A stretch of 64,000 bases of DNA from Cryobacterium soli (GTDB taxonomy: Bacteria; Actinomycetota; Actinomycetes; Actinomycetales; Microbacteriaceae). Location of the stretch: the NCBI RefSeq assembly GCF_003611035.1, contig NZ_CP030033.1, positions 682,001 to 746,000 of the forward strand, given 5' to 3'. This document shows, in pieces, positions 1 to 64,000 of this stretch; the first letter of the stretch is position 1; each line of letters opens with the position of its first letter. The translations under genes were made by a program, and so were the position numbers. The notes beneath the pieces are model-generated. The model saw nothing but the letters and a program-made list of their open reading frames with translations. It was not told where the DNA came from and searched no databases.

Positions 1-279
1 GGTCAGGAGCACGATAAGTACGGTGGCCAGCGGCGAGAGCACCCCGGCGGCGACCACGGCGATGCTGGGCAGGTACGAGAGGGTGGAGAAGTAGTCCACG
101 CCGGTCAGGCACATCACCTTCCACCATGCATGCGTCGAGACGCCCAGCTCGGAGGATTCAGGTCCCACCGGCTGCACGCGGTCGCGCATCAGCCAGGCGC
201 CGAAGCGTCCTGATGGCGGCGGCGCGGTGAGCGGGCGGGTCACCCGCGCCGGGATTCCGGATGGGTCCGCACGGTCCAC
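1..279 (-). CDS. APC-type amino acid permease, N-terminal part (cut by window edge)
   Basis: About 93 N-terminal residues are visible; the rest lies before base 1. After a polar, Pro-rich leader the peptide contains [18 protein letters not shown], then a hydrophobic membrane segment. From memory this is the conserved N-terminus of a group of ~650-aa actinobacterial amino-acid/polyamine permeases (APC superfamily). Only the first transmembrane segment can be seen, so the substrate is unknown. The frame is open down to a TGA at 286-288. GTG at 277-279 is the furthest possible start and GTG at 241-243 is an alternative; neither has a good ribosome-binding site. It is divergent from the flavoprotein gene starting at 436. 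Confidence 0.7.
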
Positions 280-375
280 GACCTCTCACCTCGCCCTCGA
301 TACCGGGTCCAAAGTCCCGGTTTATCCCCCGTAGACCGGCAGGGCTAGGTGTACTGTCACAAACAGCCCCCTTGT

Positions 376-391
376 ATACCCATAGGGGTAT
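376..391. promoter_or_regulatory. CsoR/CstR-type operator, copy 1
   Basis: The near-palindrome ATACCCATAGGGGTAT lies 44 bp upstream of the ATG at 436. Its right end continues into TATCCT, a plausible -10 hexamer. CsoR/RcnR-family repressors (Cu- or persulfide-sensing) bind palindromes of this kind, with G/C tracts flanked by AT. Copies 2 and 3 are at 16548 and 47819. The identity of the bound protein is inferred, because no CsoR-family gene lies in the window. Confidence 0.65.
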
Positions 392-435
392 CCTCCCGCC
401 GGCGAAGAGGCCGTCGGGTCCACGGAAGGCATCCC

Positions 436-2955
436 ATGAAGATCGTCGTCGTTGGAGGCGTCGCTGCTGGCGCGTCCGTCGCAGCCCGGGCACGTCGACT
501 GGACGAGGCCGCCGACATCATCGTCCTCGAGCGCGGCCACCACGTGTCCTTCGCCAACTGCGGACTGCCGTATCACGTGGGCGAGGTGATCGCTGATCGC
601 AGCCGCCTGCTGTTGCAGACTCCGGAGAGCCTGCGCGAATCCCTCGACATCGACGTGCGCATCGGCCACGAGGTCACCGGCATCGACCGCGCCACGCGCA
701 GCATCACGATCCGCGAGGTCGATTCCGGCCGGGAATACACCGAGAGCTACGACGCTCTCGCCCTGTGCCCGGGCGCCGAGGCGCTTCGGCCCCCGCTGCC
801 GGGTATCAACCTGGCCGGGGTGCACGTGCTCCGCCGGATCGGCGACATGGATGCCATCAAGGGCCAGTTCGATGCCGCGCTCGCCCAGGCAGCAGCCGGC
901 GTGCGCGGCCCGGTGCGCACCGTCGTGATCGGCGCGGGCTACATCGGCCTGGAAATGGCCGAGAACCTCAAGCACCGTGGTGCACTCGTGGACGTCGTCG
1001 AGATGAGTGACCAGATTCTGCCGCCGCTCGACCACGAGCTCTCGGTGCCGGTCGAGCATCACCTGCGAAGCAGGGGCATCACCCTGCACCTGTCCACGGC
1101 GGCCGCCGCTTTCACCGCCCGGCCCGATGGGACCCTCAATGTGGAGCTGACGGACTCCACCGTGCTGACCGCCGACCTGGTCATCCTCTCTGCCGGAGTG
1201 CGCCCGAACACTGCCCTCGCTGTGGCCGCCGGACTGCAGATCGGCGACCGCGGGGGAATCACCGTCGACACCCACATGCGCACCTCCGACCCGTACATCT
1301 GGGCGGCCGGCGACTCCGTCGAGACCCCGCACACGGTGCTGCCCGGCCGGTGGCTCGCTCCACTGGCCGGACCCGCCAACCGGCAGGCTCGGGTGGCCGC
1401 CGAGAACATCTGCGGCCGCGCCACCGAGTACCACTCCACCCAGGGCACCTCGATCGTGAAGGTCTTCGACATGGTGGCCGGCGGCACCGGGGCCACCGAA
1501 CGTCAGCTCCTGGCCGCCAAGCTGCCTCATCGGGCCGTTCACGTGCACCCGTCCGGGCACGCCGGCTACTACCCCGGCACCGCGATGATGCAGCTCAAGG
1601 TGCTCTTCTCCCCCGACACCGGGCGAATCCTCGGCGCGCAGGCCGCCGGTTTCGACGGCGTGGACAAGCGCCTCGACGTACTCGCCACAGCGCTCCGCGC
1701 CGGTCAGAGTGTCTACGACCTCGAGGAGCTCGAGCTTGCCTACGCGCCGCCGTTCGGCTCCGCGAAGGACCCGGTGAATATGGCCGGTTTCGTGGCGAGC
1801 AACGTGCTGCGCGGCGATCTCACCCTCTGGTACGCCCAGGATTACCCCGACGCCACACGGGGCGCGCGCCTTGTCGACGTGCGCACCCCGGAGGAGTTCT
1901 CGATCTGGCACCTGCCGGGCGCCGAGAATGTGCCGCTGGGCAGCATCCGCGAGGCCAGTGCGAGCTGGGACCACACGGTCCCGGTGCGGCTCTATTGTGC
2001 GGTCGGATTTCGCAGTTATCTCGCGCACCGTGCGCTCGTGCAGCGCGGGTTCACGGATGTCGCCACGCTGTCGGGCGGCTCGGACACATTCCGTTCCTGG
2101 CACGAGGTGGCCCCGGAGAGCGACGAGCCGCCACAGCCGATGACGTCCTACGCCGAGGCCGCTGCGTTCCAGGATGCTGCAGCGGCGAGCTCGGCTCTGG
2201 CGCACGGCACCGGCGTGCGAGTCGACCTGGACTGCTCGGGTCTGGCTTGCCCGGGCCCGATCATGAGACTCTCCGAGAAGATGAAAGCCCTCACCCCCGG
2301 CGACGAGGTGGTCGTGCACGTCTCTGACCCCGGATTCGCCAGCGATGCCCCGGCCTGGGCGAGGCGCAACGGCCACCAGCTCGTGGCCATCCAGCCCGAA
2401 GGCCCCGGCTATGTCGCCACGATGCGCAAGGGCGGCATCACTGCCCCAGCGGCCGCTCCCGGACCCGCAGCGATACCGGCCGGGCCGGGCAAGACGTCAT
2501 TCGTGGTGTTCTCCGGCGACCTCGACAAGGTGCTCGCGGCCTTCATCATCGCCAACGGCGCCCTGGCCATGGGCGAGGACGTCTCGATGTTCTTCACCTT
2601 CTGGGGCCTGAACTCGCTGCGTCGCGCCGACGCCCCCAAGCGGGACCGCAAAATGATGGACAAGATGTTTGCCACCATGATGCCCTCCGGCGCGGGCAGC
2701 CTGCCGCTTTCGCAGATGAACATGCTGGGCGCAGGCGCCGCCATGATCAAGAAGGTCATGAGAGACAACGCAGTGGCGCCGCTGCCCGACCTGATCGCGT
2801 CCGCGCAGACCGGCGGCGCGCGGCTGATCGCCTGCACCATGACGATGGACCTGCTGGGCATTGCCGACACGGACCTGATGCCCGGGGTCGAGCTCGGGGG
2901 CGTGGCGACGTTCCTCGGAGAGGCAGCCGAATCCACCACGACCCTGTTCATCTGA
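436..2955 (+). CDS. FAD-dependent CoA-disulfide reductase fused to rhodanese, TusA and DsrE-like domains
   Basis: An 839-aa four-part protein. Residues 1-~450 are a pyridine-nucleotide disulfide oxidoreductase: FAD motif GGVAAG at 7-12, redox motif SFANCGLPY with Cys42, and NAD(P) motif VIGAGYIGLE. Residues ~455-555 are a rhodanese domain with active-site Cys521 in CAVGFRS. Residues ~595-665 are a TusA/SirA domain with CPGP (Cys605). Residues ~680-839 are a DsrE/DsrF-like domain ending in the ELGG...FLGEA region. CoADR-rhodanese fusions reduce CoA-disulfide or CoA-persulfide; TusA and DsrE domains relay sulfane sulfur. The protein therefore probably handles persulfides in the cytosol. ATG 436 was chosen because GGAAGG precedes it by 6 bp; the frame is open to 349. 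A CsoR/CstR-type operator sits upstream and a hairpin follows the stop. Confidence 0.9.
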   Translation: MKIVVVGGVAAGASVAARARRLDEAADIIVLERGHHVSFANCGLPYHVGEVIADRSRLLLQTPESLRESLDIDVRIGHEVTGIDRATRSITIREVDSGREYTESYDALALCPGAEALRPPLPGINLAGVHVLRRIGDMDAIKGQFDAALAQAAAGVRGPVRTVVIGAGYIGLEMAENLKHRGALVDVVEMSDQILPPLDHELSVPVEHHLRSRGITLHLSTAAAAFTARPDGTLNVELTDSTVLTADLVILSAGVRPNTALAVAAGLQIGDRGGITVDTHMRTSDPYIWAAGDSVETPHTVLPGRWLAPLAGPANRQARVAAENICGRATEYHSTQGTSIVKVFDMVAGGTGATERQLLAAKLPHRAVHVHPSGHAGYYPGTAMMQLKVLFSPDTGRILGAQAAGFDGVDKRLDVLATALRAGQSVYDLEELELAYAPPFGSAKDPVNMAGFVASNVLRGDLTLWYAQDYPDATRGARLVDVRTPEEFSIWHLPGAENVPLGSIREASASWDHTVPVRLYCAVGFRSYLAHRALVQRGFTDVATLSGGSDTFRSWHEVAPESDEPPQPMTSYAEAAAFQDAAAASSALAHGTGVRVDLDCSGLACPGPIMRLSEKMKALTPGDEVVVHVSDPGFASDAPAWARRNGHQLVAIQPEGPGYVATMRKGGITAPAAAPGPAAIPAGPGKTSFVVFSGDLDKVLAAFIIANGALAMGEDVSMFFTFWGLNSLRRADAPKRDRKMMDKMFATMMPSGAGSLPLSQMNMLGAGAAMIKKVMRDNAVAPLPDLIASAQTGGARLIACTMTMDLLGIADTDLMPGVELGGVATFLGEAAESTTTLFI

Positions 2956-2972
2956 CCTGCGAACTGTGATCA

Positions 2973-2999
2973 GCCCCGAAAAACCGCGAGTTTCGGGGC
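2973..2999. terminator. Hairpin between convergent genes
   Basis: GCCCCGAAA and TTTCGGGGC arms enclose a 9-base loop. A second outer pair of 11-bp arms with one mismatch (2959-2969 and 3004-3014) extends the stem. It lies between the stops of the flavoprotein (2955) and the VOC gene (3020), so a bidirectional terminator is likely. There is no long T tract. A related hairpin at 42046 lies between divergent genes, so this may also be a repeat element. Confidence 0.6.
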
Positions 3000-3019
3000 A
3001 TTCTCACGGTTCGCGAAAC

Positions 3020-3490
3020 TTAGACGGTGTCGCTGGAGGCGGCACGCTGGGGCGTGGTCGCGGGAGCGTTCGCAGGAGCCCCTGCGATGTTCACCAGCCA
3101 GGCCACGCCGAACTTGTCGACGCACATGCCGAAGCTGTCGCCCCAGGGGGCGACCTCCATCGGCATCGTCACCGTTCCGCCGTCGATGAGCTTGTCCCAG
3201 AAGCCGCGCAGTTCGGTGGCGTCCGTGCTGTCGCCGCTGAGCGACACTGAGTAGTTGTTGCCGGGGGTGTACTCCATGGCGTTCGGGGTGTCGGCCGCCA
3301 TGAGCGACAGCCCGGACGGGGTGGTCAGCGCCGCGTGCATGGTCTTGTCCTGCTCGGTCGGGTCCTCGCTGGCGTGGAACTCGGCAAAGGTGCTTCGGGT
3401 CAGTTCGCCCCCGAATACCGACTGGTAGAACTCCATGGCTTCCTTGGCGTTGTCGCGGAAGCCCAGATAAGGGTTCAGACGCGTGCTCAT
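3020..3490 (-). CDS. VOC-superfamily PhnB-like protein
   Basis: A 156-aa protein starting MSTRLNPYLGFRDNAKEAM, with the FYQSVFGGEL segment typical of the PhnB/3-demethylubiquinone-methyltransferase-like branch of the vicinal-oxygen-chelate superfamily. These are small cytosolic dimers; most have no known substrate. Later segments MPMEVAPWGDSFGM and KFGVAWLVN match the C-terminal VOC repeat. ATG 3490 is preceded by GAGGAG. The C-terminus is a short Ala/Pro/Thr-rich tail. It appears monocistronic, converging on the flavoprotein gene. The family call is firm; the reaction is unknown. Confidence 0.85.
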   Translation of the reverse strand: MSTRLNPYLGFRDNAKEAMEFYQSVFGGELTRSTFAEFHASEDPTEQDKTMHAALTTPSGLSLMAADTPNAMEYTPGNNYSVSLSGDSTDATELRGFWDKLIDGGTVTMPMEVAPWGDSFGMCVDKFGVAWLVNIAGAPANAPATTPQRAASSDTV

Positions 3491-3618
3491 GATCTCCTCC
3501 TCGCTGCACGGGCCTCGGCGCCCGCGCCTTCGGTGTGTGGCAGGTTGGTCTGCGCACCTCCCGCGATTATCGGCCGATCGTGCCGGATGCGCGAGAGGCG
3601 CCCGCCACGGTGCGCGCG

Positions 3619-5094
3619 TCAGTTCCAGTGCGTGACGGCCAGGTCCAGGCCCGCCTGATCGCCCACCAGCCGCGCGGCCACGTTGGGGAGTGGGATGACG
3701 GGATGCCAGCTGCCGTCGGCGCTGCGCCCCGATGCCCAGTCCAGCGTGTTCGAGAGTTCGGCCACGCCGGGTCGCTCGGCGAGGGTGCTGTTCCACTCCC
3801 ACTGGATCCGGGTGAGCGCACCGTCTTCGCTGAGCACCACCTCGACGATGAGCGAGTCCTGCCAGTCGCCGATCTGTTCCAGGTGCTCGCCGAAGCCGAA
3901 GATACCGCCTCGCTCCACCAGCGACAGCAACGTCACATCCAGCGCGTACCGCGCCACATTCTTCGGATTGGGGATCAGGAACACCGTGATCAGCGGCACG
4001 GGTGACATCGGGGTGGGGATGCGCTTTGCCTCTGCGTTGAGGTCGACCGGGCAGTAGTGGGCGGCGGTCTGCTCGTGGATGAGAACGGGGAGTTGTCGGA
4101 TCGCCAGTCGTACCTCGGCTTGCCAGACCCTGTCCTCCTGGAGATCCAGCCCGCGCAGGCCGATCTCGACCCGAAGGGTGCCGAAGAGAAACCGTTTGAG
4201 GTTTTGGTAGACCTCCTCAGCGTTGACCATGCCATACCGCCCCGAGTGCGACCGGTGCACGTAGGCTCGCGCCGAGCCCACGACATAAGCGTTGCGGATC
4301 GCCACGAGTCCGTCGCTCTGCACGCCCATGACCGCGCTCGACAGGCCCAACGCCACGTCGTAGTCCCGGGCATTGGTGCCCACGATGCTGAGCACCCGGT
4401 CGGGCGTGAAGCCCCCGCTCAGCCGTCGGGTGTCGCCCTGGGCCGGGCCGGGCGCATCCTGGGGATACAGGTACTCGCGCATGTATTCGGGCGCGAAGAT
4501 CCGCGAACCCTGCGGGCCGAACGTGTTGAGGATCCACCCGCCGATGGGGCCGCCGAACTCGGGGTCGATGCCGCCGTGCGGGGTGCCGATCGTGCACAGC
4601 TTCGAGACGGATGCGCGCGGGTCGGCGATATTCACCTGCAGCGCGGTGCGGCAGATCAGGCCGCCCATCGAATGCGCCACGAGGTACACCGGCGGGTGAC
4701 CGGCCGCCTTCTCCCGCACCAGGGCGATGAAGTCCGCCAGACCCTGGGCGGCGGTGCGGATGTCGTACGCCTGCGCCGGGCTCCCGAAGGTGCCGGTGGC
4801 GGCGTCGTAGAAGCGGTAGATCCATACGGAGTCCGCGCGCAGGGTGTCGGGTTCGGCATCCAGCAGCACCCGTTGCTGGCTTCCCTCGATGCGCACGTCG
4901 TAGCCCTGCTCCTTGACCAGCCGGATCAACGGCCCCTCGTACTGGTAGAACTGCGGCGTGCCGTTGGCTCCCACCCGCACGTGCACGGATCCCTCGTTGA
5001 GCCCGTAGAACGGGTCATCCGCGGCGGCATCGATCGCGCCCTGGCCACCGGCGAATCCCCGCACGTAGATGATCGGAAACCTCTCGCCCATCAT
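3619..5094 (-). CDS. Alpha/beta-hydrolase, lipase/PGAP1-like
   Basis: 491 aa. The N-terminus reads MMGERFPIIYVRGFAGG, the first strand of an alpha/beta hydrolase with its oxyanion-loop region. The nucleophile elbow is AHSMGGLICR, so Ser in HSMGG is the presumed catalytic residue, and CTIGTPHGG follows as in lipases that act on bulky esters. There is no signal peptide. The C-terminal ~200 residues have no obvious hydrolase motif and may be a beta-rich accessory domain. The second ATG (5091) is better spaced from GGAG than the first. The next gene upstream (start 6010) is a second hydrolase on the same strand 40 bp away, so the two may be co-transcribed. The substrate is unknown. Confidence 0.8.
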   Translation of the reverse strand: MMGERFPIIYVRGFAGGQGAIDAAADDPFYGLNEGSVHVRVGANGTPQFYQYEGPLIRLVKEQGYDVRIEGSQQRVLLDAEPDTLRADSVWIYRFYDAATGTFGSPAQAYDIRTAAQGLADFIALVREKAAGHPPVYLVAHSMGGLICRTALQVNIADPRASVSKLCTIGTPHGGIDPEFGGPIGGWILNTFGPQGSRIFAPEYMREYLYPQDAPGPAQGDTRRLSGGFTPDRVLSIVGTNARDYDVALGLSSAVMGVQSDGLVAIRNAYVVGSARAYVHRSHSGRYGMVNAEEVYQNLKRFLFGTLRVEIGLRGLDLQEDRVWQAEVRLAIRQLPVLIHEQTAAHYCPVDLNAEAKRIPTPMSPVPLITVFLIPNPKNVARYALDVTLLSLVERGGIFGFGEHLEQIGDWQDSLIVEVVLSEDGALTRIQWEWNSTLAERPGVAELSNTLDWASGRSADGSWHPVIPLPNVAARLVGDQAGLDLAVTHWN

Positions 5095-5134
5095 CTGCTC
5101 CGTTCTGCTCTGGCCGGCACGCCGGCGCCCGCGG

Positions 5135-6010
5135 TCACCCGACCGGTGCCCGGTCGAACCGCTTCACGAAGGCGAGGGCAGGCTCGGCCACATCCCGCCA
5201 GCCGCTGTCGATGACCAGGGAGTGGCCGCGACCGGGGATCTCGGCGATCTCGGTGACGCCCTCGTTCTTGGCCTGCAGCTTGTAGCTGGCCCGGGTGATG
5301 GCCAGCGGCACGGTGTTGTCGTTCTCCCCCGCCAGGACCAACAGCGCACCGCGGTTGGGATTCTTGGTGTCGACCCGCGTCTCACCGCCGAACGGATTGA
5401 AGTTCGCCACCGCGGCCTGGAACAGCGGCGCCCCGGATGCCGGCACGTGATAGTCCGTGTACAGTTGCCGCGCCTCGGACTCGTCCAGGTTGTTCGCCCA
5501 GCCGTACTGGAACTGTTCGAAGGTGAGCGAGATCGCCTTGCCGCGGTTGCCCGGATTGCCCAGCACCGGAGACGCCGATTTGAGTGCAGACGCCGGGAGC
5601 GGCAGCACCCCCTTGAACGGCGCGTTGTCGATCGCGACGGTGGCGAAGGCCACGCCCTCTCCCGCGAGTTTCTGGGCGATCAGCCCGCCGAACGAATGAC
5701 CGATCACCGCGGGCCGTCGGGTCAGCCGTGAGATGGCTTCGAGGTAGTGGTCGGTGACCTGCTGCACCATCTTGTGCGCGAACGCCTCCGGCGCCTCGTA
5801 GGCCTCCTCCACGGTGCGGGGGTCATCGGGCCAGCCGGGCGCGATAGTGGTGAACCCGTTCGCCTCGAACAGGTCGCGCCACTGCTTCCAGCTGCTGGAG
5901 AGCAACCAGAGTCCATGCACGAAGACAACTGGAGTGAGCCCGGACGCATTGGCGCGGTCGATCTCGTCGACCTCCCACTGCGCGAGGGTGGGCGCTTCGG
6001 TGTCGGCCAT
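5135..6010 (-). CDS. Alpha/beta-fold hydrolase
   Basis: 291 aa. It has PVVFVHGLWLL at ~28-38 (oxyanion HG), nucleophile elbow GHSFGG, acid residue in LAGENDNTVP and catalytic His in GRGHS, so the full Ser-Asp-His triad is present. This resembles small cytosolic esterases/lipases of the alpha/beta hydrolase family. Start ATG 6010 has AAAGGA 9 bp upstream. The same frame is open to 6796, but that extension is an Arg/Gly-rich shadow of the membrane-protein gene. It is probably co-transcribed with the hydrolase ending at 3619. The substrate cannot be deduced. Confidence 0.85.
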   Translation of the reverse strand: MADTEAPTLAQWEVDEIDRANASGLTPVVFVHGLWLLSSSWKQWRDLFEANGFTTIAPGWPDDPRTVEEAYEAPEAFAHKMVQQVTDHYLEAISRLTRRPAVIGHSFGGLIAQKLAGEGVAFATVAIDNAPFKGVLPLPASALKSASPVLGNPGNRGKAISLTFEQFQYGWANNLDESEARQLYTDYHVPASGAPLFQAAVANFNPFGGETRVDTKNPNRGALLVLAGENDNTVPLAITRASYKLQAKNEGVTEIAEIPGRGHSLVIDSGWRDVAEPALAFVKRFDRAPVG

Positions 6011-6177
6011 GTCGCAGATCCTTTCTGTTTCTGAGTGCGCGGTCACGTGGGTTCGGTCGTTCACTGGCGCGGCGGTGTCCGCTGAGGTTGTGAATAGCCG
6101 GGTCCGGCCGCGCGCGCAAGCCCTGGAGCCCCGGCCTGACGCGTTCCGGGCGTACCGATTTCTGCGCCCGGCCAGGC

Positions 6178-7800
6178 TCACGTGGTGAGCGACCGGAGCC
6201 GCCGCATGCCCAACGCCACCACCACGCCGCAAGCGACGACGAGCCAGGCCGCGGCTGTCGCGCCGGACTGCTGCGCCAGCACGGTCAACCCGGCGGCACC
6301 GGCCAGCAGGAGAATCAGGGCGTCGGCCTGCCAGGCGATCACGTTGAGGATGGAGACGTCGCCGACGGGTGTGGGAACCGGAAGGAGCAAGCCGATCGGC
6401 AGGGGGCCTCTGAGACTGTCGAAGACGCGCAGCAGAGTGATGAACACGGCAACCAGCGCCCACCACGGCACGGCCAGCGCGGGCGGAGTCAACCAGGGCA
6501 GGGCCGACCAGGGCAGGGCCGAATCGGGCAACGCAGCATCGGCGGGCGCCGTCACACCGGCGGCCGCGATACCCACGGTTCCGAGCACGAGCAGCGCCAG
6601 GGCAGGCACGATGGCGTGGCAGCCGATCATCGTCAGACCGCTCCGCCCATAGATCGACGACGGCCCGGCGTTCTCTGCGGCACTGCGGAGACCGTCGCAC
6701 CACACGCCGACACCGAGGTAGGCGGCCAGGGCGGCGGCCACGGCCGGCGGCCACGCTCCCCCGGGCGGCGCGGCCCATACCCCGGCCTGCAGCCAACCGG
6801 CGACGGCGATGGCGAGGGATCCGGCCAGCATCCGCACCGGGAACCGCCGCGCGGCACCGAGGTCACGTTGCACGACCGCGACCGGCAGGGGCCCGCTCAG
6901 GGCGATCCGGTCATGCCGACCCCTGGCCGGCGGAGTGCGCAGGACGCCGGCGGCTCCCGCGACATCGCCGGTCTGCAGGAGCGTGCCGATGGACTGCCAG
7001 CGCCGGGCCTGGCGCATCAGGTCGGCGGCCCGGAGGCGGTCCAGGAGTCGGGGAATCAGCGGCAGGCACAGCAGCGCCAGCACCAGAGTCCCCAGCACCA
7101 CCGGCACGGACCCCCCGGGGATGTTCGCCGGCGCCAGTCCGGGCCGCAGCGGTGATACCCCGACCGCGCCTGCGGCCACGAACGCCGCGCCGAGAGGCAT
7201 GGTCCAGCGCCGCGGGAGGCTCTGACCCGCCAACCACGCGACGCACAGGCTGACCGCGGATGCGGCACAGCCGAGCACAGTGAGGCCTGCGCCGGCGAGT
7301 GCGTCCGGGCCGGCCGGCAGGAGTCCACCGACCATCAGCGCCGCGCTGACCACACTGGCAGCGAGAACGGCCAAACCGGCCAGAACGACCGCGCTGACCA
7401 GGAACGGGCGCAGCAGTGTGACCCGCCGGGCCAGGGCGCTCCCGACCAGGAATTCCACCGCAAAGGGACTCGGCAGCACTGGGCCGCGGATGGGGCCCAC
7501 CAGCAGTGCGAGACCGGCCAGCCCCACAGCGCCGGCGGCCAGCCCGGAGGGAGCCTCCGGCGAGACCAGCACGGCGAGGCTCTCGGCATCCGCGGCGCCG
7601 AGCACCAGCGCACGCAACAGGGGAACGGCTACCACGAGTACCGTGAGAACACCGAGGTACACGGAGTACCCCACCTCGTCGGCCGACCGGGGGCCGCCTC
7701 GCGTGGAGAGCACGGCCCGGCCCTGCGCGAGCGCCAGCCGCTCCCGCGCATTCCCCGCCGTTGCCCGCTCCGCGGAGGACGACTGCACCCTGCGCGTCAC
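6178..7800 (-). CDS. ABC exporter, membrane subunit (polytopic, unassigned family)
   Basis: 540 aa, dominated by Ala/Leu/Val-rich hydrophobic stretches, with roughly 10-12 membrane segments, interrupted by a cytoplasmic stretch near residues 255-310 (RLLDRLRAADLMRQARRWQ onward). Its start overlaps the stop of the ATP-binding gene by 4 bp (7797-7800), so the pair is almost certainly one transporter. There is no ABC2 or FtsX motif I can name. The layout (cytosolic N-terminus, long hydrophobic protein, lone ATPase) fits an export or bacteriocin-immunity-type ABC system, but the substrate is unknown. Confidence 0.7.
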   Translation of the reverse strand: MTRRVQSSSAERATAGNARERLALAQGRAVLSTRGGPRSADEVGYSVYLGVLTVLVVAVPLLRALVLGAADAESLAVLVSPEAPSGLAAGAVGLAGLALLVGPIRGPVLPSPFAVEFLVGSALARRVTLLRPFLVSAVVLAGLAVLAASVVSAALMVGGLLPAGPDALAGAGLTVLGCAASAVSLCVAWLAGQSLPRRWTMPLGAAFVAAGAVGVSPLRPGLAPANIPGGSVPVVLGTLVLALLCLPLIPRLLDRLRAADLMRQARRWQSIGTLLQTGDVAGAAGVLRTPPARGRHDRIALSGPLPVAVVQRDLGAARRFPVRMLAGSLAIAVAGWLQAGVWAAPPGGAWPPAVAAALAAYLGVGVWCDGLRSAAENAGPSSIYGRSGLTMIGCHAIVPALALLVLGTVGIAAAGVTAPADAALPDSALPWSALPWLTPPALAVPWWALVAVFITLLRVFDSLRGPLPIGLLLPVPTPVGDVSILNVIAWQADALILLLAGAAGLTVLAQQSGATAAAWLVVACGVVVALGMRRLRSLTT

Positions 7801-8429
7801 CGGTCGCCGAGCGTGACTGTCGATCCCGGCAATGCCGCCACCAGGTCGGCACTGTGGCTGGCGATCACGACGGCCGCGCCGGCATCGATCTTCGCGCAGA
7901 GTACCGCGGCGACCACGGCCAGCCGGTGCTCGTCCAGGCGTTGCTCTGGCTCGTCCAGCACCAGCACCGAGAACGGACGCACCAGTGCCGTGGCCAGCGA
8001 AAGCAGCTGCAGCTGGCCCGATGACAGTTCATGCACGAACCGCTGCGCGAGGTGGTCGATACCCAGTGCCGCCATCACGTCATTCGCGTCTGCTGTCGCG
8101 GGAGCGCCGGATCGGCCCCAGGTAGTGGCGATGAAGCGCAGGTGCTCGTGTGCCGTCAGCTCCCGCGCGAAGGCGGGCAGCCCGATTCGGGCCGAGATCG
8201 CCCGGCGCACGGCGGTCGAACGGTCGTCGATGCGCATCCCGTCGATGGTGGCGTCACCGGAGGTGGGCCGGAGCGCGCCGCTCAGGATGCGCAGGAGGGT
8301 CGTCTTGCCTGACCCGTTGGGCCCGCGCACGACCACGGCCTGCCCGGGGTTCACAGTCAGCGACACCGGGGCGAGGAGCACCTCGGAGTCGATCGACGCG
8401 GCGACGTCGCGGGCTTCGAGTGTGCTCAT
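7797..8429 (-). CDS. ABC transporter ATP-binding protein
   Basis: 210 aa, short for an ABC ATPase but complete: Walker A GPNGSGKTT, signature LSSGQLQLLSLA (variant of LSGGQ), Walker B VLVLDEPEQ, and the switch His in VIASHSADL. It presumably powers the membrane protein encoded immediately downstream (4-bp overlap). ATG 8429 was chosen because GGAAGG lies 9 bp upstream; an ATG at 8438 would abut that Shine-Dalgarno sequence. It is divergent from the 98-aa gene at 8501. Confidence 0.88.
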   Translation of the reverse strand: MSTLEARDVAASIDSEVLLAPVSLTVNPGQAVVVRGPNGSGKTTLLRILSGALRPTSGDATIDGMRIDDRSTAVRRAISARIGLPAFARELTAHEHLRFIATTWGRSGAPATADANDVMAALGIDHLAQRFVHELSSGQLQLLSLATALVRPFSVLVLDEPEQRLDEHRLAVVAAVLCAKIDAGAAVVIASHSADLVAALPGSTVTLGDR

Positions 8430-8500
8430 GGGGCTCATCCTTCCGCATCTCGGCTACGCTGGCGCTCACCCGCGCCGCCCCCAGCCATCGAAGGACACCC

Positions 8501-8797
8501 ATGGACCATGTCGCCACCATCGTCGCCGATGTGCACCTCACCAAGCCGGAGGCGTTGGCCGTGATCGCCGCGACGCTGGATGCCGAGGTGGTTGGCGCCC
8601 ACACCGCTCATGCGTTCGTCGCCCTGCCGCACGGCGGCCGGGTCGAGGTCGAGATCCCCAAGTTCGGCGAGGCGCCGCCGCTGGCCGTCGACGTGCACGA
8701 CTCCCGCGGTGATGCCGAGGCCCGTGCTGCCGCCCAACGCCTGCTCGAGCTGCTCGCCGCCACCGCTGGCTGGCCGGTGCACCACCTGCACGAGTGA
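8501..8797 (+). CDS. Small conserved-looking hypothetical protein (98 aa)
   Basis: I do not recognise the family. The protein is small and acidic, starting MDHVATIVADVHLTKPEAL and ending AGWPVHHLHE, with an alternating beta/alpha pattern and no membrane segment or Cys. GAAGGA precedes ATG 8501 at good spacing, and a TACGCT -10-like hexamer is at 8455-8460. It stands alone between the divergent ABC operon and the thiol-transferase gene, so context gives no function. Coding character is supported by strong third-position GC. Confidence 0.6.
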   Translation: MDHVATIVADVHLTKPEALAVIAATLDAEVVGAHTAHAFVALPHGGRVEVEIPKFGEAPPLAVDVHDSRGDAEARAAAQRLLELLAATAGWPVHHLHE

Positions 8798-8859
8798 CCG
8801 GCACCGGCCACCCGCGAGCCCGACCGACTGATTCCATGCGTACGCACGGGTTTTTCCCG

Positions 8860-8865
8860 TAGCGT
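8860..8865 (+). promoter_or_regulatory. Predicted -10 hexamer of a leaderless gene
   Basis: TAGCGT ends 6 bp before the ATG at 8872. Transcription starting ~7 bp after the hexamer would begin at the start codon, and no Shine-Dalgarno is present. Confidence 0.45.
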
Positions 8866-8871
8866 GGACGC

Positions 8872-9906
8872 ATGAGCAATGTGACCCCCAGCGCCGCCGA
8901 CAACGCCCTGACTCCCAGCTACGTGGAGCCCGGCAAGGACTTCAACCGCGACACGAACTACATCGAGGACCGCATCACGCGCGATGGCCGCGACGGTTGG
9001 CCGGTCGAGGCCGGCCGCTACCGTCTGGTGGCGGCTCGCGCCTGCCCGTGGGCGAACCGCACCGCGATCGTGCGCCGCCTCCTCGGGCTCGAGGGCGTCA
9101 TCTCCCTCGGTCTGCCCGGGCCCACCCACGACAAGAACAGCTGGACGTTCGACCTCGACCCCAACGGCGTCGACCCGGTCCTGGGTATCGAACGTATCCA
9201 GGCGGCCTACTTCGCCCGGTTCCCCGACTACCCGCGCGGCATCACCGTTCCGGTGATCGTGGACGTGCCCTCTGGCAAGGTCGTCACCAACAACTACCCG
9301 CAGATCACCCTCGACTTCGAGACCGAGTGGGTGGAGCACCACCGCCCGGGCGCCCCCGACCTCTACCCAGAGGCACTGCGCGCAGAGATCGACGAGGTCG
9401 CCGAACTGATCTTCCACGACGTCAACAACGGCGTCTACAAGTGCGGCTTCGCCGGCAGCCAGAAGTCCTACGAGCGGGCCTACGACACCCTCTTCGCCCG
9501 GCTCGACTGGCTCGAAGAGCGCCTGGCCGGCCAGCGCTACCTGGTCGGCGACACCATCACCGAGGCCGACGTGAGGCTCTTCACCACCCTGGCCCGCTTC
9601 GACGCGGTCTACCACGGCCACTTCAAGTGCAACCGAAACAAGCTCAGCGAGATGCCGGTGCTGTGGGCGTACGCCCGCGATCTGTTCCAGACGCCGGGCT
9701 TCGGGGACACCATCGACTTCGACCAGATCAAGAAGCACTACTACGTGACGCACAGCGACATCAACCCCACCGGCATCGTGCCGAAGGGTCCGGATGCGTC
9801 GGTCTGGCTCACCGCACACGGGCGCGAGGCCCTGGGCGGCCGCCCGTTCGGCGACGGCACCGCCCCGGGCGCCCCGATCGAGAGCGAGCGGGTGCCGGCG
9901 CTCTAA
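8872..9906 (+). CDS. Xi-class glutathione-S-transferase-like reductase (glutathionyl-hydroquinone reductase family)
   Basis: 344 aa, matching the family's ~320-350. The N-terminal thioredoxin-like half carries the family motif ACPWANRT, with the catalytic Cys at about residue 59; the all-alpha C-terminal half contains NNGVYKCGFAGSQKSYERAY and GDTITEADVRLFTTL. Known members (YqjG, PcpF, ECM4) reductively deglutathionylate quinone conjugates in the cytosol. Actinobacteria generally use mycothiol, so the co-substrate here may be mycothiol; that is inference. No Shine-Dalgarno; a -10 hexamer 6 bp upstream suggests a leaderless mRNA. Confidence 0.9.
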   Translation: MSNVTPSAADNALTPSYVEPGKDFNRDTNYIEDRITRDGRDGWPVEAGRYRLVAARACPWANRTAIVRRLLGLEGVISLGLPGPTHDKNSWTFDLDPNGVDPVLGIERIQAAYFARFPDYPRGITVPVIVDVPSGKVVTNNYPQITLDFETEWVEHHRPGAPDLYPEALRAEIDEVAELIFHDVNNGVYKCGFAGSQKSYERAYDTLFARLDWLEERLAGQRYLVGDTITEADVRLFTTLARFDAVYHGHFKCNRNKLSEMPVLWAYARDLFQTPGFGDTIDFDQIKKHYYVTHSDINPTGIVPKGPDASVWLTAHGREALGGRPFGDGTAPGAPIESERVPAL

Positions 9907-9929
9907 TCCACGCAGGGCTAGGCTGTCTA

Positions 9930-9946
9930 GTGGAACCTCGTTCCAC
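9930..9946. promoter_or_regulatory. IclR/KdgR-like operator upstream of kduI
   Basis: The perfect palindrome GTGGAACCTCGTTCCAC lies 40 bp before ATG 9987. The same GGAAC-N3-GTTCC core occurs at 11638 in front of kduD, so both genes probably answer to one repressor. An IclR-family regulator is my guess from site shape; no such gene is in the window. Confidence 0.6.
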
Positions 9947-9986
9947 CAGACGGCACGCTTGAGGCGTGTCAGAGAGAAGACCGATC

Positions 9987-10817
9987 ATGCAGGTGCGGCA
10001 CGCCACCAACCCGGCCCAGATTCGCTCGTTCGACACCCAGGCGCTCCGCGAGAACTACCTCGTCGACGACCTCTTCGCCGACGACGAGTTCCGTGCCACG
10101 TACAGCCACGAGGACCGTGTGGTCCTCGGCGGCGCCCGGCCCGTGACCGGCAGCATCCGTCTGACCAGCTTCGACGTGCTGCGCACCGAGAACTTCTTCG
10201 ACAACCGCGAGGCCGGCATCGTGAACGTGGGCGCACGGGGCACCATCACCGTCGACGGCGTCGACCACGCGATGGACACCGGATCCTGCTTGTACGTGGG
10301 TCGCGGCGCGGTCGACGTGGTCTTCGCCAGCGCGGCAGCCGCCGCTCCGGCCGCCTTCTACCTGTTCTCGGCCACGGCGCACCGGAGCTACCCCACCACC
10401 CTGGTGCCGCAGGGTCAGGGCACGGTGCGCCGTCTCGGTGCCCAGGAGACCTCCAACGAGCGCACCATCAACCAGTACATCCACCGAGACGGCGTGCGCA
10501 GCTGCCAGGTGGTGATGGGCGTCACCGAGCTCGGCTCTGGCAGCATGTGGAACACCATGCCCGCACACACCCACGACCGGCGCACCGAGTGCTATCTCTA
10601 TTTCGACCTGGCGTCCGAGCACCGCGTCGTGCATCTGCTCGGCGAGCCCACCGAGACCCGCCACCTGATCGTGGCGAACCAGGAGGCCGTGATCTCGCCC
10701 AGCTGGTCGCTGCACAGCGGCTTCGGAACGGGCAGCTATTCCTTCGTCTGGGCCATGGCGGGCGAGAACCAGGCGTTCGACGACATGGACCACGTGCAGG
10801 CCGCCGAGCTGCGCTGA
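9987..10817 (+). CDS. kduI: 5-dehydro-4-deoxy-D-glucuronate isomerase
   Basis: 276 aa (E. coli KduI is 278). It converts 5-keto-4-deoxyuronate (DKI) to 2,5-diketo-3-deoxygluconate in pectin/unsaturated-uronate breakdown. Family hallmarks are visible: LRENYLVDDLF, the YSHEDR and GTITVDG cupin segments, the zinc-binding PAHTHDRRTECYLYF, and the C-terminal AVISPSWSLHSG and AGENQAFDDMDHV. ATG 9987 gives MQVRHATNP, matches E. coli length and follows AGAGAGAAG by 7 bp; a GTG at 9966 is less likely. It converges on kduD, the next enzyme of the pathway, and carries its own operator. Confidence 0.95.
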   Translation: MQVRHATNPAQIRSFDTQALRENYLVDDLFADDEFRATYSHEDRVVLGGARPVTGSIRLTSFDVLRTENFFDNREAGIVNVGARGTITVDGVDHAMDTGSCLYVGRGAVDVVFASAAAAAPAAFYLFSATAHRSYPTTLVPQGQGTVRRLGAQETSNERTINQYIHRDGVRSCQVVMGVTELGSGSMWNTMPAHTHDRRTECYLYFDLASEHRVVHLLGEPTETRHLIVANQEAVISPSWSLHSGFGTGSYSFVWAMAGENQAFDDMDHVQAAELR

Positions 10818-10839
10818 GCCGCCCGGCCTCGGGCCTCGA

Positions 10840-11601
10840 CTACCGGCCGAGCCAGCCGCCGTCGACGGGCAGTGTGATGCCGTTCACGTAGTCGGAGGCG
10901 CTGCTGGCCAGGAAGACCGCCGCGCCGGCCAGGTCGGACGCCTCGCCCCACCGGCCTGCGGGGATGCGCTCCAGGATCGCGGCGGAGCGGGCCGCGTCGT
11001 CGCGTAAGGCCCGGGTGTTCGCGGTACTGATGTACCCCGGAGCGATCGCATTCACATTCACACCCGACCCGGCCCATTCGTTCGACAAGGCCTTGACCAG
11101 GCCGACGACGCCGGACTTCGCCGCCGTGTAGCCGGGCACATTCACCCCGCCCTGAAAGCTGAGCAGGGACGCCGTGAAGATGATCTTGCCGTGGCCGCGG
11201 GCCACCATTCCGGCGCCGACGGCCCGGCTGAGCACGAACTGCGACGACAGGTTCACCGCGATCACCTCGTCCCAGAAGTCGTCCGAGTGCTCGATGGCCG
11301 GGGCCCGACGGATGGTGCCGGCATTGTTGACCAGAATGTCCGGACGACGCTCGGCCAGCTCGCCGCCCAGGGCGGTGACCGCGGCTCTGTCGGCGAAGTC
11401 CGCCCTGAGCGGCGTGAACCGGCGGCCCAGGCCTTCCACCCGGCGGGCGACCTCGCTGCCGGTGTCGGGCAGGTGGCCGCTCACCCCGATGATGTCGGCG
11501 CCAGCGGCCGCCAACCCCTCGGCCATTGCCAGACCGATGCCGCTGCTCGCCCCCGTCACGACCGCGAGGCGTCCGGTGAGATCGAAGGCGGTGGTGGGCA
11601 T
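10840..11601 (-). CDS. kduD: 2-dehydro-3-deoxy-D-gluconate 5-dehydrogenase (SDR)
   Basis: 253 aa, the same length as E. coli KduD. Classical SDR features: TGASSGIGLAMAEGL cofactor loop, NNAG, and the YTAAKSGVVGL active site (Tyr-x3-Lys), with NEWAGSGVNVNAIAPGYI, which is characteristic of KduD. It reduces 2,5-diketo-3-deoxygluconate to KDG with NAD(P)H. ATG 11601 follows GAGGAG; an in-frame extension to 11652 would run through the operator and is rejected. The product feeds the KDG kinase and KDPG aldolase encoded at 49607-51294. Confidence 0.92.
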   Translation of the reverse strand: MPTTAFDLTGRLAVVTGASSGIGLAMAEGLAAAGADIIGVSGHLPDTGSEVARRVEGLGRRFTPLRADFADRAAVTALGGELAERRPDILVNNAGTIRRAPAIEHSDDFWDEVIAVNLSSQFVLSRAVGAGMVARGHGKIIFTASLLSFQGGVNVPGYTAAKSGVVGLVKALSNEWAGSGVNVNAIAPGYISTANTRALRDDAARSAAILERIPAGRWGEASDLAGAAVFLASSASDYVNGITLPVDGGWLGR

Positions 11602-11637
11602 GGCGGCACTCCTCTGCGTCGGTGAGTTCTGCTGTAC

Positions 11638-11650
11638 GGAACGTTGTTCC
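11638..11650. promoter_or_regulatory. IclR/KdgR-like operator upstream of kduD
   Basis: GGAACGTTGTTCC, the same GGAAC-N3-GTTCC core as at 9930, lies 37 bp upstream of the kduD ATG. The flanks (ACG left, ACA right) are less symmetrical than at kduI. Confidence 0.55.
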
Positions 11651-11681
11651 ACACGCTCTCCAGCCTAGACCGTGCCGGGCG

Positions 11682-11711
11682 GTGACAGGGCGTCTGGTCG
11701 CCGGGTACTCT
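11682..11711 (+). promoter_or_regulatory. Predicted promoter of leaderless gene at 11718
   Basis: GTGACA (11682-11687), an 18-bp spacer and TACTCT (11706-11711) place the transcription start at about the GTG at 11718. Confidence 0.45.
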
Positions 11712-11717
11712 CGTGAG

Positions 11718-12635
11718 GTGCCCGGATATCCAGCATCGCCAGCGGTCGACACCGCGTTGTTCAACACCGCGGTGTTCGATGCCGCGAACTGGCAGGCCCG
11801 CGAGGCACAGCACCAGGACCGTGCCGACACCCTCTCTCTCGAGCGCCGGGAACGCGCGGCCGCCGGCCGCACGCATCCGGTCGACGACTTCCTCTTCACC
11901 TATTACCCCTTCCGCCCCGGGCTGCTGCGCCGCTGGCATCCGGGCTCCGGGGCGCGTCTGCGCGGAGCGGCCGGCGCCGAACGTGCCGGGTGGAAGTGGT
12001 ACCGCACCGAGGGGGACGACGTTCTCGTGGACGACGCGGCCTTCCGGGACAGGAACGCGCGCAGCATCCGCTTCATCGTGACCCTGCTCGACAGAACGGC
12101 CGCGCGACCGGCGAATTTCAGCTGCTTCGGTCTGCACGAGTGGGCGATGGTCTACCGGCAGGACGAACACCGGCATGTGGCCCCGCTGCGCCTGGGCCAG
12201 GGCGACACGGATGACGTCGTCGACGCCCACAACATCTCCTGCAGTCACTTCGACGCGTTCCGTTTCTTCACCCCGGCGGCGCTCGATCACAACGCCCTCC
12301 AGCCGACCCGTGAGAACCAGCCGAGCCTCGAGCAGCCCGGCTGCCTGCACGCCGGCATGGATGTCTACAAGTGGGTGATCAAACTGGGGCCGCTGATTCC
12401 CGGCGAGCTGCTCCTGGACAGCTTCGAGCTGGCGCGCGACATCCGCCGCCTCGACATGCAGGCGTCGCCGTACGACCTCTCCGAGTGGGGGTATGCCCCG
12501 GTCGCCATCGAGACGCCCGCGGGCAAGGCCGAGTACGTGCGCCGCCAGCGCGACCTGGCCGATCGCAGCAACGCGCTGCGCGCCCGCGCGATCGCGGCCG
12601 TCGGCGCGCTGCCGTCCGACCAGCCGCGGGTGTAG
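11718..12635 (+). CDS. Conserved actinobacterial protein, often named '3-methyladenine DNA glycosylase'
   Basis: 305 aa from GTG 11718. I recall proteins with the blocks HPVDDFLFTYYPFRPG, LRRWHPGSG, FSCFGLHEWAMVYRQ and DAHNISCSHFDAFRFF being annotated as 3-methyladenine DNA glycosylase in actinobacteria, but I see no helix-hairpin-helix glycosylase motif, so I would not trust that name. Cys and His residues in NFSCFGLHEW and HNISCSHFD could bind metal. No Shine-Dalgarno; a -10 hexamer 6 bp upstream supports a leaderless start. The frame is open to 11622 without a better start. It is followed after 40 bp by the P-type ATPase gene. Confidence 0.6.
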   Translation: MPGYPASPAVDTALFNTAVFDAANWQAREAQHQDRADTLSLERRERAAAGRTHPVDDFLFTYYPFRPGLLRRWHPGSGARLRGAAGAERAGWKWYRTEGDDVLVDDAAFRDRNARSIRFIVTLLDRTAARPANFSCFGLHEWAMVYRQDEHRHVAPLRLGQGDTDDVVDAHNISCSHFDAFRFFTPAALDHNALQPTRENQPSLEQPGCLHAGMDVYKWVIKLGPLIPGELLLDSFELARDIRRLDMQASPYDLSEWGYAPVAIETPAGKAEYVRRQRDLADRSNALRARAIAAVGALPSDQPRV

Positions 12636-12675
12636 TTTCCCCCTAGCCGAGGAAGGGCGAGGGAAGGAGGGCCTT

Positions 12676-15243
12676 GTGACACGGGCGCCCGGGCTCAGCT
12701 CGGAGGAGGCGGCCCGCCGGCTCGCCGCGGACGGACCCAATGTGCTGCCGCGTCTGGCCCGGCCATCACCGCTACGCGCCCTCGTGCGGCAATTCACCCA
12801 TCTGCTGGCCGTGCTGCTCTGGGTGGCCGCCGGGCTGGCCCTTCTGGCCGGAACACCCGCACTGGCAATCGCCATCGTGGTGGTGATCGTGCTCAACGCG
12901 CTGTTCGCGTTCTGGCAGGAATACCGGGCCGACCGGTCCGCCGAACGGCTGCGTGACCTCCTGCCCGCCGAGACCCGGGTGCGCCGGGACGGCGCCCAGC
13001 GCACCGTCGACGCCGGCGAACTCGTGCGTGGAGACGTCGTGCTCCTGCGCCTGGGCGATCGCATCGCCGCCGATATGCGCCTCCTCGAGGCGCACGCGCT
13101 CACGGTGGACGAGTCGATGGTGACCGGGGAGAGCGAGGCCGTGCACCACGATTCCGGCCAGACGGCCCGCGCGGGCACCTTCGTGGTGCAGGGTGACGCA
13201 GAGGCCGAGGTGACGGCAACCGGTTCGGCGACGACGCTCGCCGAGATCAGCGCGCTTGCCCGCGCGGCCATCCGGCCGACCAGCCCGCTCACCCTCCAGC
13301 TCAACCGGGTGGTGCGCGTCGTGGCCGTCATCGCGGTGGCCACGGGGGTGGGGCTCGGCCTGGCGGGGCTCGGCATCGGGCTGCGACCGGCCGAGGCGTT
13401 CCTGTTCGGCGTCGGGGTGGCGGTGGCATTGGTTCCGGAAGGTCTGCTGCCCACCGTCACGCTGTCGCTGGCACGGGGCGCCCAGACGATGGCGGAGCAG
13501 CAGGCCCTGGTGCGCCGACTCGATGCCGTCGAGACTCTCGGCGCCACTACCTTCATCTGCACCGACAAGACCGGAACCCTCACGCAGAACAAGATGTCGG
13601 TGGTCGAGGCCTGGACGCCGCAGGGCGTGGTCACCATCGACGGGGCCGGCTACGGACCCACCGCCACGATCTCCGGGCCGCCGGACGCGACCGCGCTGCT
13701 GCCTGGCCTGGCGGCGGCGGCCGTGTCCTGCGTGACCGGACGGGCCGTGCTGCGCGACGGGCAATGGCGGCCGGAAGGTGGTCCGCTGGACGCCGCGATC
13801 ACGGCCCTCGCCCATCGCAGCGGCTGGACAGAGGACCTGCACCAGGCCATCCGACGGTTGCCGTACACCGCAGACCGGATGATGAGCTCCGCCGTGGCCG
13901 CCGGACGGCTGAGCACGCTCGGGGCGCCGGAGAGCGTCTTCGCCCGGTGCACCGACGTGCCGGAGGCGGCCCATCGAGAGCTGGCCAGGATGACCGCCCG
14001 CGGTCAGCGGGTGATGGCGGTCGCCGCCCGGGACTGGCCGGCCGACACCGTGCCCCTGGGGGCCGAGTCCGACTTGCATCTATGGGGCCTGCTCGGGTTG
14101 GAGGACCCGCCCCGGCCCGACGTTCACGAGGCCCTCACCGAGTGCCGCGCCGCCGACATCCGGGTGATCATGGTCACCGGCGACCACCCGAGCACCGCCG
14201 AGGCGATCGCCCGGCAGGTGGGCCTGCTCGGGCCTGGCGGCACCGTGATCGGGCCGGGCCTGCCGGAATCCGACGCCGATCTCGGCGCCCTGCTCGATCA
14301 CCCAGAGGGCGCCGTCGTGGCCCGCGTCACCCCGGCGGACAAGCTGCGGATCACCCACGTTCTGCAGGCCCGCGGCCACGTCGTGGCCATGACCGGCGAC
14401 GGGGTGAACGACGCCCCCGCGCTGCGGGAGGCCGATGTGGGCGTGGCCATGGGGCTCAGCGGCAGCGACGTGGCGCGCGAGGCCGCCGACCTGGTGCTGC
14501 TGGACGACCACTTCGGCACCATCGTGGCGGCCGTGCGGCTCGGGCGGGCGACCTTCGCGAACGCGCGCCGGTTCCTCACCTACCACCTCACCGACAACGT
14601 GGCCGAGCTTGCGCCGTTCGCCGCGTGGGCGCTCACCGGCGGCCAGTTCCCGCTCGCCATCGGCGTGCTGCAGGTGCTCGCCCTCGACATCGGAACCGAC
14701 CTGCTGCCCGCCATCGCGCTCGGCGTCGAGCCGCCCAGCGCCCGGGTGATGCAGGGCCGGGCACGCACTCGCACCCTGATCGACCGGGTCCTGCTCTGGC
14801 GAGCCTTCGGCGTGCTCGGTCCGGTCGAAGCCGTGGTGTCGCTGGTGGGATTCGCGGCGGTTCTCGTGGCCGGCGGCTGGACCTGGGGTGCGTCGGTGGC
14901 GCCCGGGCTCCTCGCGGCGGCCTCCGGTACGGCGTTCGCCACGATCGCGGTGGCCCAGATGGCGAACGCCTTCGCCTGCCGCAGCGAGACGGTTCCGGTG
15001 TGGCGGCTGCGCCCGTGGGGCAACCGGGCCCTTCTCGCCGCCGTGGGCGCAGAGCTGGTGCTGCTGGTCGCCTTCCTGGGCATCCCGTTCGTCAGCGCAC
15101 TGCTCGGCGGCAGCTGGCCGCCTCCCGCCGCGTGGGCGTTCCCGCTGCTGGCCGCGGTGCTTATCGTGCTGGCCGACGCCGGGCTCAAGCTGCTGCGCAG
15201 CAGCCTGCGGCGGCGCGCCCGGCAGATCCCGCAGCCCGCCTAG
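12676..15243 (+). CDS. P-type (P2-like) cation-transporting ATPase
   Basis: 855 aa. Complete P-type ATPase: N-terminal membrane pair, actuator motif TGES near residue 150, membrane motif PEGLLPT near 254, phosphorylation site DKTGTLTQNKM with Asp297, nucleotide domain, hinge GDGVNDAPAL near 574, then a C-terminal six-segment membrane bundle (DIGTDLLPAIALG). PEGLL plus RRLDAVETLG places it among P2-type pumps (Ca2+, Na+/K+ or related), not heavy-metal P1B, as there is no CPC. The transported ion cannot be assigned. Start GTG 12676 follows GGAAGGAGG; the frame is open further upstream inside the previous gene. Possibly co-transcribed with the 11718 gene. Confidence 0.9.
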   Translation: MTRAPGLSSEEAARRLAADGPNVLPRLARPSPLRALVRQFTHLLAVLLWVAAGLALLAGTPALAIAIVVVIVLNALFAFWQEYRADRSAERLRDLLPAETRVRRDGAQRTVDAGELVRGDVVLLRLGDRIAADMRLLEAHALTVDESMVTGESEAVHHDSGQTARAGTFVVQGDAEAEVTATGSATTLAEISALARAAIRPTSPLTLQLNRVVRVVAVIAVATGVGLGLAGLGIGLRPAEAFLFGVGVAVALVPEGLLPTVTLSLARGAQTMAEQQALVRRLDAVETLGATTFICTDKTGTLTQNKMSVVEAWTPQGVVTIDGAGYGPTATISGPPDATALLPGLAAAAVSCVTGRAVLRDGQWRPEGGPLDAAITALAHRSGWTEDLHQAIRRLPYTADRMMSSAVAAGRLSTLGAPESVFARCTDVPEAAHRELARMTARGQRVMAVAARDWPADTVPLGAESDLHLWGLLGLEDPPRPDVHEALTECRAADIRVIMVTGDHPSTAEAIARQVGLLGPGGTVIGPGLPESDADLGALLDHPEGAVVARVTPADKLRITHVLQARGHVVAMTGDGVNDAPALREADVGVAMGLSGSDVAREAADLVLLDDHFGTIVAAVRLGRATFANARRFLTYHLTDNVAELAPFAAWALTGGQFPLAIGVLQVLALDIGTDLLPAIALGVEPPSARVMQGRARTRTLIDRVLLWRAFGVLGPVEAVVSLVGFAAVLVAGGWTWGASVAPGLLAAASGTAFATIAVAQMANAFACRSETVPVWRLRPWGNRALLAAVGAELVLLVAFLGIPFVSALLGGSWPPPAAWAFPLLAAVLIVLADAGLKLLRSSLRRRARQIPQPA

Positions 15244-15347
15244 GAGCCGGCAGGGTGCCAGGCCTCCGCTTCCTCCGCGCCTCCGTTACCTCCCCCTCCT
15301 GCCGCGCCCGCTCGCCCTCCCTCCGGCACCGCACCCTCCACACCGAC

Positions 15348-15472
15348 GTACCGCAAAGCACCCCTTCAGCGCGTCAGAATGGGATATTCGCTGCACGTGG
15401 GCGCACAACCCACGCCCAATTGCCGCAAAGCGCCCCTTCAGGTCGCCGGAAGGGGTACTTCGCTGCATGTCG
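15348..15472. repeat. Two copies of a CCGCAAAG...CTGCA palindrome-family repeat
   Basis: Copy 1 (about 15348-15400) and copy 2 (15419-15472) share CCGCAAAGC(A/G)CCCCTTCAG followed by a GC-rich loop and a degenerate right arm ending TTCGCTGCA. Two better-paired relatives lie at 19498-19545 and 19561-19620. The surrounding gap 15244-15511 holds no plausible gene. Confidence 0.6.
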
Positions 15473-15511
15473 ATGCGGCGCGCCAGGAGCGACGGCGCTA
15501 CCGCGAGCGGC

Positions 15512-16217
15512 TCAGGCGAGGTCCCGGCGGCGGATGCGTTCCAGTTCGGCGCCGATACCGATGTCGGCCACGACGACCCGGCCCGCGTACCCGGCCGCCG
15601 GGCGGGTGAGCAGCCCCGCCTTGCACCCACCGAAGGTCACCGTGAGATCGGCGGGCAAGACCGTGGGGTCGGGCACGCTGCCATCGTCGACGCCGATGCC
15701 GCTGGGCAGGTCCACGGCCACGACGAGAGGCGGATGTTCGCTGGAGCGCACCGGAAGGATCGCGGCGATGATGCTCCGGGCCGCACCGCGCAACGCGGGA
15801 GAAGCGCTGGTCCCGGTGCCCAGGATGCCATCGAGGATGAGGTCGGCAGCTTCCGCAAGCCCGGCGATGACCTCGGCGGGCTCGCCGGTGGGCCGCAGGT
15901 CGGCGCCCTGCGCAAGAGCCGCTTCGAGCGCCTCCCGGTGCAGGTGCTCGCTCGTCGGCAGGATGCACAGGAGCGCGCCCCGGTTCGCCAGGCGTTCCGC
16001 GGCGTAGAGCGCATCCGCACCGTTGTTGCCCGAGCCGGCCAGAACCAGAACCCGTGCACCCGCCACTCCCCCCGCGCCGCGCCTCCAGGAGTGCGCCCGC
16101 CTCGTGCGCCAGGGCCTCGGCCGCCCGCTGCATCAGCGGCACGCCGCGCTCGAGGAACGGGAGCTCGGCCTCGCGCACCTGGGCGGCCGTGTACGTCTGC
16201 GGTGGATTGTTCGGCAC
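15512..16217 (-). pseudogene. nnrE: NAD(P)H-hydrate epimerase (YjeF_N), frameshifted
   Basis: Two overlapping frames together make one YjeF_N protein. The first, from GTG 16217, reads PNNPPQTYTAAQVREAE and on to LLEARRGG. The second frame supplies VLVLAGSGNNGADALYAA, DGILGTGTSA, VVAVDLPSGI and FGGCKAGLL, to a stop at 15512. The join is a run of six C (16068-16073, G6 on the coding strand); five G would restore a 234-aa protein. The enzyme epimerises damaged NAD(P)H hydrates. The homopolymer makes sequencing error, true decay or slippage all possible. There is no dehydratase (NnrD) domain. Confidence 0.8.
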
Positions 16218-16258
16218 GCGGCCACCCTACGCCGCACCGTCCCCAGGCGCAGGTCCGG

Positions 16259-16502
16259 CCTCGCGGCGCACCTTCAGCCTCGCGGCGCAACTTCAGTCTC
16301 GCGGCGCACGTTCAGTCTCGCGGCGCACGATACCGGGCCATCTATCCTGCGCCACGAGGCTTTTCGTACGCCGCGACGCCCGCCATCGTGCGCCGGGCTG
16401 CCCCGCAGCTCGGGACAGTGCTCGCGGCACGGGAACGTGCGCCGGTTTTCCCACGCCGCGAGACATTTCACACGCAGCGACACATTTCGCACGCCGCTCC
16501 GG
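16259..16502. repeat. 19-bp-period repeat array with inverted half
   Basis: Forward units at 16259, 16278, 16297 and 16316 (partial), consensus TCTCGCGGCGCACGTTCAG. Inverted units at 16452, 16471 and 16490 (partial), CACGCCGCGAGACATTTCA, share the TCTCGCGGCG core and the 19-bp period. The gap 16218-16625 otherwise holds the operator at 16548 and no plausible gene. There is no spacer/repeat distinction as in CRISPR. Confidence 0.75.
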
Positions 16503-16547
16503 CGGCGCCGCCGGAGCGTCACACCCAGCATCCGGTCAGATTGAGCT

Positions 16548-16563
16548 ATACCCCATGGGGTAT
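16548..16563. promoter_or_regulatory. CsoR/CstR-type operator, copy 2
   Basis: The perfect 16-bp palindrome ATACCCCATGGGGTAT lies 62 bp upstream of the ATG at 16626; its right end runs into TATCCT, a -10-like hexamer, exactly as in copy 1. This ties the small Cys-rich protein to the two sulfur-flavoprotein loci. Confidence 0.7.
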
Positions 16564-16625
16564 CCTGGAGACTTCACCAGGGAGGCCAGCACGGTCATCC
16601 CGAACCTGACTCCGAGGAGACCCCC

Positions 16626-16796
16626 ATGTGCCGAGCCGTGACCTGCCGAACCTGCGGAAAGACAACCTGGGCCGGCTGCGGCCAGCATATCGACCAGGTC
16701 ATGCGCGGTGTGCCCCGCGCAGACCGGTGCGCCGGACACGAGAACGACCCCGCAACGGGCGGCGGCTTCTTCTCGCGGCTCTTCTCCGGTCGCTGA
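16626..16796 (+). CDS. Small Cys-rich, zinc-ribbon-like protein (56 aa)
   Basis: The sequence begins MCRAVTCRTCGKTTWAGCGQ; Cys7-x2-Cys10 and Cys18-x2-His21 form a likely single zinc knuckle (an extra Cys2 and a later Cys are present). The C-terminus is Gly/Phe-rich. I recall near-identical small proteins in many actinobacteria, with no assigned function. GAGGAGA lies just before ATG 16626. The gene is controlled by the palindrome at 16548 shared with two CoA-disulfide reductase/rhodanese genes, so a role in sulfur or metal stress is a reasonable inference. Confidence 0.7.
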   Translation: MCRAVTCRTCGKTTWAGCGQHIDQVMRGVPRADRCAGHENDPATGGGFFSRLFSGR

Positions 16797-16842
16797 CACC
16801 ACCGCCCAGACCCGCGTCCCCCGGCGGAGCGCCCGGGAGTCC

Positions 16843-16848
16843 TACGCT
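16843..16848 (+). promoter_or_regulatory. Predicted -10 hexamer of leaderless pfkB
   Basis: TACGCT lies 6 bp before ATG 16855 with no Shine-Dalgarno in between. Confidence 0.45.
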
Positions 16849-16854
16849 GGGTCC

Positions 16855-17817
16855 ATGGATGCCTCCAGACCGACAGCGCTGCGGCCGATACTCACACTCA
16901 CCGTCAATCCCGCCCTCGACGTCAGCACCTCGACACCGAACGTCGTCGGTGAGCACAAGCTGCGCTGCGGGCGATCCCGCCTCGATCCGGGTGGCGGCGG
17001 CATCAACGTCTCGCGCGTCATCCAGCGGCTCGGCGGGCAGACCCTCGCGATCTACGCCGCCGGCGGACCCACCGGCGACGCCTACCGCAGGCTGATCGAG
17101 GCAGAGGGAATCCCCACCCTGGTCGTCCCCATCGCCGGCAGTACTCGCGAGAGCTTCACGGTCGACGAGACGGCCACGGGCAAACAGTTCCGCTTCGTGC
17201 TGCAGGGCCCCGAGCTCACCGAGCCCGAATGGCGCGCCTGCCTCGCCCGGGTGGCGGAGTCCATCCCCCCGCACGGCTATGTCGTGGCGAGCGGAAGCCT
17301 GCCTCCGGGAGTGCCGGACGATTTCTACGCCCGGGTGGCACGCCTGGCCCGCGAACACGAGGCACGCTGCATAGTGGATGCGTCGGGTGACGCCCTGGCC
17401 GAAGCCCTCACCGAGGGCGTCTTCCTGGTCAAGCCCAGCGCCCGCGAGCTCGGGGAACTGCTCGGGCACCCGCTCGACAGCGAGGAGAGCCAGATCAATG
17501 CGGCGAGTACCTTGGTGGAGCGCGGCTCCGCGGAGCATGTGGCACTCACCCTCGGCGGCGCCGGAGCGGTGCTCGCCTCCTCCGGCGGGGTCCTGCGCCT
17601 ACCGGTCCCCCGGGTCCTGGTGCAGAGCACCGTGGGAGCCGGGGACAGCTTCCTTGGCGCGTTCGTGCTGCGCATCGCCCAGGGCCTGGACACTCGGGCG
17701 GCGTTCCGCGCCGCGGTGGCCGCCGGCAGCGCCACCGCCATGACGCCGGCCACCGAGCTCTGCCATCGCGTCGACGTGGAACGACTGGAGGCCGAACTCG
17801 CCCTGCTTCCGGCCTGA
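16855..17817 (+). CDS. pfkB: 6-phosphofructokinase II / PfkB-family sugar-phosphate kinase
   Basis: 320 aa. LTLTVNPALDVSTSTP, KLRCGRSRLDPGGGGINVSR and GDAYRRLIEAEG align by eye with E. coli PfkB (309 aa), and the C-terminal GAGDSFLGAFV carries the catalytic Asp and anion hole of the ribokinase fold. It should phosphorylate fructose-6-phosphate or a related sugar phosphate; 1-phosphofructokinase or tagatose-6-phosphate kinase activity cannot be excluded. It is preceded by a leaderless-type -10 and followed after 21 bp by a small gene with its own leaderless-type promoter. Confidence 0.85.
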   Translation: MDASRPTALRPILTLTVNPALDVSTSTPNVVGEHKLRCGRSRLDPGGGGINVSRVIQRLGGQTLAIYAAGGPTGDAYRRLIEAEGIPTLVVPIAGSTRESFTVDETATGKQFRFVLQGPELTEPEWRACLARVAESIPPHGYVVASGSLPPGVPDDFYARVARLAREHEARCIVDASGDALAEALTEGVFLVKPSARELGELLGHPLDSEESQINAASTLVERGSAEHVALTLGGAGAVLASSGGVLRLPVPRVLVQSTVGAGDSFLGAFVLRIAQGLDTRAAFRAAVAAGSATAMTPATELCHRVDVERLEAELALLPA

Positions 17818-17825
17818 GCCGAAGT

Positions 17826-17831
17826 TAGGCT
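17826..17831 (+). promoter_or_regulatory. Predicted -10 hexamer of leaderless gene at 17839
   Basis: TAGGCT lies 7 bp upstream of ATG 17839; no Shine-Dalgarno. Confidence 0.4.
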
Positions 17832-17838
17832 GGTTCTC

Positions 17839-18153
17839 ATGAAGCTGACCAAGATCGACCCGCCCGGTCGGAGCTTTTCGCGCTGGCTCACCGATGACGA
17901 GGTGGGCCAGGTGCTGGCCGCCAGCCGCGGTTGGCGGCTGGGCGGCGACGGCAGCGTCGTCGCCGGCACCCTGCGCAAGTCCACCATCGCCCCCTCGCTG
18001 GCCGCCCTGGGCGCCGCAGCGGCGGCCAACCGCTGGATCAGCCGCCCGGCCGCAGCCGGCAGCGACGGCAGCGGACCCACCCACATCATGTGGGGCGTTT
18101 TCGACGCACGCACGGATGCCGAGGTGGCGAGTCTCGTGGCCGCCGCCGGCTGA
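17839..18153 (+). CDS. Hypothetical protein (104 aa)
   Basis: Not recognised. It begins MKLTKIDPPGRSFSRWLTDD, has an Ala-rich helix (ALGAAAAANRW) and ends TDAEVASLVAAAG. No signal peptide, Cys or clear membrane span. The short intergenic distance and a -10 hexamer 7 bp upstream suggest independent leaderless expression downstream of pfkB. No function can be inferred. Confidence 0.55.
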   Translation: MKLTKIDPPGRSFSRWLTDDEVGQVLAASRGWRLGGDGSVVAGTLRKSTIAPSLAALGAAAAANRWISRPAAAGSDGSGPTHIMWGVFDARTDAEVASLVAAAG

Positions 18154-18170
18154 GCGGGACCCATGCTCTA

Positions 18171-18201
18171 TTGACCGAGTGGTCATTGACCAGCTGGTCA
18201 A
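18171..18201. promoter_or_regulatory. Double TetR-type operator
   Basis: Two abutting palindromes, TTGACCGAGTGGTCA (18171-18185) and TTGACCAGCTGGTCAA (18186-18201), both TGACC-N4/5-GGTCA, sit upstream of the DoxX-like gene and its downstream TetR regulator. This is the expected autoregulatory arrangement. Confidence 0.65.
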
Positions 18202-18250
18202 TATAGGCTGGACACATCGAGTTCGTCCCGTCCCCCACGAAAGCCGCACC

Positions 18251-18757
18251 ATGAGCAGCCGCACCGCACCCAAGGCCCACCCGCACACTCCGCTGCCGAC
18301 CTGGTCCCTTGTACTCCGGGCCACCTTCCGGATCGTGCTCGGAGTCTTCCTCCTCCTGGCCGGGATCAGCCACCTCACCGTGAACCGGGAGGCCTTCCTC
18401 GCCCAGGTGCCCACCTGGTTGCCGCTGGACGGCGACTTCGTCGTCCTCGCATCCGGTGTCGTCGAGATCATTCTCGGCACCGCGCTGGTGGCCTTGGGCC
18501 GGTACCGCGTCTACGTCGGCTGGATCGTCGCCGCGTTCTTCGTCGCGATCTTCCCCGGCAACATCTCCCAGCTGGTCACCCACACCGACTCGTTCGGCCT
18601 GGACACCGATCTCCAGCGCACCATCCGGCTGCTCTTCCAGCCTGTCCTGGTGCTCTGGGCCTTGTGGTCCACGGGCGCCTGGCGGGCCTGGCGCGGCTAC
18701 CGCGCGCAGAAGCGTGCCGAGCAGGACGCCGCGCCGCGCTCAGAGACGATCGGCTGA
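18251..18757 (+). CDS. DoxX-like small membrane protein
   Basis: 168 aa with four hydrophobic segments: FRIVLGVFLLLAGISHL, FVVLASGVVEIILGTALVAL, YVGWIVAAFFVAIFPGN and LFQPVLVLWALW. The AGISHL and GNISQ features resemble the DoxX/MauE-like family of four-helix membrane proteins, some of which act in redox or detoxification complexes. Cytoplasmic Arg-rich C-terminus. It precedes the TetR gene by 3 bp, so the pair forms one operon under the double operator; it is likely the regulated target. The ligand is unknown. Confidence 0.75.
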   Translation: MSSRTAPKAHPHTPLPTWSLVLRATFRIVLGVFLLLAGISHLTVNREAFLAQVPTWLPLDGDFVVLASGVVEIILGTALVALGRYRVYVGWIVAAFFVAIFPGNISQLVTHTDSFGLDTDLQRTIRLLFQPVLVLWALWSTGAWRAWRGYRAQKRAEQDAAPRSETIG

Positions 18758-18760
18758 CCG

Positions 18761-19432
18761 ATGGGTGGACCCAAGCGACCCGAGCAGGAACGCGTCGAGG
18801 AGATCCTCGCGACCGCGTACCGGATCGCCCTGGCCGACGGCCTCGATGCGGTGACGGCCCGGCGGGTCGCCACGGCCGCGGGCATCTCCCCCGGCCTGGT
18901 CTTCTTCCACTTCCAGTCGAAGGACGGCCTGCTCCTGGCCCTGCTCGACGTGCTGTTGGACGGCACACTCGACGCCCTGACCGCTCCCGGCCTCGCCGCG
19001 CTTGCGCCGTGGGACCGCCTCGAACGGATGGTGCGGGGCGAGCTCGAACGCCTCGCCGAGTACCACGCCGGCGTGGAGTTGCTCTTCGCGTTCTACTTCT
19101 CCCGCCGCGACGACCTCTTCCGCAGTCGCATCGAGAGCTCGTTCGGCAGGTACCTGGAGGCCTTCCTGCCCGTGTGCCGCGAGGTCGCCGCCGGCAGCGG
19201 CCCGGACGGCATCCGCGGTCCGGCGTCGGGCAGCGGCCGGGCCGGCAGCCACGGACCGGCGACGGGCAGCGGCCCGGACGACCTCCAGGGTCGGGCGCCG
19301 GGCGATGACCTTGCCGCCACGATCGTCGCGCTCATCCAGGGCGCCTCCATCCAGGCGATCCGCGCGCCGGCCACCTTCGACCCCGAGGCGCTCCTCGCCA
19401 CCATGCAGGCCTTCCGGCCGCCTTCCGGCTGA
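18761..19432 (+). CDS. TetR-family transcriptional regulator with internal 12-aa repeat
   Basis: 223 aa. The N-terminal HTH spans ~12-58: VEEILATAYRIALADG, then TARRVATAAGISPGLVFFHF with the GLVFFHF recognition-helix end. The C-terminal ligand domain is interrupted at residues 145-180 by three tandem copies of a 12-aa Gly/Pro-rich unit (GSGPDGIRGPAS and variants), encoded by a 36-bp repeat. It is predicted to repress its own operon at 18171-18201. The repeat falls where TetR proteins usually have a loop, so folding may be unaffected. Confidence 0.88.
   Translation: MGGPKRPEQERVEEILATAYRIALADGLDAVTARRVATAAGISPGLVFFHFQSKDGLLLALLDVLLDGTLDALTAPGLAALAPWDRLERMVRGELERLAEYHAGVELLFAFYFSRRDDLFRSRIESSFGRYLEAFLPVCREVAAGSGPDGIRGPASGSGRAGSHGPATGSGPDDLQGRAPGDDLAATIVALIQGASIQAIRAPATFDPEALLATMQAFRPPSG
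19193..19300 (+). repeat. 36-bp tandem repeat, three copies, inside the tetR gene
   Basis: Three in-frame 36-bp units beginning GGCAGCGGCC at 19193, 19229 and 19265, encoding 12 residues each. The copies differ at several positions, so the expansion is not recent. Confidence 0.85.
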
Positions 19433-19497
19433 CTCCGCCCGCGGACGCGCTTGTGCTCATCGCCTGATATCAGGCGCGCGCCGGTCACCGACGTGCG

Positions 19498-19620
19498 CCG
19501 AACTGCCCCCTCGGCACGACCGAGGGGGCACTTTGCCGGAAGTCGCGCGGGCGAGTGTCGCCGACTTGCCGCAAACATCCCCCTCAGCCCATCGGAAGGG
19601 GCACTTTGCGGCAACTCGGC
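19498..19620. repeat. Two hairpin repeats of the CCGCAAAG family
   Basis: Copy 3 (19498-19545) has GCCCCCTCG/CGAGGGGGC arms. Copy 4 (19561-19620) is an almost perfect long hairpin, TTGCCGCAAA at the left pairing with TTTGCGGCAA at the right. They lie in the 239-bp gap between the convergent tetR and helD genes; no gene is seen there. They may act as a terminator. Confidence 0.65.
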
Positions 19621-19671
19621 GTAACGGTGATCCGCTCGGGCGCATCTGCAGAACGTTCGCGGGCGCGTGGG

Positions 19672-21915
19672 TCAGGCCAGGTCGTCGAGTCCGGCCGGCA
19701 GCGGGCCGTCGCTCACCAGGTAGAGCCGCTGGGTTGCGCGGGTCATCGCCACATAGAGGGCCCCTGCGCCGCGTTCGGATGCGGCCACCACGCCAGCGGG
19801 GTCGACGACGACCACGGCGTCGAACTCCAGCCCCTTGGAGTCCTGCGGGGTGAGCAGCGCCACATCGCGCAGCAGGCCGAGTGCTCCCCGGCCGACGATG
19901 TCACCGAACTCCGCCTCCAGCTCCGCGGCGAGGGCGTCGATGTGCTCCTCCACCACGATCACCGCGACGGTGCCGCCCACGCCCAGCGCGCGTTCGCGGC
20001 GCACGGCGTCGAGCGCATCCGTGAGCACCTCGACAGGCCAATCACTGGCCCGCACCGTGCGGGATGCGGTGATCGGCAGGCCGTGCGCCACCGCCATGCT
20101 CTCGGCCGCCTCGGCGATCTGGCTGGGCGTGCGGTAGTTGACCGTGAGTTCCTCCAGGCGCCAGCGGTCGGCCTCGAAGGAGGACTCCAGAACGGGCGCG
20201 AGCGCCTCCCGCCAGCTGTCGGCGGCGGCTGCTGCGGCGGCCTGGGCGATATCGCCCACGATGGTGAACGAGCGGCGCGGCCCACGACGCATGAGGAGCC
20301 GCCACTGCATCGGCGAGAGCTCTTGCGCCTCGTCGACGATCACGTGCCCGTAGGTCCAGCTGCGGTCCAGCGCGGCGCGCTCGGCCGTCGTGGCCCGGTC
20401 GCCGAGCTCGGCGAAGTTGTCGGCGAGGGCCTTCGCGTTCACGAGTCCCTTGACGTCCATGTTCTTGATGGCCAGCTCGGCGTTCTCGATGTCGCGCTTG
20501 CGCTGCTCCTTGGCCTCGCGCTTCTGAGCGGCGTCGACCGCGCTGTACTCGCCGAGGTGCTCGGCCGCCTCGTCCAGCAGCGGGATGTCGGCGATCGTGA
20601 ACTCGGCGTCACGGGCGCGGTAGAGCAGGGCGCGCTGGGCCGCCCGCCAGCGCGGCGTCAGCTCCTCCAGCCACTGCGGCCGGGCATAGAGGTCCTGCAC
20701 GAGCTTCTGCGGAGTCAGCGGCAGCCAGGCCGTGTTGAGCGCCACCCGCACATCGTCGGCCAGGCGCAGGTCTTCGCGCAACATGGGCAGATCGGTGTCG
20801 TCCATCGACCGGCCCTGCTTCTGCAGCTGCTCGAGCCATTCCCGGGCCAGCGAGTTGAGGGCGTGCTTGACGAAGACCACACGGGCCTCGTTGTGCGGCT
20901 TGCCGCCCGCGCGGGCCCGGTGGATGGCGGACTCGATCAGCTGGGGCTTGAGCAGCAGGGTGTCGCCGTTCACGAGCAGCTTCTGGCTGCCGGACGGCAC
21001 CTTCTGCCGGCTCTTCACGGCGCGCGCGATGAGGTCGGCCATGAACGTCTGGCCCTTGAGCGCGGCGACGGCCGGCGCATCCTCGTGGCTGGCCTCGACG
21101 CCGGGGAACAGCTGGCCCACCGAGGCGAGCACCACGCCGGTCTCGCCGAGCGACGGCAGCACCGCTTCGATGTACTGCAGGAACGACGTGGACGGGCCCA
21201 CGATGAGGACCCCGGCGTTCTGCAGCCGGTCGCGGTGCGTGTAGAGCAGGTAGGCGGCGCGGTGCAGCGCCACGGCGGTCTTGCCGGTGCCCGGCCCGCC
21301 CTGCACGACGAGCACGCCGTTCAGCCCCGAGCGGATGATGCGGTCCTGTTCGGCCTGGATCGTCGAGACGATGTCGGCCATATGGCCGGTGCGCTGGGCT
21401 GTGAGCGCCGAGAGCAGCGCCCCCTCGCCCTGGTGCAGGCCGGCGGTGTCGCCCTCGAGCAGCGCGGCATCCAGGATCTCGTCTTCGATGCGGATGATTC
21501 GCCGCCCGCTGGAGAGCAGGTGCCGGCGGGACCGGGCGCCCAGCGGAGTCGCGGCGGTGGCCTGGTAGAAGGCACTGGCCTGCGGCACCCGCCAGTCGAG
21601 CAGGATCGGCTGCAGGTTCTCGTCCCGCAGGCCCACCCGTCCGATGTAGCGGTACACGGGAGTGCCGTCCTCGTCCTCCGGGGCCGTCTCCAGACGGCCG
21701 AAGGCGAGCCGGTCGTCCACCTCGCGCAGCTGCACGATGCGGTCCTCGTAGGTGCGGGCGAAGGTGTCGCGCTCCGACCGGGACTGGTGGTTGCCGCCGA
21801 CGTCGAGCATCCGCACGGCCTTCAGCTGAGCCTCGGCCTCGCGCTGCAGCGCGTCGAGTCGCGCGTACAGCGTGGCGACATAGTCCTGTTCCCGCGCGAG
21901 CTCCTGATCGACCAC
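19672..21915 (-). CDS. helD: HelD-family (UvrD-like) RNA-polymerase-associated helicase
   Basis: 747 aa. The N-terminal ~120 residues are a coiled-coil arm (DYVATLYARLDALQREAEAQ). Walker A GGPGTGKTA is near residue 207, then the superfamily-1 blocks VIVDEAQELSPMQWRLLMRR (Walker B/II-III), NYRTPSQIAEAAES (IV) and YVAMTRATQRLYLV (VI). Spacing and N-terminal arm fit actinobacterial HelD/HelR, which recycles RNA polymerase and can displace rifampicin, better than UvrD repair helicases. GTG 21915 has GAGGGGTG upstream. Single gene, divergent from glnN. Whether it gives rifamycin tolerance is inference. Confidence 0.82.
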   Translation of the reverse strand: MVDQELAREQDYVATLYARLDALQREAEAQLKAVRMLDVGGNHQSRSERDTFARTYEDRIVQLREVDDRLAFGRLETAPEDEDGTPVYRYIGRVGLRDENLQPILLDWRVPQASAFYQATAATPLGARSRRHLLSSGRRIIRIEDEILDAALLEGDTAGLHQGEGALLSALTAQRTGHMADIVSTIQAEQDRIIRSGLNGVLVVQGGPGTGKTAVALHRAAYLLYTHRDRLQNAGVLIVGPSTSFLQYIEAVLPSLGETGVVLASVGQLFPGVEASHEDAPAVAALKGQTFMADLIARAVKSRQKVPSGSQKLLVNGDTLLLKPQLIESAIHRARAGGKPHNEARVVFVKHALNSLAREWLEQLQKQGRSMDDTDLPMLREDLRLADDVRVALNTAWLPLTPQKLVQDLYARPQWLEELTPRWRAAQRALLYRARDAEFTIADIPLLDEAAEHLGEYSAVDAAQKREAKEQRKRDIENAELAIKNMDVKGLVNAKALADNFAELGDRATTAERAALDRSWTYGHVIVDEAQELSPMQWRLLMRRGPRRSFTIVGDIAQAAAAAAADSWREALAPVLESSFEADRWRLEELTVNYRTPSQIAEAAESMAVAHGLPITASRTVRASDWPVEVLTDALDAVRRERALGVGGTVAVIVVEEHIDALAAELEAEFGDIVGRGALGLLRDVALLTPQDSKGLEFDAVVVVDPAGVVAASERGAGALYVAMTRATQRLYLVSDGPLPAGLDDLA

Positions 21916-22106
21916 TCAAACACCCCTCAAATCAAACGACCAGTTTAGCCGCTGGTGGTGCGCCTGGGTTTTGTCCCCCGATCGGGAGAGGACGGAGACC
22001 GAGTCCGTCATGCGGCCGAAATGTGACCGGCATAGAAGCTCCCTACATTTGGAGCACCGGATTCCGTACCTAGTCGCGGAATGAGCCCGAATCAAAGGGG
22101 TAGTAA

Positions 22107-24284
22107 ATGAGTGGAAATGCCATGCGTCTGCAGGCGATCAGGGACGTTGAGGCCTATGTGCCTCCGGCCGTCAGCTTCACCGACACCGAAACGCCCGGCC
22201 AGATCTTCGGCGAGAACGTGTTCAGCAGCGTCGTCATGCAGAAGCGGCTGCCGAAACTGGTCTACAAGTCGGTCATGGCCACCATCGAGCACGGCGCCAT
22301 GCTCGACCCCCTGGTGGCGGATGCCGTCGCCAGCGCCATGAAGGACTGGGCGATGGAGAAGGGCGCGTCGCACTACGCGCACGTCTTCTACCCGTTGACC
22401 GGTCTGACGGCCGAGAAGCACGACAGCTTCCTCGAACCGGTCGGCGACGGCACGGCCCTGGCCGAGTTCGCGGGCAAGACCCTGGTGCAGGGCGAACCCG
22501 ATGCGTCCAGCTTCCCCAACGGCGGTCTGCGCAACACCTTCGAAGCCCGCGGCTACACCGGCTGGGATGTCACCAGCCCCGCCTACGTGCTGGAGAACCC
22601 GAACGGCAACACGCTGTGCATCCCCACGGTGTTCGTCTCGATGACCGGAGAAGCCCTCGACCACAAGACCCCGCTGCTGCGCTCGCAGCAGGCGATGGGC
22701 GAGCACGCCGAACGCATCCTGCGCCTGTTCGGCCACGACAAGCCGGCCAAGGTCGTTTCATTCTGTGGTCCTGAGCAGGAGTACTTCCTGGTGGACCGGC
22801 ACTTCTTCCTGGCCCGCCCGGACCTGCTGAACTCCGGCCGCACCCTGTTCGGCGCCAAGCCGCCCAAGGGCCAGGAGTTCGACGACCACTACTTCGGCGC
22901 CATCCCCGAGCGCGTGCTCGGCTTCATGATGGACACCGAGCGGGAGCTGTTCAAGCTCGGCATCCCCGCCAAGACCCGGCACAACGAGGTCGCGCCCGGC
23001 CAGTTCGAGATCGCCCCGATGTTCGAACGCGGCAACATCGCGGCCGACCACCAGCAGCTGCTGATGACGACGTTCAAGGCCATCGCCAAGAAGCACGGCA
23101 TGGAGTGCCTCTTCCACGAGAAGCCGTTCCAGGGCGTCAACGGATCGGGCAAGCACGTCAACTTCTCGCTCGGCAACAACCAGCTGGGCAGCCTGCTCGT
23201 CCCCGGGGACACCCCGCACGACAACGCCCAGTTCCTGGTCTTCTGCGCCGCGGTCATCCGGGCCGTGCACAAGTACGCGGGCCTGCTGCGGGTCTCCGTG
23301 GCCTCGGCCACCAACGACCACCGGCTCGGCGCCAACGAGGCCCCGCCGGCGATCATCTCGATCTTCCTCGGCGACCAGCTGGCGGATGTCTTCGAGCAGA
23401 TCAAGAACGGCGCCGCCACCTCCTCCAAGGGCAAGGGCAGCATGATCATCGGCGTCGACACCCTCCCGGTGCTGCCGACCGATCCCGGCGACCGCAACCG
23501 CACCAGCCCGTTCGCGTTCACCGGCAACCGGTTCGAGTTCCGCGCCCCGGGCTCGATGCAGACCGTGAGCGGCCCGATGGTCACCATCAACACGATCATG
23601 GCCGAGTCGCTGGACTACATCGCCACCGACCTCGAGGCCGCCGTCGCGGCGGGCACCGACTTCGATACGGCCGTGCAGTCGCTGCTCACGCAGATCATCA
23701 CCGATCACGGCGCCGTCGTGTTCAACGGTGACGGGTACTCGGATGCCTGGCCGATCGAGGCCGAGAAGCGGGGACTCGCGAACCTGCGCACCACGCTCGA
23801 CGCCCTGCCCGAGCTCATCACCGAGCCGGCCATGGACCTGTTCGAGAAGTACAAGGTCTTCAACCACCGGGAGATGCACAGCCGATACGAGATCGGCCTG
23901 GAGCAGTACGCACTCACGATCGGGGTGGAGGCCCGCCTCACCCTGGAAATGGGCACCACGCAGATCCTCCCGGCGGCAGTGCGGTACCAGACCGAGCTGG
24001 CCGTCAACGTCGGGGCGCTCTCGGCCGCCGGAGTGGACGCCGACACCGCGCCGCTCCTCGCCGTGACGGGCCCGGTCGGCGAGCTGCGGAGCGCCCTGGC
24101 CGGCCTGAAGGCCGCGCTGGATGCCGAGACCGGCCACGAGGCGCTGGCGGAGGCCGAGCACGCCCGGGATGCGCTGCTGCCGGCCATGGCCGCCGTGCGC
24201 ACGGCCGCGGACGCGCTCGAGGACCTCGTCGCGGACGACCTGTGGCCGCTGCCGACCTACCAGGAGATGCTCTTCATCCTGTAG
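22107..24284 (+). CDS. glnN: Type III glutamine synthetase
   Basis: 725 aa, the size of GSIII (types I and II are ~350-470). Characteristic blocks: [63 protein letters not shown] (~345-356), [14 protein letters not shown] and [11 protein letters not shown]. It condenses glutamate and ammonia with ATP in the cytosol as a dodecamer. ATG 22107 follows AAAGGGG by 6 bp. The upstream region carries inverted repeats (22038-22055, and ATTCCG-N10-CGGAAT at 22061-22082) that could bind a nitrogen regulator. A strong terminator follows, so it is monocistronic. Confidence 0.93.
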
Positions 24285-24302
24285 TCCACGACGGAGCGCG
24301 AC

Positions 24303-24344
24303 AGAGCCCCAGCCGGAACCCGTACGGGTTCCGGCTGGGGCTCT
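24303..24344. terminator. Strong intrinsic-type hairpin after glnN
   Basis: A perfect 19-bp stem (AGAGCCCCAGCCGGAACCC arm) with a 4-base GTAC loop, between the convergent glnN and clpC-like genes. There is no U tract, as is usual in high-GC actinobacteria. It probably serves both strands. Confidence 0.85.
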
Positions 24345-24357
24345 GGTGTATCCCCGT

Positions 24358-26928
24358 TTAGGCGGCCAGCGGCATCCGGGCCGGCTCGGCCGCGACCGTG
24401 AGGGCGCCGTCCTGCACGCTCACCGCGACGATGCCGCCGTCCCCGAGGGCCGAGGCCACCAGCAGGTCAGCGATCCTGTCGTCGACCTCGCGCTGGATCA
24501 CCCGGCGGAGCGGCCGGGCGCCGTACTCGGGCTCGTACCCGTGCTCGGCGATCCAGTCGATCGCCTCGTCGGTCACCGTGAGGGTGTGGCCCTGGGCGTG
24601 CACCCGGTTCTCGGTCTGGCCCAGCAGGAGCCGCACGATGCGGCGCAGCTGGGTCTGTTCGAGCTTACGGAACAGCACGACCTCGTCGATCCGGTTGAGG
24701 AACTCGGGCCGCATGGCCTCGCGGAGCTTGGCCATCACCCGGTCGCGCAACGCCTTCTCCGAACCGAAGCCGTTGCCGGCTCCGTCCAGATCGGCGGTGA
24801 AGCCGAGCGCGCCGCTGCGGCTGGCCAGCACCTCCGAGCCGATGTTCGACGTCATGATCACCACGGTGTTGCGGAAGTCCACCGTGCGACCCTGACCATC
24901 GGTGAGCCGGCCGTCGTCGAGCACCTGCAGGAGCAGGTTGAACACGTCCGGGTGCGCCTTCTCGATCTCGTCGAGCAGTACCACCGAGTAGGGGTTCCGC
25001 CGCACGTGTTCGGTGAGCTGACCGGCCTCGTCGTAACCGACGTAGCCGGGAGGGGCGCCGACCAGGCGGCTCACGCTGTGGCGCTCGCTGAACTCGCTCA
25101 TGTCGAAGCGCAGCATGGCCTTCTCGTCGCCGAAGAGCGACTCGGCCAGCGACTTGGCCAGTTCGGTCTTGCCCACGCCGGTGGGGCCGAGGAAGAGGAA
25201 GCTGCCGACCGGACGGTTCGCGTCGCCCATGCCGGTGCGGTTGCGCCGCACGGCCTTGGCGATCACGGTCACGGCGTCGTCCTGCCCGATGACCCGCTCG
25301 TGCAGGTCGGCCTCGAGCCGGGCCAGGCGCTCGCGGTCACCGGCGGTGAGGCGGCTGGCCGGGATGCCGGTGGCCCGGGCGATGATCGCGGCGATCTCGG
25401 CCTCGTCCACCACGGCGGACGGACCGGAGTCCTCGCCGCCCTGGCTGACGACGGCCGCGTCGATGGTCGCCGCGATAGTCTCGGCTTCATCGCGCAAGCG
25501 GGACGCCTCCTCGTACTGCTCGGCGGCGACCGCGTCGGCCTTCGCCGACTCGAGTGCCGACTGCTTCTCGCGCAGCCCGTCGACGTCCACGCGGGAGCCG
25601 AGGGCCAGGCGGGCCCGGGCGCCGGCCTGGTCGATCAGGTCGATGGCCTTGTCCGGCAGGAACCGGTCCGGGATGTACCGGGCGCTCATCTCCACGGCGG
25701 CGCGGATCGCGGCATCCGTGTAGCGCACCGAGTGGTGCTCGGCGTAACGCTCCTGCAGGCCGGCGAGGATCTGCACGGCATCCTCGATACCGGGCTCCCC
25801 CACCCGCACGGGCTGGAAGCGTCGTTCGAGGGCCGGGTCCTTCTCGACCTTGCGGTACTCGTTCAGGGTGGTCGCGCCCACGACGTGCAGTTCACCCCGC
25901 GCCAGGCGGGGCTTGAGGATGTTGCCCGCGTCCATGCCGCCCTCGCCGGAGCCGCCGGCACCGACGACGGTGTGCAGCTCGTCGAGGAAGACGATGATCT
26001 CGTCGCTGCGTTCGCTGATCTCATCCATGGTCTTGGTGAGGCGTTCCTCGAAGTCGCCACGGTAGCGGGTTCCGGCGAGCATGGCGGGCAGGTCGAGCGC
26101 GATGACGCGCTTACCGCGCAACTGCTCGGGCACGAGGCCGTCGACGATGGCCTGCGCGAGGCCCTCGACCACGGCGGTCTTGCCCACGCCGGCCTCGCCG
26201 ATCAGCACCGGGTTGTTCTTGGTACGCCGGGAGAGGATCTCGACGGTCTGCTCGATCTCGTCGCTGCGGCCGATCACCGGGTCGAGCTTGCCGGAGCGCG
26301 CCCGCTCGGTGAGGTCGACGCCGTAGGTGTCGAGCATCGGGGTGTCGGAGGTGCCGTCGCCGACCGGGTTGCCGGCGGCGGCCTGGGCCTCGTCGGCCTC
26401 GGCCTGCTGGGCTCCGGCTTGCAGCGACTCAGCGGTGACGCCGGCGGCGGCCAGCACCTGGGCGGCCGGGGCGTCCTGGTTCACCACGAACGCGAAGAAC
26501 AGGTGCTCGGGGTCGATGTAGGTGGAGCCGAACGCGCGGGCCACCTGGTGGGCGTCGAGCAGGGCGCGCTGGGCCGACGGGGTGAGCGCGGGCGCCGAGG
26601 TGGCCTGCTGCTCGCTGGACTCGGGCAGACGCTGATCGGCGGCCGTCACGATCGCGGCCGGGTCGCCGCCGGCCCGGCGGATGGCCGACGCGGCGGGTTC
26701 CTGCTCCACCATGACGCGCAGCAGGTGCAGCGCGTCGACGTGGGCGTGGCCGTGGTCGACGGCGAACTGTGCGGCCTGCACGAGGAGCTCGTGGGTGCGC
26801 CGGCTCAGCAGTCGGGTGATCTCAATGGGTCGACCGGACTGCGCGGAGCGCTGGCCCTGCAGGTAGCGGGCCAGGAATTCGTCGAAGGAACCGTTCTCGG
26901 ATCCGGCCGGGCCGAAGTATGTAGGCAA
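24358..26928 (-). CDS. ClpC-like AAA+ Clp ATPase (Hsp100)
   Basis: 856 aa. Two Clp-N repeats in the first ~160 residues; AAA-1 with Walker A GEAGVGKT (~242); a short middle region with a UVR-like [13 protein letters not shown], typical of ClpC and not the long ClpB coil; AAA-2 with GPTGVGKT (~580), [21 protein letters not shown] and the C-terminal GARPLRR sensor. It should unfold proteins, possibly for ClpP. Start TTG 26928 is chosen because AGGAGG is 5 bp upstream; an ATG at 26988 would run through the HAIR operator. It may be a second ClpC/ClpB-type paralog under heat-shock control. Confidence 0.88.
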
Positions 26929-26965
26929 TGCATCCTCCTGGGAGTCAAAACGAGGAGGGATCCCG

Positions 26966-26993
26966 AAAGTTGAGCGCCCTCGACTCAAGTCAA
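26966..26993 (-). promoter_or_regulatory. HspR-type HAIR operator within the clpC-like promoter
   Basis: GTTGAGC-GCCCTCG-ACTCAAG (26969-26989) matches the HAIR consensus CTTGAGT-N7-ACTCAAG at 12 of 14 arm positions. It lies between TTGACT (26988-26993, -35 on the minus strand) and AACTTT (26966-26971, -10) with 16-bp spacing. HspR bound there would block the promoter until heat shock. Confidence 0.7.
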
Positions 26994-27081
26994 CGCCTGG
27001 GGGCGTTTTTCATTCCCGCCCGAAGCTGAGACTCCCCTGAGTCCGTCGAGATCGCCGGTCTGCTCTCGCGCCCACCTCGTC

Positions 27082-27154
27082 GGTCGAGCTCGTCGAGACC
27101 CGGCGAGGGCCGTCGCCAACACGTTCGGCTCCCGGGATCTCGACGAGCTCGATC
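27082..27154. repeat. Inverted pair of GGTCGAGCTCGTCGAGACCC-type repeats
   Basis: GGTCGAGCTCGTCGAGACCC (27082-27101) and its imperfect inverse GATCTCGACGAGCTCGATC (27136-27154) flank ~34 bp. I recall similar motifs dispersed between genes of Microbacteriaceae. The gap 26994-27182 contains no gene. Confidence 0.55.
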
Positions 27155-27182
27155 AGCGGATGGGTCGCGACCGGCGGCCGGG

Positions 27183-27788
27183 CTAGGAGGTGAGGTCGGC
27201 GCACTCCGGGGCCGCCCGGAACGCCTGGCCGAGGGTGCTCGACGTGTCGTTGATGGCCGTGGTGACGGTCTGCACGGTGCCGGCGACACTGTTGAGCGCG
27301 TCTCCGGTGTCGCCGACCACTGTGGCCAACGCGTCCACAAGGGCGGCCCCCGTCGTGCCCTGCACCTGGCTGGCGCTCGACTCCAAGGTCTTCAGGGACT
27401 GGTCGACGTTGTCGATCGAGTCCTGCACGGCGAGCAGTTCCGGGTCGTCGCCCAGGTTTTCCGGCGGCGACTTCACGGTGTCGACCAGGTCCGTGGCCGA
27501 CGCCGAGACTGTGTCCATCTGGTTCGAGATGGCCGTTCCCACCGAGTCCCCACCGGTGGCCGCCGCAGCGGCGAGGCCCTGAACATCCGTCTTCAGCGTG
27601 GTGATGTCGCTGCAGACCGTGCCCGCCCAGGTCACCTGGGCCGCGGTCGGCGGGGAGGCCGTGGACCCGGCCGTCGCCGTGGCAGTCGGCGAATCTGTCG
27701 CCGTCGGGCTCGGCGACGCTGAATCGCCGCCGGCCGTGCAGCCGGTGAGGAGCACCAGCAGAACCATGGACACGATGGGCTTCTTCAC
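27183..27788 (-). CDS. Predicted lipoprotein of unknown function
   Basis: 201 aa. Signal peptide with lipobox LLTGC (Cys17), a Ser/Pro/Thr/Ala-rich linker to about residue 45, then an all-alpha region with repeated small-residue heptads (VDTVKSPPENLG, VDQSLKTLESSASQVQG) suggesting a helical bundle on the outer face of the membrane. One further Cys pair (VCSDI and PECADL) could form a disulfide. GTG 27788 has GAGGAG 8 bp upstream; a GTG at 27818 is less likely. No family recognised. The neighbour upstream is a CMD-family protein 33 bp away, so they may be co-expressed. Confidence 0.7.
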   Translation of the reverse strand: MKKPIVSMVLLVLLTGCTAGGDSASPSPTATDSPTATATAGSTASPPTAAQVTWAGTVCSDITTLKTDVQGLAAAAATGGDSVGTAISNQMDTVSASATDLVDTVKSPPENLGDDPELLAVQDSIDNVDQSLKTLESSASQVQGTTGAALVDALATVVGDTGDALNSVAGTVQTVTTAINDTSSTLGQAFRAAPECADLTS

Positions 27789-27821
27789 GGGGGTGCTCCT
27801 CACTCGGTTGTCGGTCACCGG

Positions 27822-28139
27822 CTACTGCGTGTCGTCTTCGCTTCCCAGCTCGATGGCCAGGTCGAGGGCTTCCGCGATCTTGCGCGCCGAGGACATCAGC
27901 CGCGGCGTGCCCACGATCGGCGCCACGGCGACGAGAACGTCCTGCACGTCATCGACCGTCAGCCCCACCTCCGCGGCCGGTCCCACGTGCAGGAGGTACG
28001 AGGCGACGGGTGCGTCGACCGCCGCAAGGGCTGCGATCCTGGCGATCATCAAGGTGCGCGGGTCGAGCTCGGTGCGGGCCAGCGACACCGCGTTGATCTC
28101 GGCCGCCGCATCGAGCACCGGGGTTGTTCCTCTAGCCAT
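27822..28139 (-). CDS. Carboxymuconolactone decarboxylase (CMD/AhpD)-family protein
   Basis: 105 aa. ELDPRTLMIARIAALAAV, then ASYLLHVGPAAEVGLTVDDVQDVLVAVAPIVGTPR are the CMD-domain helices. The CxxC pair of AhpD peroxidases is missing, so a peroxidase reaction is unlikely; gamma-carboxymuconolactone decarboxylase homologs also lack it. ATG 28139 follows TTGGAGTG by 6 bp; the frame is open to 28217. The gap 28140-28353 upstream shows no gene or clear signal. The substrate is unknown. Confidence 0.8.
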   Translation of the reverse strand: MARGTTPVLDAAAEINAVSLARTELDPRTLMIARIAALAAVDAPVASYLLHVGPAAEVGLTVDDVQDVLVAVAPIVGTPRLMSSARKIAEALDLAIELGSEDDTQ

Positions 28140-28353
28140 GGGTATCACTCCAATTCCAGGGCATCGCCCTGCCGTCGTCGATTCCTGCCATTGTCGGATC
28201 CACGCTGGCGGGTTCACCTGGTTCGCCCGGCACGCGCGGGATCCGGCCTGTCGCCCCAGACGGTAGCAACCTATGTCGCAGAGGCCGATGGCCGGGCCGT
28301 GGAATCCTCCGAAACGGATGATGCCGGGTGCGGCCGCCCGGCCCGGGACGAGG

Positions 28354-29139
28354 TCAGCCGCGCTCGATCTCCCTGGCCAGTGAATCCAGTTCGGCGCCGC
28401 CGGCCATCAACCGGGTGAGTTCCTCGATGGTGATGCCGGCCTTGTCGAATTCGCCCAGGCTGGTGCCGCGGTTGAGCACCAGGAACCGGTCCCCGACCGG
28501 GTAGGCGTGGTGCGGGTTGTGGGTGACGAACACGACGCCGAGTCCGTTGTCGCGGGCCCGCGCGACGTAGCGCAGCACCACCCCGGCTTGCTTGACGCCG
28601 AGCGCGGAGGTCGGTTCGTCGAGGATCACGACCCTGGCGCCGAAGTAGATGGCGCGGGCGATCGCCACCGACTGCCGCTCTCCCCCGGAAAGGGTGCCGA
28701 TGGGTTGGTCGACGTCACGCAGGTCGATGCCCATCCGGCCCAGTTGCTCCAGGGTGACCGCGCGCATCTCGGCGACCCTGAGCCGCGAGAACGGGCCGAC
28801 GCCGGCGCTCAGCTCGGATCCGAGGAAGAAATTGCGCCAGACCGGCATCAGCGGCACGATCGCCAGGTCCTGGTAGACCGTGGCGATCCCGGCGTCGAGG
28901 GCCTGCCTGGGGCCGCCGAAACGCACGGCGGTTCCGTCGAGCAGCAGTTCGCCCGAGGAGTGCGAGTGCACTCCGGCGAGGATCTTGAGCAGCGTCGACT
29001 TGCCCGCGCCGTTGTCGCCCAGGACGCAGAGCACCTCTCCCGCCGACACCGAGGTGGAGATGTCGCTGAGGGCGATGACCGAGCCGTAGACCTTGCCCAC
29101 CCCGCGCACCTGCAGGATGGCCGTCTCCGCGGCGCTCAT
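28354..29139 (-). CDS. Sugar ABC importer, ATP-binding protein (FrcA-like)
   Basis: 261 aa with one ABC domain: Walker [10 protein letters not shown], the Q-loop [13 protein letters not shown], signature LSGGERQ, Walker [13 protein letters not shown], and switch His in [11 protein letters not shown]. Ribose RbsA has two such domains; single-domain members pair with fructose/inositol-type permeases (FrcBCA). The start ATG overlaps the permease stop by 4 bp. The C-terminal [16 protein letters not shown] is typical of the CUT2 family. Last gene of a three-gene operon. Confidence 0.9.
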
Positions 29140-30179
29140 TCGCGCACTCCGGCCTGGCGGCGCACCGAGAGGTTGACCAGCACGGCGAGCAGTAGCATCC
29201 CGCCCAGGAAGGCCTTGAGCCAGTTGTTGTCCCACTGGGCGAAAACGATGCCCTGCAGGATCATGCCGTAGATGAGCGCGCCGAGGGCCGCGCCGACGGC
29301 GGACCCGTAGCCGCCCGTGAGCAGGCAGCCGCCCACGACGGCGCAGATGATGTAGACGAATTCCTGGCCGATGCCGGTGGTGGCCTGCACGGTCGCCACG
29401 TCGAAGAGCGACAGCATGCCGACGAGCCAGCCGGCCGCGGCCGTGCCCATGAACAGGCCGATCCGGGTGCGCCGCACGGGAACGCCGGTTTGCACGGCGC
29501 TCTGCAACGCCCCGCCGATGGCGAAGATCCAGTTGCCGTAGCGGGTGCGGAGCAGGATCCAGCTCGCGACGATGGTGAGGCCGAGCCACCAGAAGACCGA
29601 CACCTTGAGGTTCACTCCGGCGACCGGGATCGTCGACCCGAAGATCGCCTTACCAGCGTCGAAACCGGGTACCGCGCTCATGCCCTGGATGGCGACCTGG
29701 CCGGTCACGAGCTTGGTGCCGGCGAGGTTGAGGCCCTGCAGGATGAAGAAGGTGCCAAGAGTGACGATGAAGCTCGGGATGCCGGTGCGCACGACGAGGA
29801 ACCCGTTGAAGGCGCCGACAGCGAGGGCGATCAGCAGAGCGAGCACCATGGCCAGCCAGAGGTTCATGCCCCACTGGGTGGTGAAGGCGCCGACGAGCAG
29901 GCCCGTGGTGCCGGTCATGGCACCGGCGGACAGGTCGAACTCGCCGCCGATCATGAGCATCGCCACGGCCACGGCCATGATGCCGAACAGCGACGCCGAG
30001 TAGAGCCAGGTGGCCGCGCCGGCCGGGGTGAGGAACGAGGTGGTGGCCAGGGAGAAGTAGCCGAAGATCGCGGCGGCGGCGACCAGCGCGCCCATCTCGG
30101 GGCGGCGCAGCAGGCGCACCACGGGGTGCGTCGCGGCGAGTCTCTCGTCCCGGCGGGGTGGCGTGGCCAGCTGCGTCAT
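29136..30179 (-). CDS. Sugar ABC importer, CUT2 permease (FrcC/RbsC-like)
   Basis: 347 aa with about ten membrane segments and the CUT2 permease blocks [35 protein letters not shown] (two halves around residue 130-150) and [21 protein letters not shown]. It forms the membrane channel for a periplasmic-type binding-protein-dependent sugar importer. 4-bp overlaps with both neighbours show tight translational coupling in the order binding protein, permease, ATPase. Confidence 0.9.
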
Positions 30180-31171
30180 CGCGTGCCGTTGCCGGCGAAC
30201 CCGGCGACCTGGTCGGCGTTCTCCTGGGTGACGAAGCCCGGCCCGGAGTAGACCGGCAGGTTACCGCCGACGACGTTGCCGTTCGTGTAGAACAGCTCGA
30301 AGAAGCTCACCGGCAGGTAGCCCTGCAGGTAGGGCTGCTGGTCGACGGCGAAGAGGATGCTGCCGTCGCTGATCAGCCCGGTGACATCGGCGGAGACATC
30401 GAACGTGCCGATCTGGGCGTCGCTGCCGGCCTCGGCCACGGCCTGCGCCGCGGCGACTCCCACCGCGGAGTTGAGGGTGAGCACACCGTCGATGGTGGGG
30501 TCGGCCAGCAGGGCGCTCTTGATGGTGTTCTGGGCATCCGCGACGTTGGCGATGTCGACCTGCAGGTTGCTCATGCTGCCGTCGAGGGTGTCCGCGGCAC
30601 CGCGGCACCGGTCTTCCAATCCGGCGTTGCCGGCCTCGTGGATGACGCAGATGACCTTGCCGGCGCCGGCCTCGGTGAGTTTGGTGCCCGCCCCCTGCCC
30701 GGCCAGGTACTCGCTCTGCCCCACGTGGGTGAGCGCGCCGACCGACGCGGATTCCTCGGCGCCGGAGTTGATGGTGATCACCGGGATGTCGGCGGCGGCC
30801 GCGTCGGCGAGGGCGCCGCGGAGACCGTCGGGGTTGGCCATCGACACGATGATGCCGTCGACCTGGGCGGCGATGGCCGTCTCGATCAACTGGCTCTGCT
30901 TCTGCACATCCGGGTCGCCCTGGTAGGTGACCGTGGCCCCGTAGAGGGTGCCGGCCGCCTCGGCGCCGGACTTCACGACGTCCCAGAACGCGTCGCCCGG
31001 AACCGAGTGCACCACGAGGGCATAGGTGCGGTCGGATGCGCCGGCCGCGGCGCCGGCCGAGCCGGCGGACGCGATCGGCTGACCGGTGCAGGCGGCGAGA
31101 CCGGTGACGGTGAGCAGGGCGAGGGCGGCAGTCGCGCCGGAGCGGGCCCAGCGGGCAGGGATTCTCGACAC
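30176..31171 (-). CDS. Sugar ABC importer, substrate-binding lipoprotein
   Basis: 331 aa. Signal peptide with lipobox GLAAC (Cys28), then the periplasmic-binding-protein type 1 fold: VVHSVPGDAFWDVVKSGAE, IETAIAAQVDGIIVSMANPDGL, IPVITINSG, VGQSEYLAGQGAG and FAVDQQPYLQGYLPV. This matches ribose/fructose/inositol-type binding proteins of CUT2 transporters. GTG 31171 is preceded by AAGGA at 9 bp. First gene of the operon; a GC-rich hairpin (GCGCC-TTTTCG-GGGCGC, ~31258-31275) lies in its leader. The sugar cannot be named from sequence. Confidence 0.88.
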   Translation of the reverse strand: MSRIPARWARSGATAALALLTVTGLAACTGQPIASAGSAGAAAGASDRTYALVVHSVPGDAFWDVVKSGAEAAGTLYGATVTYQGDPDVQKQSQLIETAIAAQVDGIIVSMANPDGLRGALADAAAADIPVITINSGAEESASVGALTHVGQSEYLAGQGAGTKLTEAGAGKVICVIHEAGNAGLEDRCRGAADTLDGSMSNLQVDIANVADAQNTIKSALLADPTIDGVLTLNSAVGVAAAQAVAEAGSDAQIGTFDVSADVTGLISDGSILFAVDQQPYLQGYLPVSFFELFYTNGNVVGGNLPVYSGPGFVTQENADQVAGFAGNGTR

Positions 31172-31316
31172 GGTGCTTTCGTCCTTCGGTGTGTGCTGGA
31201 GGTGCGGTCTACCGGAGTGGTCCCCACGGGGACAGTCCGGATGTGAGCGTTGAGGGGCGCCTTTTCGGGGCGCAGTCCACTTTAGGCCGCGGGCGACGCA
31301 GGTCACAGCCGAGGCG

Positions 31317-31898
31317 TCAGGCCTGCCGGGCTGTCCGCTCCAGCCCGGCACGGTAGTCGGCCCACCATTCCGGGCTGCCCGACGGCAGGTTGTCGTTGAC
31401 GGCCCGCAGCCCGGCCGCCCCGTCGATCAGCTCGCGCACGATGTCGGCGTGGCCGGCATGCCGGTGGGTCTCGCTGATCAGGTGCACCAGGATGCGGTGC
31501 AGCGTGACCGTGTTGCGCTCGGCCGGCCACCACGCCACCCGGCCGGTTCCGTGCAGCGGCACCTGGGCGATGGTGGCGTCGGAGTGCGCCCAGACCCGGC
31601 GATACAGGTTCACCAGGCCGTCCCGTGACTCATCGAGGGTGGCCCACATGTCGGCGTTGTCCGGGGCGGCGTCGTCCATCCACGGCATCGGCTCGGGGAA
31701 CGGCCGTCCGAAGGTCGCGCCGAGATACCCGGCCTCCACACCGGCCATGTGCTTCACCAGGCCCAGCAGATTGGTGCCGGTCGGAACCAGGGGCCGGCGC
31801 ATGTCGTAGGGGCTGAGCCCGTCGAGTTTGAAGACCAGGGCTTCCCTGGCCTCCTGGAGATAACGGCGCAGGTCTCCGGCATAAGCGTCTTCGGTCAT
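31317..31898 (-). CDS. DinB/DUF664-family protein
   Basis: 193 aa. Four-helix DinB fold signatures: the first metal His in LGLVKHMAGVEAGYLG and the HLISETHRHAGHADIVREL segment with further His ligands, plus TLHRILVHL. The superfamily includes mycothiol-dependent enzymes and many uncharacterised metalloproteins. ATG 31898; monocistronic, divergent from the AlkD-like gene at 31967. Family call is firm, activity unknown. Confidence 0.88.
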   Translation of the reverse strand: MTEDAYAGDLRRYLQEAREALVFKLDGLSPYDMRRPLVPTGTNLLGLVKHMAGVEAGYLGATFGRPFPEPMPWMDDAAPDNADMWATLDESRDGLVNLYRRVWAHSDATIAQVPLHGTGRVAWWPAERNTVTLHRILVHLISETHRHAGHADIVRELIDGAAGLRAVNDNLPSGSPEWWADYRAGLERTARQA

Positions 31899-31966
31899 GC
31901 GCTCCAGCCTTCCAGATCACCGCGCCGCGCGACAGTCGGGGAGAACAGCCAGGGAGAATAGGACCC

Positions 31967-32452
31967 ATGAGTGCAGCGGGCGAGTTCGTGGACGCCACCC
32001 TGCAACGCGAGAGCTCCTGGGAACGCGCCGAAGCCGCCCGGGCCCGCCTGGGCGGAACCCTGGCCTTCTACGGCGCATCCGTCGGCGCGGTCCGCGGCAC
32101 GGTGCGCGACACCGCCCGGCGCTACCCCGGCCTCGACCACGACGACATCACCGCCCTGAGCAGCGAGCTCTGGGCGCTGCCGGTGTTCGAGAGCCGGCTG
32201 GCGGCCGTCGTGCTCCTGCAGAGCCACGTGAGGATGCTGCGTGCCTCCGACCTCACCCGCATCGAGGGGTTCCTGCGCGAGGCCCGGCTGCCCGCCCTGG
32301 TGGATCCCCTCGCGGTCGACGTGGTGAGCCCCCTCGTCGCCGGCCTCACCGGAGCGGCCCGCGGGCGCGCCCAGGTGGTGCTCGACCGGTGGGCCGCGGA
32401 CCCCAGCGACAGCCTTCGCCGCGCCGCCGGGCTGCTCGCCGCCGCCGACTAG
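31967..32452 (+). CDS. AlkD-like DNA alkylation repair protein, probably C-terminally shortened
   Basis: 161 aa. FYGASVGAVRGTVRD, YPGLDHDDITALSSELWALPVFESRLAAV, and the HEAT-like helices ending VLDRWAADPSDSLRRAAGLLAAAD resemble the N-terminal two thirds of AlkD-type glycosylases (~230 aa). The usual last HEAT repeats after the ...DSLRRA segment are absent; the stop lies 4 bp inside the 3' end of the convergent oxidoreductase gene. It may be a truncated, non-functional remnant or a short subfamily. Shine-Dalgarno-like AGGGAG lies ~10 bp upstream of ATG 31967. Confidence 0.65.
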   Translation: MSAAGEFVDATLQRESSWERAEAARARLGGTLAFYGASVGAVRGTVRDTARRYPGLDHDDITALSSELWALPVFESRLAAVVLLQSHVRMLRASDLTRIEGFLREARLPALVDPLAVDVVSPLVAGLTGAARGRAQVVLDRWAADPSDSLRRAAGLLAAAD

Positions 32453-33417
32453 ATCGTGACGACGAGCTTGCCGCGGGTGCTGCCATCCGTGAGCCGGCGC
32501 ATCGCGCTGGCGGCCTCGGCGAGGGGGTAGACGCCGTCGATCACCGGGGTGATCGCTCCGCTCTCGAGCAACCCCGCAAGGATGTGCAGGTCACCGTGCC
32601 GCACGACCGACGTGAGGCCGGTGAGCTTTTGCGGCACCAGGGGTGAGAGGAAAAGTGCCCGGAGCGCCCGCTCGAACCCGCCGGTGAGCCTGCCACCGCC
32701 TTCGCCGCCCACGATGACCAGGGTGCCGCGTGGCGCGAGCAGCCGGCGCAGGGACGAGACCGACCGGTTGCCCGCGGTGTCGAGAACGAGGTCATAACGC
32801 TCACCCGACCGGGTGATGTCGCCACGCGTGTAGTCCACGATCACGTCTGCCCCGAGCGAGCGCACGTAGTCGGCCTTGCCCGGGCTGCAGACTCCCGTGA
32901 CGTGGGCGTCGAAGGCGTGTGCCAGCTGCACGGCGTAACCGCCGACAGCGCCGGATGCGCCGATCACGAGAACCCGCTCCCCCGCGCCGGCCTCGCGCAC
33001 CGAGGCCAGGCCCTGCAGGGCCGTGACGGCGGAGACGGGCACCGCGGCCGCCTGTTCGAAGCTCAAGCCGGCCGGCTTGGGCTCGACGGTGCCGGCCCGG
33101 GCCACGGCGTACTCGGCCAGTGACCCGTCGCAGACCCCGAAGACCTCGTCGCCGGGCTGGAACCGGGTGACCTGGGCGCCGACGGCCTCGACCCGGCCCG
33201 CCACATCCATGCCCCGCACCCGGTTCCTCGGGCCGCGCCGACCCGCGGCAAGGCGCAGCAGCAGGGGTAGCCCCGTCATCATGTGCCAGTCGCCGATGTT
33301 GAGACTGGCGGCCCGCACCGCGATGAGCACCTCGTCGTCACCGGGCGAGGGCCGGTCGATCTGGGCGGGGTGGAGCACGTCGGCCGAGCCGTAACGATCC
33401 TGCACGATGGCTCTCAT
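32449..33417 (-). CDS. NAD(P)-dependent MDR-family oxidoreductase (quinone-oxidoreductase-like)
   Basis: 322 aa. GroES-like start MRAIVQDRYGSADVL, ASLNIGDWHMMTG, GMDVAGRVEAVG, and the Rossmann motif VLVIGASGAVGGYAVQLA. It lacks the structural zinc Cys cluster of classical alcohol dehydrogenases, fitting the zeta-crystallin/quinone oxidoreductase group. Stop codon of this gene is followed by the shared 4-bp overlap with the AlkD-like gene end. Its start overlaps the XRE gene stop by 4 bp, so it is co-transcribed with the XRE and membrane genes. Substrate unknown. Confidence 0.85.
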   Translation of the reverse strand: MRAIVQDRYGSADVLHPAQIDRPSPGDDEVLIAVRAASLNIGDWHMMTGLPLLLRLAAGRRGPRNRVRGMDVAGRVEAVGAQVTRFQPGDEVFGVCDGSLAEYAVARAGTVEPKPAGLSFEQAAAVPVSAVTALQGLASVREAGAGERVLVIGASGAVGGYAVQLAHAFDAHVTGVCSPGKADYVRSLGADVIVDYTRGDITRSGERYDLVLDTAGNRSVSSLRRLLAPRGTLVIVGGEGGGRLTGGFERALRALFLSPLVPQKLTGLTSVVRHGDLHILAGLLESGAITPVIDGVYPLAEAASAMRRLTDGSTRGKLVVTI

Positions 33418-33707
33418 GAGCGTCCTCCGGGTGTTGGCGGTGCGGGGCTGGCTGGCGGAGTGGGGCCGGTTGTCGCGCTCGGCCGGGCCGGGCCGGCGGG
33501 GTACTGGAATACCTCGTCGAGTGGTCGATTGAACACCCGTGCGATCTGGAACGCCACCTCGAGCGAGGGCGAATACCGGCCCTGCTCGATGGCGATGATG
33601 GTCTGCCGGGTCACGCCGACCTGCCGGGCCAGGTCGGCCTGGGTCATCTCGCCGTGCTCGAATCGCAGCCCGCGGATGCAGTTGGTGATACTGGTTGCCT
33701 TCACCAT
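33414..33707 (-). CDS. XRE-family helix-turn-helix regulator
   Basis: 97 aa. The HTH spans ~20-60: MTQADLARQVGVTRQTIIAIEQGRYSPSLE, followed by VAFQIARVFNRPLDEVFQYP, the layout of YozG/PlcR-like short XRE proteins that accompany a membrane protein. A Pro-rich tail follows. Its start overlaps the membrane-protein gene by 7 bp (33701-33707). It probably controls this operon through the inverted repeat near 34158-34175. The regulated signal is unknown. Confidence 0.88.
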   Translation of the reverse strand: MVKATSITNCIRGLRFEHGEMTQADLARQVGVTRQTIIAIEQGRYSPSLEVAFQIARVFNRPLDEVFQYPAGPARPSATTGPTPPASPAPPTPGGRS

Positions 33708-34129
33708 TTCTGGAACCCGCGGCGGTATGCGACGATCCGGGTCACCGAGGCCAGGACCGCCGAGAGTACGAAGCCCAGGTAGATCACGTTGGCGATCCAG
33801 AACGGATCGAGCTCGGCCAGGGCGAACAGCAGGGCTAGCACGGCGCCGAGGATCACGAAGGACTGCCCGATGTACTGTCCGGTCCGGTGGATCTCGGTGT
33901 CACGCTGGTCCGTCACGGTCGCCTCGCGGGGCGAGATCAGGCCCGCGCCGATGGTGAGCACGATGGTGCCCAGAATGGCGCCGCCGATGCTCCAGAGCAT
34001 GAGTGCGGCGTACGGCACCTCGGTGAGGGGTCCCGTCCGGGTGCCCCCGAGCAGCAGACCCAGGTAGATGCCGTACGCCAGGATCGTGACACCAGCCATG
34101 ATCCAGGCGCGTTTCTCTTCGTGTGCCAC
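33701..34129 (-). CDS. Four-helix membrane protein paired with XRE regulator
   Basis: 142 aa, with four hydrophobic segments (IMAGVTILAYGIYLGLLLGG, YAALMLWSIGGAILGTIVLT, IGQSFVILGAVLALLFALA, WIANVIYLGFVLSAVLASV) and a charged loop DQRDTEIHRTGQYIG between helices 2 and 3. This is the widely seen membrane partner of short XRE regulators, possibly a sensor. GTG 34129 lacks a strong Shine-Dalgarno. The promoter at 34171-34199 precedes it. Confidence 0.75.
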   Translation of the reverse strand: MAHEEKRAWIMAGVTILAYGIYLGLLLGGTRTGPLTEVPYAALMLWSIGGAILGTIVLTIGAGLISPREATVTDQRDTEIHRTGQYIGQSFVILGAVLALLFALAELDPFWIANVIYLGFVLSAVLASVTRIVAYRRGFQKW

Positions 34130-34170
34130 GTGTGCCGCCCGTCTGAGAGTAAAGAATTGTTGACATCCAC

Positions 34171-34199
34171 AATGTATGCCGAAGCAGACACCGTGTCAA
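34171..34199 (-). promoter_or_regulatory. Consensus promoter of the membrane/XRE/oxidoreductase operon
   Basis: On the minus strand TTGACA (34194-34199), a 17-bp spacer and TACATT (34171-34176) make a near-consensus housekeeping promoter. TTGT-GGATGTCA-ACAA lies just downstream around the start site and is a possible operator for the XRE protein. AT-rich GAGAGTAAA/TTTACTCTC arms at 34145-34153 and 34206-34214 flank the region. Confidence 0.65.
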
Positions 34200-34218
34200 A
34201 CTTTTTTTACTCTCTGGA

Positions 34219-34593
34219 TCAGAACGTCGTGGCCGAGATCTGCTGCAGTGCCCAGCTGTTGCCGTGCGGGTCGCTGAAGTATGCGTAGCGGACACCGCCC
34301 ATATCGGTGACCGTCGAGACGTCCACACCGTTTCCCAGCAGGGTCGCGCGAACGGCGTCGAGGTCGTCGACGACCAGGTGCAGGTTCTGCACCGGGGCGG
34401 CATCGGGAGCGCTGATGCCCACCCCGATCACGATGGAGCAGGCCGATCCCGGCGGCGTGAGCTGCACCACGCGCATCCCGTTGCCGGGTGACACATCGTG
34501 ATCGAGGTGGAACCCCACCTGGTCGACGTAGAACGTCAGGCTGCGGTCAACGTCACTCGCCGGCAACGGCACCAATTCCAGTCGCATATCCAT
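34219..34593 (-). CDS. VOC-superfamily (glyoxalase-like) protein
   Basis: 124 aa: MDMRLELVPLPASDVDRSL, FYVDQVGFHLDHDVSP, and C-terminal FSDPHGNSWALQQI are the beta-alpha-beta-beta-beta module halves with candidate metal ligands (His in HLDHD, Glu/Gln positions). Resembles the bleomycin-resistance/dioxygenase-like branch. Monocistronic, ending just short of the promoter at 34171. The substrate is unknown. Confidence 0.85.
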   Translation of the reverse strand: MDMRLELVPLPASDVDRSLTFYVDQVGFHLDHDVSPGNGMRVVQLTPPGSACSIVIGVGISAPDAAPVQNLHLVVDDLDAVRATLLGNGVDVSTVTDMGGVRYAYFSDPHGNSWALQQISATTF

Positions 34594-34620
34594 AGTGGTC
34601 TCATCCTGGCACCCCGGGAG

Positions 34621-35469
34621 TCACGAGTGGGCCAGCAGCCAGTCCAGAACCGCCGGGCACTCGTCGAGGATCGAGATGTGGCCGTCGTCCGGGTACTCCC
34701 AGAATTCGGCCCGGGTGCAGGTGCGGGCCAGCCACGCTCCGTGGGCGGGCGGCACCACCCGGTCACGGCCGCCCTGCACGATCAGCACGGGCACCATCAC
34801 GGCGGCAGGGTCGAAGCCCCAGGGCATCACGAACGCCAGGTCGTCGTCGATGAGGCCGTCCGGGCCTGCCGCCGACGCCTCCCCCACATCGTCGCCCAAC
34901 GAGGCCCAGTCCCCGGCCAGAGTGGCGTAGTCGCGTTCCACGAAGCTGGCCGGGTCGAACTCGGCGGTGGCCTCGTAGTGTTCACGGGCGGCGCGGCCCG
35001 CCAGCGCCGACCGCAGCGCACCGTCGGACGCCATCCCGGCGAAGAAATCCAGGTCCTCGGCGTCGATAGGCGCGAGGGAGGCCAGGCACGCGGCGGCGAT
35101 CACCCGGTCGGGCAGCAGCGCCGCGCAGGCCAGGGCGTGCGGGCCGCCGCCCGAGGCGCCCATCACCGCGAACCGGTCGAGGCCGAGGGCATCGGCGATG
35201 GCCGCCACATCCGTCGCCGCGGAGGCGACCGAGCGGCCGGGCCGGGGCGACGAGCCGCCGTAGCTGGGCCGGCCGTAGGAGATCAGACGGATGCCTCGCT
35301 GGGCCGCCGCCCTCAGCAGCGGAGCGAGCAGCGCGCCGGTCTGCGGCGACCCGTGCAGCCACACCACCGTGAGGCGGGGCCGGGCGACATCGCCGCCGGG
35401 GCTCTCGGCGCTGTCGTGCACCCTGAGCACCCGCCCGTCGGGCAGTCGCAGATCGTGCACGGACACCAT
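34621..35469 (-). CDS. Alpha/beta-fold hydrolase
   Basis: 282 aa. VVWLHGSPQTG (oxyanion HG), ISYGRPSYGGS, nucleophile elbow GASGGG with Ser as nucleophile, acid residue in QGGRDRVVPP and catalytic His in DDGHISIL. It belongs to the haloperoxidase/epoxide-hydrolase-like group of alpha/beta hydrolases. ATG 35469; the stop of jetC (35515) lies 45 bp upstream on the same strand, so read-through from the Jet operon is possible, but the position usually taken by jetD is occupied by this unrelated gene. The substrate is unknown. Confidence 0.85.
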   Translation of the reverse strand: MVSVHDLRLPDGRVLRVHDSAESPGGDVARPRLTVVWLHGSPQTGALLAPLLRAAAQRGIRLISYGRPSYGGSSPRPGRSVASAATDVAAIADALGLDRFAVMGASGGGPHALACAALLPDRVIAAACLASLAPIDAEDLDFFAGMASDGALRSALAGRAAREHYEATAEFDPASFVERDYATLAGDWASLGDDVGEASAAGPDGLIDDDLAFVMPWGFDPAAVMVPVLIVQGGRDRVVPPAHGAWLARTCTRAEFWEYPDDGHISILDECPAVLDWLLAHS

Positions 35470-35514
35470 CGGGCCAGCGTAAGCCGGATTTCCCCGCCCG
35501 GCCAGAGCGGCGCG

Positions 35515-38500
35515 TCAGCCGAGCGCCGGTTCCGCCTCCCGCGTCTGGGCCTGGGCCGGCTCGGGCGACACCGACTCTGGCGACATCAGCGGGGTGATGT
35601 AGGAGAAGCCAGTGGCGCTGTTCTTCGTCATCGAGAGCACCAGGTCCATGTACGGTTCGAGCGCGGTGACCTTGTCGAGCGGAGACCCCACGATCAGTTG
35701 GAACCCGAGCCCCTTCCACGCCGCGACGGCGCGGCCGGCGAACTCGGAGTCGGACTTCACGAACCCCTCGTCGAGGAACACGGGCGCGAACCTCGGCCGG
35801 GTGCGGCTCTCGTCGCCGAGCTGGAACCGCAGGGCGGCGCCGACCACGAAGGCCACCAGTTCCTGCGATTCGCCACCGCTCTTGCCGCCGAGCGACGAGT
35901 ACGTGCTCACTTCGACGCCGTCCGGCGTGGTGCGCACCGCGGTGATCTCCACGTGCCGGCGCACGTCCAACAGCAGGTCACGGTCGGACTCGCCCTTCAT
36001 CGCCGTCCGGCCGCCCGCGCGCGCGCCAGCCACGCCGTCCAGGTCGTCCGGCCGGCGGATCAGGTTCATGAAGGCCTGCAGCCGGGTGAACCGGCTCTCG
36101 GTCTGTTCGTCGGTGAATTCCTCGGTGGACCCGGACGAGAGCAGCTTGAGTTCCTTGCGGAACGCCGTGGCGTCGTCGCGGTGCAGACGGCGCAGCGAGA
36201 TCTGCAGCCGGTCCCGGCCTGCCCCGAACGGGAGGGTGGTGAGGATCTCGTTGATGGGCCGCAGTCGGTCCTCGATCTCCTCGATCGACGTGGTGAACGC
36301 GCCGACGAGGGGCACCAGGTCCTGGCCGCTCCAGGCGGAGAGGCGACGCTTCCATTCCTGCCGGCGCTCGTAGAGGCCCAGCGTGTACACGGCATCCAGG
36401 ATGTCGTTGTAGCTGGAGTACGATTCCATCCCCACGCCGATGTTCGGGTCTGGCCAGCGGCTCTGGAAGGTCTCGAAGATCCCGATCAGAGTGTCCCTGG
36501 CGTTGCGGGCGGTCTCGCGGTCCTGGCTCGACTGCTCGATGAGGCGCTCGCGCAGCCGCTTCACCCCGCCGGCGAAGCCGGCGAGATCGGCGCTGTCGGC
36601 GCCGAACGCGAACTGCGCGTCGAGGTGGGCGGAGTGCTCGTCGGTCAGGGTGACGGTCTCGTCGGCCTGGATGCGCTCCAGCCGCACGTTGACGATGTCC
36701 TGGCGGTCCACGATCGCGGCGTGCTCGTCGCCGAGCTCGGCGGCTGCCCGCTCGGTCTCGTGCTTGCGCTTCTGGGCATCCTCCAGCTGGCTCGACAGGC
36801 GCGCCTCCTCATCCTGCAACCCGCGCAGGACATCGCTGCCCGCGAGCAGGCGTTCCCGCTCGGCTTCCTTTGCGCCGATCCGGGCCTGGGCCCCGGCCAC
36901 GTCGATGGCCGCCCAGGCGGTGTCGATCAGGTGCTGGTGGGCATCCTTCAGCCGGCGGAGCGCCATGATGCGGCCCGCCATGGCGGAGGCCTGCTGGGCC
37001 AGGTCGTCGGCCCGCGCCTTGAGGGCGGCCAGCTCGTCGGTGATCTCGGCCAGGCGCACCCCGCTGGAGAAGCCGATGATGGAGCGCTGGTCTTTGTTCC
37101 AGCCGTGCGCGCCGCGCTTGCCATTGCGGATCTGCCCGCTCTGGGTGACCCGGGAACCGTCCCCGGCCAGCTCGGCCGGTCCGGCCACGCAGAGCGCGTC
37201 GATGGCGGGAGCCTGCACCCGGTCCTGCACCCAGCGGCTGAAGGGCGAGTCCTTGAAAACGAGCTTGCCGGAGACGTACCGCGGGTCGGGTCGCACCTCC
37301 TGGTGCGGGTGCAGGGCGACACCCTCGAAGTGGATGCGCACCGGGATATGCAGCGGGTCGATGGCCTCGCCGAGCGCGCGCAGACGGGTCTCGTCGACGA
37401 GCAGTACCCTCACGACCGACGAGAGGGTGACCTCGGCGGCCTGGCGCCAGGCGTCCTCCCCCGGCGCGATGTCGATGAGCTCGGCCACGAAGGGCAGTTC
37501 GTCGGCGGGGATGCCCGCGGCCTCGGCGATCATCAGGCGGGCGTTGTGCAGGTGCTGCGGCACCAGGCTGGCGCGGCCGGTGAGGAAGCCGTGCTCCTGC
37601 TTGAGGGTGCGGATCTTCTCCTCGATCGGGTAGGCGGTGCGCTGCAGGCCCACCCGCTCAAGGTCGAGCTCCTGCTCGGTGGCGGCGAAGCCGGCCACGA
37701 ACTCCTCGGCGCGCAGCTGGGCGGCGGCGAAGTCGTCGGCGGAATCGATGGTCGCGCCGACCAGGCTGATCCGGTCGTCGAACCGGGCCCGTTCAGCGGC
37801 CACGTCGTCGCGGCGGGCGGTGAGCACGTCGAGTTCGTTCTGCAGGCCGGCGAGGACGTCGCCGCCGTTGTCGCGCTGCTGGTGCTGCAGGTCGGCGACC
37901 CGGCCCTTCAGCTCGGTCTCGGCATCCCGGGCGGCGCTGAAGGCGGCCTGGTTCTCACGCCGGCGGGCGCGGTTGGTGTCGGCGGCCGCGTCGAGCAGGC
38001 CGTGCTCGGTGAGCAGCTGCCAGAGCACGAAGGGGGTGTCGCCCTCGCGGTGCACCCCGAACCGGTCGATCAGGTCGGCCTTCTCGGTGGCGGACTCGTA
38101 GTCCCGGTGCAGTTCGGGCAGGCGCTCGAGCACCTTGGCCTTCTGCGCCTCGGTGACCATGGCGCCGTAGGAGCGCTCGAGGTCTTCGAAGTGGTCGACC
38201 GCCTTGTCGGCCGCCGCGTAGGTGGCGGGCTCTTCGAGCACCATCGACTTGTAGAGACCGTCGACGGTCTTCACCTGTTGGCCGGCCTGGATGCGGGCGA
38301 GCAGGCGCAGCGCCTTACCGCCCTCGCCGTTGGCGCCGATGCCGAGCCGGGTGTAGAGGGTCTGGGAGAACGCGGCGTAGGTGTCGAACACGTCGAGGTC
38401 GCTGAACCGGTTCTTCAGGGCGCGCTTGTCGAAGCGGGCCTCGGTCACGTCGGCGAGGTCGCGCAGGTCGAGCCGGCCGTCGCGGGTGGCCATCTTCATC

Positions 38501-38976
38501 GTGACGTCGGCGAACTTCGTGGCTCCGCGCGGCACGAAGTACGCCCGCAGTACGGTGAAGCGGCGCTTGTTGTCGTCGATGAAGGTCATCGCGACGGCGC
38601 CCCAGGTGGCTTCGTCGGCGCCTCGGAGCACCTGGTCGTGCATCGCTCCGGTGTCGGCCTCCCGAGTGGAGTCGGTCTTGCCGCGCAGGTAGGTCATCAG
38701 GTTGCGCTGGTCGACGCTGCGGGCCCGGCCGGATCCGGCGTCGTTGGAGGCGCCGTTGAACGGGGTGTCCGAGGGCATCATCAAGGCCAGGTAGGCGTCG
38801 AGCAGACTGGACTTACCGGTTCCGGACGCGCCGGAGACCAGGGTGGCCGATGTGGCGAAGTCGACGGAGTGGTGGCCCTGGAAGCCGCCCCAGTTGACCA
38901 TCTGGAAGGACTCTGCGCGCCACTGGGTGGTTCCCTCGGTGGCGCCGTCCATGTGGAACAGCGGGGAATCGGTCAT
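35515..38976 (-). CDS. jetC: JetC / MksB: MukB-like SMC ATPase of a Wadjet-type condensin
   Basis: 1153 aa. SMC-like layout: N-terminal head with FHSVDFA region and Walker [10 protein letters not shown] (~49-57), long coiled coils flanking a hinge near residue 520-620, and a C-terminal head with [10 protein letters not shown] signature (~1025) and Walker B VFLDEGF (~1060). This is the ATPase of JetABCD/MksBEFG complexes, which extrude DNA and recognise small circular plasmids. ATG 38976 overlaps the JetB stop by 4 bp. The usual nuclease partner JetD is not downstream. Confidence 0.88.
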
Positions 38977-39797
38977 GAGACGGCCTCCAGGTCGGGGTCG
39001 GCAGCGGAGGCTTCGGTAGGTTCGGCAGGTTCGACGGACTCGTCGGTGTCCGTGTCGAGCTCGTCGGCGTGAGCGGTGCCGGCGGCGGGCAGTTCCCGGC
39101 CGTTCTGCTCGACCAGCCATTCCCACAGTTCGCCGAGCCGTTCGATGGGCAGCAGCACCTCGATCACGGCCGAGATGCGGAAGCGGTCGGGGTCGCTGGT
39201 CTTCAGCAGCACCCGGGCCTTGGCCAGGCTGTCCACGGCCGCGGCGGCCCGCCGGGCATCGCCGAACCGGTCCGTGGCGTGCTCGGGCCGGAAGTGCGCC
39301 ACGTTGTCGACCAGGTTCTCCCGGTCGACGATGACGATGTCGACGCCGCTGGCGCGTTCGCTGCGGAAACGCTGGCGCAGCAGCACCAAGAGGATGGTCT
39401 CCTCGCGCGTGTACGCCACGTCGTGCAGCAGGGTCGGGAACCTGTCGCCGCCCTCCCCCACGGCCTGGCGTTTGAAGGCCACCTCGTAGTGCAGGTCCAC
39501 GTGCAGATCGAGGAACAGGTCGTTCAGCCGCGACTTGAGCAGGGACTGGGAGGCGAGCAGGGTGCGCCATTCGGCGGGCTGCAGCGCCGCGGAGATATAG
39601 CGGTGCTTGAGCAGCAGCACGAGAGTGCGGCGCTGCTCCACCGTGAGGCCGCCCTCGTCGCCCTCGAACAGCGAGAAGCTCTCGGAGCCGTCGTCATCGG
39701 CCGCGGGCTGGCCGGTGCTGTCGCCGTCCGGGTCGGTCACGTCGCTCGGGTCGCTGGGGTCGGCCAGGTCGGCCAGGTCGGTCACGTCGTCAGTCAT
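38973..39797 (-). CDS. jetB: JetB / MksE: DUF4194 kite-like subunit
   Basis: 274 aa from ATG 39797 (an upstream ATG at 39809 has no Shine-Dalgarno). Acidic, disordered N-terminus (Asp-rich to ~residue 55), then winged-helix segments [37 protein letters not shown] and [14 protein letters not shown], typical of DUF4194, the MukE-like subunit that bridges kleisin and SMC heads. An acidic C-terminal tail follows. The start overlaps the jetA stop by 8 bp and the stop overlaps jetC by 4 bp, so the three are coupled. Confidence 0.88.
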
Positions 39798-41304
39798 GAT
39801 CAGGTCCATAGTTCAGGGCGGCCAGGGCCGCGGTGTCGTCGTCGGTGAGCGTGATGCGGGGCACCCGGAAGGTGCGCCGGGTGCCGTCGGGCCGCACGGT
39901 GTCGAAGTCCTCGGTCGGGGCGTCCGCGCCATCCGTGTGTCGCACGGCGTCGACCTGGGTGGCGATCTGCATCAGCCCCAGGATCTCGACCGGGCGGCGC
40001 ATGGCCGGCTCCAGGCTGTTGAAGGCGTCGCCCACGGACGCGGCACCCCGCTCGGTGAACGCCGTCACCATGGCGTCCCGCAGTTCCTCGAGCAGCGGGC
40101 CACCCTGGGTACGCATGGCGTCGAGGCTCGGCGGTTCGGGGGCGAACGCCGACACGTCCTCGAGGGGCGGCGGCGCCTTGTGCGCGCCGGGGTCGTAGAA
40201 GCGTTCGCGCAGGTGCTCGAGTTCGAGGGTGCCCGGCATGAGTTCGGCGGTCACCGTCGACCGCGGGCCGGCGGTGTGCATCCACACGGCGAGTTCCTTG
40301 TTGATCTCGCGCAGCAGGCGCTCGAGTTCGCGGTCCTTGACCACGTCGTGGTTCACGATGTGCTCGCGCAGCGTCGTGGTCAGGCCGTTCCGTTGGGTGA
40401 GCACATCGTCGACGCCCTTGCGGATGAGGCTCACTGTGCCCATGAAGCTGCGCCGGTCCGCGGCGCTCAGTTCGAGCGCGAACGGGTGCAGCAGGATCGA
40501 CTCGAGGTCGTTCTTGAGTTCGGACAGCAGGGCATCGTTGCGCAGCAGCACGAAGGCGCCTTCGAAGGCGCGTCCCTCAGCGGTCGACGACATCAGCGCA
40601 TCCGTCTTGGACAGGTACTCGTCGAGGACCTCGCTGATCGGGCGTTCCTCAGCGCGGAAGTCGTTGACGATCTGCCGGTGCATGCCGGCGACGGATTCCT
40701 CGACACGCTTGAAGTCGCTGGGCAGCTGGGTGATCAGGTCGATGAGGTTGGCGTAGCCCTCGTGCATCTGATCGTTCGAGGCCGCGGCGATCTCGCCGCC
40801 GGCGGCTAAGCGGTCCCGTTCGGCGGCCTTCTCCGCGATCTCCAGGTCGAGCCGGCGGATGCGTTCGTCGCGGTCGGGGTTGGCCTGGGTGGCGCGGTGG
40901 CGCACGGTGTCGACGATGGTGGTGAGGCGGGATTCGCTGATCAGCGCCCGGTCGCGGGAGAGCCCGTCGACCAGGAGCAGGGCCTCGAGGGCGTGCGACG
41001 TGAGCGAGTACTGCTCCTCGTCGTCCTCCCCGGTCTCCCGGTAGAGCCACTGGTCGTTCATCCACTGCACGCAGAGCGCTCGGCCGTTCTTGCCCGGCAC
41101 CTCGCTGCCGATGGAGCGGAGGTCGGCCAGGTAGGCGTCCACCTGGGTGTGCAGGCGGTCGGCTTGCACGCTGCGGCGGTCGCGGCTGAACGAGGCCTTG
41201 AACACGGCGAGCACGAACGGCGCCCATTTGCGGTCGAGCAGGCGCAGGGTGGGCCGGTCGAAGGCTTCGCGTACCCGCGCCAATTCACCCGCAATGTCAC
41301 TCAC
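39790..41304 (-). CDS. jetA: JetA / MksF: DUF3375 kleisin-like subunit
   Basis: 504 aa. N-terminal helical domain ([25 protein letters not shown], typical of DUF3375), central coiled region ([17 protein letters not shown]), and a C-terminal winged-helix part ([20 protein letters not shown], then [18 protein letters not shown]). DUF3375 proteins are the MukF-like kleisin of Wadjet/Mks condensins. GTG 41304 has AAAGGA ~10 bp upstream. First gene of the jetA-jetB-jetC operon. Confidence 0.88.
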
Positions 41305-41436
41305 TCGCGCACGTTCCTTTCTCGACGACCCGCTCAGGGCCTCCTCAACCGTAGTCGCCCGAACGCCGCGCTCCGGGCGGCCGGCGTCAGCCTGTGCAGA
41401 CGGCCGGGCGGGTCGGCCCGGCGGGGACTCGGACCT

Positions 41437-42018
41437 CTAGTAGTCGCTGGGCCCGTTTCCCGCGGCTTCGTCGGCTCGGAGCTTCAGCAGCGCGAGGTCG
41501 ACGAGCAGGAACATTTCGGTGCGTTCGGCGCGGTGCCGCTGGTAGTCCGGGTCGCGCGGATCGATCGAGAGGCGCATCAGCCGGGTGTGCATGGCGTCCT
41601 GGATCTCGTCGCTGGCCAGGTTCTGCGCGTCACTCACGATCCGTGACACGTGCTCCTCGTCGTCGGCCACGGCGGTGAGGGCCACCGCCAGCAGCTTGTG
41701 CACCCGGCGGCGCAGCTTGAGCTGGCGGATGTCGGTGAGCTGGTCCTGGCTGAGGTCGACCCGCCAGGTCATCGAGGTGAGCTGTTTGCGCTGGCGACGC
41801 ACCCGTTCGGCGGAATCCAGGTTCTCCCGGGCGAGTGCGAGGAGTTCCCGGCGGGTGGTGTCGGCGAACCTGTCCAGGTCGTAGTCGGCGTGCTCGGCGA
41901 TTCCGGCCACGATGATGTCGTTCTTCACCGCCATCCGCACGGCAGACAGCGCGATGAGCAATCCCTCGTCGACGATGCGCGAGATCGGCGCACGGCCGTG
42001 CCTCGTCGCATCCGTCAC
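41437..42018 (-). CDS. Uncharacterised helical protein (some homologs named 'asparagine synthase')
   Basis: 193 aa from GTG 42018. Mostly alpha-helical, with basic and acidic heptads (RELLALARENLDSAERVRRQ, LKLRRRVHKLLAVALTAV) and a C-terminal FLLVDLALLKLRADEA. It resembles a small actinobacterial family I have seen mislabelled asparagine synthase; no synthetase motif is visible. It lies 132 bp upstream of jetA on the same strand and could be the first gene of that operon, but nothing else links it to the condensin. Confidence 0.6.
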   Translation of the reverse strand: MTDATRHGRAPISRIVDEGLLIALSAVRMAVKNDIIVAGIAEHADYDLDRFADTTRRELLALARENLDSAERVRRQRKQLTSMTWRVDLSQDQLTDIRQLKLRRRVHKLLAVALTAVADDEEHVSRIVSDAQNLASDEIQDAMHTRLMRLSIDPRDPDYQRHRAERTEMFLLVDLALLKLRADEAAGNGPSDY

Positions 42019-42045
42019 ATTCTCATTTTACGGTGCCGTGACCTG

Positions 42046-42074
42046 AGCCCCGAAAACCTCGGATTTCTGGGGCT
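42046..42074. repeat. GCCCCGAAA-type hairpin between divergent genes
   Basis: AGCCCCGAAA and TTTCTGGGGCT arms with one bulged T, matching the hairpin at 2973-2999 in arms and in flanking sequence (CACGGTTCGCG there, CACAGCTCGCG here). It lies between divergent genes, so it cannot be a terminator for either neighbour. Confidence 0.55.
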
Positions 42075-42107
42075 TATGGCACAGCTCGCGGGAGGAGGAG
42101 GGCCACC

Positions 42108-42113
42108 TAGACT
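42108..42113 (+). promoter_or_regulatory. Predicted -10 hexamer of leaderless gene at 42120
   Basis: TAGACT lies 6 bp before ATG 42120. GGAGGAGGAGG at 42091-42101 is upstream of the hexamer, so it is not a Shine-Dalgarno of this gene. Confidence 0.45.
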
Positions 42114-42119
42114 GCGGCC

Positions 42120-45100
42120 ATGGGGAAAATCTGGAACGATGCTGCCATCCGGTACCTGCAGGACCAGCGGATCTGTCCCCGATGTGATGTGCGCTTGACC
42201 GAGGAATGGTGCCCGGGGTGCGGGGCCGATCTGTCCGGCGGACTCGGTGGCGAGCTGGCCTCGTCGGCCGGACGGGTGGTCAAGGCCCTGCGTGGGAGGG
42301 ACCGCCTGATCGAGCGGATACCGACGATGTGGCCGGCGGACCATGTCGCGGCCGGGGCGGCCCCGACGGGCACCGCACCGGTGGGCGCACTTTCGGCGGG
42401 AAGGGCACCGGCGGCCATGACGCCGGCGGGCGCATCCACGGTGGTCGCTTTCCACCCGCACGAGTCCGCGCAGCAGAAGCGAACCGCGGGAGCTGCCGCG
42501 GGCGGTCCAGCGGGCGTTTCGGCAGCGGTGGCCCCGGCCCCACCGGAGGCGGGCGCCCAGATCAGCGTGCAGTCGGTGCTCGCCTTCGCCGGCGCCGCGC
42601 TGCTCGCCGTGGCCGCCCTGGTGTTCACGTTCCTCAATCCCGACCTCACGAGCTTCGCCGTGCGCACAAGCATCACTGGAGCGGTCACGGTGGTCTTCCT
42701 CGGCGGGGCCTGGTTGTTCGCCGCACGCGGTCTGCGCTTCTCGGCCGAGTCGGTGGCCGCCCTGGGGGTGGTGTTCGTCGGTCTGGACGTGTGGGCGTTC
42801 ACTCAGCTGGCGCCGTCCGGCGTGAGCGGCTGGACCTATGCCGCTCTCGGCACACTGGTTGGCTCTGCAGTGCTGTTCGGGCTGGGCGCCCGCTCCGGTG
42901 TGCGGGTCTGGTTGTGGGCCGCTGTGGTGGGTCTGGCCCTCTCGCCAGGGCTCCTCGGCAGCGGGGGTACCGCCTGGGGCGCCATCCTCGGCTGCCTGGG
43001 TGTGGCCGTTGTCGCGCTTGTTCTGCACCCCGTGCTCTCGCGCCTGTCCCCGGGGCTGGGCTCCACCCTGGGGGTGGAGCGGTACACGGCCACCGCTCTG
43101 CAGGCTGCCGCCGTGCTCGCCGCCGTGCTGCAACTGCTCCTGCATCTGATCAGCTCGACCACCGCCGACATCGTCGGGTACGCAGGCATCCTGGCCGTGT
43201 TGGCCGTGGTGGCAGCTCTCGGCAGCCGCAACGGCCTGCCGCGCCAGTGGAGCTTCGTCGCGGGCGCGTTCGCAGTGGCCGCGGTGGCCATCCTTCCCGT
43301 GGCCGTGTCGTTCGCAGATTCGGCCTGGTACCTGGCACTGATGCCGGTGGCGGGCGGGATCGCCGTGGTGGGGCTGGCCGCGCTGCCTTCGAGCCCGGCC
43401 GCCAGCCGCACCGCCGTGGGCGCCGGCGCCGTCACGGTGCTGGTCCTTGCCGCAACCCCGGCTCTGGTGACCGCGATCGTGCAACTCTGCGGAGCGCTGT
43501 CCGCTCCCCTGCGCTGGGCCGGATCCGGCTCGGGCGGCTATCCGGGCGGCACCTCGTCCGACGCGGGTGGCGGCGCCGCGCTGATCGCCCAGAACATCGG
43601 CCTGGCCTCGATCGTGGCGTTGGCCGCCCTCGCGGGCACGGCCTGGGCCGTCGCAATGGTGAGCCGCGGAACGGTTCCACCGACACCACTCGGAACCAGA
43701 GATTTCGACGCCGCCGAGCCGCCGGTGTCGTCCGGACTGTCGGCACCGAACCACCTCGCGGTGTGGCTGGGTGTCTTCACACTCCTCACCATCACCGGAT
43801 GGGCCGGCTTGTCCGTCACCGGTCAGGCCGTGGTGGGACTGGTCCTCACCGCGTCGCTCGTCGCTGGTCTGTTGTTCGTTCCCGCGCTTGCCTCTGCACA
43901 CCCGGCCGTGACGCGAGCGGTGGGCACCGGAGCACATCTCCTGCTCGTGCTGGCGGCGATCACCGGATGGTTGCAGCAGTCGACCACCGTCTGGGTGGGC
44001 GCGGCCGCGGTGCTCGCCCTCGCCGCGCTCGCCCGTACCGTGCCGGCACGGTGGCGCCCGCTGTACCTGGCGGTCGGTTACGGGTACGCGCTGGTCGTCG
44101 TGGGCACCGCCCTGACGATCGTGGGGGTCGACGCCATCGCCGTGCTCTGCCTCACCACCACGCTCGGCCTGCTCTGCGCACTCGCGGCCACACTCACCGC
44201 TTGGCTCACCCCGCGCAGCTGGTACGCCGTTCTCCTGGTGAGCGCGGTGCCGTTTGTCGCCGGTGTCGTCGCAGTGCTCCTGGTGCGCAGCGGTTGGACG
44301 GCGCTGTCCACCGGTGTGGCCTTTGCTCTCGCCCTGACCCTGATGACCGTGCGTCGGCCGGGCATGACCGTGGTCCTGCGCTCGTTCGCGGCGGCCATGC
44401 TGGTGCCCTCGCTCGCGGTGGTGGTGGTCTGCCTCGGCGCTCAGTTGCTGGCCACAAGTGGGTCGCCGGTGGTCTTGCCGCTCATCGCGCTCCTCGTGGC
44501 GGGCACGTTCGCCTCCACAGGTCCGATCGCCCAGGCTCTGGAGAACCACGGTCTGGCCGCTCTCGAAGCGGATGTCTGCCGTCGCTGGATCGAGGCATCC
44601 GCCGCGGTGACGGGCGTGCTGGCGGTGCTTCTCGCTCTGGTTCGCACCGCAGCCGGACTATCGACCACGGTTCTGGTCCTCGTGGTCCTCGGCGTGGGGG
44701 CTGCCGTCAACGCGCTCCGGACCGGACGCCGGCTGGCCTGGTGGGCGGCCGGCGCAAGCTGGACCGGCGCTCTCTGGTGCGTCTGGGCCATCCGCGGCAT
44801 CGAGGTGATCGAACCCTACGTGCTGCCGCCGGCCCTCGCTATGGTCGTCGTCGGCGCGATCCTGGTCGCCAGGGGCCGGCCGGGTCAGACGCTCGCTGCC
44901 ACCGGTCTCGCGCTCGCCGTGGTGCCCAGCCTGGCGGTGCTCGTCACCAACGGATCCGCCGGGTTCGGGGCCGTGCGGCTCGATTCCGTGCGGTTCGGAG
45001 TGGCGCAGTTCGCGCTGGTCGTTCCGTGGCGGGCCTACGGACTCCTCGCCGCCGCGTTGCTGCTCGTGCTGATCGGAGCCGCCATCGCCAGGGCCGCCGC

Positions 45101-46094
45101 GAGAGCGCCGGGTGCTGTCACGGCTGCGGCCGGCCTTCGCAGCCTGCTCGGCTCCGTGGCCGTGGTGGCCACCCTGGCGGCGGCGGCAGGTGCCGCCCAG
45201 GCCATGCGCTGGGGTCTCGGCCTGGATCTTCTGGCCGGCAGCCGGACGACCGGCGTCATGCTGCCCGTGCTGGCCGTCAGCGCGGCCGCCACGCTGCTCG
45301 CGGCATTGGCCGGAGCACTCCCCGGCGGTGACACGTCGTCCACGGGGGCGGTGCCTGGCGACGCTGCATCCCGCGTCACCGCACCGTCGCGGTGGCGATT
45401 CGCCGCGGCCACGGCGTTCCTGGTGGCCGGACCGATCACGGCCATCCGCTCTGACGCCTTCTCGATCGGCACCCTGACGCTGCTCATGGTCGCCCTGCTC
45501 GGCTTCATGCTCGTTGTCGCGGCGCGGGCCCGCCGCACAGCGACGTCCCTGCCTCCGGTCTGGTTCCTGTTCCTGCTCGCCTGGTGCGCGGCCGTGGCGG
45601 GTTGGAGCGAACGGGAGCTGCGCGTCGAGGCCTTCTCGCTGCCGCTCGGACTGGCGCTGCTCGGCGCCGGCATCATCGGGATCCGCTCGGGTGCCCGGGT
45701 CGCCTCCGCGACCCTCGGATCATGGCCGAGAGGTTTCACCGGCTCGTGGCGGCTGTTGGCGCCCGGCATCATCGTCACGTTCCTGCCGTCGGTGCTGGCC
45801 ACCGGCACCGACCCGCAGACCTGGCGGGCCATCCTTGTGATGTCCCTCGCCCTCACAGCGATCTTGATCGGCTCGACCCGACGCCTCGCCGCGCCGTTCC
45901 TGATCAGCCTGGCCGTGCTGCCCATCGAGGTGATCGTGGTGTTCACCGTGCAGATCGGGCAGACGATCAACCCGCTGCTGTGGTGGATCACCCTGGCCAC
46001 CATCGGCGCGGTCATGCTCGTGATCGCCATCACCTCCGAGAGGAAGGGTGCAGCGGCCGGTGGGCTCTCGGCCCGCCTCCGCGACCTCACCTGA
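42120..46094 (+). CDS. Giant polytopic membrane protein with N-terminal zinc ribbon (SCO7613-like)
   Basis: 1324 aa. The N-terminus has a zinc ribbon, CPRC-x9-CPGC (residues ~19-35), then a Gly/Ala/Pro-rich linker, followed from ~150 to the end by about 30 predicted membrane helices, many with Ala/Val/Gly-rich packing. It resembles Streptomyces membrane proteins of the SCO7613 family, whose role is unknown. No catalytic motif can be seen. The fully hydrophobic body argues for a transporter or scaffold; that is inference. Leaderless-type promoter upstream; it ends 33 bp before the convergent flavoprotein gene. Confidence 0.75.
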   Translation: MGKIWNDAAIRYLQDQRICPRCDVRLTEEWCPGCGADLSGGLGGELASSAGRVVKALRGRDRLIERIPTMWPADHVAAGAAPTGTAPVGALSAGRAPAAMTPAGASTVVAFHPHESAQQKRTAGAAAGGPAGVSAAVAPAPPEAGAQISVQSVLAFAGAALLAVAALVFTFLNPDLTSFAVRTSITGAVTVVFLGGAWLFAARGLRFSAESVAALGVVFVGLDVWAFTQLAPSGVSGWTYAALGTLVGSAVLFGLGARSGVRVWLWAAVVGLALSPGLLGSGGTAWGAILGCLGVAVVALVLHPVLSRLSPGLGSTLGVERYTATALQAAAVLAAVLQLLLHLISSTTADIVGYAGILAVLAVVAALGSRNGLPRQWSFVAGAFAVAAVAILPVAVSFADSAWYLALMPVAGGIAVVGLAALPSSPAASRTAVGAGAVTVLVLAATPALVTAIVQLCGALSAPLRWAGSGSGGYPGGTSSDAGGGAALIAQNIGLASIVALAALAGTAWAVAMVSRGTVPPTPLGTRDFDAAEPPVSSGLSAPNHLAVWLGVFTLLTITGWAGLSVTGQAVVGLVLTASLVAGLLFVPALASAHPAVTRAVGTGAHLLLVLAAITGWLQQSTTVWVGAAAVLALAALARTVPARWRPLYLAVGYGYALVVVGTALTIVGVDAIAVLCLTTTLGLLCALAATLTAWLTPRSWYAVLLVSAVPFVAGVVAVLLVRSGWTALSTGVAFALALTLMTVRRPGMTVVLRSFAAAMLVPSLAVVVVCLGAQLLATSGSPVVLPLIALLVAGTFASTGPIAQALENHGLAALEADVCRRWIEASAAVTGVLAVLLALVRTAAGLSTTVLVLVVLGVGAAVNALRTGRRLAWWAAGASWTGALWCVWAIRGIEVIEPYVLPPALAMVVVGAILVARGRPGQTLAATGLALAVVPSLAVLVTNGSAGFGAVRLDSVRFGVAQFALVVPWRAYGLLAAALLLVLIGAAIARAAARAPGAVTAAAGLRSLLGSVAVVATLAAAAGAAQAMRWGLGLDLLAGSRTTGVMLPVLAVSAAATLLAALAGALPGGDTSSTGAVPGDAASRVTAPSRWRFAAATAFLVAGPITAIRSDAFSIGTLTLLMVALLGFMLVVAARARRTATSLPPVWFLFLLAWCAAVAGWSERELRVEAFSLPLGLALLGAGIIGIRSGARVASATLGSWPRGFTGSWRLLAPGIIVTFLPSVLATGTDPQTWRAILVMSLALTAILIGSTRRLAAPFLISLAVLPIEVIVVFTVQIGQTINPLLWWITLATIGAVMLVIAITSERKGAAAGGLSARLRDLT

Positions 46095-46127
46095 GGGCGA
46101 CGGCGAGCGGGCGGGCCGGGCCGCGGC

Positions 46128-47804
46128 TCAGGCGGGCAGCAGGGCCGCGGCGGCGCGTTCGGGGTCGGTGCGCGCGGCACCCGTGCCCGCGGCCCAGGTG
46201 AGGTATCCGCCGTCGAGGTTCACGGCGTCGCGGCCCAGTTGGGCGAGCAGCCGCACGGCGGTGTGGCCGCGCTGGCCCACCTTGCAGTGCACGATCAGGC
46301 GGCCCTCGGGCAGTTCGGCCCGACGGGCACGGAGGTCGTCGAGCGGAATGTTCACCGAGCCGGGGATCGCCGCCTCGGCATACTCCCCCGCGGTGCGCAC
46401 GTCGATCAGGGTGGCTCCGGCGTCGCGAGCGGCCTCGAGTTCGTGCCACTGCACCGACGGGGTGAGGCCCTCCGCGGCGTTCAGGGCCACGTAGCCGAGC
46501 ATGTTCACCGGGTCCTTGGCCGAGGAGAACTGCGGCGCGTAGGCCAGTTCGAGATCGGCGAGTTCGGACGCCGTGATACCGCCGGCCATGGCCGTAGCGA
46601 TCACGTCGATGCGCTTGTCCACGCCGTTCCCGCCCACACCCTGGGCGCCGAGGATGGCGTCGGTCTCGGCGTCGACGACGAGCTTGAGCGCCATCGGCTC
46701 TGCGCCCGGGTAGTAGCCGGTGTGCGAGGCGGGATGTGTGTGGAACACCCGGATGGCGCGGCCCCGAGCGCGCAGCAACTTCTCGTTCCAGCCGGTGGCG
46801 GCGATGGCGAGGCCCATCATGCCCACCACGGCCGTACCGAGGGCTGGGCGCACCCGGATGGTCTTGCCGGTGATGGCATCGGCGACCAGGCGTCCGTGCC
46901 GGTTGGCCAGGCCGGCGAGCGCGACCAGGCGTTGTTCGCCGGAGATCGCGTCGGTCTTCTCCACGGCGTCGCCGATGGCGTAGATGCCGGGGGCGCTGGT
47001 GCGCAGCTGGTCATCCACCTGGATGCCGCCGCGCTGCCCGATCGTGAGGCCGGCGGCCGTCGCCAGAGCCGTGTCGGGGCGAACCCCGATGGCGGCGAGC
47101 ACGAAGTCCGCCGCAACGACACTGCCGTCACTGAGGGTGGCCGAGTCCGCGTCGAGCTCGGTCACCTGGGTGCCCAGTCGCACGCTCACCCCCGCGGCCC
47201 GGAGCCGGTCTGCGACCGGGCCGGCCATCTCGGGGTCGAGCGGCGGGAGCACCTGGTCGCCCAGTTCCACCAGGGTGACGTCCAGACCGCGGTGCACCAG
47301 GTTTTCCACCATCTCGAGGCCGATGAAGCCGGCGCCGATGACGAGGGCGCTGCGCGGCGCGACGGCAAGGGCGGACATGGCCGCGTCGACGTCGTCGATG
47401 TCACGGAGGCTGAGCATCCGGTCGCCGCCGGGCAGGGGCGGGCGCACGGGTGACGCGCCGGGCGAGAGCACCAGGGCGTCGTACGGTTCGGTCGACTCCT
47501 CCCCCGTGCCGAGGTCACGCACCCGCACCGTCTTGGCCGCGCTGTCGATGCCGATCACCTCGGTGCGCACGCGAACGTCGAGGGCGAAGCGGCCAGCCAG
47601 CGAGGCCGGCGTCTGCAGCAGCAGGCTGGAGCGCTCCTCGATGACACCGCCGAGGTAATACGGCAGCCCGCAGTTGGCGAACGACACGTGCCCGCCCCGT
47701 TCGAACACCGTGATCCGGGCGTTCTCGTCGAGACGGCGCAGGCGGGTCGCGGCGGACATGCCCCCGGCGACGCCCCCGACGATGATGTACCGATTCTGAG
47801 TCAT
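46128..47804 (-). CDS. FAD-dependent CoA-disulfide reductase with C-terminal rhodanese domain
   Basis: 558 aa. FAD motif GGVAGG (10-15), redox SFANCGLPYY with Cys45, NAD(P) motif IGAGFIGLEMVEN, GDAVEKTDAIS, dimerisation domain ending AYAPQFSSAKDPVNMLGY, then a rhodanese domain (~465-558) with active Cys in VHCKVGQRG. Same architecture as the first two domains of the 839-aa protein at 436, but no TusA or DsrE domain. Predicted to reduce CoA-disulfide or CoA-persulfide with NAD(P)H. ATG 47804 has AGGATGGAG upstream; the CsoR/CstR-type operator at 47819 overlaps the -10 TATAGC. Confidence 0.9.
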   Translation of the reverse strand: MTQNRYIIVGGVAGGMSAATRLRRLDENARITVFERGGHVSFANCGLPYYLGGVIEERSSLLLQTPASLAGRFALDVRVRTEVIGIDSAAKTVRVRDLGTGEESTEPYDALVLSPGASPVRPPLPGGDRMLSLRDIDDVDAAMSALAVAPRSALVIGAGFIGLEMVENLVHRGLDVTLVELGDQVLPPLDPEMAGPVADRLRAAGVSVRLGTQVTELDADSATLSDGSVVAADFVLAAIGVRPDTALATAAGLTIGQRGGIQVDDQLRTSAPGIYAIGDAVEKTDAISGEQRLVALAGLANRHGRLVADAITGKTIRVRPALGTAVVGMMGLAIAATGWNEKLLRARGRAIRVFHTHPASHTGYYPGAEPMALKLVVDAETDAILGAQGVGGNGVDKRIDVIATAMAGGITASELADLELAYAPQFSSAKDPVNMLGYVALNAAEGLTPSVQWHELEAARDAGATLIDVRTAGEYAEAAIPGSVNIPLDDLRARRAELPEGRLIVHCKVGQRGHTAVRLLAQLGRDAVNLDGGYLTWAAGTGAARTDPERAAAALLPA

Positions 47805-47818
47805 GACTCCATCCTGCT

Positions 47819-47834
47819 ATACCCCGTGGGGTAT
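47819..47834. promoter_or_regulatory. CsoR/CstR-type operator, copy 3
   Basis: ATACCCCGTGGGGTAT lies 14 bp upstream of the flavoprotein ATG at 47804 and overlaps its minus-strand -10 (TATAGC, 47817-47822). Same 16-bp pattern as at 376 and 16548. Confidence 0.7.
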
Positions 47835-47967
47835 CTGCAAGTCGACGTGGGCTCGGCGGCAGTGCGGCCCAACGGAAACGGGCCATCTACAGCCAGGAGG
47901 GCGCTCGGCAGACGCTCGGGTCTCCCGACTGTTCCTCCGGTGACACCGTGCCTATGCTGGATGGACC

Positions 47968-48630
47968 ATGCGACTTCTCCTCATCCGTCACGGCCAGACT
48001 CCCGCCAATGTGCTCGGGCAGCTCGATACCGCCCACCCGGGCCCGGGACTCACCGAGCTCGGCGAGCGTCAGGCCGCGGTCATCCCCGACGCCCTGAGGT
48101 TCGATTCGATCGACGCCATCTTCGCGTCGACCCTGCACCGCACGCAGCTCACGGCCCGGCCCCTCGCCGTCGACCGTGGCCTCGACATCCAGGTGGCCGA
48201 TGGCCTGCACGAGATCGAGGCCGGCACCCTCGAGCGGCGCAGCGACCACGCTTCCATCCGCACCTATATGGAGACCGTGTTCGCCTGGGGTGCCGGCAAC
48301 CTCGATGTGGGCATGCCCGGCGGCACGGACGGCCATGCCTTCTTCTCCCGGTTCGACGCCGACATCGCCGTGGCCGCCGCCAGCGGCCACACGGCAGCGG
48401 TGTTCAGCCACGGTGCGGCGATCCGGGTGTGGGCCGCCGCACGGGCCACCAACGTGCCACCGATGTTCGCCGGGCTGCACGACCTGGACAACACCGGAGT
48501 GGTCGAGCTGTCCGGATCCCCGGACGGGGGCTGGACGCTGCTGTCCTGGGCAGGTGTGCCGTTGGGCGGCATGCCGCTGGCCGACGCGGATGCCATCGAC
48601 CCCACCGGTGAGGCGCTCGACGCGTCCTAG
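47968..48630 (+). CDS. Histidine phosphatase (phosphoglycerate mutase-like) family protein
   Basis: 220 aa. The RHG motif is LLLIRHGQTPANVLG (catalytic His), with second-half motifs TLHRTQLTARPL, HEIEAGTLE and FSHGAAIRVWA supplying the other catalytic His and the Glu. Histidine phosphatases dephosphorylate small sugars or phosphoproteins; which one this prefers cannot be told. TATGCT at 47953-47958 lies 9 bp before the ATG, so the 5' leader would be very short. It diverges from the flavoprotein and converges on the uronate operon, overlapping its end by 4 bp. Confidence 0.9.
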   Translation: MRLLLIRHGQTPANVLGQLDTAHPGPGLTELGERQAAVIPDALRFDSIDAIFASTLHRTQLTARPLAVDRGLDIQVADGLHEIEAGTLERRSDHASIRTYMETVFAWGAGNLDVGMPGGTDGHAFFSRFDADIAVAAASGHTAAVFSHGAAIRVWAAARATNVPPMFAGLHDLDNTGVVELSGSPDGGWTLLSWAGVPLGGMPLADADAIDPTGEALDAS

Positions 48631-49610
48631 GCAGAAGCGGCCGTGAGCAGTCCGACGCTTCGCCGGATCATTTCCACCCGGCCCTCGACCGACGCGTCGG
48701 CGGGCCGCCACGCGAACTTGATCCCCGAGTAGAGCAGCTCGCCGGCCTCCGCGAGGGCACTGCGGGCCAGCGGCACGGTGAGCATCGACGCCGGCTCGGC
48801 ATACGCCGCGGCGTCGGCCGCGCCGGGGTGCGGGGAGAAGGGCAGATGCGCATCCGCCCAGGCCTCGCCGTAGGCGCTCGGCCGGTCGGCGACGCCGGAG
48901 AACATCAACCCGCGCAATACTCCGGCATCCCGTGCCTCCTGCACGTGTTCGAGGACCAGGGACGATGAGCGCAGTTCGATAGCCGACCGTCCCCAGTTGA
49001 CGGCTATGCCCACATCGGCACCCGACATCCGGATGGCGGCGATCTCGTCTCCGAGCGGCAGGAACCCCTTGGCGTGTGCCTGGCCGGGCACCAGGGCGTC
49101 ACAGTGCTCGAGCAGCACCGCGGCGCCCTCCCAGTCCCACGCGCCGATCTCCGTCAGGGAGGCGGCCAGGGCGGCCGCGCCTGCGGATGACCTCGGGTGC
49201 GGCCCGGGGCTGGCCTGCAGCTCCACGGCGATGACCGCGGCATCGCCGGCGGAGTCGTTGAGACGGCGTACACCGGCGAGCATCGCGGCCGCATTCGCCA
49301 CCGCGGCGCGTCGGCCCCGGTCATCCTCAGATGCCAATCCATGCCGGGGGTCCCTGGCCACCGCGGCGACGGTGTACCCCACCGAGGTGAGCACGACCTG
49401 CCACCGGCACGGCAGGGCCGCCAGCAGCCACGGCTCGTCGTGCGGGTGCAGGGCTTCCAGCCACGGCAGCTCGAGGCCGCGGATCCCGGCGACCTCGGCC
49501 AGCCCGGCGAGATAGCCGCTCTCGACCGCCGGGTCCCACCCCTGTGCGGTGGGCGAACTGGCGTAGGCTCCGACGACGAGTCCGGCGCGCTGCCCGGCGC
49601 TGAGACTCAC
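48627..49610 (-). CDS. DUF4862-family TIM-barrel-like protein, last gene of uronate operon
   Basis: 327 aa, from GTG 49610, which overlaps the kdgK stop by 4 bp. Sequence such as GIRGLELPWLEALHPHDEPWLLAAL, AVIAVELQASPGPHPRSS, WDWEGAAVLLEHCDA and AVNWGRSAIELRS reads like a sugar-isomerase/endonuclease IV-type barrel with candidate metal ligands Glu and His. This matches the DUF4862 group, found next to sugar-catabolic genes and without a proven reaction. Its position in the operon suggests an accessory step on the KDG route; this is inference. Confidence 0.7.
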   Translation of the reverse strand: MSLSAGQRAGLVVGAYASSPTAQGWDPAVESGYLAGLAEVAGIRGLELPWLEALHPHDEPWLLAALPCRWQVVLTSVGYTVAAVARDPRHGLASEDDRGRRAAVANAAAMLAGVRRLNDSAGDAAVIAVELQASPGPHPRSSAGAAALAASLTEIGAWDWEGAAVLLEHCDALVPGQAHAKGFLPLGDEIAAIRMSGADVGIAVNWGRSAIELRSSSLVLEHVQEARDAGVLRGLMFSGVADRPSAYGEAWADAHLPFSPHPGAADAAAYAEPASMLTVPLARSALAEAGELLYSGIKFAWRPADASVEGRVEMIRRSVGLLTAASA

Positions 49611-50581
49611 CGCGAGACCGGTTCGGTCGCGGATAGCGTGGCCAGTTCGCTGCGGCGGGGCATGCCCTCCCAGTCGCCGGGTACCAGGCAGGCGTACGCG
49701 CCCACGGTCACGGCGGTGGTGAGGCACGCCGCCACGCTCTCCCCCGCCAGGTATTCAGCCAGGTAGCCGGCCACGAATCCGTCGCCGGCGCCGACGGTGT
49801 CCAGAGGGTCGACCGCGATGGCCGACCGCTGGTACTCCACGCCGTCGACCACGGCGACGGCACCGTGCTCGCCGAGCTTCACGATCGCCTGCCCGGCGCC
49901 GGCCTCCACCAGCCGGTGGGCCAGGGTCATCCCGGTGACGCCCGTGGATGGTGGGCCGTCGCCGAGCGCGATCTCGGCCTCGCTGTCGCCGGCGAAGACC
50001 AGGTCGGCGAGTGGGATGAGCCGACGGTAGACCTCGCGAGCCTCGACGGGTGACCAGAGTTTGCCGCGGTAGTTCAGGTCGAGGGACACCGGCACACCGG
50101 CCTCCCTGGCCAGGGTCACCGCGGTGAAGGTGGCGTCGGCGGCGGATGGCGACAGGGCCGGGGTGATCCCGGTGACGTGCAGCAGCGCCGCCGATCGGAT
50201 GACGACCGGGTCGATGTCGGCCGGGCAGAGCCGGGAGCCGGCGCTGCCGCTGCGGTAGTACCAGACCCGGGTCTGGCGGCTGGTGCGCCGTTCCTTGATC
50301 ATCACGCCGGTCTGCGCGTCCGGGTCCCGGATCGCGCGCACCGACACGCCCTCCGCGCCGATTTCGCGGGCCACGAGGTCGCCGAGCGAGTCCTCGCCGA
50401 CCCGGCCGATCCAGGTCACGTCCACGCCGAGACGGCGGAGGGCTATGGCCACATTGCTCTCCGACCCGCCGATGCCCATGGTCATGGCGCGACTGTGCTG
50501 CAGCGGCCCCCAGGTGTCCGAACTCATCAGCGCCATGGTCTCGCCGAGGGTGACCACACCACCGGCGCGAACACCGCTCAT
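49607..50581 (-). CDS. kdgK: 2-keto-3-deoxygluconate kinase
   Basis: 324 aa PfkB/ribokinase fold. GETMALMSSD, GIGGSESNVAIALRRLG (substrate lid region) and the C-terminal DTVGAGDGFVAGYLA with the catalytic Asp. This sequence order is typical of KDG kinases. It phosphorylates KDG to KDPG. The start overlaps the aldolase stop by 4 bp, so kinase and aldolase are coupled. KDG would come from the SDR/lyase products of this operon and from kduI/kduD. Confidence 0.88.
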   Translation of the reverse strand: MSGVRAGGVVTLGETMALMSSDTWGPLQHSRAMTMGIGGSESNVAIALRRLGVDVTWIGRVGEDSLGDLVAREIGAEGVSVRAIRDPDAQTGVMIKERRTSRQTRVWYYRSGSAGSRLCPADIDPVVIRSAALLHVTGITPALSPSAADATFTAVTLAREAGVPVSLDLNYRGKLWSPVEAREVYRRLIPLADLVFAGDSEAEIALGDGPPSTGVTGMTLAHRLVEAGAGQAIVKLGEHGAVAVVDGVEYQRSAIAVDPLDTVGAGDGFVAGYLAEYLAGESVAACLTTAVTVGAYACLVPGDWEGMPRRSELATLSATEPVSR

Positions 50582-51294
50582 GCCCGCCCTCCGGCTCGGC
50601 CGTCGTCGCGGGCTTCTCTGACGATCTCCACGGCACGCCGGGCCCGGTCGGCCAACGACACCAGGGACCCACCGTCGAGGGCGTCACCGAGCAGCGGGCC
50701 GCCGAGGCTCACGGCCACGGCTCCGGCTCGCAGCCAGGCGGGCACATCGGCCAGGCCGACCCCGCCCGACGGCAGGAATTGCAGGTCGGGAAACGGGCCC
50801 CGCAGATGCGCGGCATAGGCGCTGCCCACGGTCTGGGCGGGGAAGATCTTGACCGCGGTGGCGCCGGCGGCCCAGGCCGAATAGAGCTCGGTCGGAGTGA
50901 GGCCGCCCGCGTAGATCGGGGTTCCGGAGCGCACGGCCAGGTTGATGACCTCGAGGTCGACGACCGGGGTGACCAGGTAGTCGGCGCCGGCATCGATGGC
51001 ACGGCGGGCCTGGTCGGCGCACACGATGGTGCCGATGCCGATCTCGACCCGCTCGCCCAGGCTTTTCTGCAGCGCGGGCAGGTGTTCGAAGGTGCCCGGC
51101 GTGCTGAGCGTCAGCTCGATCGAGCGCACTCCGGCGTCGGCGAGCACCTCCACGACCCTGTCGTAGTCGGTGGCGCGCGCCGCGCGCAGCACGGCGATCA
51201 GCGGGTTCTGCCTGAGCTGGTCCGAGGGGGTGCGCCGCTCTGCTGCCGGTGCTGCGGGCGTGGTGGGGCTGAGATTCACGGATGCTCCGATCAT
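50578..51294 (-). CDS. eda: KDPG/4-hydroxy-2-oxoglutarate aldolase
   Basis: 238 aa. LIAVLRAARATDYDRVV, the Glu in SIELTLSTPG, GIGTIVCADQARRAIDAGADYLVTP, and Schiff-base Lys in AVKIFPAQTVG, with SGGV near the end, are the class I KDPG aldolase pattern. It splits KDPG to pyruvate and glyceraldehyde-3-phosphate. ATG 51294 overlaps the upstream membrane-gene stop by 4 bp. Last step of the predicted uronate pathway. Confidence 0.92.
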   Translation of the reverse strand: MIGASVNLSPTTPAAPAAERRTPSDQLRQNPLIAVLRAARATDYDRVVEVLADAGVRSIELTLSTPGTFEHLPALQKSLGERVEIGIGTIVCADQARRAIDAGADYLVTPVVDLEVINLAVRSGTPIYAGGLTPTELYSAWAAGATAVKIFPAQTVGSAYAAHLRGPFPDLQFLPSGGVGLADVPAWLRAGAVAVSLGGPLLGDALDGGSLVSLADRARRAVEIVREARDDGRAGGRA

Positions 51295-51956
51295 GAGGGT
51301 GTGCCGCCCGTGTCCCGGCCCAGCGTGACGAGGGCGAGGTAGACGGGCAGGGAGAGGCCGAAGAACGGCACCAGGGTGGGCAGCAGATAGCAGGTGAGGA
51401 CGAAGACCGCGACGATCGCGAGCATGAGCAGCGCCTGCACGGGCCGGCGGGCGATCAGGTAGCCCGCTTCCAGCAACCACTGGCGCCGGGTGCCCTCGCG
51501 GCTCCGGGCCGCGGCCACCGGCAGGGCCAGCAACAGCAGGGTCACGGCCAGGGCGACGGGCACCGTGGCTGCGGCCAGGACCAGCGCCACCGGGCTCGCC
51601 CCTGCGCCGGCCTCACTGAGCTGTTGGCCGAGGAAGACGCTGTCGACCAGGAGCAGCAGCACGACGGCGACGCTGGCGACGCCCAGCGGCAGGGTGCGCC
51701 GCCAGGTGGCGCCGAACTCGCGGAAGGTGGCGGTGAACACCGCGGTCTCGCCGTCCTGCAGCCAGAGGCGCAGGGCGCGCGCGGCCGCCACCGACGCGGG
51801 CAGGATGGTCACCACCGGCAGGGCCAGGATGAGCGCGGCCACTCCCACGAACGCGAGGTTCGCCGGGTAGGCCATGGCGGCCAGCAGCCGCTGCTCCCAG
51901 CCGCGGGCGGCGGCCGGGGCAGGGCGGTTACGTGGCGGTCGGGTTGCTGCGATCAT
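51291..51956 (-). CDS. YesL/DUF624-family membrane protein
   Basis: 221 aa with about five membrane segments (LAFVGVAALILALPVVTIL, LPLGVASVAVVLLLLVDSVFLG and three more). The PASVAAARALRLWLQDGE segment with FREFGATWRRTLPLGVA is typical of DUF624/YesL proteins, which sit in sugar ABC operons of bacteria that use plant polysaccharides and may help assemble or gate the importer. Overlaps both neighbours by 4 bp. The function of the family is not established. Confidence 0.8.
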   Translation of the reverse strand: MIAATRPPRNRPAPAAARGWEQRLLAAMAYPANLAFVGVAALILALPVVTILPASVAAARALRLWLQDGETAVFTATFREFGATWRRTLPLGVASVAVVLLLLVDSVFLGQQLSEAGAGASPVALVLAAATVPVALAVTLLLLALPVAAARSREGTRRQWLLEAGYLIARRPVQALLMLAIVAVFVLTCYLLPTLVPFFGLSLPVYLALVTLGRDTGGTPS

Positions 51957-53971
51957 GGGGTGCTCGTCTCGTCGGGGCGGGTCCGGGCGGCGAATCCCGC
52001 TCCGCGCACCTGGGCCGCGCCGGCAGCGGCGGCCAGGTTGATGGTCTGCCCGTCCAGGTGCAGGGCGACGTGTTCCTGGCGCCCGGCCCGGCTGAGGGCC
52101 AGGTGCACCGTCCGGCCGTCGATGTTCGCGGTCGCGACCCCGGGCTCGGTGTCGTTCCAGGCGCGCGGTTCGAGCACGGTGACGAAGACCGTGGCCGTGA
52201 CGGGCCCGGTCGTGCGGCGCAGGGTGTGCTGCTCGGTCACGATCGCCAACGCGGGGGTCGACGAGGTGGGGTTGGCCTGCACCATGCTCGTGATGACGTC
52301 GGTATGGACGTCGACCGGTTGCAGCAGCGTGACGAGCAGGCATCCGCTGCCCGCCTGGGCGAGATAGCGACCGTCGCCCTGGGCCGCGGGCGGGTTGTCG
52401 GTCTGCAGCAACCAGGTGAAGGCGCTCGGGTCGCGCGCCACGCACTCGTCGACGGTGAAGACGGTTCCCGCCGGTGACATCACCAGGTGTCGGCGCAGCC
52501 GCTGCACGCCGAGGGCGGGGTCGTACATCGCGCCGATCTCGCTCACGGTGTGCACCCAGCCGCCGTAGAGGGTGGTGGTCAGGACCTCGGCGGTGTGCTG
52601 CCGGTCCAGGTTCTCGAACACGTGGTAGCGGTCTTCGTTGACGAAGCCGTGACCGTCCACGAGCACCCCGTTGTGGTGCGCGGTGCGTTTGCGGCTCGAG
52701 TAACCCTCGTCGATGGCGAGGTAGGAGCCGTGCCCGAGGATCACGAAGCTGCCGGCGTCCGGGTGCTGGTGGCCGGCGTTGAGGGTGGTCCAGCCGTGTT
52801 CCCGGTCGAGCTTCGCCGAGGCGGTCCAGGCCGTGTGACCGCCGCCGGGGGCCGCCTTCACGGAGACGAGCGTCGCATCCGGCTGCCACGAGGTGCGCCC
52901 GACGACGAGCCCGAGGTCGGGGAAGAACCGGCTGGTCGGCAGGCTCTGCGGGTCGACCTCGGCCACGGTCGTGTCGAACCAGAGCAGTTCCTGGTAGGCC
53001 TCCGCGCGCACACCGGGCCGAACGCCGCTCTCGTAGGCCTCCCGCCAGAAGAACCCGTCGGCCACCCGGCGCGCCAGCCACTGGGCCTGCCCGATGCCGT
53101 ATTCGGCGGCCAGTTTGTAGTACAGGGCGACGGAGTGGCCGCTGCGCCGGTCGTGGCAGTCGCCGTGGTTGACGATGCGTTCGAGGTCCGGCGCGGCCTG
53201 GTAGAGCCGGAACCAGAAGGTCTCCCTCAGGTAGGCGCTGCGGGCGAACCAGTCGGTTCCCTCCGCGGAGCGCAGCACGTCGAGGTAGCTCACCAGCCAC
53301 GGCACACCGTAGCGCCAGTACACGACACCTTCGTTGTTCGAGCCGTCGTCGGGCAGCAGGTCGAGCACGGTGTCGAAGTTGGCCTTGGCCAGGTCGGACC
53401 AGGCCCGAGCGTCCGGATGCTCGGCCACGACGGCGTAGGCGGCTGTGGCCAGGCCGGCGAAGCAGATCCAGTTGTGGTTCTGCCAGTACGACGAGGCCCA
53501 CCAGCCGCCCTCGGAGGCGACCGCGAACGCGTGCAGCCGGGCGCCCTGCAGGATGAGCTTGTCCCGCAGCCGGGCCCGTTCGGGTTCCGGCAGGGCGTCG
53601 CCCGCCCAGGAATAGGCCAGGCCGAGGCCGTGCAGCAGCCAGCCCGCGTCGAGGTCGTGGTCGGGCAGGTGCGCCTTGCCCCAGTGCGGGTAGCCCACGG
53701 CCACGTCGAGCCAGCGGCGGAGCTCGGTGCGGTAGTGCTCCTGACCGGTCAGCCGGTAGGCCAGCGCCAGGTTGGCAGCGGCGGCACCGAGGTAGGTGAT
53801 CGACGTATCCGGATGCGCCGGCGCAAGCGGCAGGGCCCGGTACCGTTCGCACTCGTCGAGCAGCCGGCGGAACTGCGCGGCCTTCACCGTGAGGATCTCG
53901 GCGCGCAACCGGTCTTCGTGCCCGGCGAGCAGGAGCGGCCGGCTCACGACGGTGGTCGGTGCGGCGCTCAT
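51953..53971 (-). CDS. Heparinase II/III-family polysaccharide lyase-like protein (cytoplasmic)
   Basis: 672 aa. An N-terminal (alpha/alpha) toroid (WASSYWQNHNWICFAG, NNEGVVYWRYGVPW, NHGDCHDRRSGHS) and a C-terminal beta-sandwich with LNAGHQHPDAGSFVILGHG, RTAHHNGVLVDG and the HENEDRYHVF-like region. Asn, His and Tyr residues at these positions act in catalysis in heparinase II/III-like lyases. No signal peptide, so it should act on imported oligosaccharides; closest idea is an exo-acting oligo-uronate (for example oligoalginate) lyase. ATG 53971 overlaps the next lyase's stop by 4 bp; the frame is open to 54103. Confidence 0.8.
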   Translation of the reverse strand: MSAAPTTVVSRPLLLAGHEDRLRAEILTVKAAQFRRLLDECERYRALPLAPAHPDTSITYLGAAAANLALAYRLTGQEHYRTELRRWLDVAVGYPHWGKAHLPDHDLDAGWLLHGLGLAYSWAGDALPEPERARLRDKLILQGARLHAFAVASEGGWWASSYWQNHNWICFAGLATAAYAVVAEHPDARAWSDLAKANFDTVLDLLPDDGSNNEGVVYWRYGVPWLVSYLDVLRSAEGTDWFARSAYLRETFWFRLYQAAPDLERIVNHGDCHDRRSGHSVALYYKLAAEYGIGQAQWLARRVADGFFWREAYESGVRPGVRAEAYQELLWFDTTVAEVDPQSLPTSRFFPDLGLVVGRTSWQPDATLVSVKAAPGGGHTAWTASAKLDREHGWTTLNAGHQHPDAGSFVILGHGSYLAIDEGYSSRKRTAHHNGVLVDGHGFVNEDRYHVFENLDRQHTAEVLTTTLYGGWVHTVSEIGAMYDPALGVQRLRRHLVMSPAGTVFTVDECVARDPSAFTWLLQTDNPPAAQGDGRYLAQAGSGCLLVTLLQPVDVHTDVITSMVQANPTSSTPALAIVTEQHTLRRTTGPVTATVFVTVLEPRAWNDTEPGVATANIDGRTVHLALSRAGRQEHVALHLDGQTINLAAAAGAAQVRGAGFAARTRPDETSTP

Positions 53972-55869
53972 CGGGTCACCCGGTGGTCGGTGGAGCGTTC
54001 GTCGGCGAGGAGGACCGTGACAATGGTGAGGCCGGCCGCGCCGGAGTGCAGAACCACGTCGCGCACGACGGCGGTGCCGGGCGCGTAGACCGAGACGAAC
54101 CAAGCCTCGTGCCCCGTGACGGTCCAGTCGGCGAGGGTGAGGGTGCGGGCCGGGTCATCGGAGGGCCCCCGGCCGGGTGCGGCCAGCAGCACCGCCGGCG
54201 CCGTGGCCCGGTGGAAGCCGTGCAGCTCGGCTGCGCCGGGCGCCGGCTCCTGCGTCGGGTCGCCGTGTCGGCTGGCCGCCCAGGTGGTGCGCCAGGCGCC
54301 TCCCTCAGCCGTGACCGTGAGGGGCACCGCCGGCCGGAGGGCGAGGGTGATCCGGCGCCCGCCGGTAGCGTCGGCGTCCCCGGGGGTGTCGGTGTCGCCG
54401 GTGGGGTCGTCCGCGACCGCGTGCACGATATCGAGGAGGTAGTCGTCGGTCATCACGAGCTCGCGCCGCAGGAAGACCCCGGCGATGGCGTCGCCGGCGC
54501 TGGCCACGACCCGGGTTGCCGAGAAGTCGTCCACCTGGCCTGTCGTGGGCAGCTGGTCGAGATCGTCGACCCGTACGGTGGGATGCGCCAGGGTGCGGGC
54601 GTAGTAGCCGCGGCGCAGAGTGCTGGCGTACGGCGGCACACCGGGTGCGGGCTGCCAGGCCACCCCGGTGCCGTAGAGGTAGAGGCCGAGCTTGTCGAGG
54701 TGTCCGTGTGAACCACCGTGCGGACCGGCGTCGAGTACGGCCTGCCAGGTGTCACCCGGGTCGCGGAGCACCGCGTAGCCGGCGTTCGCGAAGAGCGCGG
54801 ATGGCCGCGGCCCGGCCGGTGCCGCCCCGCGGGTGGCCACGGGCAGCGCCGGGCCGACGAACCAGCCGGTGAGCAGGTCTTCGAGTCCGTCGTGGCCCGC
54901 CCCGAGCGACCGACGGGTCGCCGCTTCCACCGCGCCGAGCGGCGAATCTGCCCAGAGCTGGCGGGCCAGCACGCACACCTCGAGCACCTCGAGGTGGGCC
55001 GGCACCCGGTCGTACGGTCCGTCGTGCAGCATCGGCAGGGTACCGTCCGGGGCGGCCAGGTCGGCCAGCACCCGCACCATGTCGGCGAGCCGTTCGGCGG
55101 CGTCGGCGGGCAGCGCGGCCGGCTCGGTGCCGCGGAGCGCAAGCAGGTAGGCCCGCAGCACGAACAGGTGATAGTAAGTGGATCCCTCCCACTCCCAGCC
55201 GTCGGCGCCGATGGCGAGCCTGGCGTGTTGGACGGTGCGGCCGACCCAGTCCTGGCCGTCGTCGGCGTGGCCGAGGGCCAGCAGGGCCCGGTTCAGGGTG
55301 GTTCCGGCGGCGTCGATCCAGGCCACGTAGTTGCTGGTCGGGTCGTTCTTGTCCACCACAAGGGTCTGCCGGGCCGACGTGATCGTGGCCAGGAGCCCGG
55401 TCAGCAGGCTCACCACCGGGCCGCCGAGGGCGGGTCTGGCCATATCGTCGGTGGCCAGTTCGGCCACGGCATCCGCCAGTTGCACCGCCCAGATCGCTTC
55501 GGTCAGGGCCTGGGCGAAGAGCTTGCCGCGTAACATCCACGGTTCGCTCTGGGTGCTCCAGCCGGCCGCAGCGATGTCGGCGTAGACCTCGGCGAACTCC
55601 GCCACGATGCGGACGGCCTCGTCCCGGTCAGCGGTGTCGACGACTCCGCAAGCCCGGGCGCTGGTGTGCCGGTGAGCGAGCAGCCGGGCCCGGCGGGCCC
55701 CGGCCTGATGCGTGTAGACGGTCCAGGCCGAGGCGAACGGTTCGCCGGTGAGCCGGCAGCCGTACCGGCACGGGAAGGCGTCGCCGGAGCGGGGGTCCAA
55801 TTCGGTGCCGTGCGTGGGGCAGACGTAGTCGTGCCACCACCCTCCCCTGGCGTGCTGCACGCCGGTCAC
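53968..55869 (-). CDS. Heparinase II/III-family lyase with N-terminal metal-binding motif
   Basis: 633 aa, from GTG 55869. N-terminus VCPTHGTELDP ... FPCRYGCRLTG supplies Cys/His ligands for a structural metal, seen in some heparinase/alginate-lyase proteins. The toroid domain contains NYVAWIDAAGTTLNRALLALG; the sandwich domain has GGSHGHLDKLGLYLYG and HPTVRVDDLDQLPTTG (catalytic-type HGH and HxTVRVD). No signal peptide. Probably a second lyase acting on different oligomer lengths or ends than its neighbour. Overlaps the SDR stop by 4 bp. Confidence 0.8.
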   Translation of the reverse strand: MTGVQHARGGWWHDYVCPTHGTELDPRSGDAFPCRYGCRLTGEPFASAWTVYTHQAGARRARLLAHRHTSARACGVVDTADRDEAVRIVAEFAEVYADIAAAGWSTQSEPWMLRGKLFAQALTEAIWAVQLADAVAELATDDMARPALGGPVVSLLTGLLATITSARQTLVVDKNDPTSNYVAWIDAAGTTLNRALLALGHADDGQDWVGRTVQHARLAIGADGWEWEGSTYYHLFVLRAYLLALRGTEPAALPADAAERLADMVRVLADLAAPDGTLPMLHDGPYDRVPAHLEVLEVCVLARQLWADSPLGAVEAATRRSLGAGHDGLEDLLTGWFVGPALPVATRGAAPAGPRPSALFANAGYAVLRDPGDTWQAVLDAGPHGGSHGHLDKLGLYLYGTGVAWQPAPGVPPYASTLRRGYYARTLAHPTVRVDDLDQLPTTGQVDDFSATRVVASAGDAIAGVFLRRELVMTDDYLLDIVHAVADDPTGDTDTPGDADATGGRRITLALRPAVPLTVTAEGGAWRTTWAASRHGDPTQEPAPGAAELHGFHRATAPAVLLAAPGRGPSDDPARTLTLADWTVTGHEAWFVSVYAPGTAVVRDVVLHSGAAGLTIVTVLLADERSTDHRVTR

Positions 55870-56675
55870 CGGAAGTTCGCCCCGCCGTTGATGTCGATCA
55901 CTTGACCGGTGACGAACGAGGCGAGATCCGAGGCCAGGTACAACACGGCGCCGGCGACATCGTCGACCGTCCCCGGGCGTTGCAGCGGAAGGCCGGCGAC
56001 GATGTTCTGCTGCGCGGCGGTCGGGGTGAAGGTGTTGTGGAAGGCCGTGTCCTCGATGAAACCGGGCGCAAGGGCGTTGACGGTGATGGCGTCGGCGGCC
56101 AGTTCCTTGGCCAGTCCGCGGGCGAACCCCACGACGGCGGCCTTGGCGGTGGCGTAGGCTACGGACCCGGCGCCGCCGCCGTTCTCGCCGGCCAACGACG
56201 ACATCAGCACCACGCGGCCCGCGGCCGATTCGGCCAGGTACGGCACGGCGGCGCGGGTGACGTAGAAGCTGCTCGAGACGTTCACCGCGAGCACACTCGC
56301 CCAGTGTTCGTCGGACATCTCGGCCACGGTGGCTCGCCCGACGAGGTGGCCGGCGTTGTTCACCACGATGTCGATGCCGCCCAGGTGCGCGGCCGCGGCG
56401 GCCACCACGGCGGATGCCTGGGCCGGGTCGGTGAGGTCGCCGCCGATGGCGATGGCGCGCCGCCCCGCTCCGATCAGCTCGCCGGCGACGACCTCAGCGC
56501 CGTCCTTGCTGTTCGCGTAGTGCACGGCGACGTCGGCGCCCCGAGCGCCGAGGGCCCGGGCGATGGCGGCGCCGATGCCGCTGCCGCCGCCGGTGACCAG
56601 GGCGCGTCGGCCGGTGAGGTCGAGCTGCAGGCCGTCGAGCGGAGTGGGGGTGCGGAGTGCGGTGTCGTTCGGCAT
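55866..56675 (-). CDS. SDR-family dehydrogenase, probable DEH reductase
   Basis: 269 aa. TGGGSGIGAAIARAL cofactor loop, NNAG, catalytic Ser in SSLAGENGGGAGS, YATAKAAVVGF (Tyr-x3-Lys) and VNALAPGFI. In alginate and related pathways an SDR reduces 4-deoxy-L-erythro-5-hexoseulose uronate (DEH) to KDG, and this gene sits between the lyases and the KDG kinase in one operon, which is the expected place. The family alone does not prove the substrate. ATG 56675 follows AAAGGACT; it is separated from the permease gene by 46 bp. Confidence 0.8.
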   Translation of the reverse strand: MPNDTALRTPTPLDGLQLDLTGRRALVTGGGSGIGAAIARALGARGADVAVHYANSKDGAEVVAGELIGAGRRAIAIGGDLTDPAQASAVVAAAAAHLGGIDIVVNNAGHLVGRATVAEMSDEHWASVLAVNVSSSFYVTRAAVPYLAESAAGRVVLMSSLAGENGGGAGSVAYATAKAAVVGFARGLAKELAADAITVNALAPGFIEDTAFHNTFTPTAAQQNIVAGLPLQRPGTVDDVAGAVLYLASDLASFVTGQVIDINGGANFR

Positions 56676-56721
56676 GGTGAGTCCTTTGGTGGGGTGTAGT
56701 GGTGTCGTTCCGGATGCCGGA

Positions 56722-57648
56722 CTATTTGATGCCGGCATGGGTGAATCCCTGGATGAAGTACTTCTGGCAGAAGAGGAACAGCACGACCATGGGCACGGTG
56801 GCCAGGGTGGTGCCGGCCATGAGGTAGTGCCACGAGGTGCTGTCGAGCTGTTGGAAGACCGCCAGTCCCACCTGGATCACCCGGAGGTCGTCCCTGGTGG
56901 TGACCAGCAGCGGCCAGAGGAAGTTGTTCCAGCTCTCCTGGAAGGTGAGCAGGGCCACGGTGGCCAGGGCCGGCTTGATCAGCGGCGTGTAGATCTGGGC
57001 GTAGATGCGGAACTCGTTCAGGCCGTCGAGCCGGGCGGCCTCTTCGAGTTCGCGTGGCAGAGAGAGGTAGAACTGCCGGAACAGGAAGATCGCCGTGGCG
57101 CTGAGGCCGCCAGGGATGATGAGCGCCCACCAGGTGTTCAGCCAGCCCGTGCCGCCCTGGCCGAAGATGTCGTTGCCGCCGAAGAGGGGCATGAACTTCA
57201 CCAGCAGGAACTGCGGCACGATCTTGGTGTACGTGGGGATCATCAGCATCGCGACGAAGCCCATGAACACCCACTCCCGCCCGCGGAACGGGACGCGGGC
57301 CAGCGCGTACCCGGCCATCGAGCCCAGCACCAGGGTGATGATGGTGTGGCCGGCCGAGATCAGGAAGCTGTTGCGGAAGTACAGGTGGAACGGGGCGGCC
57401 TGCAGGGCCTCGCTGTAGTTGCTCCACTGCCAGACCTGCGGCAGCAGTGTCGGCGGGAACTGGGCCAGTTCGGCGGGTGACTTCAGCGAGGTGGCGATCA
57501 TCCAGAGGAACGGGATGATCATGGTGAAGGCGCCGAGGCTGAGGATCATGTTGAGCAGCAGCCTGCCCTTCCACGGCCGTCGCCGTGTGGTGCGCGGCCT
57601 CGGAGCCGCTGCCGGCGTCGTGCCCGGCTGCGTCCGTGTGGTTGTCAT
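56722..57648 (-). CDS. Carbohydrate ABC importer, MalG-like permease
   Basis: 308 aa with six membrane segments; N-terminal MTTTRTQPGTTPAAAP linker then LNMILSLGAFTMIIPFLWM, and the cytoplasmic EAA loop LEEAARLDGLNEFRIYAQIY for contact with a separate ATPase. Pairs with the permease starting at 58601 (4-bp overlap, 57645-57648). No ATPase is encoded in the operon, so a shared MsiK-type ATPase elsewhere is expected, as in many actinobacteria. Confidence 0.9.
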   Translation of the reverse strand: MTTTRTQPGTTPAAAPRPRTTRRRPWKGRLLLNMILSLGAFTMIIPFLWMIATSLKSPAELAQFPPTLLPQVWQWSNYSEALQAAPFHLYFRNSFLISAGHTIITLVLGSMAGYALARVPFRGREWVFMGFVAMLMIPTYTKIVPQFLLVKFMPLFGGNDIFGQGGTGWLNTWWALIIPGGLSATAIFLFRQFYLSLPRELEEAARLDGLNEFRIYAQIYTPLIKPALATVALLTFQESWNNFLWPLLVTTRDDLRVIQVGLAVFQQLDSTSWHYLMAGTTLATVPMVVLFLFCQKYFIQGFTHAGIK

Positions 57649-58601
57649 TCGTCATCACCTCGGGTCGCACGTCGGCTGATCAGGGTCATCACGAGCAGGA
57701 AGGCGAACAGGCACACGGACTGCGCCGAGGCGAGGCCCATCTGGAAGTTCTGGAAGGCGGACCGGTAGACCTCGTAGGTCATCATGGTCGTCGCGTTCGC
57801 CGGGCCGCCGTCGGTGAGGACGTAGATCTGGTCGAACACCTGGAAGGCTCCGATGATCGAGATGACGAGCACGAAGAACGTGGCCGGCTTGAGCATCGGA
57901 AGGGTGATGGCGAAGAACTTGCGCACCACGGAGGCTCCGTCCACGGATGCCGCTTCGTAGAGGCTGTTGTCCACGTTCTGCAGGGCGGCTATATAGATGA
58001 GCATCTTGATGCCGATGCCCTGCCAGGCCCCGACCAGGATCACCGCCCAGAGCGACCAGTCCGGGTTGGCCAGCCAGGCCTGGCCGGGAATGCCGATGAC
58101 GGACAGCGCCGCGTTGAGGAGTCCCTGCTGCGGGTTGTAGATCCACAGCCAGACCATGGCGATGGCGACGGTGGCGGTGACCTGCGGCAGGAAGAACGCG
58201 GTGCGGTACCAGGTGCGCAGCCAGAGGTTCTGGTTGAGCGCCACGGCGATGACCATGGCGATCGCCATCGACACCGGCACCGTCCAGAAGGTGTAGACGA
58301 CGGTGTTCCAGGTGGCCAGGCGGAAGGTGGGGTCGTTCCAGATCTGGATGTAGTTGTCGATCCCGATCCAGCGTGGTGCGTCGAAGATGTTGTAGTCGGT
58401 CAGGCTCAGGGCGAAGGTCGCCAGTACCGGCAGTGCGGTCCAGAGCCCGATGTGGGCGACGGCGGGCGTCACCATCAGCCAGCCGGCCCTGCTCAGCTTG
58501 CGCTGGGACCGTGACCTCTCGGGCCGCCGTGGTGCACTCGTCAGGACCCGGGGCGGGGGAACGAGTCGGGTCGCTGGGGCGGGGCGCGTGGGTGCGCTCA
58601 T
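57645..58601 (-). CDS. Carbohydrate ABC importer, MalF-like permease
   Basis: 318 aa from ATG 58601. Long polar N-terminus (Pro/Arg-rich to ~40), then six membrane segments including WLMVTPAVAHIGLWTALPVLATF and the EAA-type YEAASVDGASVVRKFFAITLPML loop. Together with the second permease it forms the channel of a CUT1 oligosaccharide importer. Its start lies 2 bp after the solute-binding protein stop. Confidence 0.9.
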   Translation of the reverse strand: MSAPTRPAPATRLVPPPRVLTSAPRRPERSRSQRKLSRAGWLMVTPAVAHIGLWTALPVLATFALSLTDYNIFDAPRWIGIDNYIQIWNDPTFRLATWNTVVYTFWTVPVSMAIAMVIAVALNQNLWLRTWYRTAFFLPQVTATVAIAMVWLWIYNPQQGLLNAALSVIGIPGQAWLANPDWSLWAVILVGAWQGIGIKMLIYIAALQNVDNSLYEAASVDGASVVRKFFAITLPMLKPATFFVLVISIIGAFQVFDQIYVLTDGGPANATTMMTYEVYRSAFQNFQMGLASAQSVCLFAFLLVMTLISRRATRGDDE

Positions 58602-58603
58602 GG

Positions 58604-59959
58604 TCAACCGCCCATCTTGGAGGTGAACAGGTCGGCGAGGTCGTCCAGGGCCTGCTTCGGAGTCTTCTGCGCCAGCAGCGCGGATTCGATGGCCGGCGCG
58701 ATCTCGCCGCGCAGGCCGAGCCATTCGCTCGGCCCACCCTCGCGCTTGGCCACGTCGAGGTTCTCCATCGAGAACTGCACCAGTCGGTTGCCCTGCGCAT
58801 ACTCGCTGTCGAGCAGTTCGGTCAGGGCCGGGATGTTGCCGCGCTGTTCGTTCGCGGCCAGTGCCGGTCCGGGGCTGGCGAGGAATTCGAGCAGGGCCTG
58901 GGCTGCTGCCGGGTGCTCGGAGCCCTTCGACATCGTGGCCAGGGTGCCGCCGACGAACATGCCCGGCGCGTCGCCGGGGATCAGGAAGGGTTCAAGCTCG
59001 GGCAGCAGCTCCGGGGCGGCCTCCAGGGTCTGGGTCCAGAGGTTGTTGTGCGCGATCCCCATCGCGGCCCGCCCGTTGATCAGCGGGTTGACGGTTTCCT
59101 TGGTCGAGGAGAACCCGGTGTCCTCCACCTTGCTCGTGTGGATGAGGTCGACCACGGACTCCAGCGCTTCCACTCCCGCGGCGGAGTTGAACGCCGGCTC
59201 GGTGTTGTCGTCGTTGAAGAGCGTGCCGCCCGACGAGAAGAGCATGGTCTCGTACATCTGGCGGGCGTCCAGTGACAGCATGTCGAAGCCGGCCCGTTCG
59301 AGGGAGCCGCTGTCCGAGCGCACCGTGAGGGTCTCCGCCATCTCCACAAGTTCGGCCCAGGTGCTGGGCGGGGCGTCGTAGCCGGCCTCGCGCAACAGGT
59401 CCATCCGGGCGACGCCGAAGCGGGCGTCGAGCATGATCGGCACGCCGTAGACGTCGCCTTCCCACACGCCGGCCTGGACGATCTCCGGGGTGGTCGACTT
59501 CTCGAGGTCGGAGACGCTGATGCCGGACTCGGACAGGTTGGCCAGCACACCCTTGTCGGCGAAGGCTTCGACCCAGCCGACGCCCATCATCATGACGTCG
59601 GGTACCAGCCCGGAGACGACCCCGGTGGTGAGCTTTTCATTCAACCGAGCGAAGTTGGTGTAGTCGACGGTGACGGTCACATCGGGGTACTGCTCGTAGA
59701 ACTGAGGAAGGAGTTCGTCCTCCAGCAGGCGTTGGCCGGCTGCCCCTTCATAGATGGGCGTGAGTAGCGTGATGTCGCCGCTGACCGCGTCGGAGTCTTC
59801 GCTCGCCGATCCCTCGTCGGCAGAACAGGCCGAGAGGGCCAGGGCCAGAACGGTTGCGGTGCCCAGGGCGGTGTACCGCAGGGCCAGGTGGCGCCGGCTG
59901 ATGCCGTTGGCTGTCAGAGCCTGTCTCGTGGAAGTCGTTCGTGCTGTCCGAAAGTTCAT
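58604..59959 (-). CDS. Extracellular solute-binding lipoprotein (CUT1 oligosaccharide importer)
   Basis: 451 aa from ATG 59959 (the ATG at 59965 lies too close to GAAGGG). A twin-arginine-like SRRHLALRY precedes the hydrophobic core and lipobox ALSAC. Type 2 periplasmic-binding fold features: TVDYTNFARLNEKL, SGLVPDVMMMGVGWVEAF, WEGDVYGVPIMLDARFG and FNSAAGVEALESVVDL. It delivers oligosaccharide to the permease pair. First gene of the uronate operon, directly downstream of a LacI operator. Confidence 0.9.
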   Translation of the reverse strand: MNFRTARTTSTRQALTANGISRRHLALRYTALGTATVLALALSACSADEGSASEDSDAVSGDITLLTPIYEGAAGQRLLEDELLPQFYEQYPDVTVTVDYTNFARLNEKLTTGVVSGLVPDVMMMGVGWVEAFADKGVLANLSESGISVSDLEKSTTPEIVQAGVWEGDVYGVPIMLDARFGVARMDLLREAGYDAPPSTWAELVEMAETLTVRSDSGSLERAGFDMLSLDARQMYETMLFSSGGTLFNDDNTEPAFNSAAGVEALESVVDLIHTSKVEDTGFSSTKETVNPLINGRAAMGIAHNNLWTQTLEAAPELLPELEPFLIPGDAPGMFVGGTLATMSKGSEHPAAAQALLEFLASPGPALAANEQRGNIPALTELLDSEYAQGNRLVQFSMENLDVAKREGGPSEWLGLRGEIAPAIESALLAQKTPKQALDDLADLFTSKMGG

Positions 59960-60080
59960 GAGCATTTTCCCTTCACGGGGAGTGAGTAGTTGGTGGCGAC
60001 GCTGCCGCAAACTCAGACGTCTTCGTCGTCGTCGTACAGTTTTCGGGGGCCAAGCTCGTGGCTCTGGCCCGTCAAACTGG

Positions 60081-60097
60081 TGTAACGATTTACCGAC
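60081..60097. promoter_or_regulatory. LacI-type operator 1 (importer side)
   Basis: TGTAACGATTTACCGAC contains the palindrome GTAA-N4-TTAC. The same sequence occurs inverted at 60198. It lies ~120 bp before the solute-binding protein start. Confidence 0.65.
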
Positions 60098-60197
60098 CAT
60101 AACCGCCGCTTTTCGTTTCGTCAAGCACTCCCCGCCTGGGCCAGGACGGGAGCATACGGTCCAGTGCGATCGCGCACGGGCCGCACATTGCCAACCA

Positions 60198-60214
60198 GTC
60201 GGTAGATCGTTACA
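60198..60214. promoter_or_regulatory. LacI-type operator 2 (regulator side)
   Basis: GTCGGTAGATCGTTACA is the inverse of operator 1 (TGTAACGATCTACCGAC, one mismatch over 17 bp). It lies 46 bp before the lacI-family gene, so the regulator probably controls both divergent promoters. The rest of the 59966-60260 gap shows no gene. Confidence 0.7.
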
Positions 60215-60260
60215 CTGCTGGAATCACCCAACACTTCGACCGACGCCACGTGAACGGACA

Positions 60261-61316
60261 ATGATGGAGAAGGTAACGATCCAGCAGGTCGCACGGGCGG
60301 CCGGCGTCTCGGCGAGCACGGTGTCCAACCTGCTGAACGGTCGCTCAGGTCGCATGCTGCCCGCCACGCGGGACCGCATCACCGAGGCGATCAGCCAGCT
60401 CGGCTACCGGCCGAACCGGGCGGCACGCGAGTTGCGAACGGGCCGAACCCGCACCGTCGGTCTCATCGTGCCGTCGGTGGGCAATCCGTTCTGGGGCGCA
60501 TTCGCCCGGGAACTCGAGCATGCCGCTCTCGCCGAGGGCTACAACGTGCTGCTCTGCAACAGCGAACGCGACCCCGACCGGGAACGCCGCTATGTCGAGG
60601 AGCTCTGGGACGACGGCGTGCGGGACATCGTGCTGTGCACGTCACTGCCGTCATTGAAACACCTGGCCCACATCATCGAGCAGGGGCTGCGCCTGGTCAC
60701 GTTCGACCGGCCCACCCAGGCCGACGACCCGTCCACCGTGGTGAGCATCAGCATCAACAACGTCGTGGGCGGCCACCTGGCCGCGTCCCACCTCACGAGT
60801 CTCGGCCACCAGAATCTCACCTTCGTCTCCGGCTCGCTCCGCTCCGTCAACCGCACCGGGCGGTACGAGGGGTTCTGCTCGGCCGTCGAGGCCGCCGGCC
60901 TCGCCGTGGCGGATATGACCCTCTGGGCCGGCGCTGACGAGGCGCCCTTCGGTGATGTCGAAGCGGCCGATGTGGGCCGCCGCGCGGCGCACGAGATCTT
61001 TGCCGCCGCCACCCCTCCGACCGGCGTGGTGGCCATCAACGACATGACCGCCCTCGGCGTGTGCCGCGGCCTGCGGGACCTCGGCCTCCAGGTCGGCCGC
61101 GACGTGTCGGTGGTCGGCTTCGACGACATCATCCTGGCCGATCTCTACGACCCGCCGCTCACGACGGTGCGCCAACCCATCGGCCAGATGGCCCAGCTGG
61201 CCATCGCCGAGATCGTCTCTCACCACGGGCTGGCCACCGGCGAACCGGGCCGGTCGGTGCTGCTGCGACCCGAACTGATCGTGCGCGGATCGACGGCGGC
61301 ACCGCCTGTCGACTAG
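60261..61316 (+). CDS. LacI-family repressor of the uronate operon
   Basis: 351 aa. HTH VTIQQVARAAGVSASTVSNLLNGR (~4-27), hinge RPNRAARELRTGRT, then the periplasmic-binding-like effector domain (VGLIVPSVGNPFWGAFARELEHAA, GVVAINDMTALGVCRGLRDLG, SVVGFDDIILADLYDPPLTTVRQP). It should bind the two GTAA-N4-TTAC sites in the divergent promoter region and be released by a pathway sugar, perhaps KDG; the ligand is not determinable here. ATG 60261 chosen over the long upstream open frame. Confidence 0.9.
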   Translation: MMEKVTIQQVARAAGVSASTVSNLLNGRSGRMLPATRDRITEAISQLGYRPNRAARELRTGRTRTVGLIVPSVGNPFWGAFARELEHAALAEGYNVLLCNSERDPDRERRYVEELWDDGVRDIVLCTSLPSLKHLAHIIEQGLRLVTFDRPTQADDPSTVVSISINNVVGGHLAASHLTSLGHQNLTFVSGSLRSVNRTGRYEGFCSAVEAAGLAVADMTLWAGADEAPFGDVEAADVGRRAAHEIFAAATPPTGVVAINDMTALGVCRGLRDLGLQVGRDVSVVGFDDIILADLYDPPLTTVRQPIGQMAQLAIAEIVSHHGLATGEPGRSVLLRPELIVRGSTAAPPVD

Positions 61317-61374
61317 CACCCCTCCCCCGCCACCCGGCCGCCGTCGGTGGGGAATCACCCTGGATTCCCTCACC

Positions 61375-62598
61375 GTGCCCAACTTCAGGTTGTTCACGAT
61401 CTCCAACGTGATCGCCATGACCGCCACCTGGATGCAGCGCATCGCCCAGGGCTGGCTGGTGCTGCAGCTGACGGACAGCGTCGCGGCCGTCGGTGTGACC
61501 GTGGCCATGCAGTTCACCCCGATGCTCCTCTTCGGCCTCCTCGGCGGGGTCGTCGTCGACCGCTACTCCAAACGGATGCTGCTGCTGATGACGCAGTCCG
61601 CCGCATCCGTGCTCAGCCTGACCCTCGCCGTGCTCACCCTGAGCGGTGTCGTCGAGGTGTGGCAGGTATGGGTGATCGCGTTCGTACTCGGGCTCGTCAC
61701 GGTCATCGACAACCCCACCCGGCAGGTGTTCGTCAATGAGATGGTGGGCCCGCAGTTCCTGCGGAACGCCATCACGGTCAATTCCTCGGCGTTCCAGCTG
61801 GGCGGGCTGGTGGGTCCGGCGGTCAGCGGCCTGCTGATCGTGGCCGTGGGGGCGGGCTGGTCGTTTGCGATCAATGGGATCGCCTGCCTGGTCACCGTGC
61901 TTGCACTCGTGCTGCTGGACACCACGGCATTGCATAGGAAGCCGCCGACGCCCCGCAGCAAGGGTCAGCTGCGTGAGGGACTGCGGTACGTCGTCGCCAC
62001 CCCCACCATCCTCTGGCCGCTCGTGATGATGTCGTTCCTCTCGGTCTTCGCCCTCAACATGCCCGTGTTGCTCGTCGCGTTCGCCGGTGACGTCTTCGCC
62101 GCAGGGGCCGGCGGCTACGGGCTGTTCAACAGCCTGGTGGCCGTTGGCGCGCTGGCCGGGGCGTTGGCGTCGACCAGGCGGGTCACCATCCGGCTGCGCA
62201 CCGTCATCTTCTGCGGCGGAGTATGGGCGCTCATCCAGGCCTCACTGGGCCTCATGCCCACCCAGCTGGCTTTCGGCCTGGTGCTCGTGGCCTCCGGCAT
62301 GGCCAATCAGTTCTTCTTCATGGCCTGCAACCCGCTTGTCCAGCTCTCCTCGAACGTGCTCATCCGCGGCAGGGTCATGTCGGTCTACGTACTGGTTCTG
62401 CTCGGCGGCCAGGCTCTCGGCAGCCCGCTGATGGGATGGCTGATCGAACACTACGGCGCGCACACCGGCATGCTCGTCTCCGGCCTCGTGCCGGCCACAG
62501 CGGCCGTCACGATCGCGATCGTGCTCGCCAGACGCCATCAACTGACCTGGGACTGGCGCGGTGGGCGTCCCGGCCGCTGGCGGATCCGGCGGCGGTGA
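61375..62598 (+). CDS. MFS transporter (MFS_3/EntS-like drug or siderophore exporter family)
   Basis: 407 aa with 12 predicted membrane segments. FRLFTISNVIAMTATWMQRIAQ, the GLLGGVVVDRYSKRMLLL loop (motif A-like) and the VIDNPTRQVFVNEMVGPQFLRNAI region match exporters of this family. GTG 61375 is the first standard start; the reading continues upstream without a stop for ~20 codons and a CTG at 61360 might be the real start, since homologs often begin a little earlier. It follows the LacI gene by 58 bp on the same strand. The substrate is unknown. Confidence 0.82.
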   Translation: MPNFRLFTISNVIAMTATWMQRIAQGWLVLQLTDSVAAVGVTVAMQFTPMLLFGLLGGVVVDRYSKRMLLLMTQSAASVLSLTLAVLTLSGVVEVWQVWVIAFVLGLVTVIDNPTRQVFVNEMVGPQFLRNAITVNSSAFQLGGLVGPAVSGLLIVAVGAGWSFAINGIACLVTVLALVLLDTTALHRKPPTPRSKGQLREGLRYVVATPTILWPLVMMSFLSVFALNMPVLLVAFAGDVFAAGAGGYGLFNSLVAVGALAGALASTRRVTIRLRTVIFCGGVWALIQASLGLMPTQLAFGLVLVASGMANQFFFMACNPLVQLSSNVLIRGRVMSVYVLVLLGGQALGSPLMGWLIEHYGAHTGMLVSGLVPATAAVTIAIVLARRHQLTWDWRGGRPGRWRIRRR

Positions 62599-62958
62599 CT
62601 ACCCGGCGCTCCCCCGGGGCGCCCGCGGCACCTTCGGGCGTACCAGCGCGTGACTGTCGCGCAGCAGGTTCTCCACGAGTTCGTCGGGCACGAAGCCGTC
62701 GAGCACGATGGTGATCCAGTGCTTCTTGTTCAGGTGGTAGCCGGGGGTGATGTGCGTGGGGAACTCCTCCCGGAGCGCCCGTCCCTCCTCGGGGTCGCAC
62801 TTGAGCGACACCGCGAATGGCTCGCCGTCGAGGGCGCTGAGAGCGAAGATCTTGCCGTTGCCGCTGGTCTTGAAGACGCTGGTCTCCTCGCCGAACGGGA
62901 ACGTTTCGGTGGCCTGCGGCAGGCTCAGGCAGAACTCGACGAGGGCATCCGGGGTCAT
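62599..62958 (-). CDS. MmcQ/YjbR-family protein
   Basis: 119 aa. CLSLPQATETFPFGEETSVFK, LSALDGEPFAVSLKCDPEEG, TPGYHLNKKHWITIVLDG and LRDSHALV are the conserved blocks of YjbR/CyaY-like proteins, small DNA-binding-fold proteins with no established reaction. ATG 62958 chosen: TAGAGT at 62966-62971 is 7 bp upstream on the minus strand, suggesting leaderless mRNA; a GTG at 62967 is the alternative. Monocistronic, convergent with the MFS gene. Confidence 0.88.
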   Translation of the reverse strand: MTPDALVEFCLSLPQATETFPFGEETSVFKTSGNGKIFALSALDGEPFAVSLKCDPEEGRALREEFPTHITPGYHLNKKHWITIVLDGFVPDELVENLLRDSHALVRPKVPRAPRGSAG

Positions 62959-62965
62959 GCCTTGC

Positions 62966-62971
62966 ACTCTA
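62966..62971 (-). promoter_or_regulatory. Predicted -10 hexamer of leaderless yjbR-like gene
   Basis: Minus-strand TAGAGT, 7 bp before ATG 62958; no Shine-Dalgarno. Confidence 0.4.
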
Positions 62972-63012
62972 CTGACTCTGCCGTGCCGGACACACCCGCC
63001 GCGGGCCGCGCC

Positions 63013-64000
63013 TCAGGCCAGGGCGCCGGCCATGGCCCCCGCGGTCAGCTCGACGGAGCGCAGCCGGTCACCGATCTGCTGCGAGGCGTGGGCCAGGATC
63101 AGTTCGTCGGCCCCGGTGGATGCCGTGAGGTCGTCGAGGAATGTCCTCACGTCGGCCGGGGTGCCCACGGCGGAGTAGCGCATCATGTCGGCGAGGCGAC
63201 GGCCCTCCGTGGTGGTGAGGAACGCGTCGATCTGCTCGTCGGAGTAGTCCGGCGTCGCCGGTCCGCGGGAGATCATGCTGCGCACCCGGGAGCGGCGCAT
63301 GAGCGTGAACTGCTCGGTCGCATTCGCCGCGTCGTCGGCCGCGATCACGTTGGCGGCCACCATCAGGTAGGGCTCGGCCAGCTGCGCCGACGGCGTGAAG
63401 TCGCGGCGGTAGGTGGCGATGGCCTCGAAGAGCGAGTCGGGGGCGAAGTGCGACGCGAAAGCGTAGGGCAGGCCGAGCGCCGCGGCCAGACCGGCGCCGA
63501 AGAGGGACGAGCCGAGGATGTACAGGGGAACGTTGGTTCCCGCACCCGGCACGGCGCGCACGCCGGGGATGATCGATTCGTCGCGGAGGTAGGCGCCCAG
63601 CTCCATCACGTCCTGCGGGAACTGGTCGGACGCGCGCGGGTCGCGGCGCATGGCCCTGGCCGTGGTCTGGTCGCTGCCGGGCGCGCGGCCCAGGCCCAGG
63701 TCGATGCGATCGGGGTAGAGCTCGGCGAGGGTGCCGTACTGCTCGGCGATGGTCAGCGGCGAGTGGTTGGGCAGCATCACGCCGCCGGAGCCCAGGCGGA
63801 TGGTGGACGTCTGCGAGGCCACATGCCCGATGAGCACGCTCGTCGCGGAGGACGCGATGGTGGGCATGTTGTGGTGCTCGGCGTACCAGACCCGCTCGTA
63901 CCCGTTCTTCTCGGCGGTCTGGGCGAGTGCGACGCTGGCCGCGAAGCTCTCCCGGATGGTCTGGCCGGGAGCGATGGGGGCAAGGTCGAGAATGGAAAGC
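63013..64000 (-). CDS. LLM-class flavin-dependent oxidoreductase (partial)
   Basis: 329 residues visible; the N-terminal few lie beyond base 64000 (visible start [18 protein letters not shown]). Luciferase-like TIM barrel: [74 protein letters not shown], and [21 protein letters not shown]. Family members are FMNH2- or F420-linked monooxygenases/reductases. Stop near 63013; the C-terminus is complete. The substrate is unknown. Confidence 0.88.

Follow-up and report, generated by a model that had tools for sequence, protein, structure and literature searches.

Background

The closest described systems to the one reported here are built on repressors of the CsoR type, and the accounts given below are drawn from portions of the cited papers. 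ScCsoR of Streptomyces coelicolor (SCO0620) is a PF02583-type protein with two sensor cysteines, which binds the 16-bp sequence ATACCn6GGTAT, equivalent to an N4 spacer in the palindrome discussed here, and binds it less with polysulfide; its targets form a local cluster of a persulfide dioxygenase, TauE, a rhodanese and the regulator (PMC7533328). CstR of Staphylococcus aureus, a CsoR-like persulfide sensor, represses sulfurtransferase and H2S-oxidation genes, namely cstA, cstB, sqr and tauE (PMC5480029). In the copper CsoR of Streptomyces lividans, which belongs to the same family and serves copper targets, the operator consensus has the same half-sites with an N5 spacer (PMC3902906). Two other CstR-like regulators are TTHA1953 of Thermus thermophilus, with Sox targets far from its own gene and a 20-bp site, TACNNTACNNNNGTANNGTA, without continuous G/C tracts (PMC10318464), and YrkD of Bacillus licheniformis, a repressor over rhodanese, TusA/DsrE-type and also thioredoxin-like genes in a single 11-gene cluster (PMC9918477).

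Here we describe a putative regulon of Cryobacterium soli that was noticed in a window of 64,000 nucleotides, at positions 682001-746000 of the single contig (4,385,465 bases) of the genome. It shares with ScCsoR a candidate PF02583-type regulator with two cysteines, the 16-bp operator sequence, of which an exact copy is also found at the regulator's own operon, and a rhodanese among the predicted targets. However, these targets are four scattered units rather than a local cluster, they include reductase-rhodanese fusions and a 56-aa protein, and the dioxygenase is absent from the four of them; dioxygenase-like genes face such sites in congeners. A CsoR-like persulfide sensor that would repress sulfurtransferase genes recalls S. 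aureus CstR, which has another gene set and is from another phylum, while the half-sites are those of the S. lividans copper CsoR, with N4 in place of N5. Targets far from the regulator gene are a feature in common with TTHA1953, whose site differs. As with YrkD, rhodanese and TusA/DsrE-type genes are among the likely targets, but in scattered units, and no 56-aa protein was seen in the 11-gene cluster as presented in the consulted part of its report. In kind, the proposed switch is already known: it is CstR-type persulfide repression.

Results

Exact palindromes and the genes behind them

A pattern scan of the window located exact copies of ATACCC-N4-GGGTAT at 376-391 and 16548-16563 on the forward strand and at 47819-47834 on the reverse strand, which confirmed the three palindromes of the first-pass annotation; the remaining seven of the ten matches in the window had three mismatches each, which is the chance level. 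The expected number of exact copies per 64-kb window was 0.0013 from the base composition and 0.0002 from a first-order Markov model, so that the earlier remark that chance is an unlikely source holds well, with about 0.001 copies expected against three found. Across the whole genome, where many copies in front of unrelated genes would have spoken against a regulon, just four exact copies were detected (0.01-0.09 expected; none for the reversed control pattern). At up to two mismatches there were 61 genomic matches, as opposed to 16 for the control, and degenerate copies of the palindrome are therefore common. The fourth exact copy (L022, 3859-3874) is located immediately upstream of an operon for a rhodanese and a regulator.

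The putative operator at 376..391 lies 44 bp before the ATG of a gene (436..2955, forward strand) for an 839-aa protein, in which domain searches found a pyridine-nucleotide-disulfide reductase, a rhodanese, a TusA and a DsrE-type domain. The one at 47819..47834 lies 14 bp before the ATG of a reverse-strand gene (46128..47804) for a 558-aa protein with reductase and rhodanese domains. Both had been called CoA-disulfide reductase/rhodanese fusions. The rhodanese part stands, and the CoA-disulfide reductase model TIGR03385 is indeed the best for both and is matched over the whole length, but with scores of 436.2 and 437.1 bits, under the curated cut-off of 578.8; hence we refer to them as CoA-disulfide-reductase-like. 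For the 839-aa fusion, persulfide reduction combined with sulfur transfer is a putative role. The remaining operator candidate, at 16548..16563, is situated 62 bp before the ATG of the third gene (16626..16796, forward strand), which does encode a Cys-rich protein of 56 aa, with no family match.

Overlap with the -10 region

The right half-site had been proposed to form part of a -10 hexamer, and the hexamers read exactly as claimed: TATCCT at 389..394 (forward strand), with its first three bases common to the operator, and TATCCT at 16561..16566 (forward strand), both put forward from the sequence together with a comparative footprint, and TATAGC at 47816..47821 (reverse strand), put forward from the sequence. 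The predicted promoters themselves fared less evenly, as a consensus sigma-70 scan returned no promoter at any of the three window sites and no conserved -35 was seen among the homologous loci compared (n=54 named loci). On the other hand, the sixth position of the TATNNT hexamer is occupied by T in 41 of these 54 loci, as against 14 of 54 for the mirror position; among the loci of relatives the count is 20 of 25. Two of the four sites of the genome itself (TATAGC and TATAAC) do not have this T. That the right half-site supplies part of the -10 element is thus supported by comparison, and not by the consensus scan.

In four genomes of the phylum sample (L061, L062, L064 and L066), the final AT of the palindrome is the AT of the start codon (GGGTATG) of the 56-aa gene. 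The mRNA is therefore probably leaderless in these genomes, with the operator extending over the start.

The 56-aa Cys-rich protein

No match to the 56-aa protein was found in Pfam, NCBIfam or the PDB sequences, and the AlphaFold model, of modest confidence, comprises two short strands and a short helix, for which a fold search returned no PDB counterpart. Nevertheless, the family is large (1,379 homologs at E<=1e-3), and among the best 120 of them the names shown read hypothetical or uncharacterised. Across 85 sequences C2, C7, C10, G17, C18, G19, H21 and C35 are invariant. The C-x2-C-x7-C-x2-H spacing would suit a single zinc site, which would leave C2 and C35 available for reaction.

Different functions can be envisaged from this pattern. 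The protein might be a store of zinc, whose handling reactive sulfur disturbs, or else a feedback factor that binds the regulator, and we consider this quite plausible, if short of probable: six Cys/His residues are invariant, the 56-aa gene adjoins or trails the regulator gene in several loci, and a section heading in the S. aureus study concerns a zinc-limitation response to sulfide (PMC5480029). Alternatively, and as our best guess, it may be a small zinc-binding protein (through C7, C10, C18 and H21) that accepts or carries persulfide via C2 and C35, a tentative proposal in which our confidence is low. The 56-aa protein seems to be part of the cell's answer to reactive sulfur.

Relatives of the protein also occur on 69 plasmid records in PLSDB (34 from Rhodococcus and 16 from Clavibacter), with no annotated gene under the match in most of the rows listed. 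In a metagenome-assembled contig labelled Acidobacteria (L129), a CstR gene is beside the 56-aa gene, through either transfer or misbinning.

The regulator, its copper-type paralog and their distribution

A PF02583 profile search of the genome identified two genes. The first, matched by the profile at 1667719-1667946, encodes a protein of 94 aa (G000:1667707-1667988) with 81.3 bits to the CsoR/RcnR family (cut-off 22.8), and is the second gene, after a 103-aa rhodanese, of the leftward operon behind the fourth palindrome, about 0.94 Mb from the window sites; a CsoR-family gene with its own copy of the palindrome, which had been suggested as something to look for, is thus present, whereas a genome devoid of such proteins would have spoken against the proposal. 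It has two conserved cysteines, and four residues before the second one there is an alanine where the copper-type paralog carries the ligand histidine, so that the Cys-His-Cys copper ligand set is incomplete. Having the two cysteines without this histidine, the 94-aa regulator looks like CstR. Its best PDB sequence matches, 7mq3/7mq1, are deposited as the copper-sensing repressor CsoR, and we take them to be the pneumococcal persulfide sensor CstR. In NCBIfam the best model was FrmR (40.7 bits, cut-off 133), and there was no CstR model in the output.

The product of the second PF02583 gene, which has a heavy-metal-associated, copZ-like gene as its divergent neighbour, scored 147 bits against RicR (cut-off 175) and is closest, among PDB sequences, to the CsoR entry 4adz. 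The sites of this copper-type paralog are 17 bp long, with an N5 spacer and the same half-sites as the N4 palindromes.

In 30 genomes (our own and 29 relatives), three features, namely the exact site, the 56-aa protein and a strong regulator homolog (to the 94-aa protein), coincided fully: 23 genomes had all of them, and seven (G002, G011, G021, G022, G023, G025 and G029) had none. A strong homolog was one with E<1e-20, a cut chosen after the values were seen, which fall into two groups, at 2.1e-21 or lower and at 8.8e-10 or higher. Fisher's test for this co-occurrence gave p = 5e-7 over the 30 genomes and p = 0.002 over the 11 outside the genus alone, with relatedness ignored in both. A copper-type homolog was present in all seven genomes without an exact N4 site.

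Among 149 genomes sampled over the phylum, the 56-aa protein was detected in 15 and the site in 39, with both in 10, the site without the protein in 29 and the protein without the site in 5 (Fisher p = 0.0006, relatedness ignored). Of these five, G124 is listed with a weak match to the regulator (3.9e-8), and G052, G090, G096 and G150 are not among the genomes listed with a match.

In two loci, L057 and L060 (genomes G096 and G150, without a listed CsoR-family match), a different palindrome, AAATGTCCGGACATTT, precedes the ATG of the 56-aa homolog by at most 40 bp, as if another regulator had taken over. Each of six congeners (G008, G009, G014, G016, G017 and G018) has two strong CstR-type genes and also two or three copies of the 56-aa gene, a pattern that resembles a duplication of the module.

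Spacer length separates the two regulator types

Spacers were counted in fetched loci that had not been chosen for a site (L001-L023 and L180-L219 were excluded), with identical proteins collapsed and a site accepted at no more than one mismatch within 600 bp of the regulator gene. All 17 His-type genes with a site had N5, whereas 43 of the 45 non-His genes with a site had N4, the exceptions being one N3 (L139) and one N5 (L093). No such site was found at 46 non-His and 4 His genes, and six unassigned genes (4 N4, 2 N5) stand outside both counts. In the relatives, N5 was present at 24 of 26 copper-type loci and N4 at none, while a site was found at 7 of 21 CstR-type loci, each time with N4. 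Several of the other 14 CstR-type genes share a stretch with a site-bearing reductase fusion, as in an operon (L187, L193, L201, L208, L212 and L214). Palindrome variants of 15 bp, with N3, were observed close to either the 56-aa gene or the accompanying CstR gene in L117, L139 and L163.

The window sites, with their N4 spacer, differ from the 17-bp N5 operator of copper CsoR/RicR. Given the N4/N5 split and the published tests in S. coelicolor and S. lividans, we assign them to the persulfide type, and the most likely role of the window palindromes is to serve as operators for a persulfide repressor like the one tested in S. coelicolor. The initial description as CsoR/CstR-type sites is supported by the association of N4 with non-His, CstR-like regulators; its sulfur/metal alternative can be narrowed towards sulfur, the genome's own copper-type sensor having N5 sites.

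Since the half-sites are identical between N4 and N5, and the G/C-tract operators of the family tolerate some mismatch, according to the part of the TTHA1953 study considered (PMC10318464), both paralogs, or another regulator, might use the N4 sites in a mixed response to copper and sulfur. This is highly improbable in view of the clean N4/N5 split, the co-distribution of the sites with the non-His regulator alone, and the loss of about 10- to 15-fold in affinity that one spacer base more or less costs TTHA1953 (PMC10318464). It is just as hard to see the regulon as one that answers copper through a sensor of the RicR/CsoR type: a copper-type gene is present in the genome and its sites have identical half-sites, but those sites are one base longer (N5 in 24 of 26 relatives' loci and in the 17 of 17 His-type genes counted above, never N4 in the relatives), in 7 of 30 genomes the copper-type gene occurs without any exact N4 site, and the sites accompany sulfur genes, so that we hold this to be highly improbable.

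Conservation of the site and content of the regulon

At 80 named loci of 56-aa homologs (from Cryobacterium, Microbacterium, Arthrobacter, Agromyces, Corynebacterium, Rhodococcus, Dietzia and others), a site with at most one mismatch was found within 250 bp upstream in 54, exact in 50 of them, compared with 46 of 3,799 background windows taken from other parts of these loci, and the commonest gap between site and gene was 35 bp. The other 26 comprise 19 with a site farther upstream, at 0.37-6.3 kb, and seven with no site anywhere in the locus sequence (L116, L117, L127, L136, L139, L157 and L163). A CstR homolog is present within the flanks (up to 8 kb) of the 56-aa gene in 45 of the 80 loci, and in several, such as L149, L151 and L155 of Corynebacterium, the site, the reductase, the rhodanese, CstR and the 56-aa protein follow one another on one strand. 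In a set of 46 loci of 56-aa homologs, 30 had a site with at most one mismatch within 70 bp. Regulation of the 56-aa gene via the palindrome is well supported by this comparison. That the three window palindromes are chance matches, as the 61 degenerate copies in the genome might suggest, is contradicted by the position of the site being kept before homologous genes across genera, as well as by the four exact copies against the 0.01-0.09 expected, and carries a negligible probability.

Read as operators of a persulfide repressor, the sites outline a regulon whose content was examined over all 54 exact sites of ten congeners and the four of our own genome (11 genomes in total; the listed sites of G020, G024, G026, G027 and G028, and those of congeners whose site positions were not given, are outside this count). 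Genes were labelled by short motifs and BLASTP, and 54 of the 58 sites, a count that stands without a background rate, lie in front of a gene that received a label, in most cases one linked to sulfur or thiols. The 56-aa protein heads the list (16), followed by rhodanese-containing genes (13, dioxygenase-rhodanese genes included), reductase fusions of the two kinds (9 and 3), thioredoxin (8), CstR (6), MFS transporters (4), formate-dehydrogenase-like genes (4), SQR-like flavoproteins (2) and SHOCT-like genes (2), with some sites counted twice as they lie between two divergent genes. One of the six CstR labels, that of the regulator's own operon, depends on an extension of the reading frame, the rhodanese being the gene that comes first in this operon. 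Pfam confirmed the thioredoxin, MFS, rhodanese, Lactamase_B-rhodanese and Pyr_redox_2 labels on one representative each; the formate-dehydrogenase-like, SHOCT-like and SQR-like names were given by eye. Among the four sites without a label, the ORF at L198 resembles a peroxiredoxin by eye. In our own genome the sites stand before the two fusion genes, the 56-aa gene and the rhodanese-regulator operon, which bears out the earlier proposal of a scattered regulon with a sulfur theme. In four congeners (L191, L196, L210 and L215) the site is placed between the 56-aa gene and a divergent gene that is formate-dehydrogenase-like by eye.

Discussion

We regard it as very probable, from the sequence comparisons above, that the palindromes are operators of one CstR-like persulfide-sensing repressor, encoded in a rhodanese-regulator operon with its own copy of the site. 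From the published relatives we infer that the 94-aa regulator would bind DNA and be released by sulfane sulfur. In its reduced form it would sit on the operator and cover the -10 region, because the right half-site gives the first three bases of the TATNNT hexamer. As persulfide or polysulfide rises, the cysteines of the repressor would be modified, and the modified repressor would leave the DNA, so that four scattered units, namely the two reductase-rhodanese fusions, the rhodanese-regulator operon and the gene of the 56-aa protein, would be switched on.

As far as we searched the open-licence literature, three aspects are new: the frequent occurrence of the 56-aa family among the predicted targets, a scattered arrangement that places a four-domain reductase-rhodanese-TusA-DsrE-type protein under the same operator, and an explicit N4/N5 rule for persulfide versus copper operators. 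A bolder proposal would be that the 56-aa family is a new dedicated class of persulfide-handling proteins, a small zinc-bound sulfur acceptor or carrier and a core effector of the actinobacterial CstR regulon, and that the difference of one base pair in spacing between 16-bp and 17-bp operators separates persulfide from copper regulons across Actinomycetota. We lean against this combined proposal, while giving it appreciable weight. If its persulfide-handling part is true, the family would have been overlooked because its members are tiny and unannotated.

The scattered regulon could be read from DNA alone, and the 56-aa protein is tied to it by position, by presence and absence, and by its conserved Cys and His residues. 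With 1,379 homologs at hand, a function assayed for the 56-aa protein would therefore extend to a large family at once.
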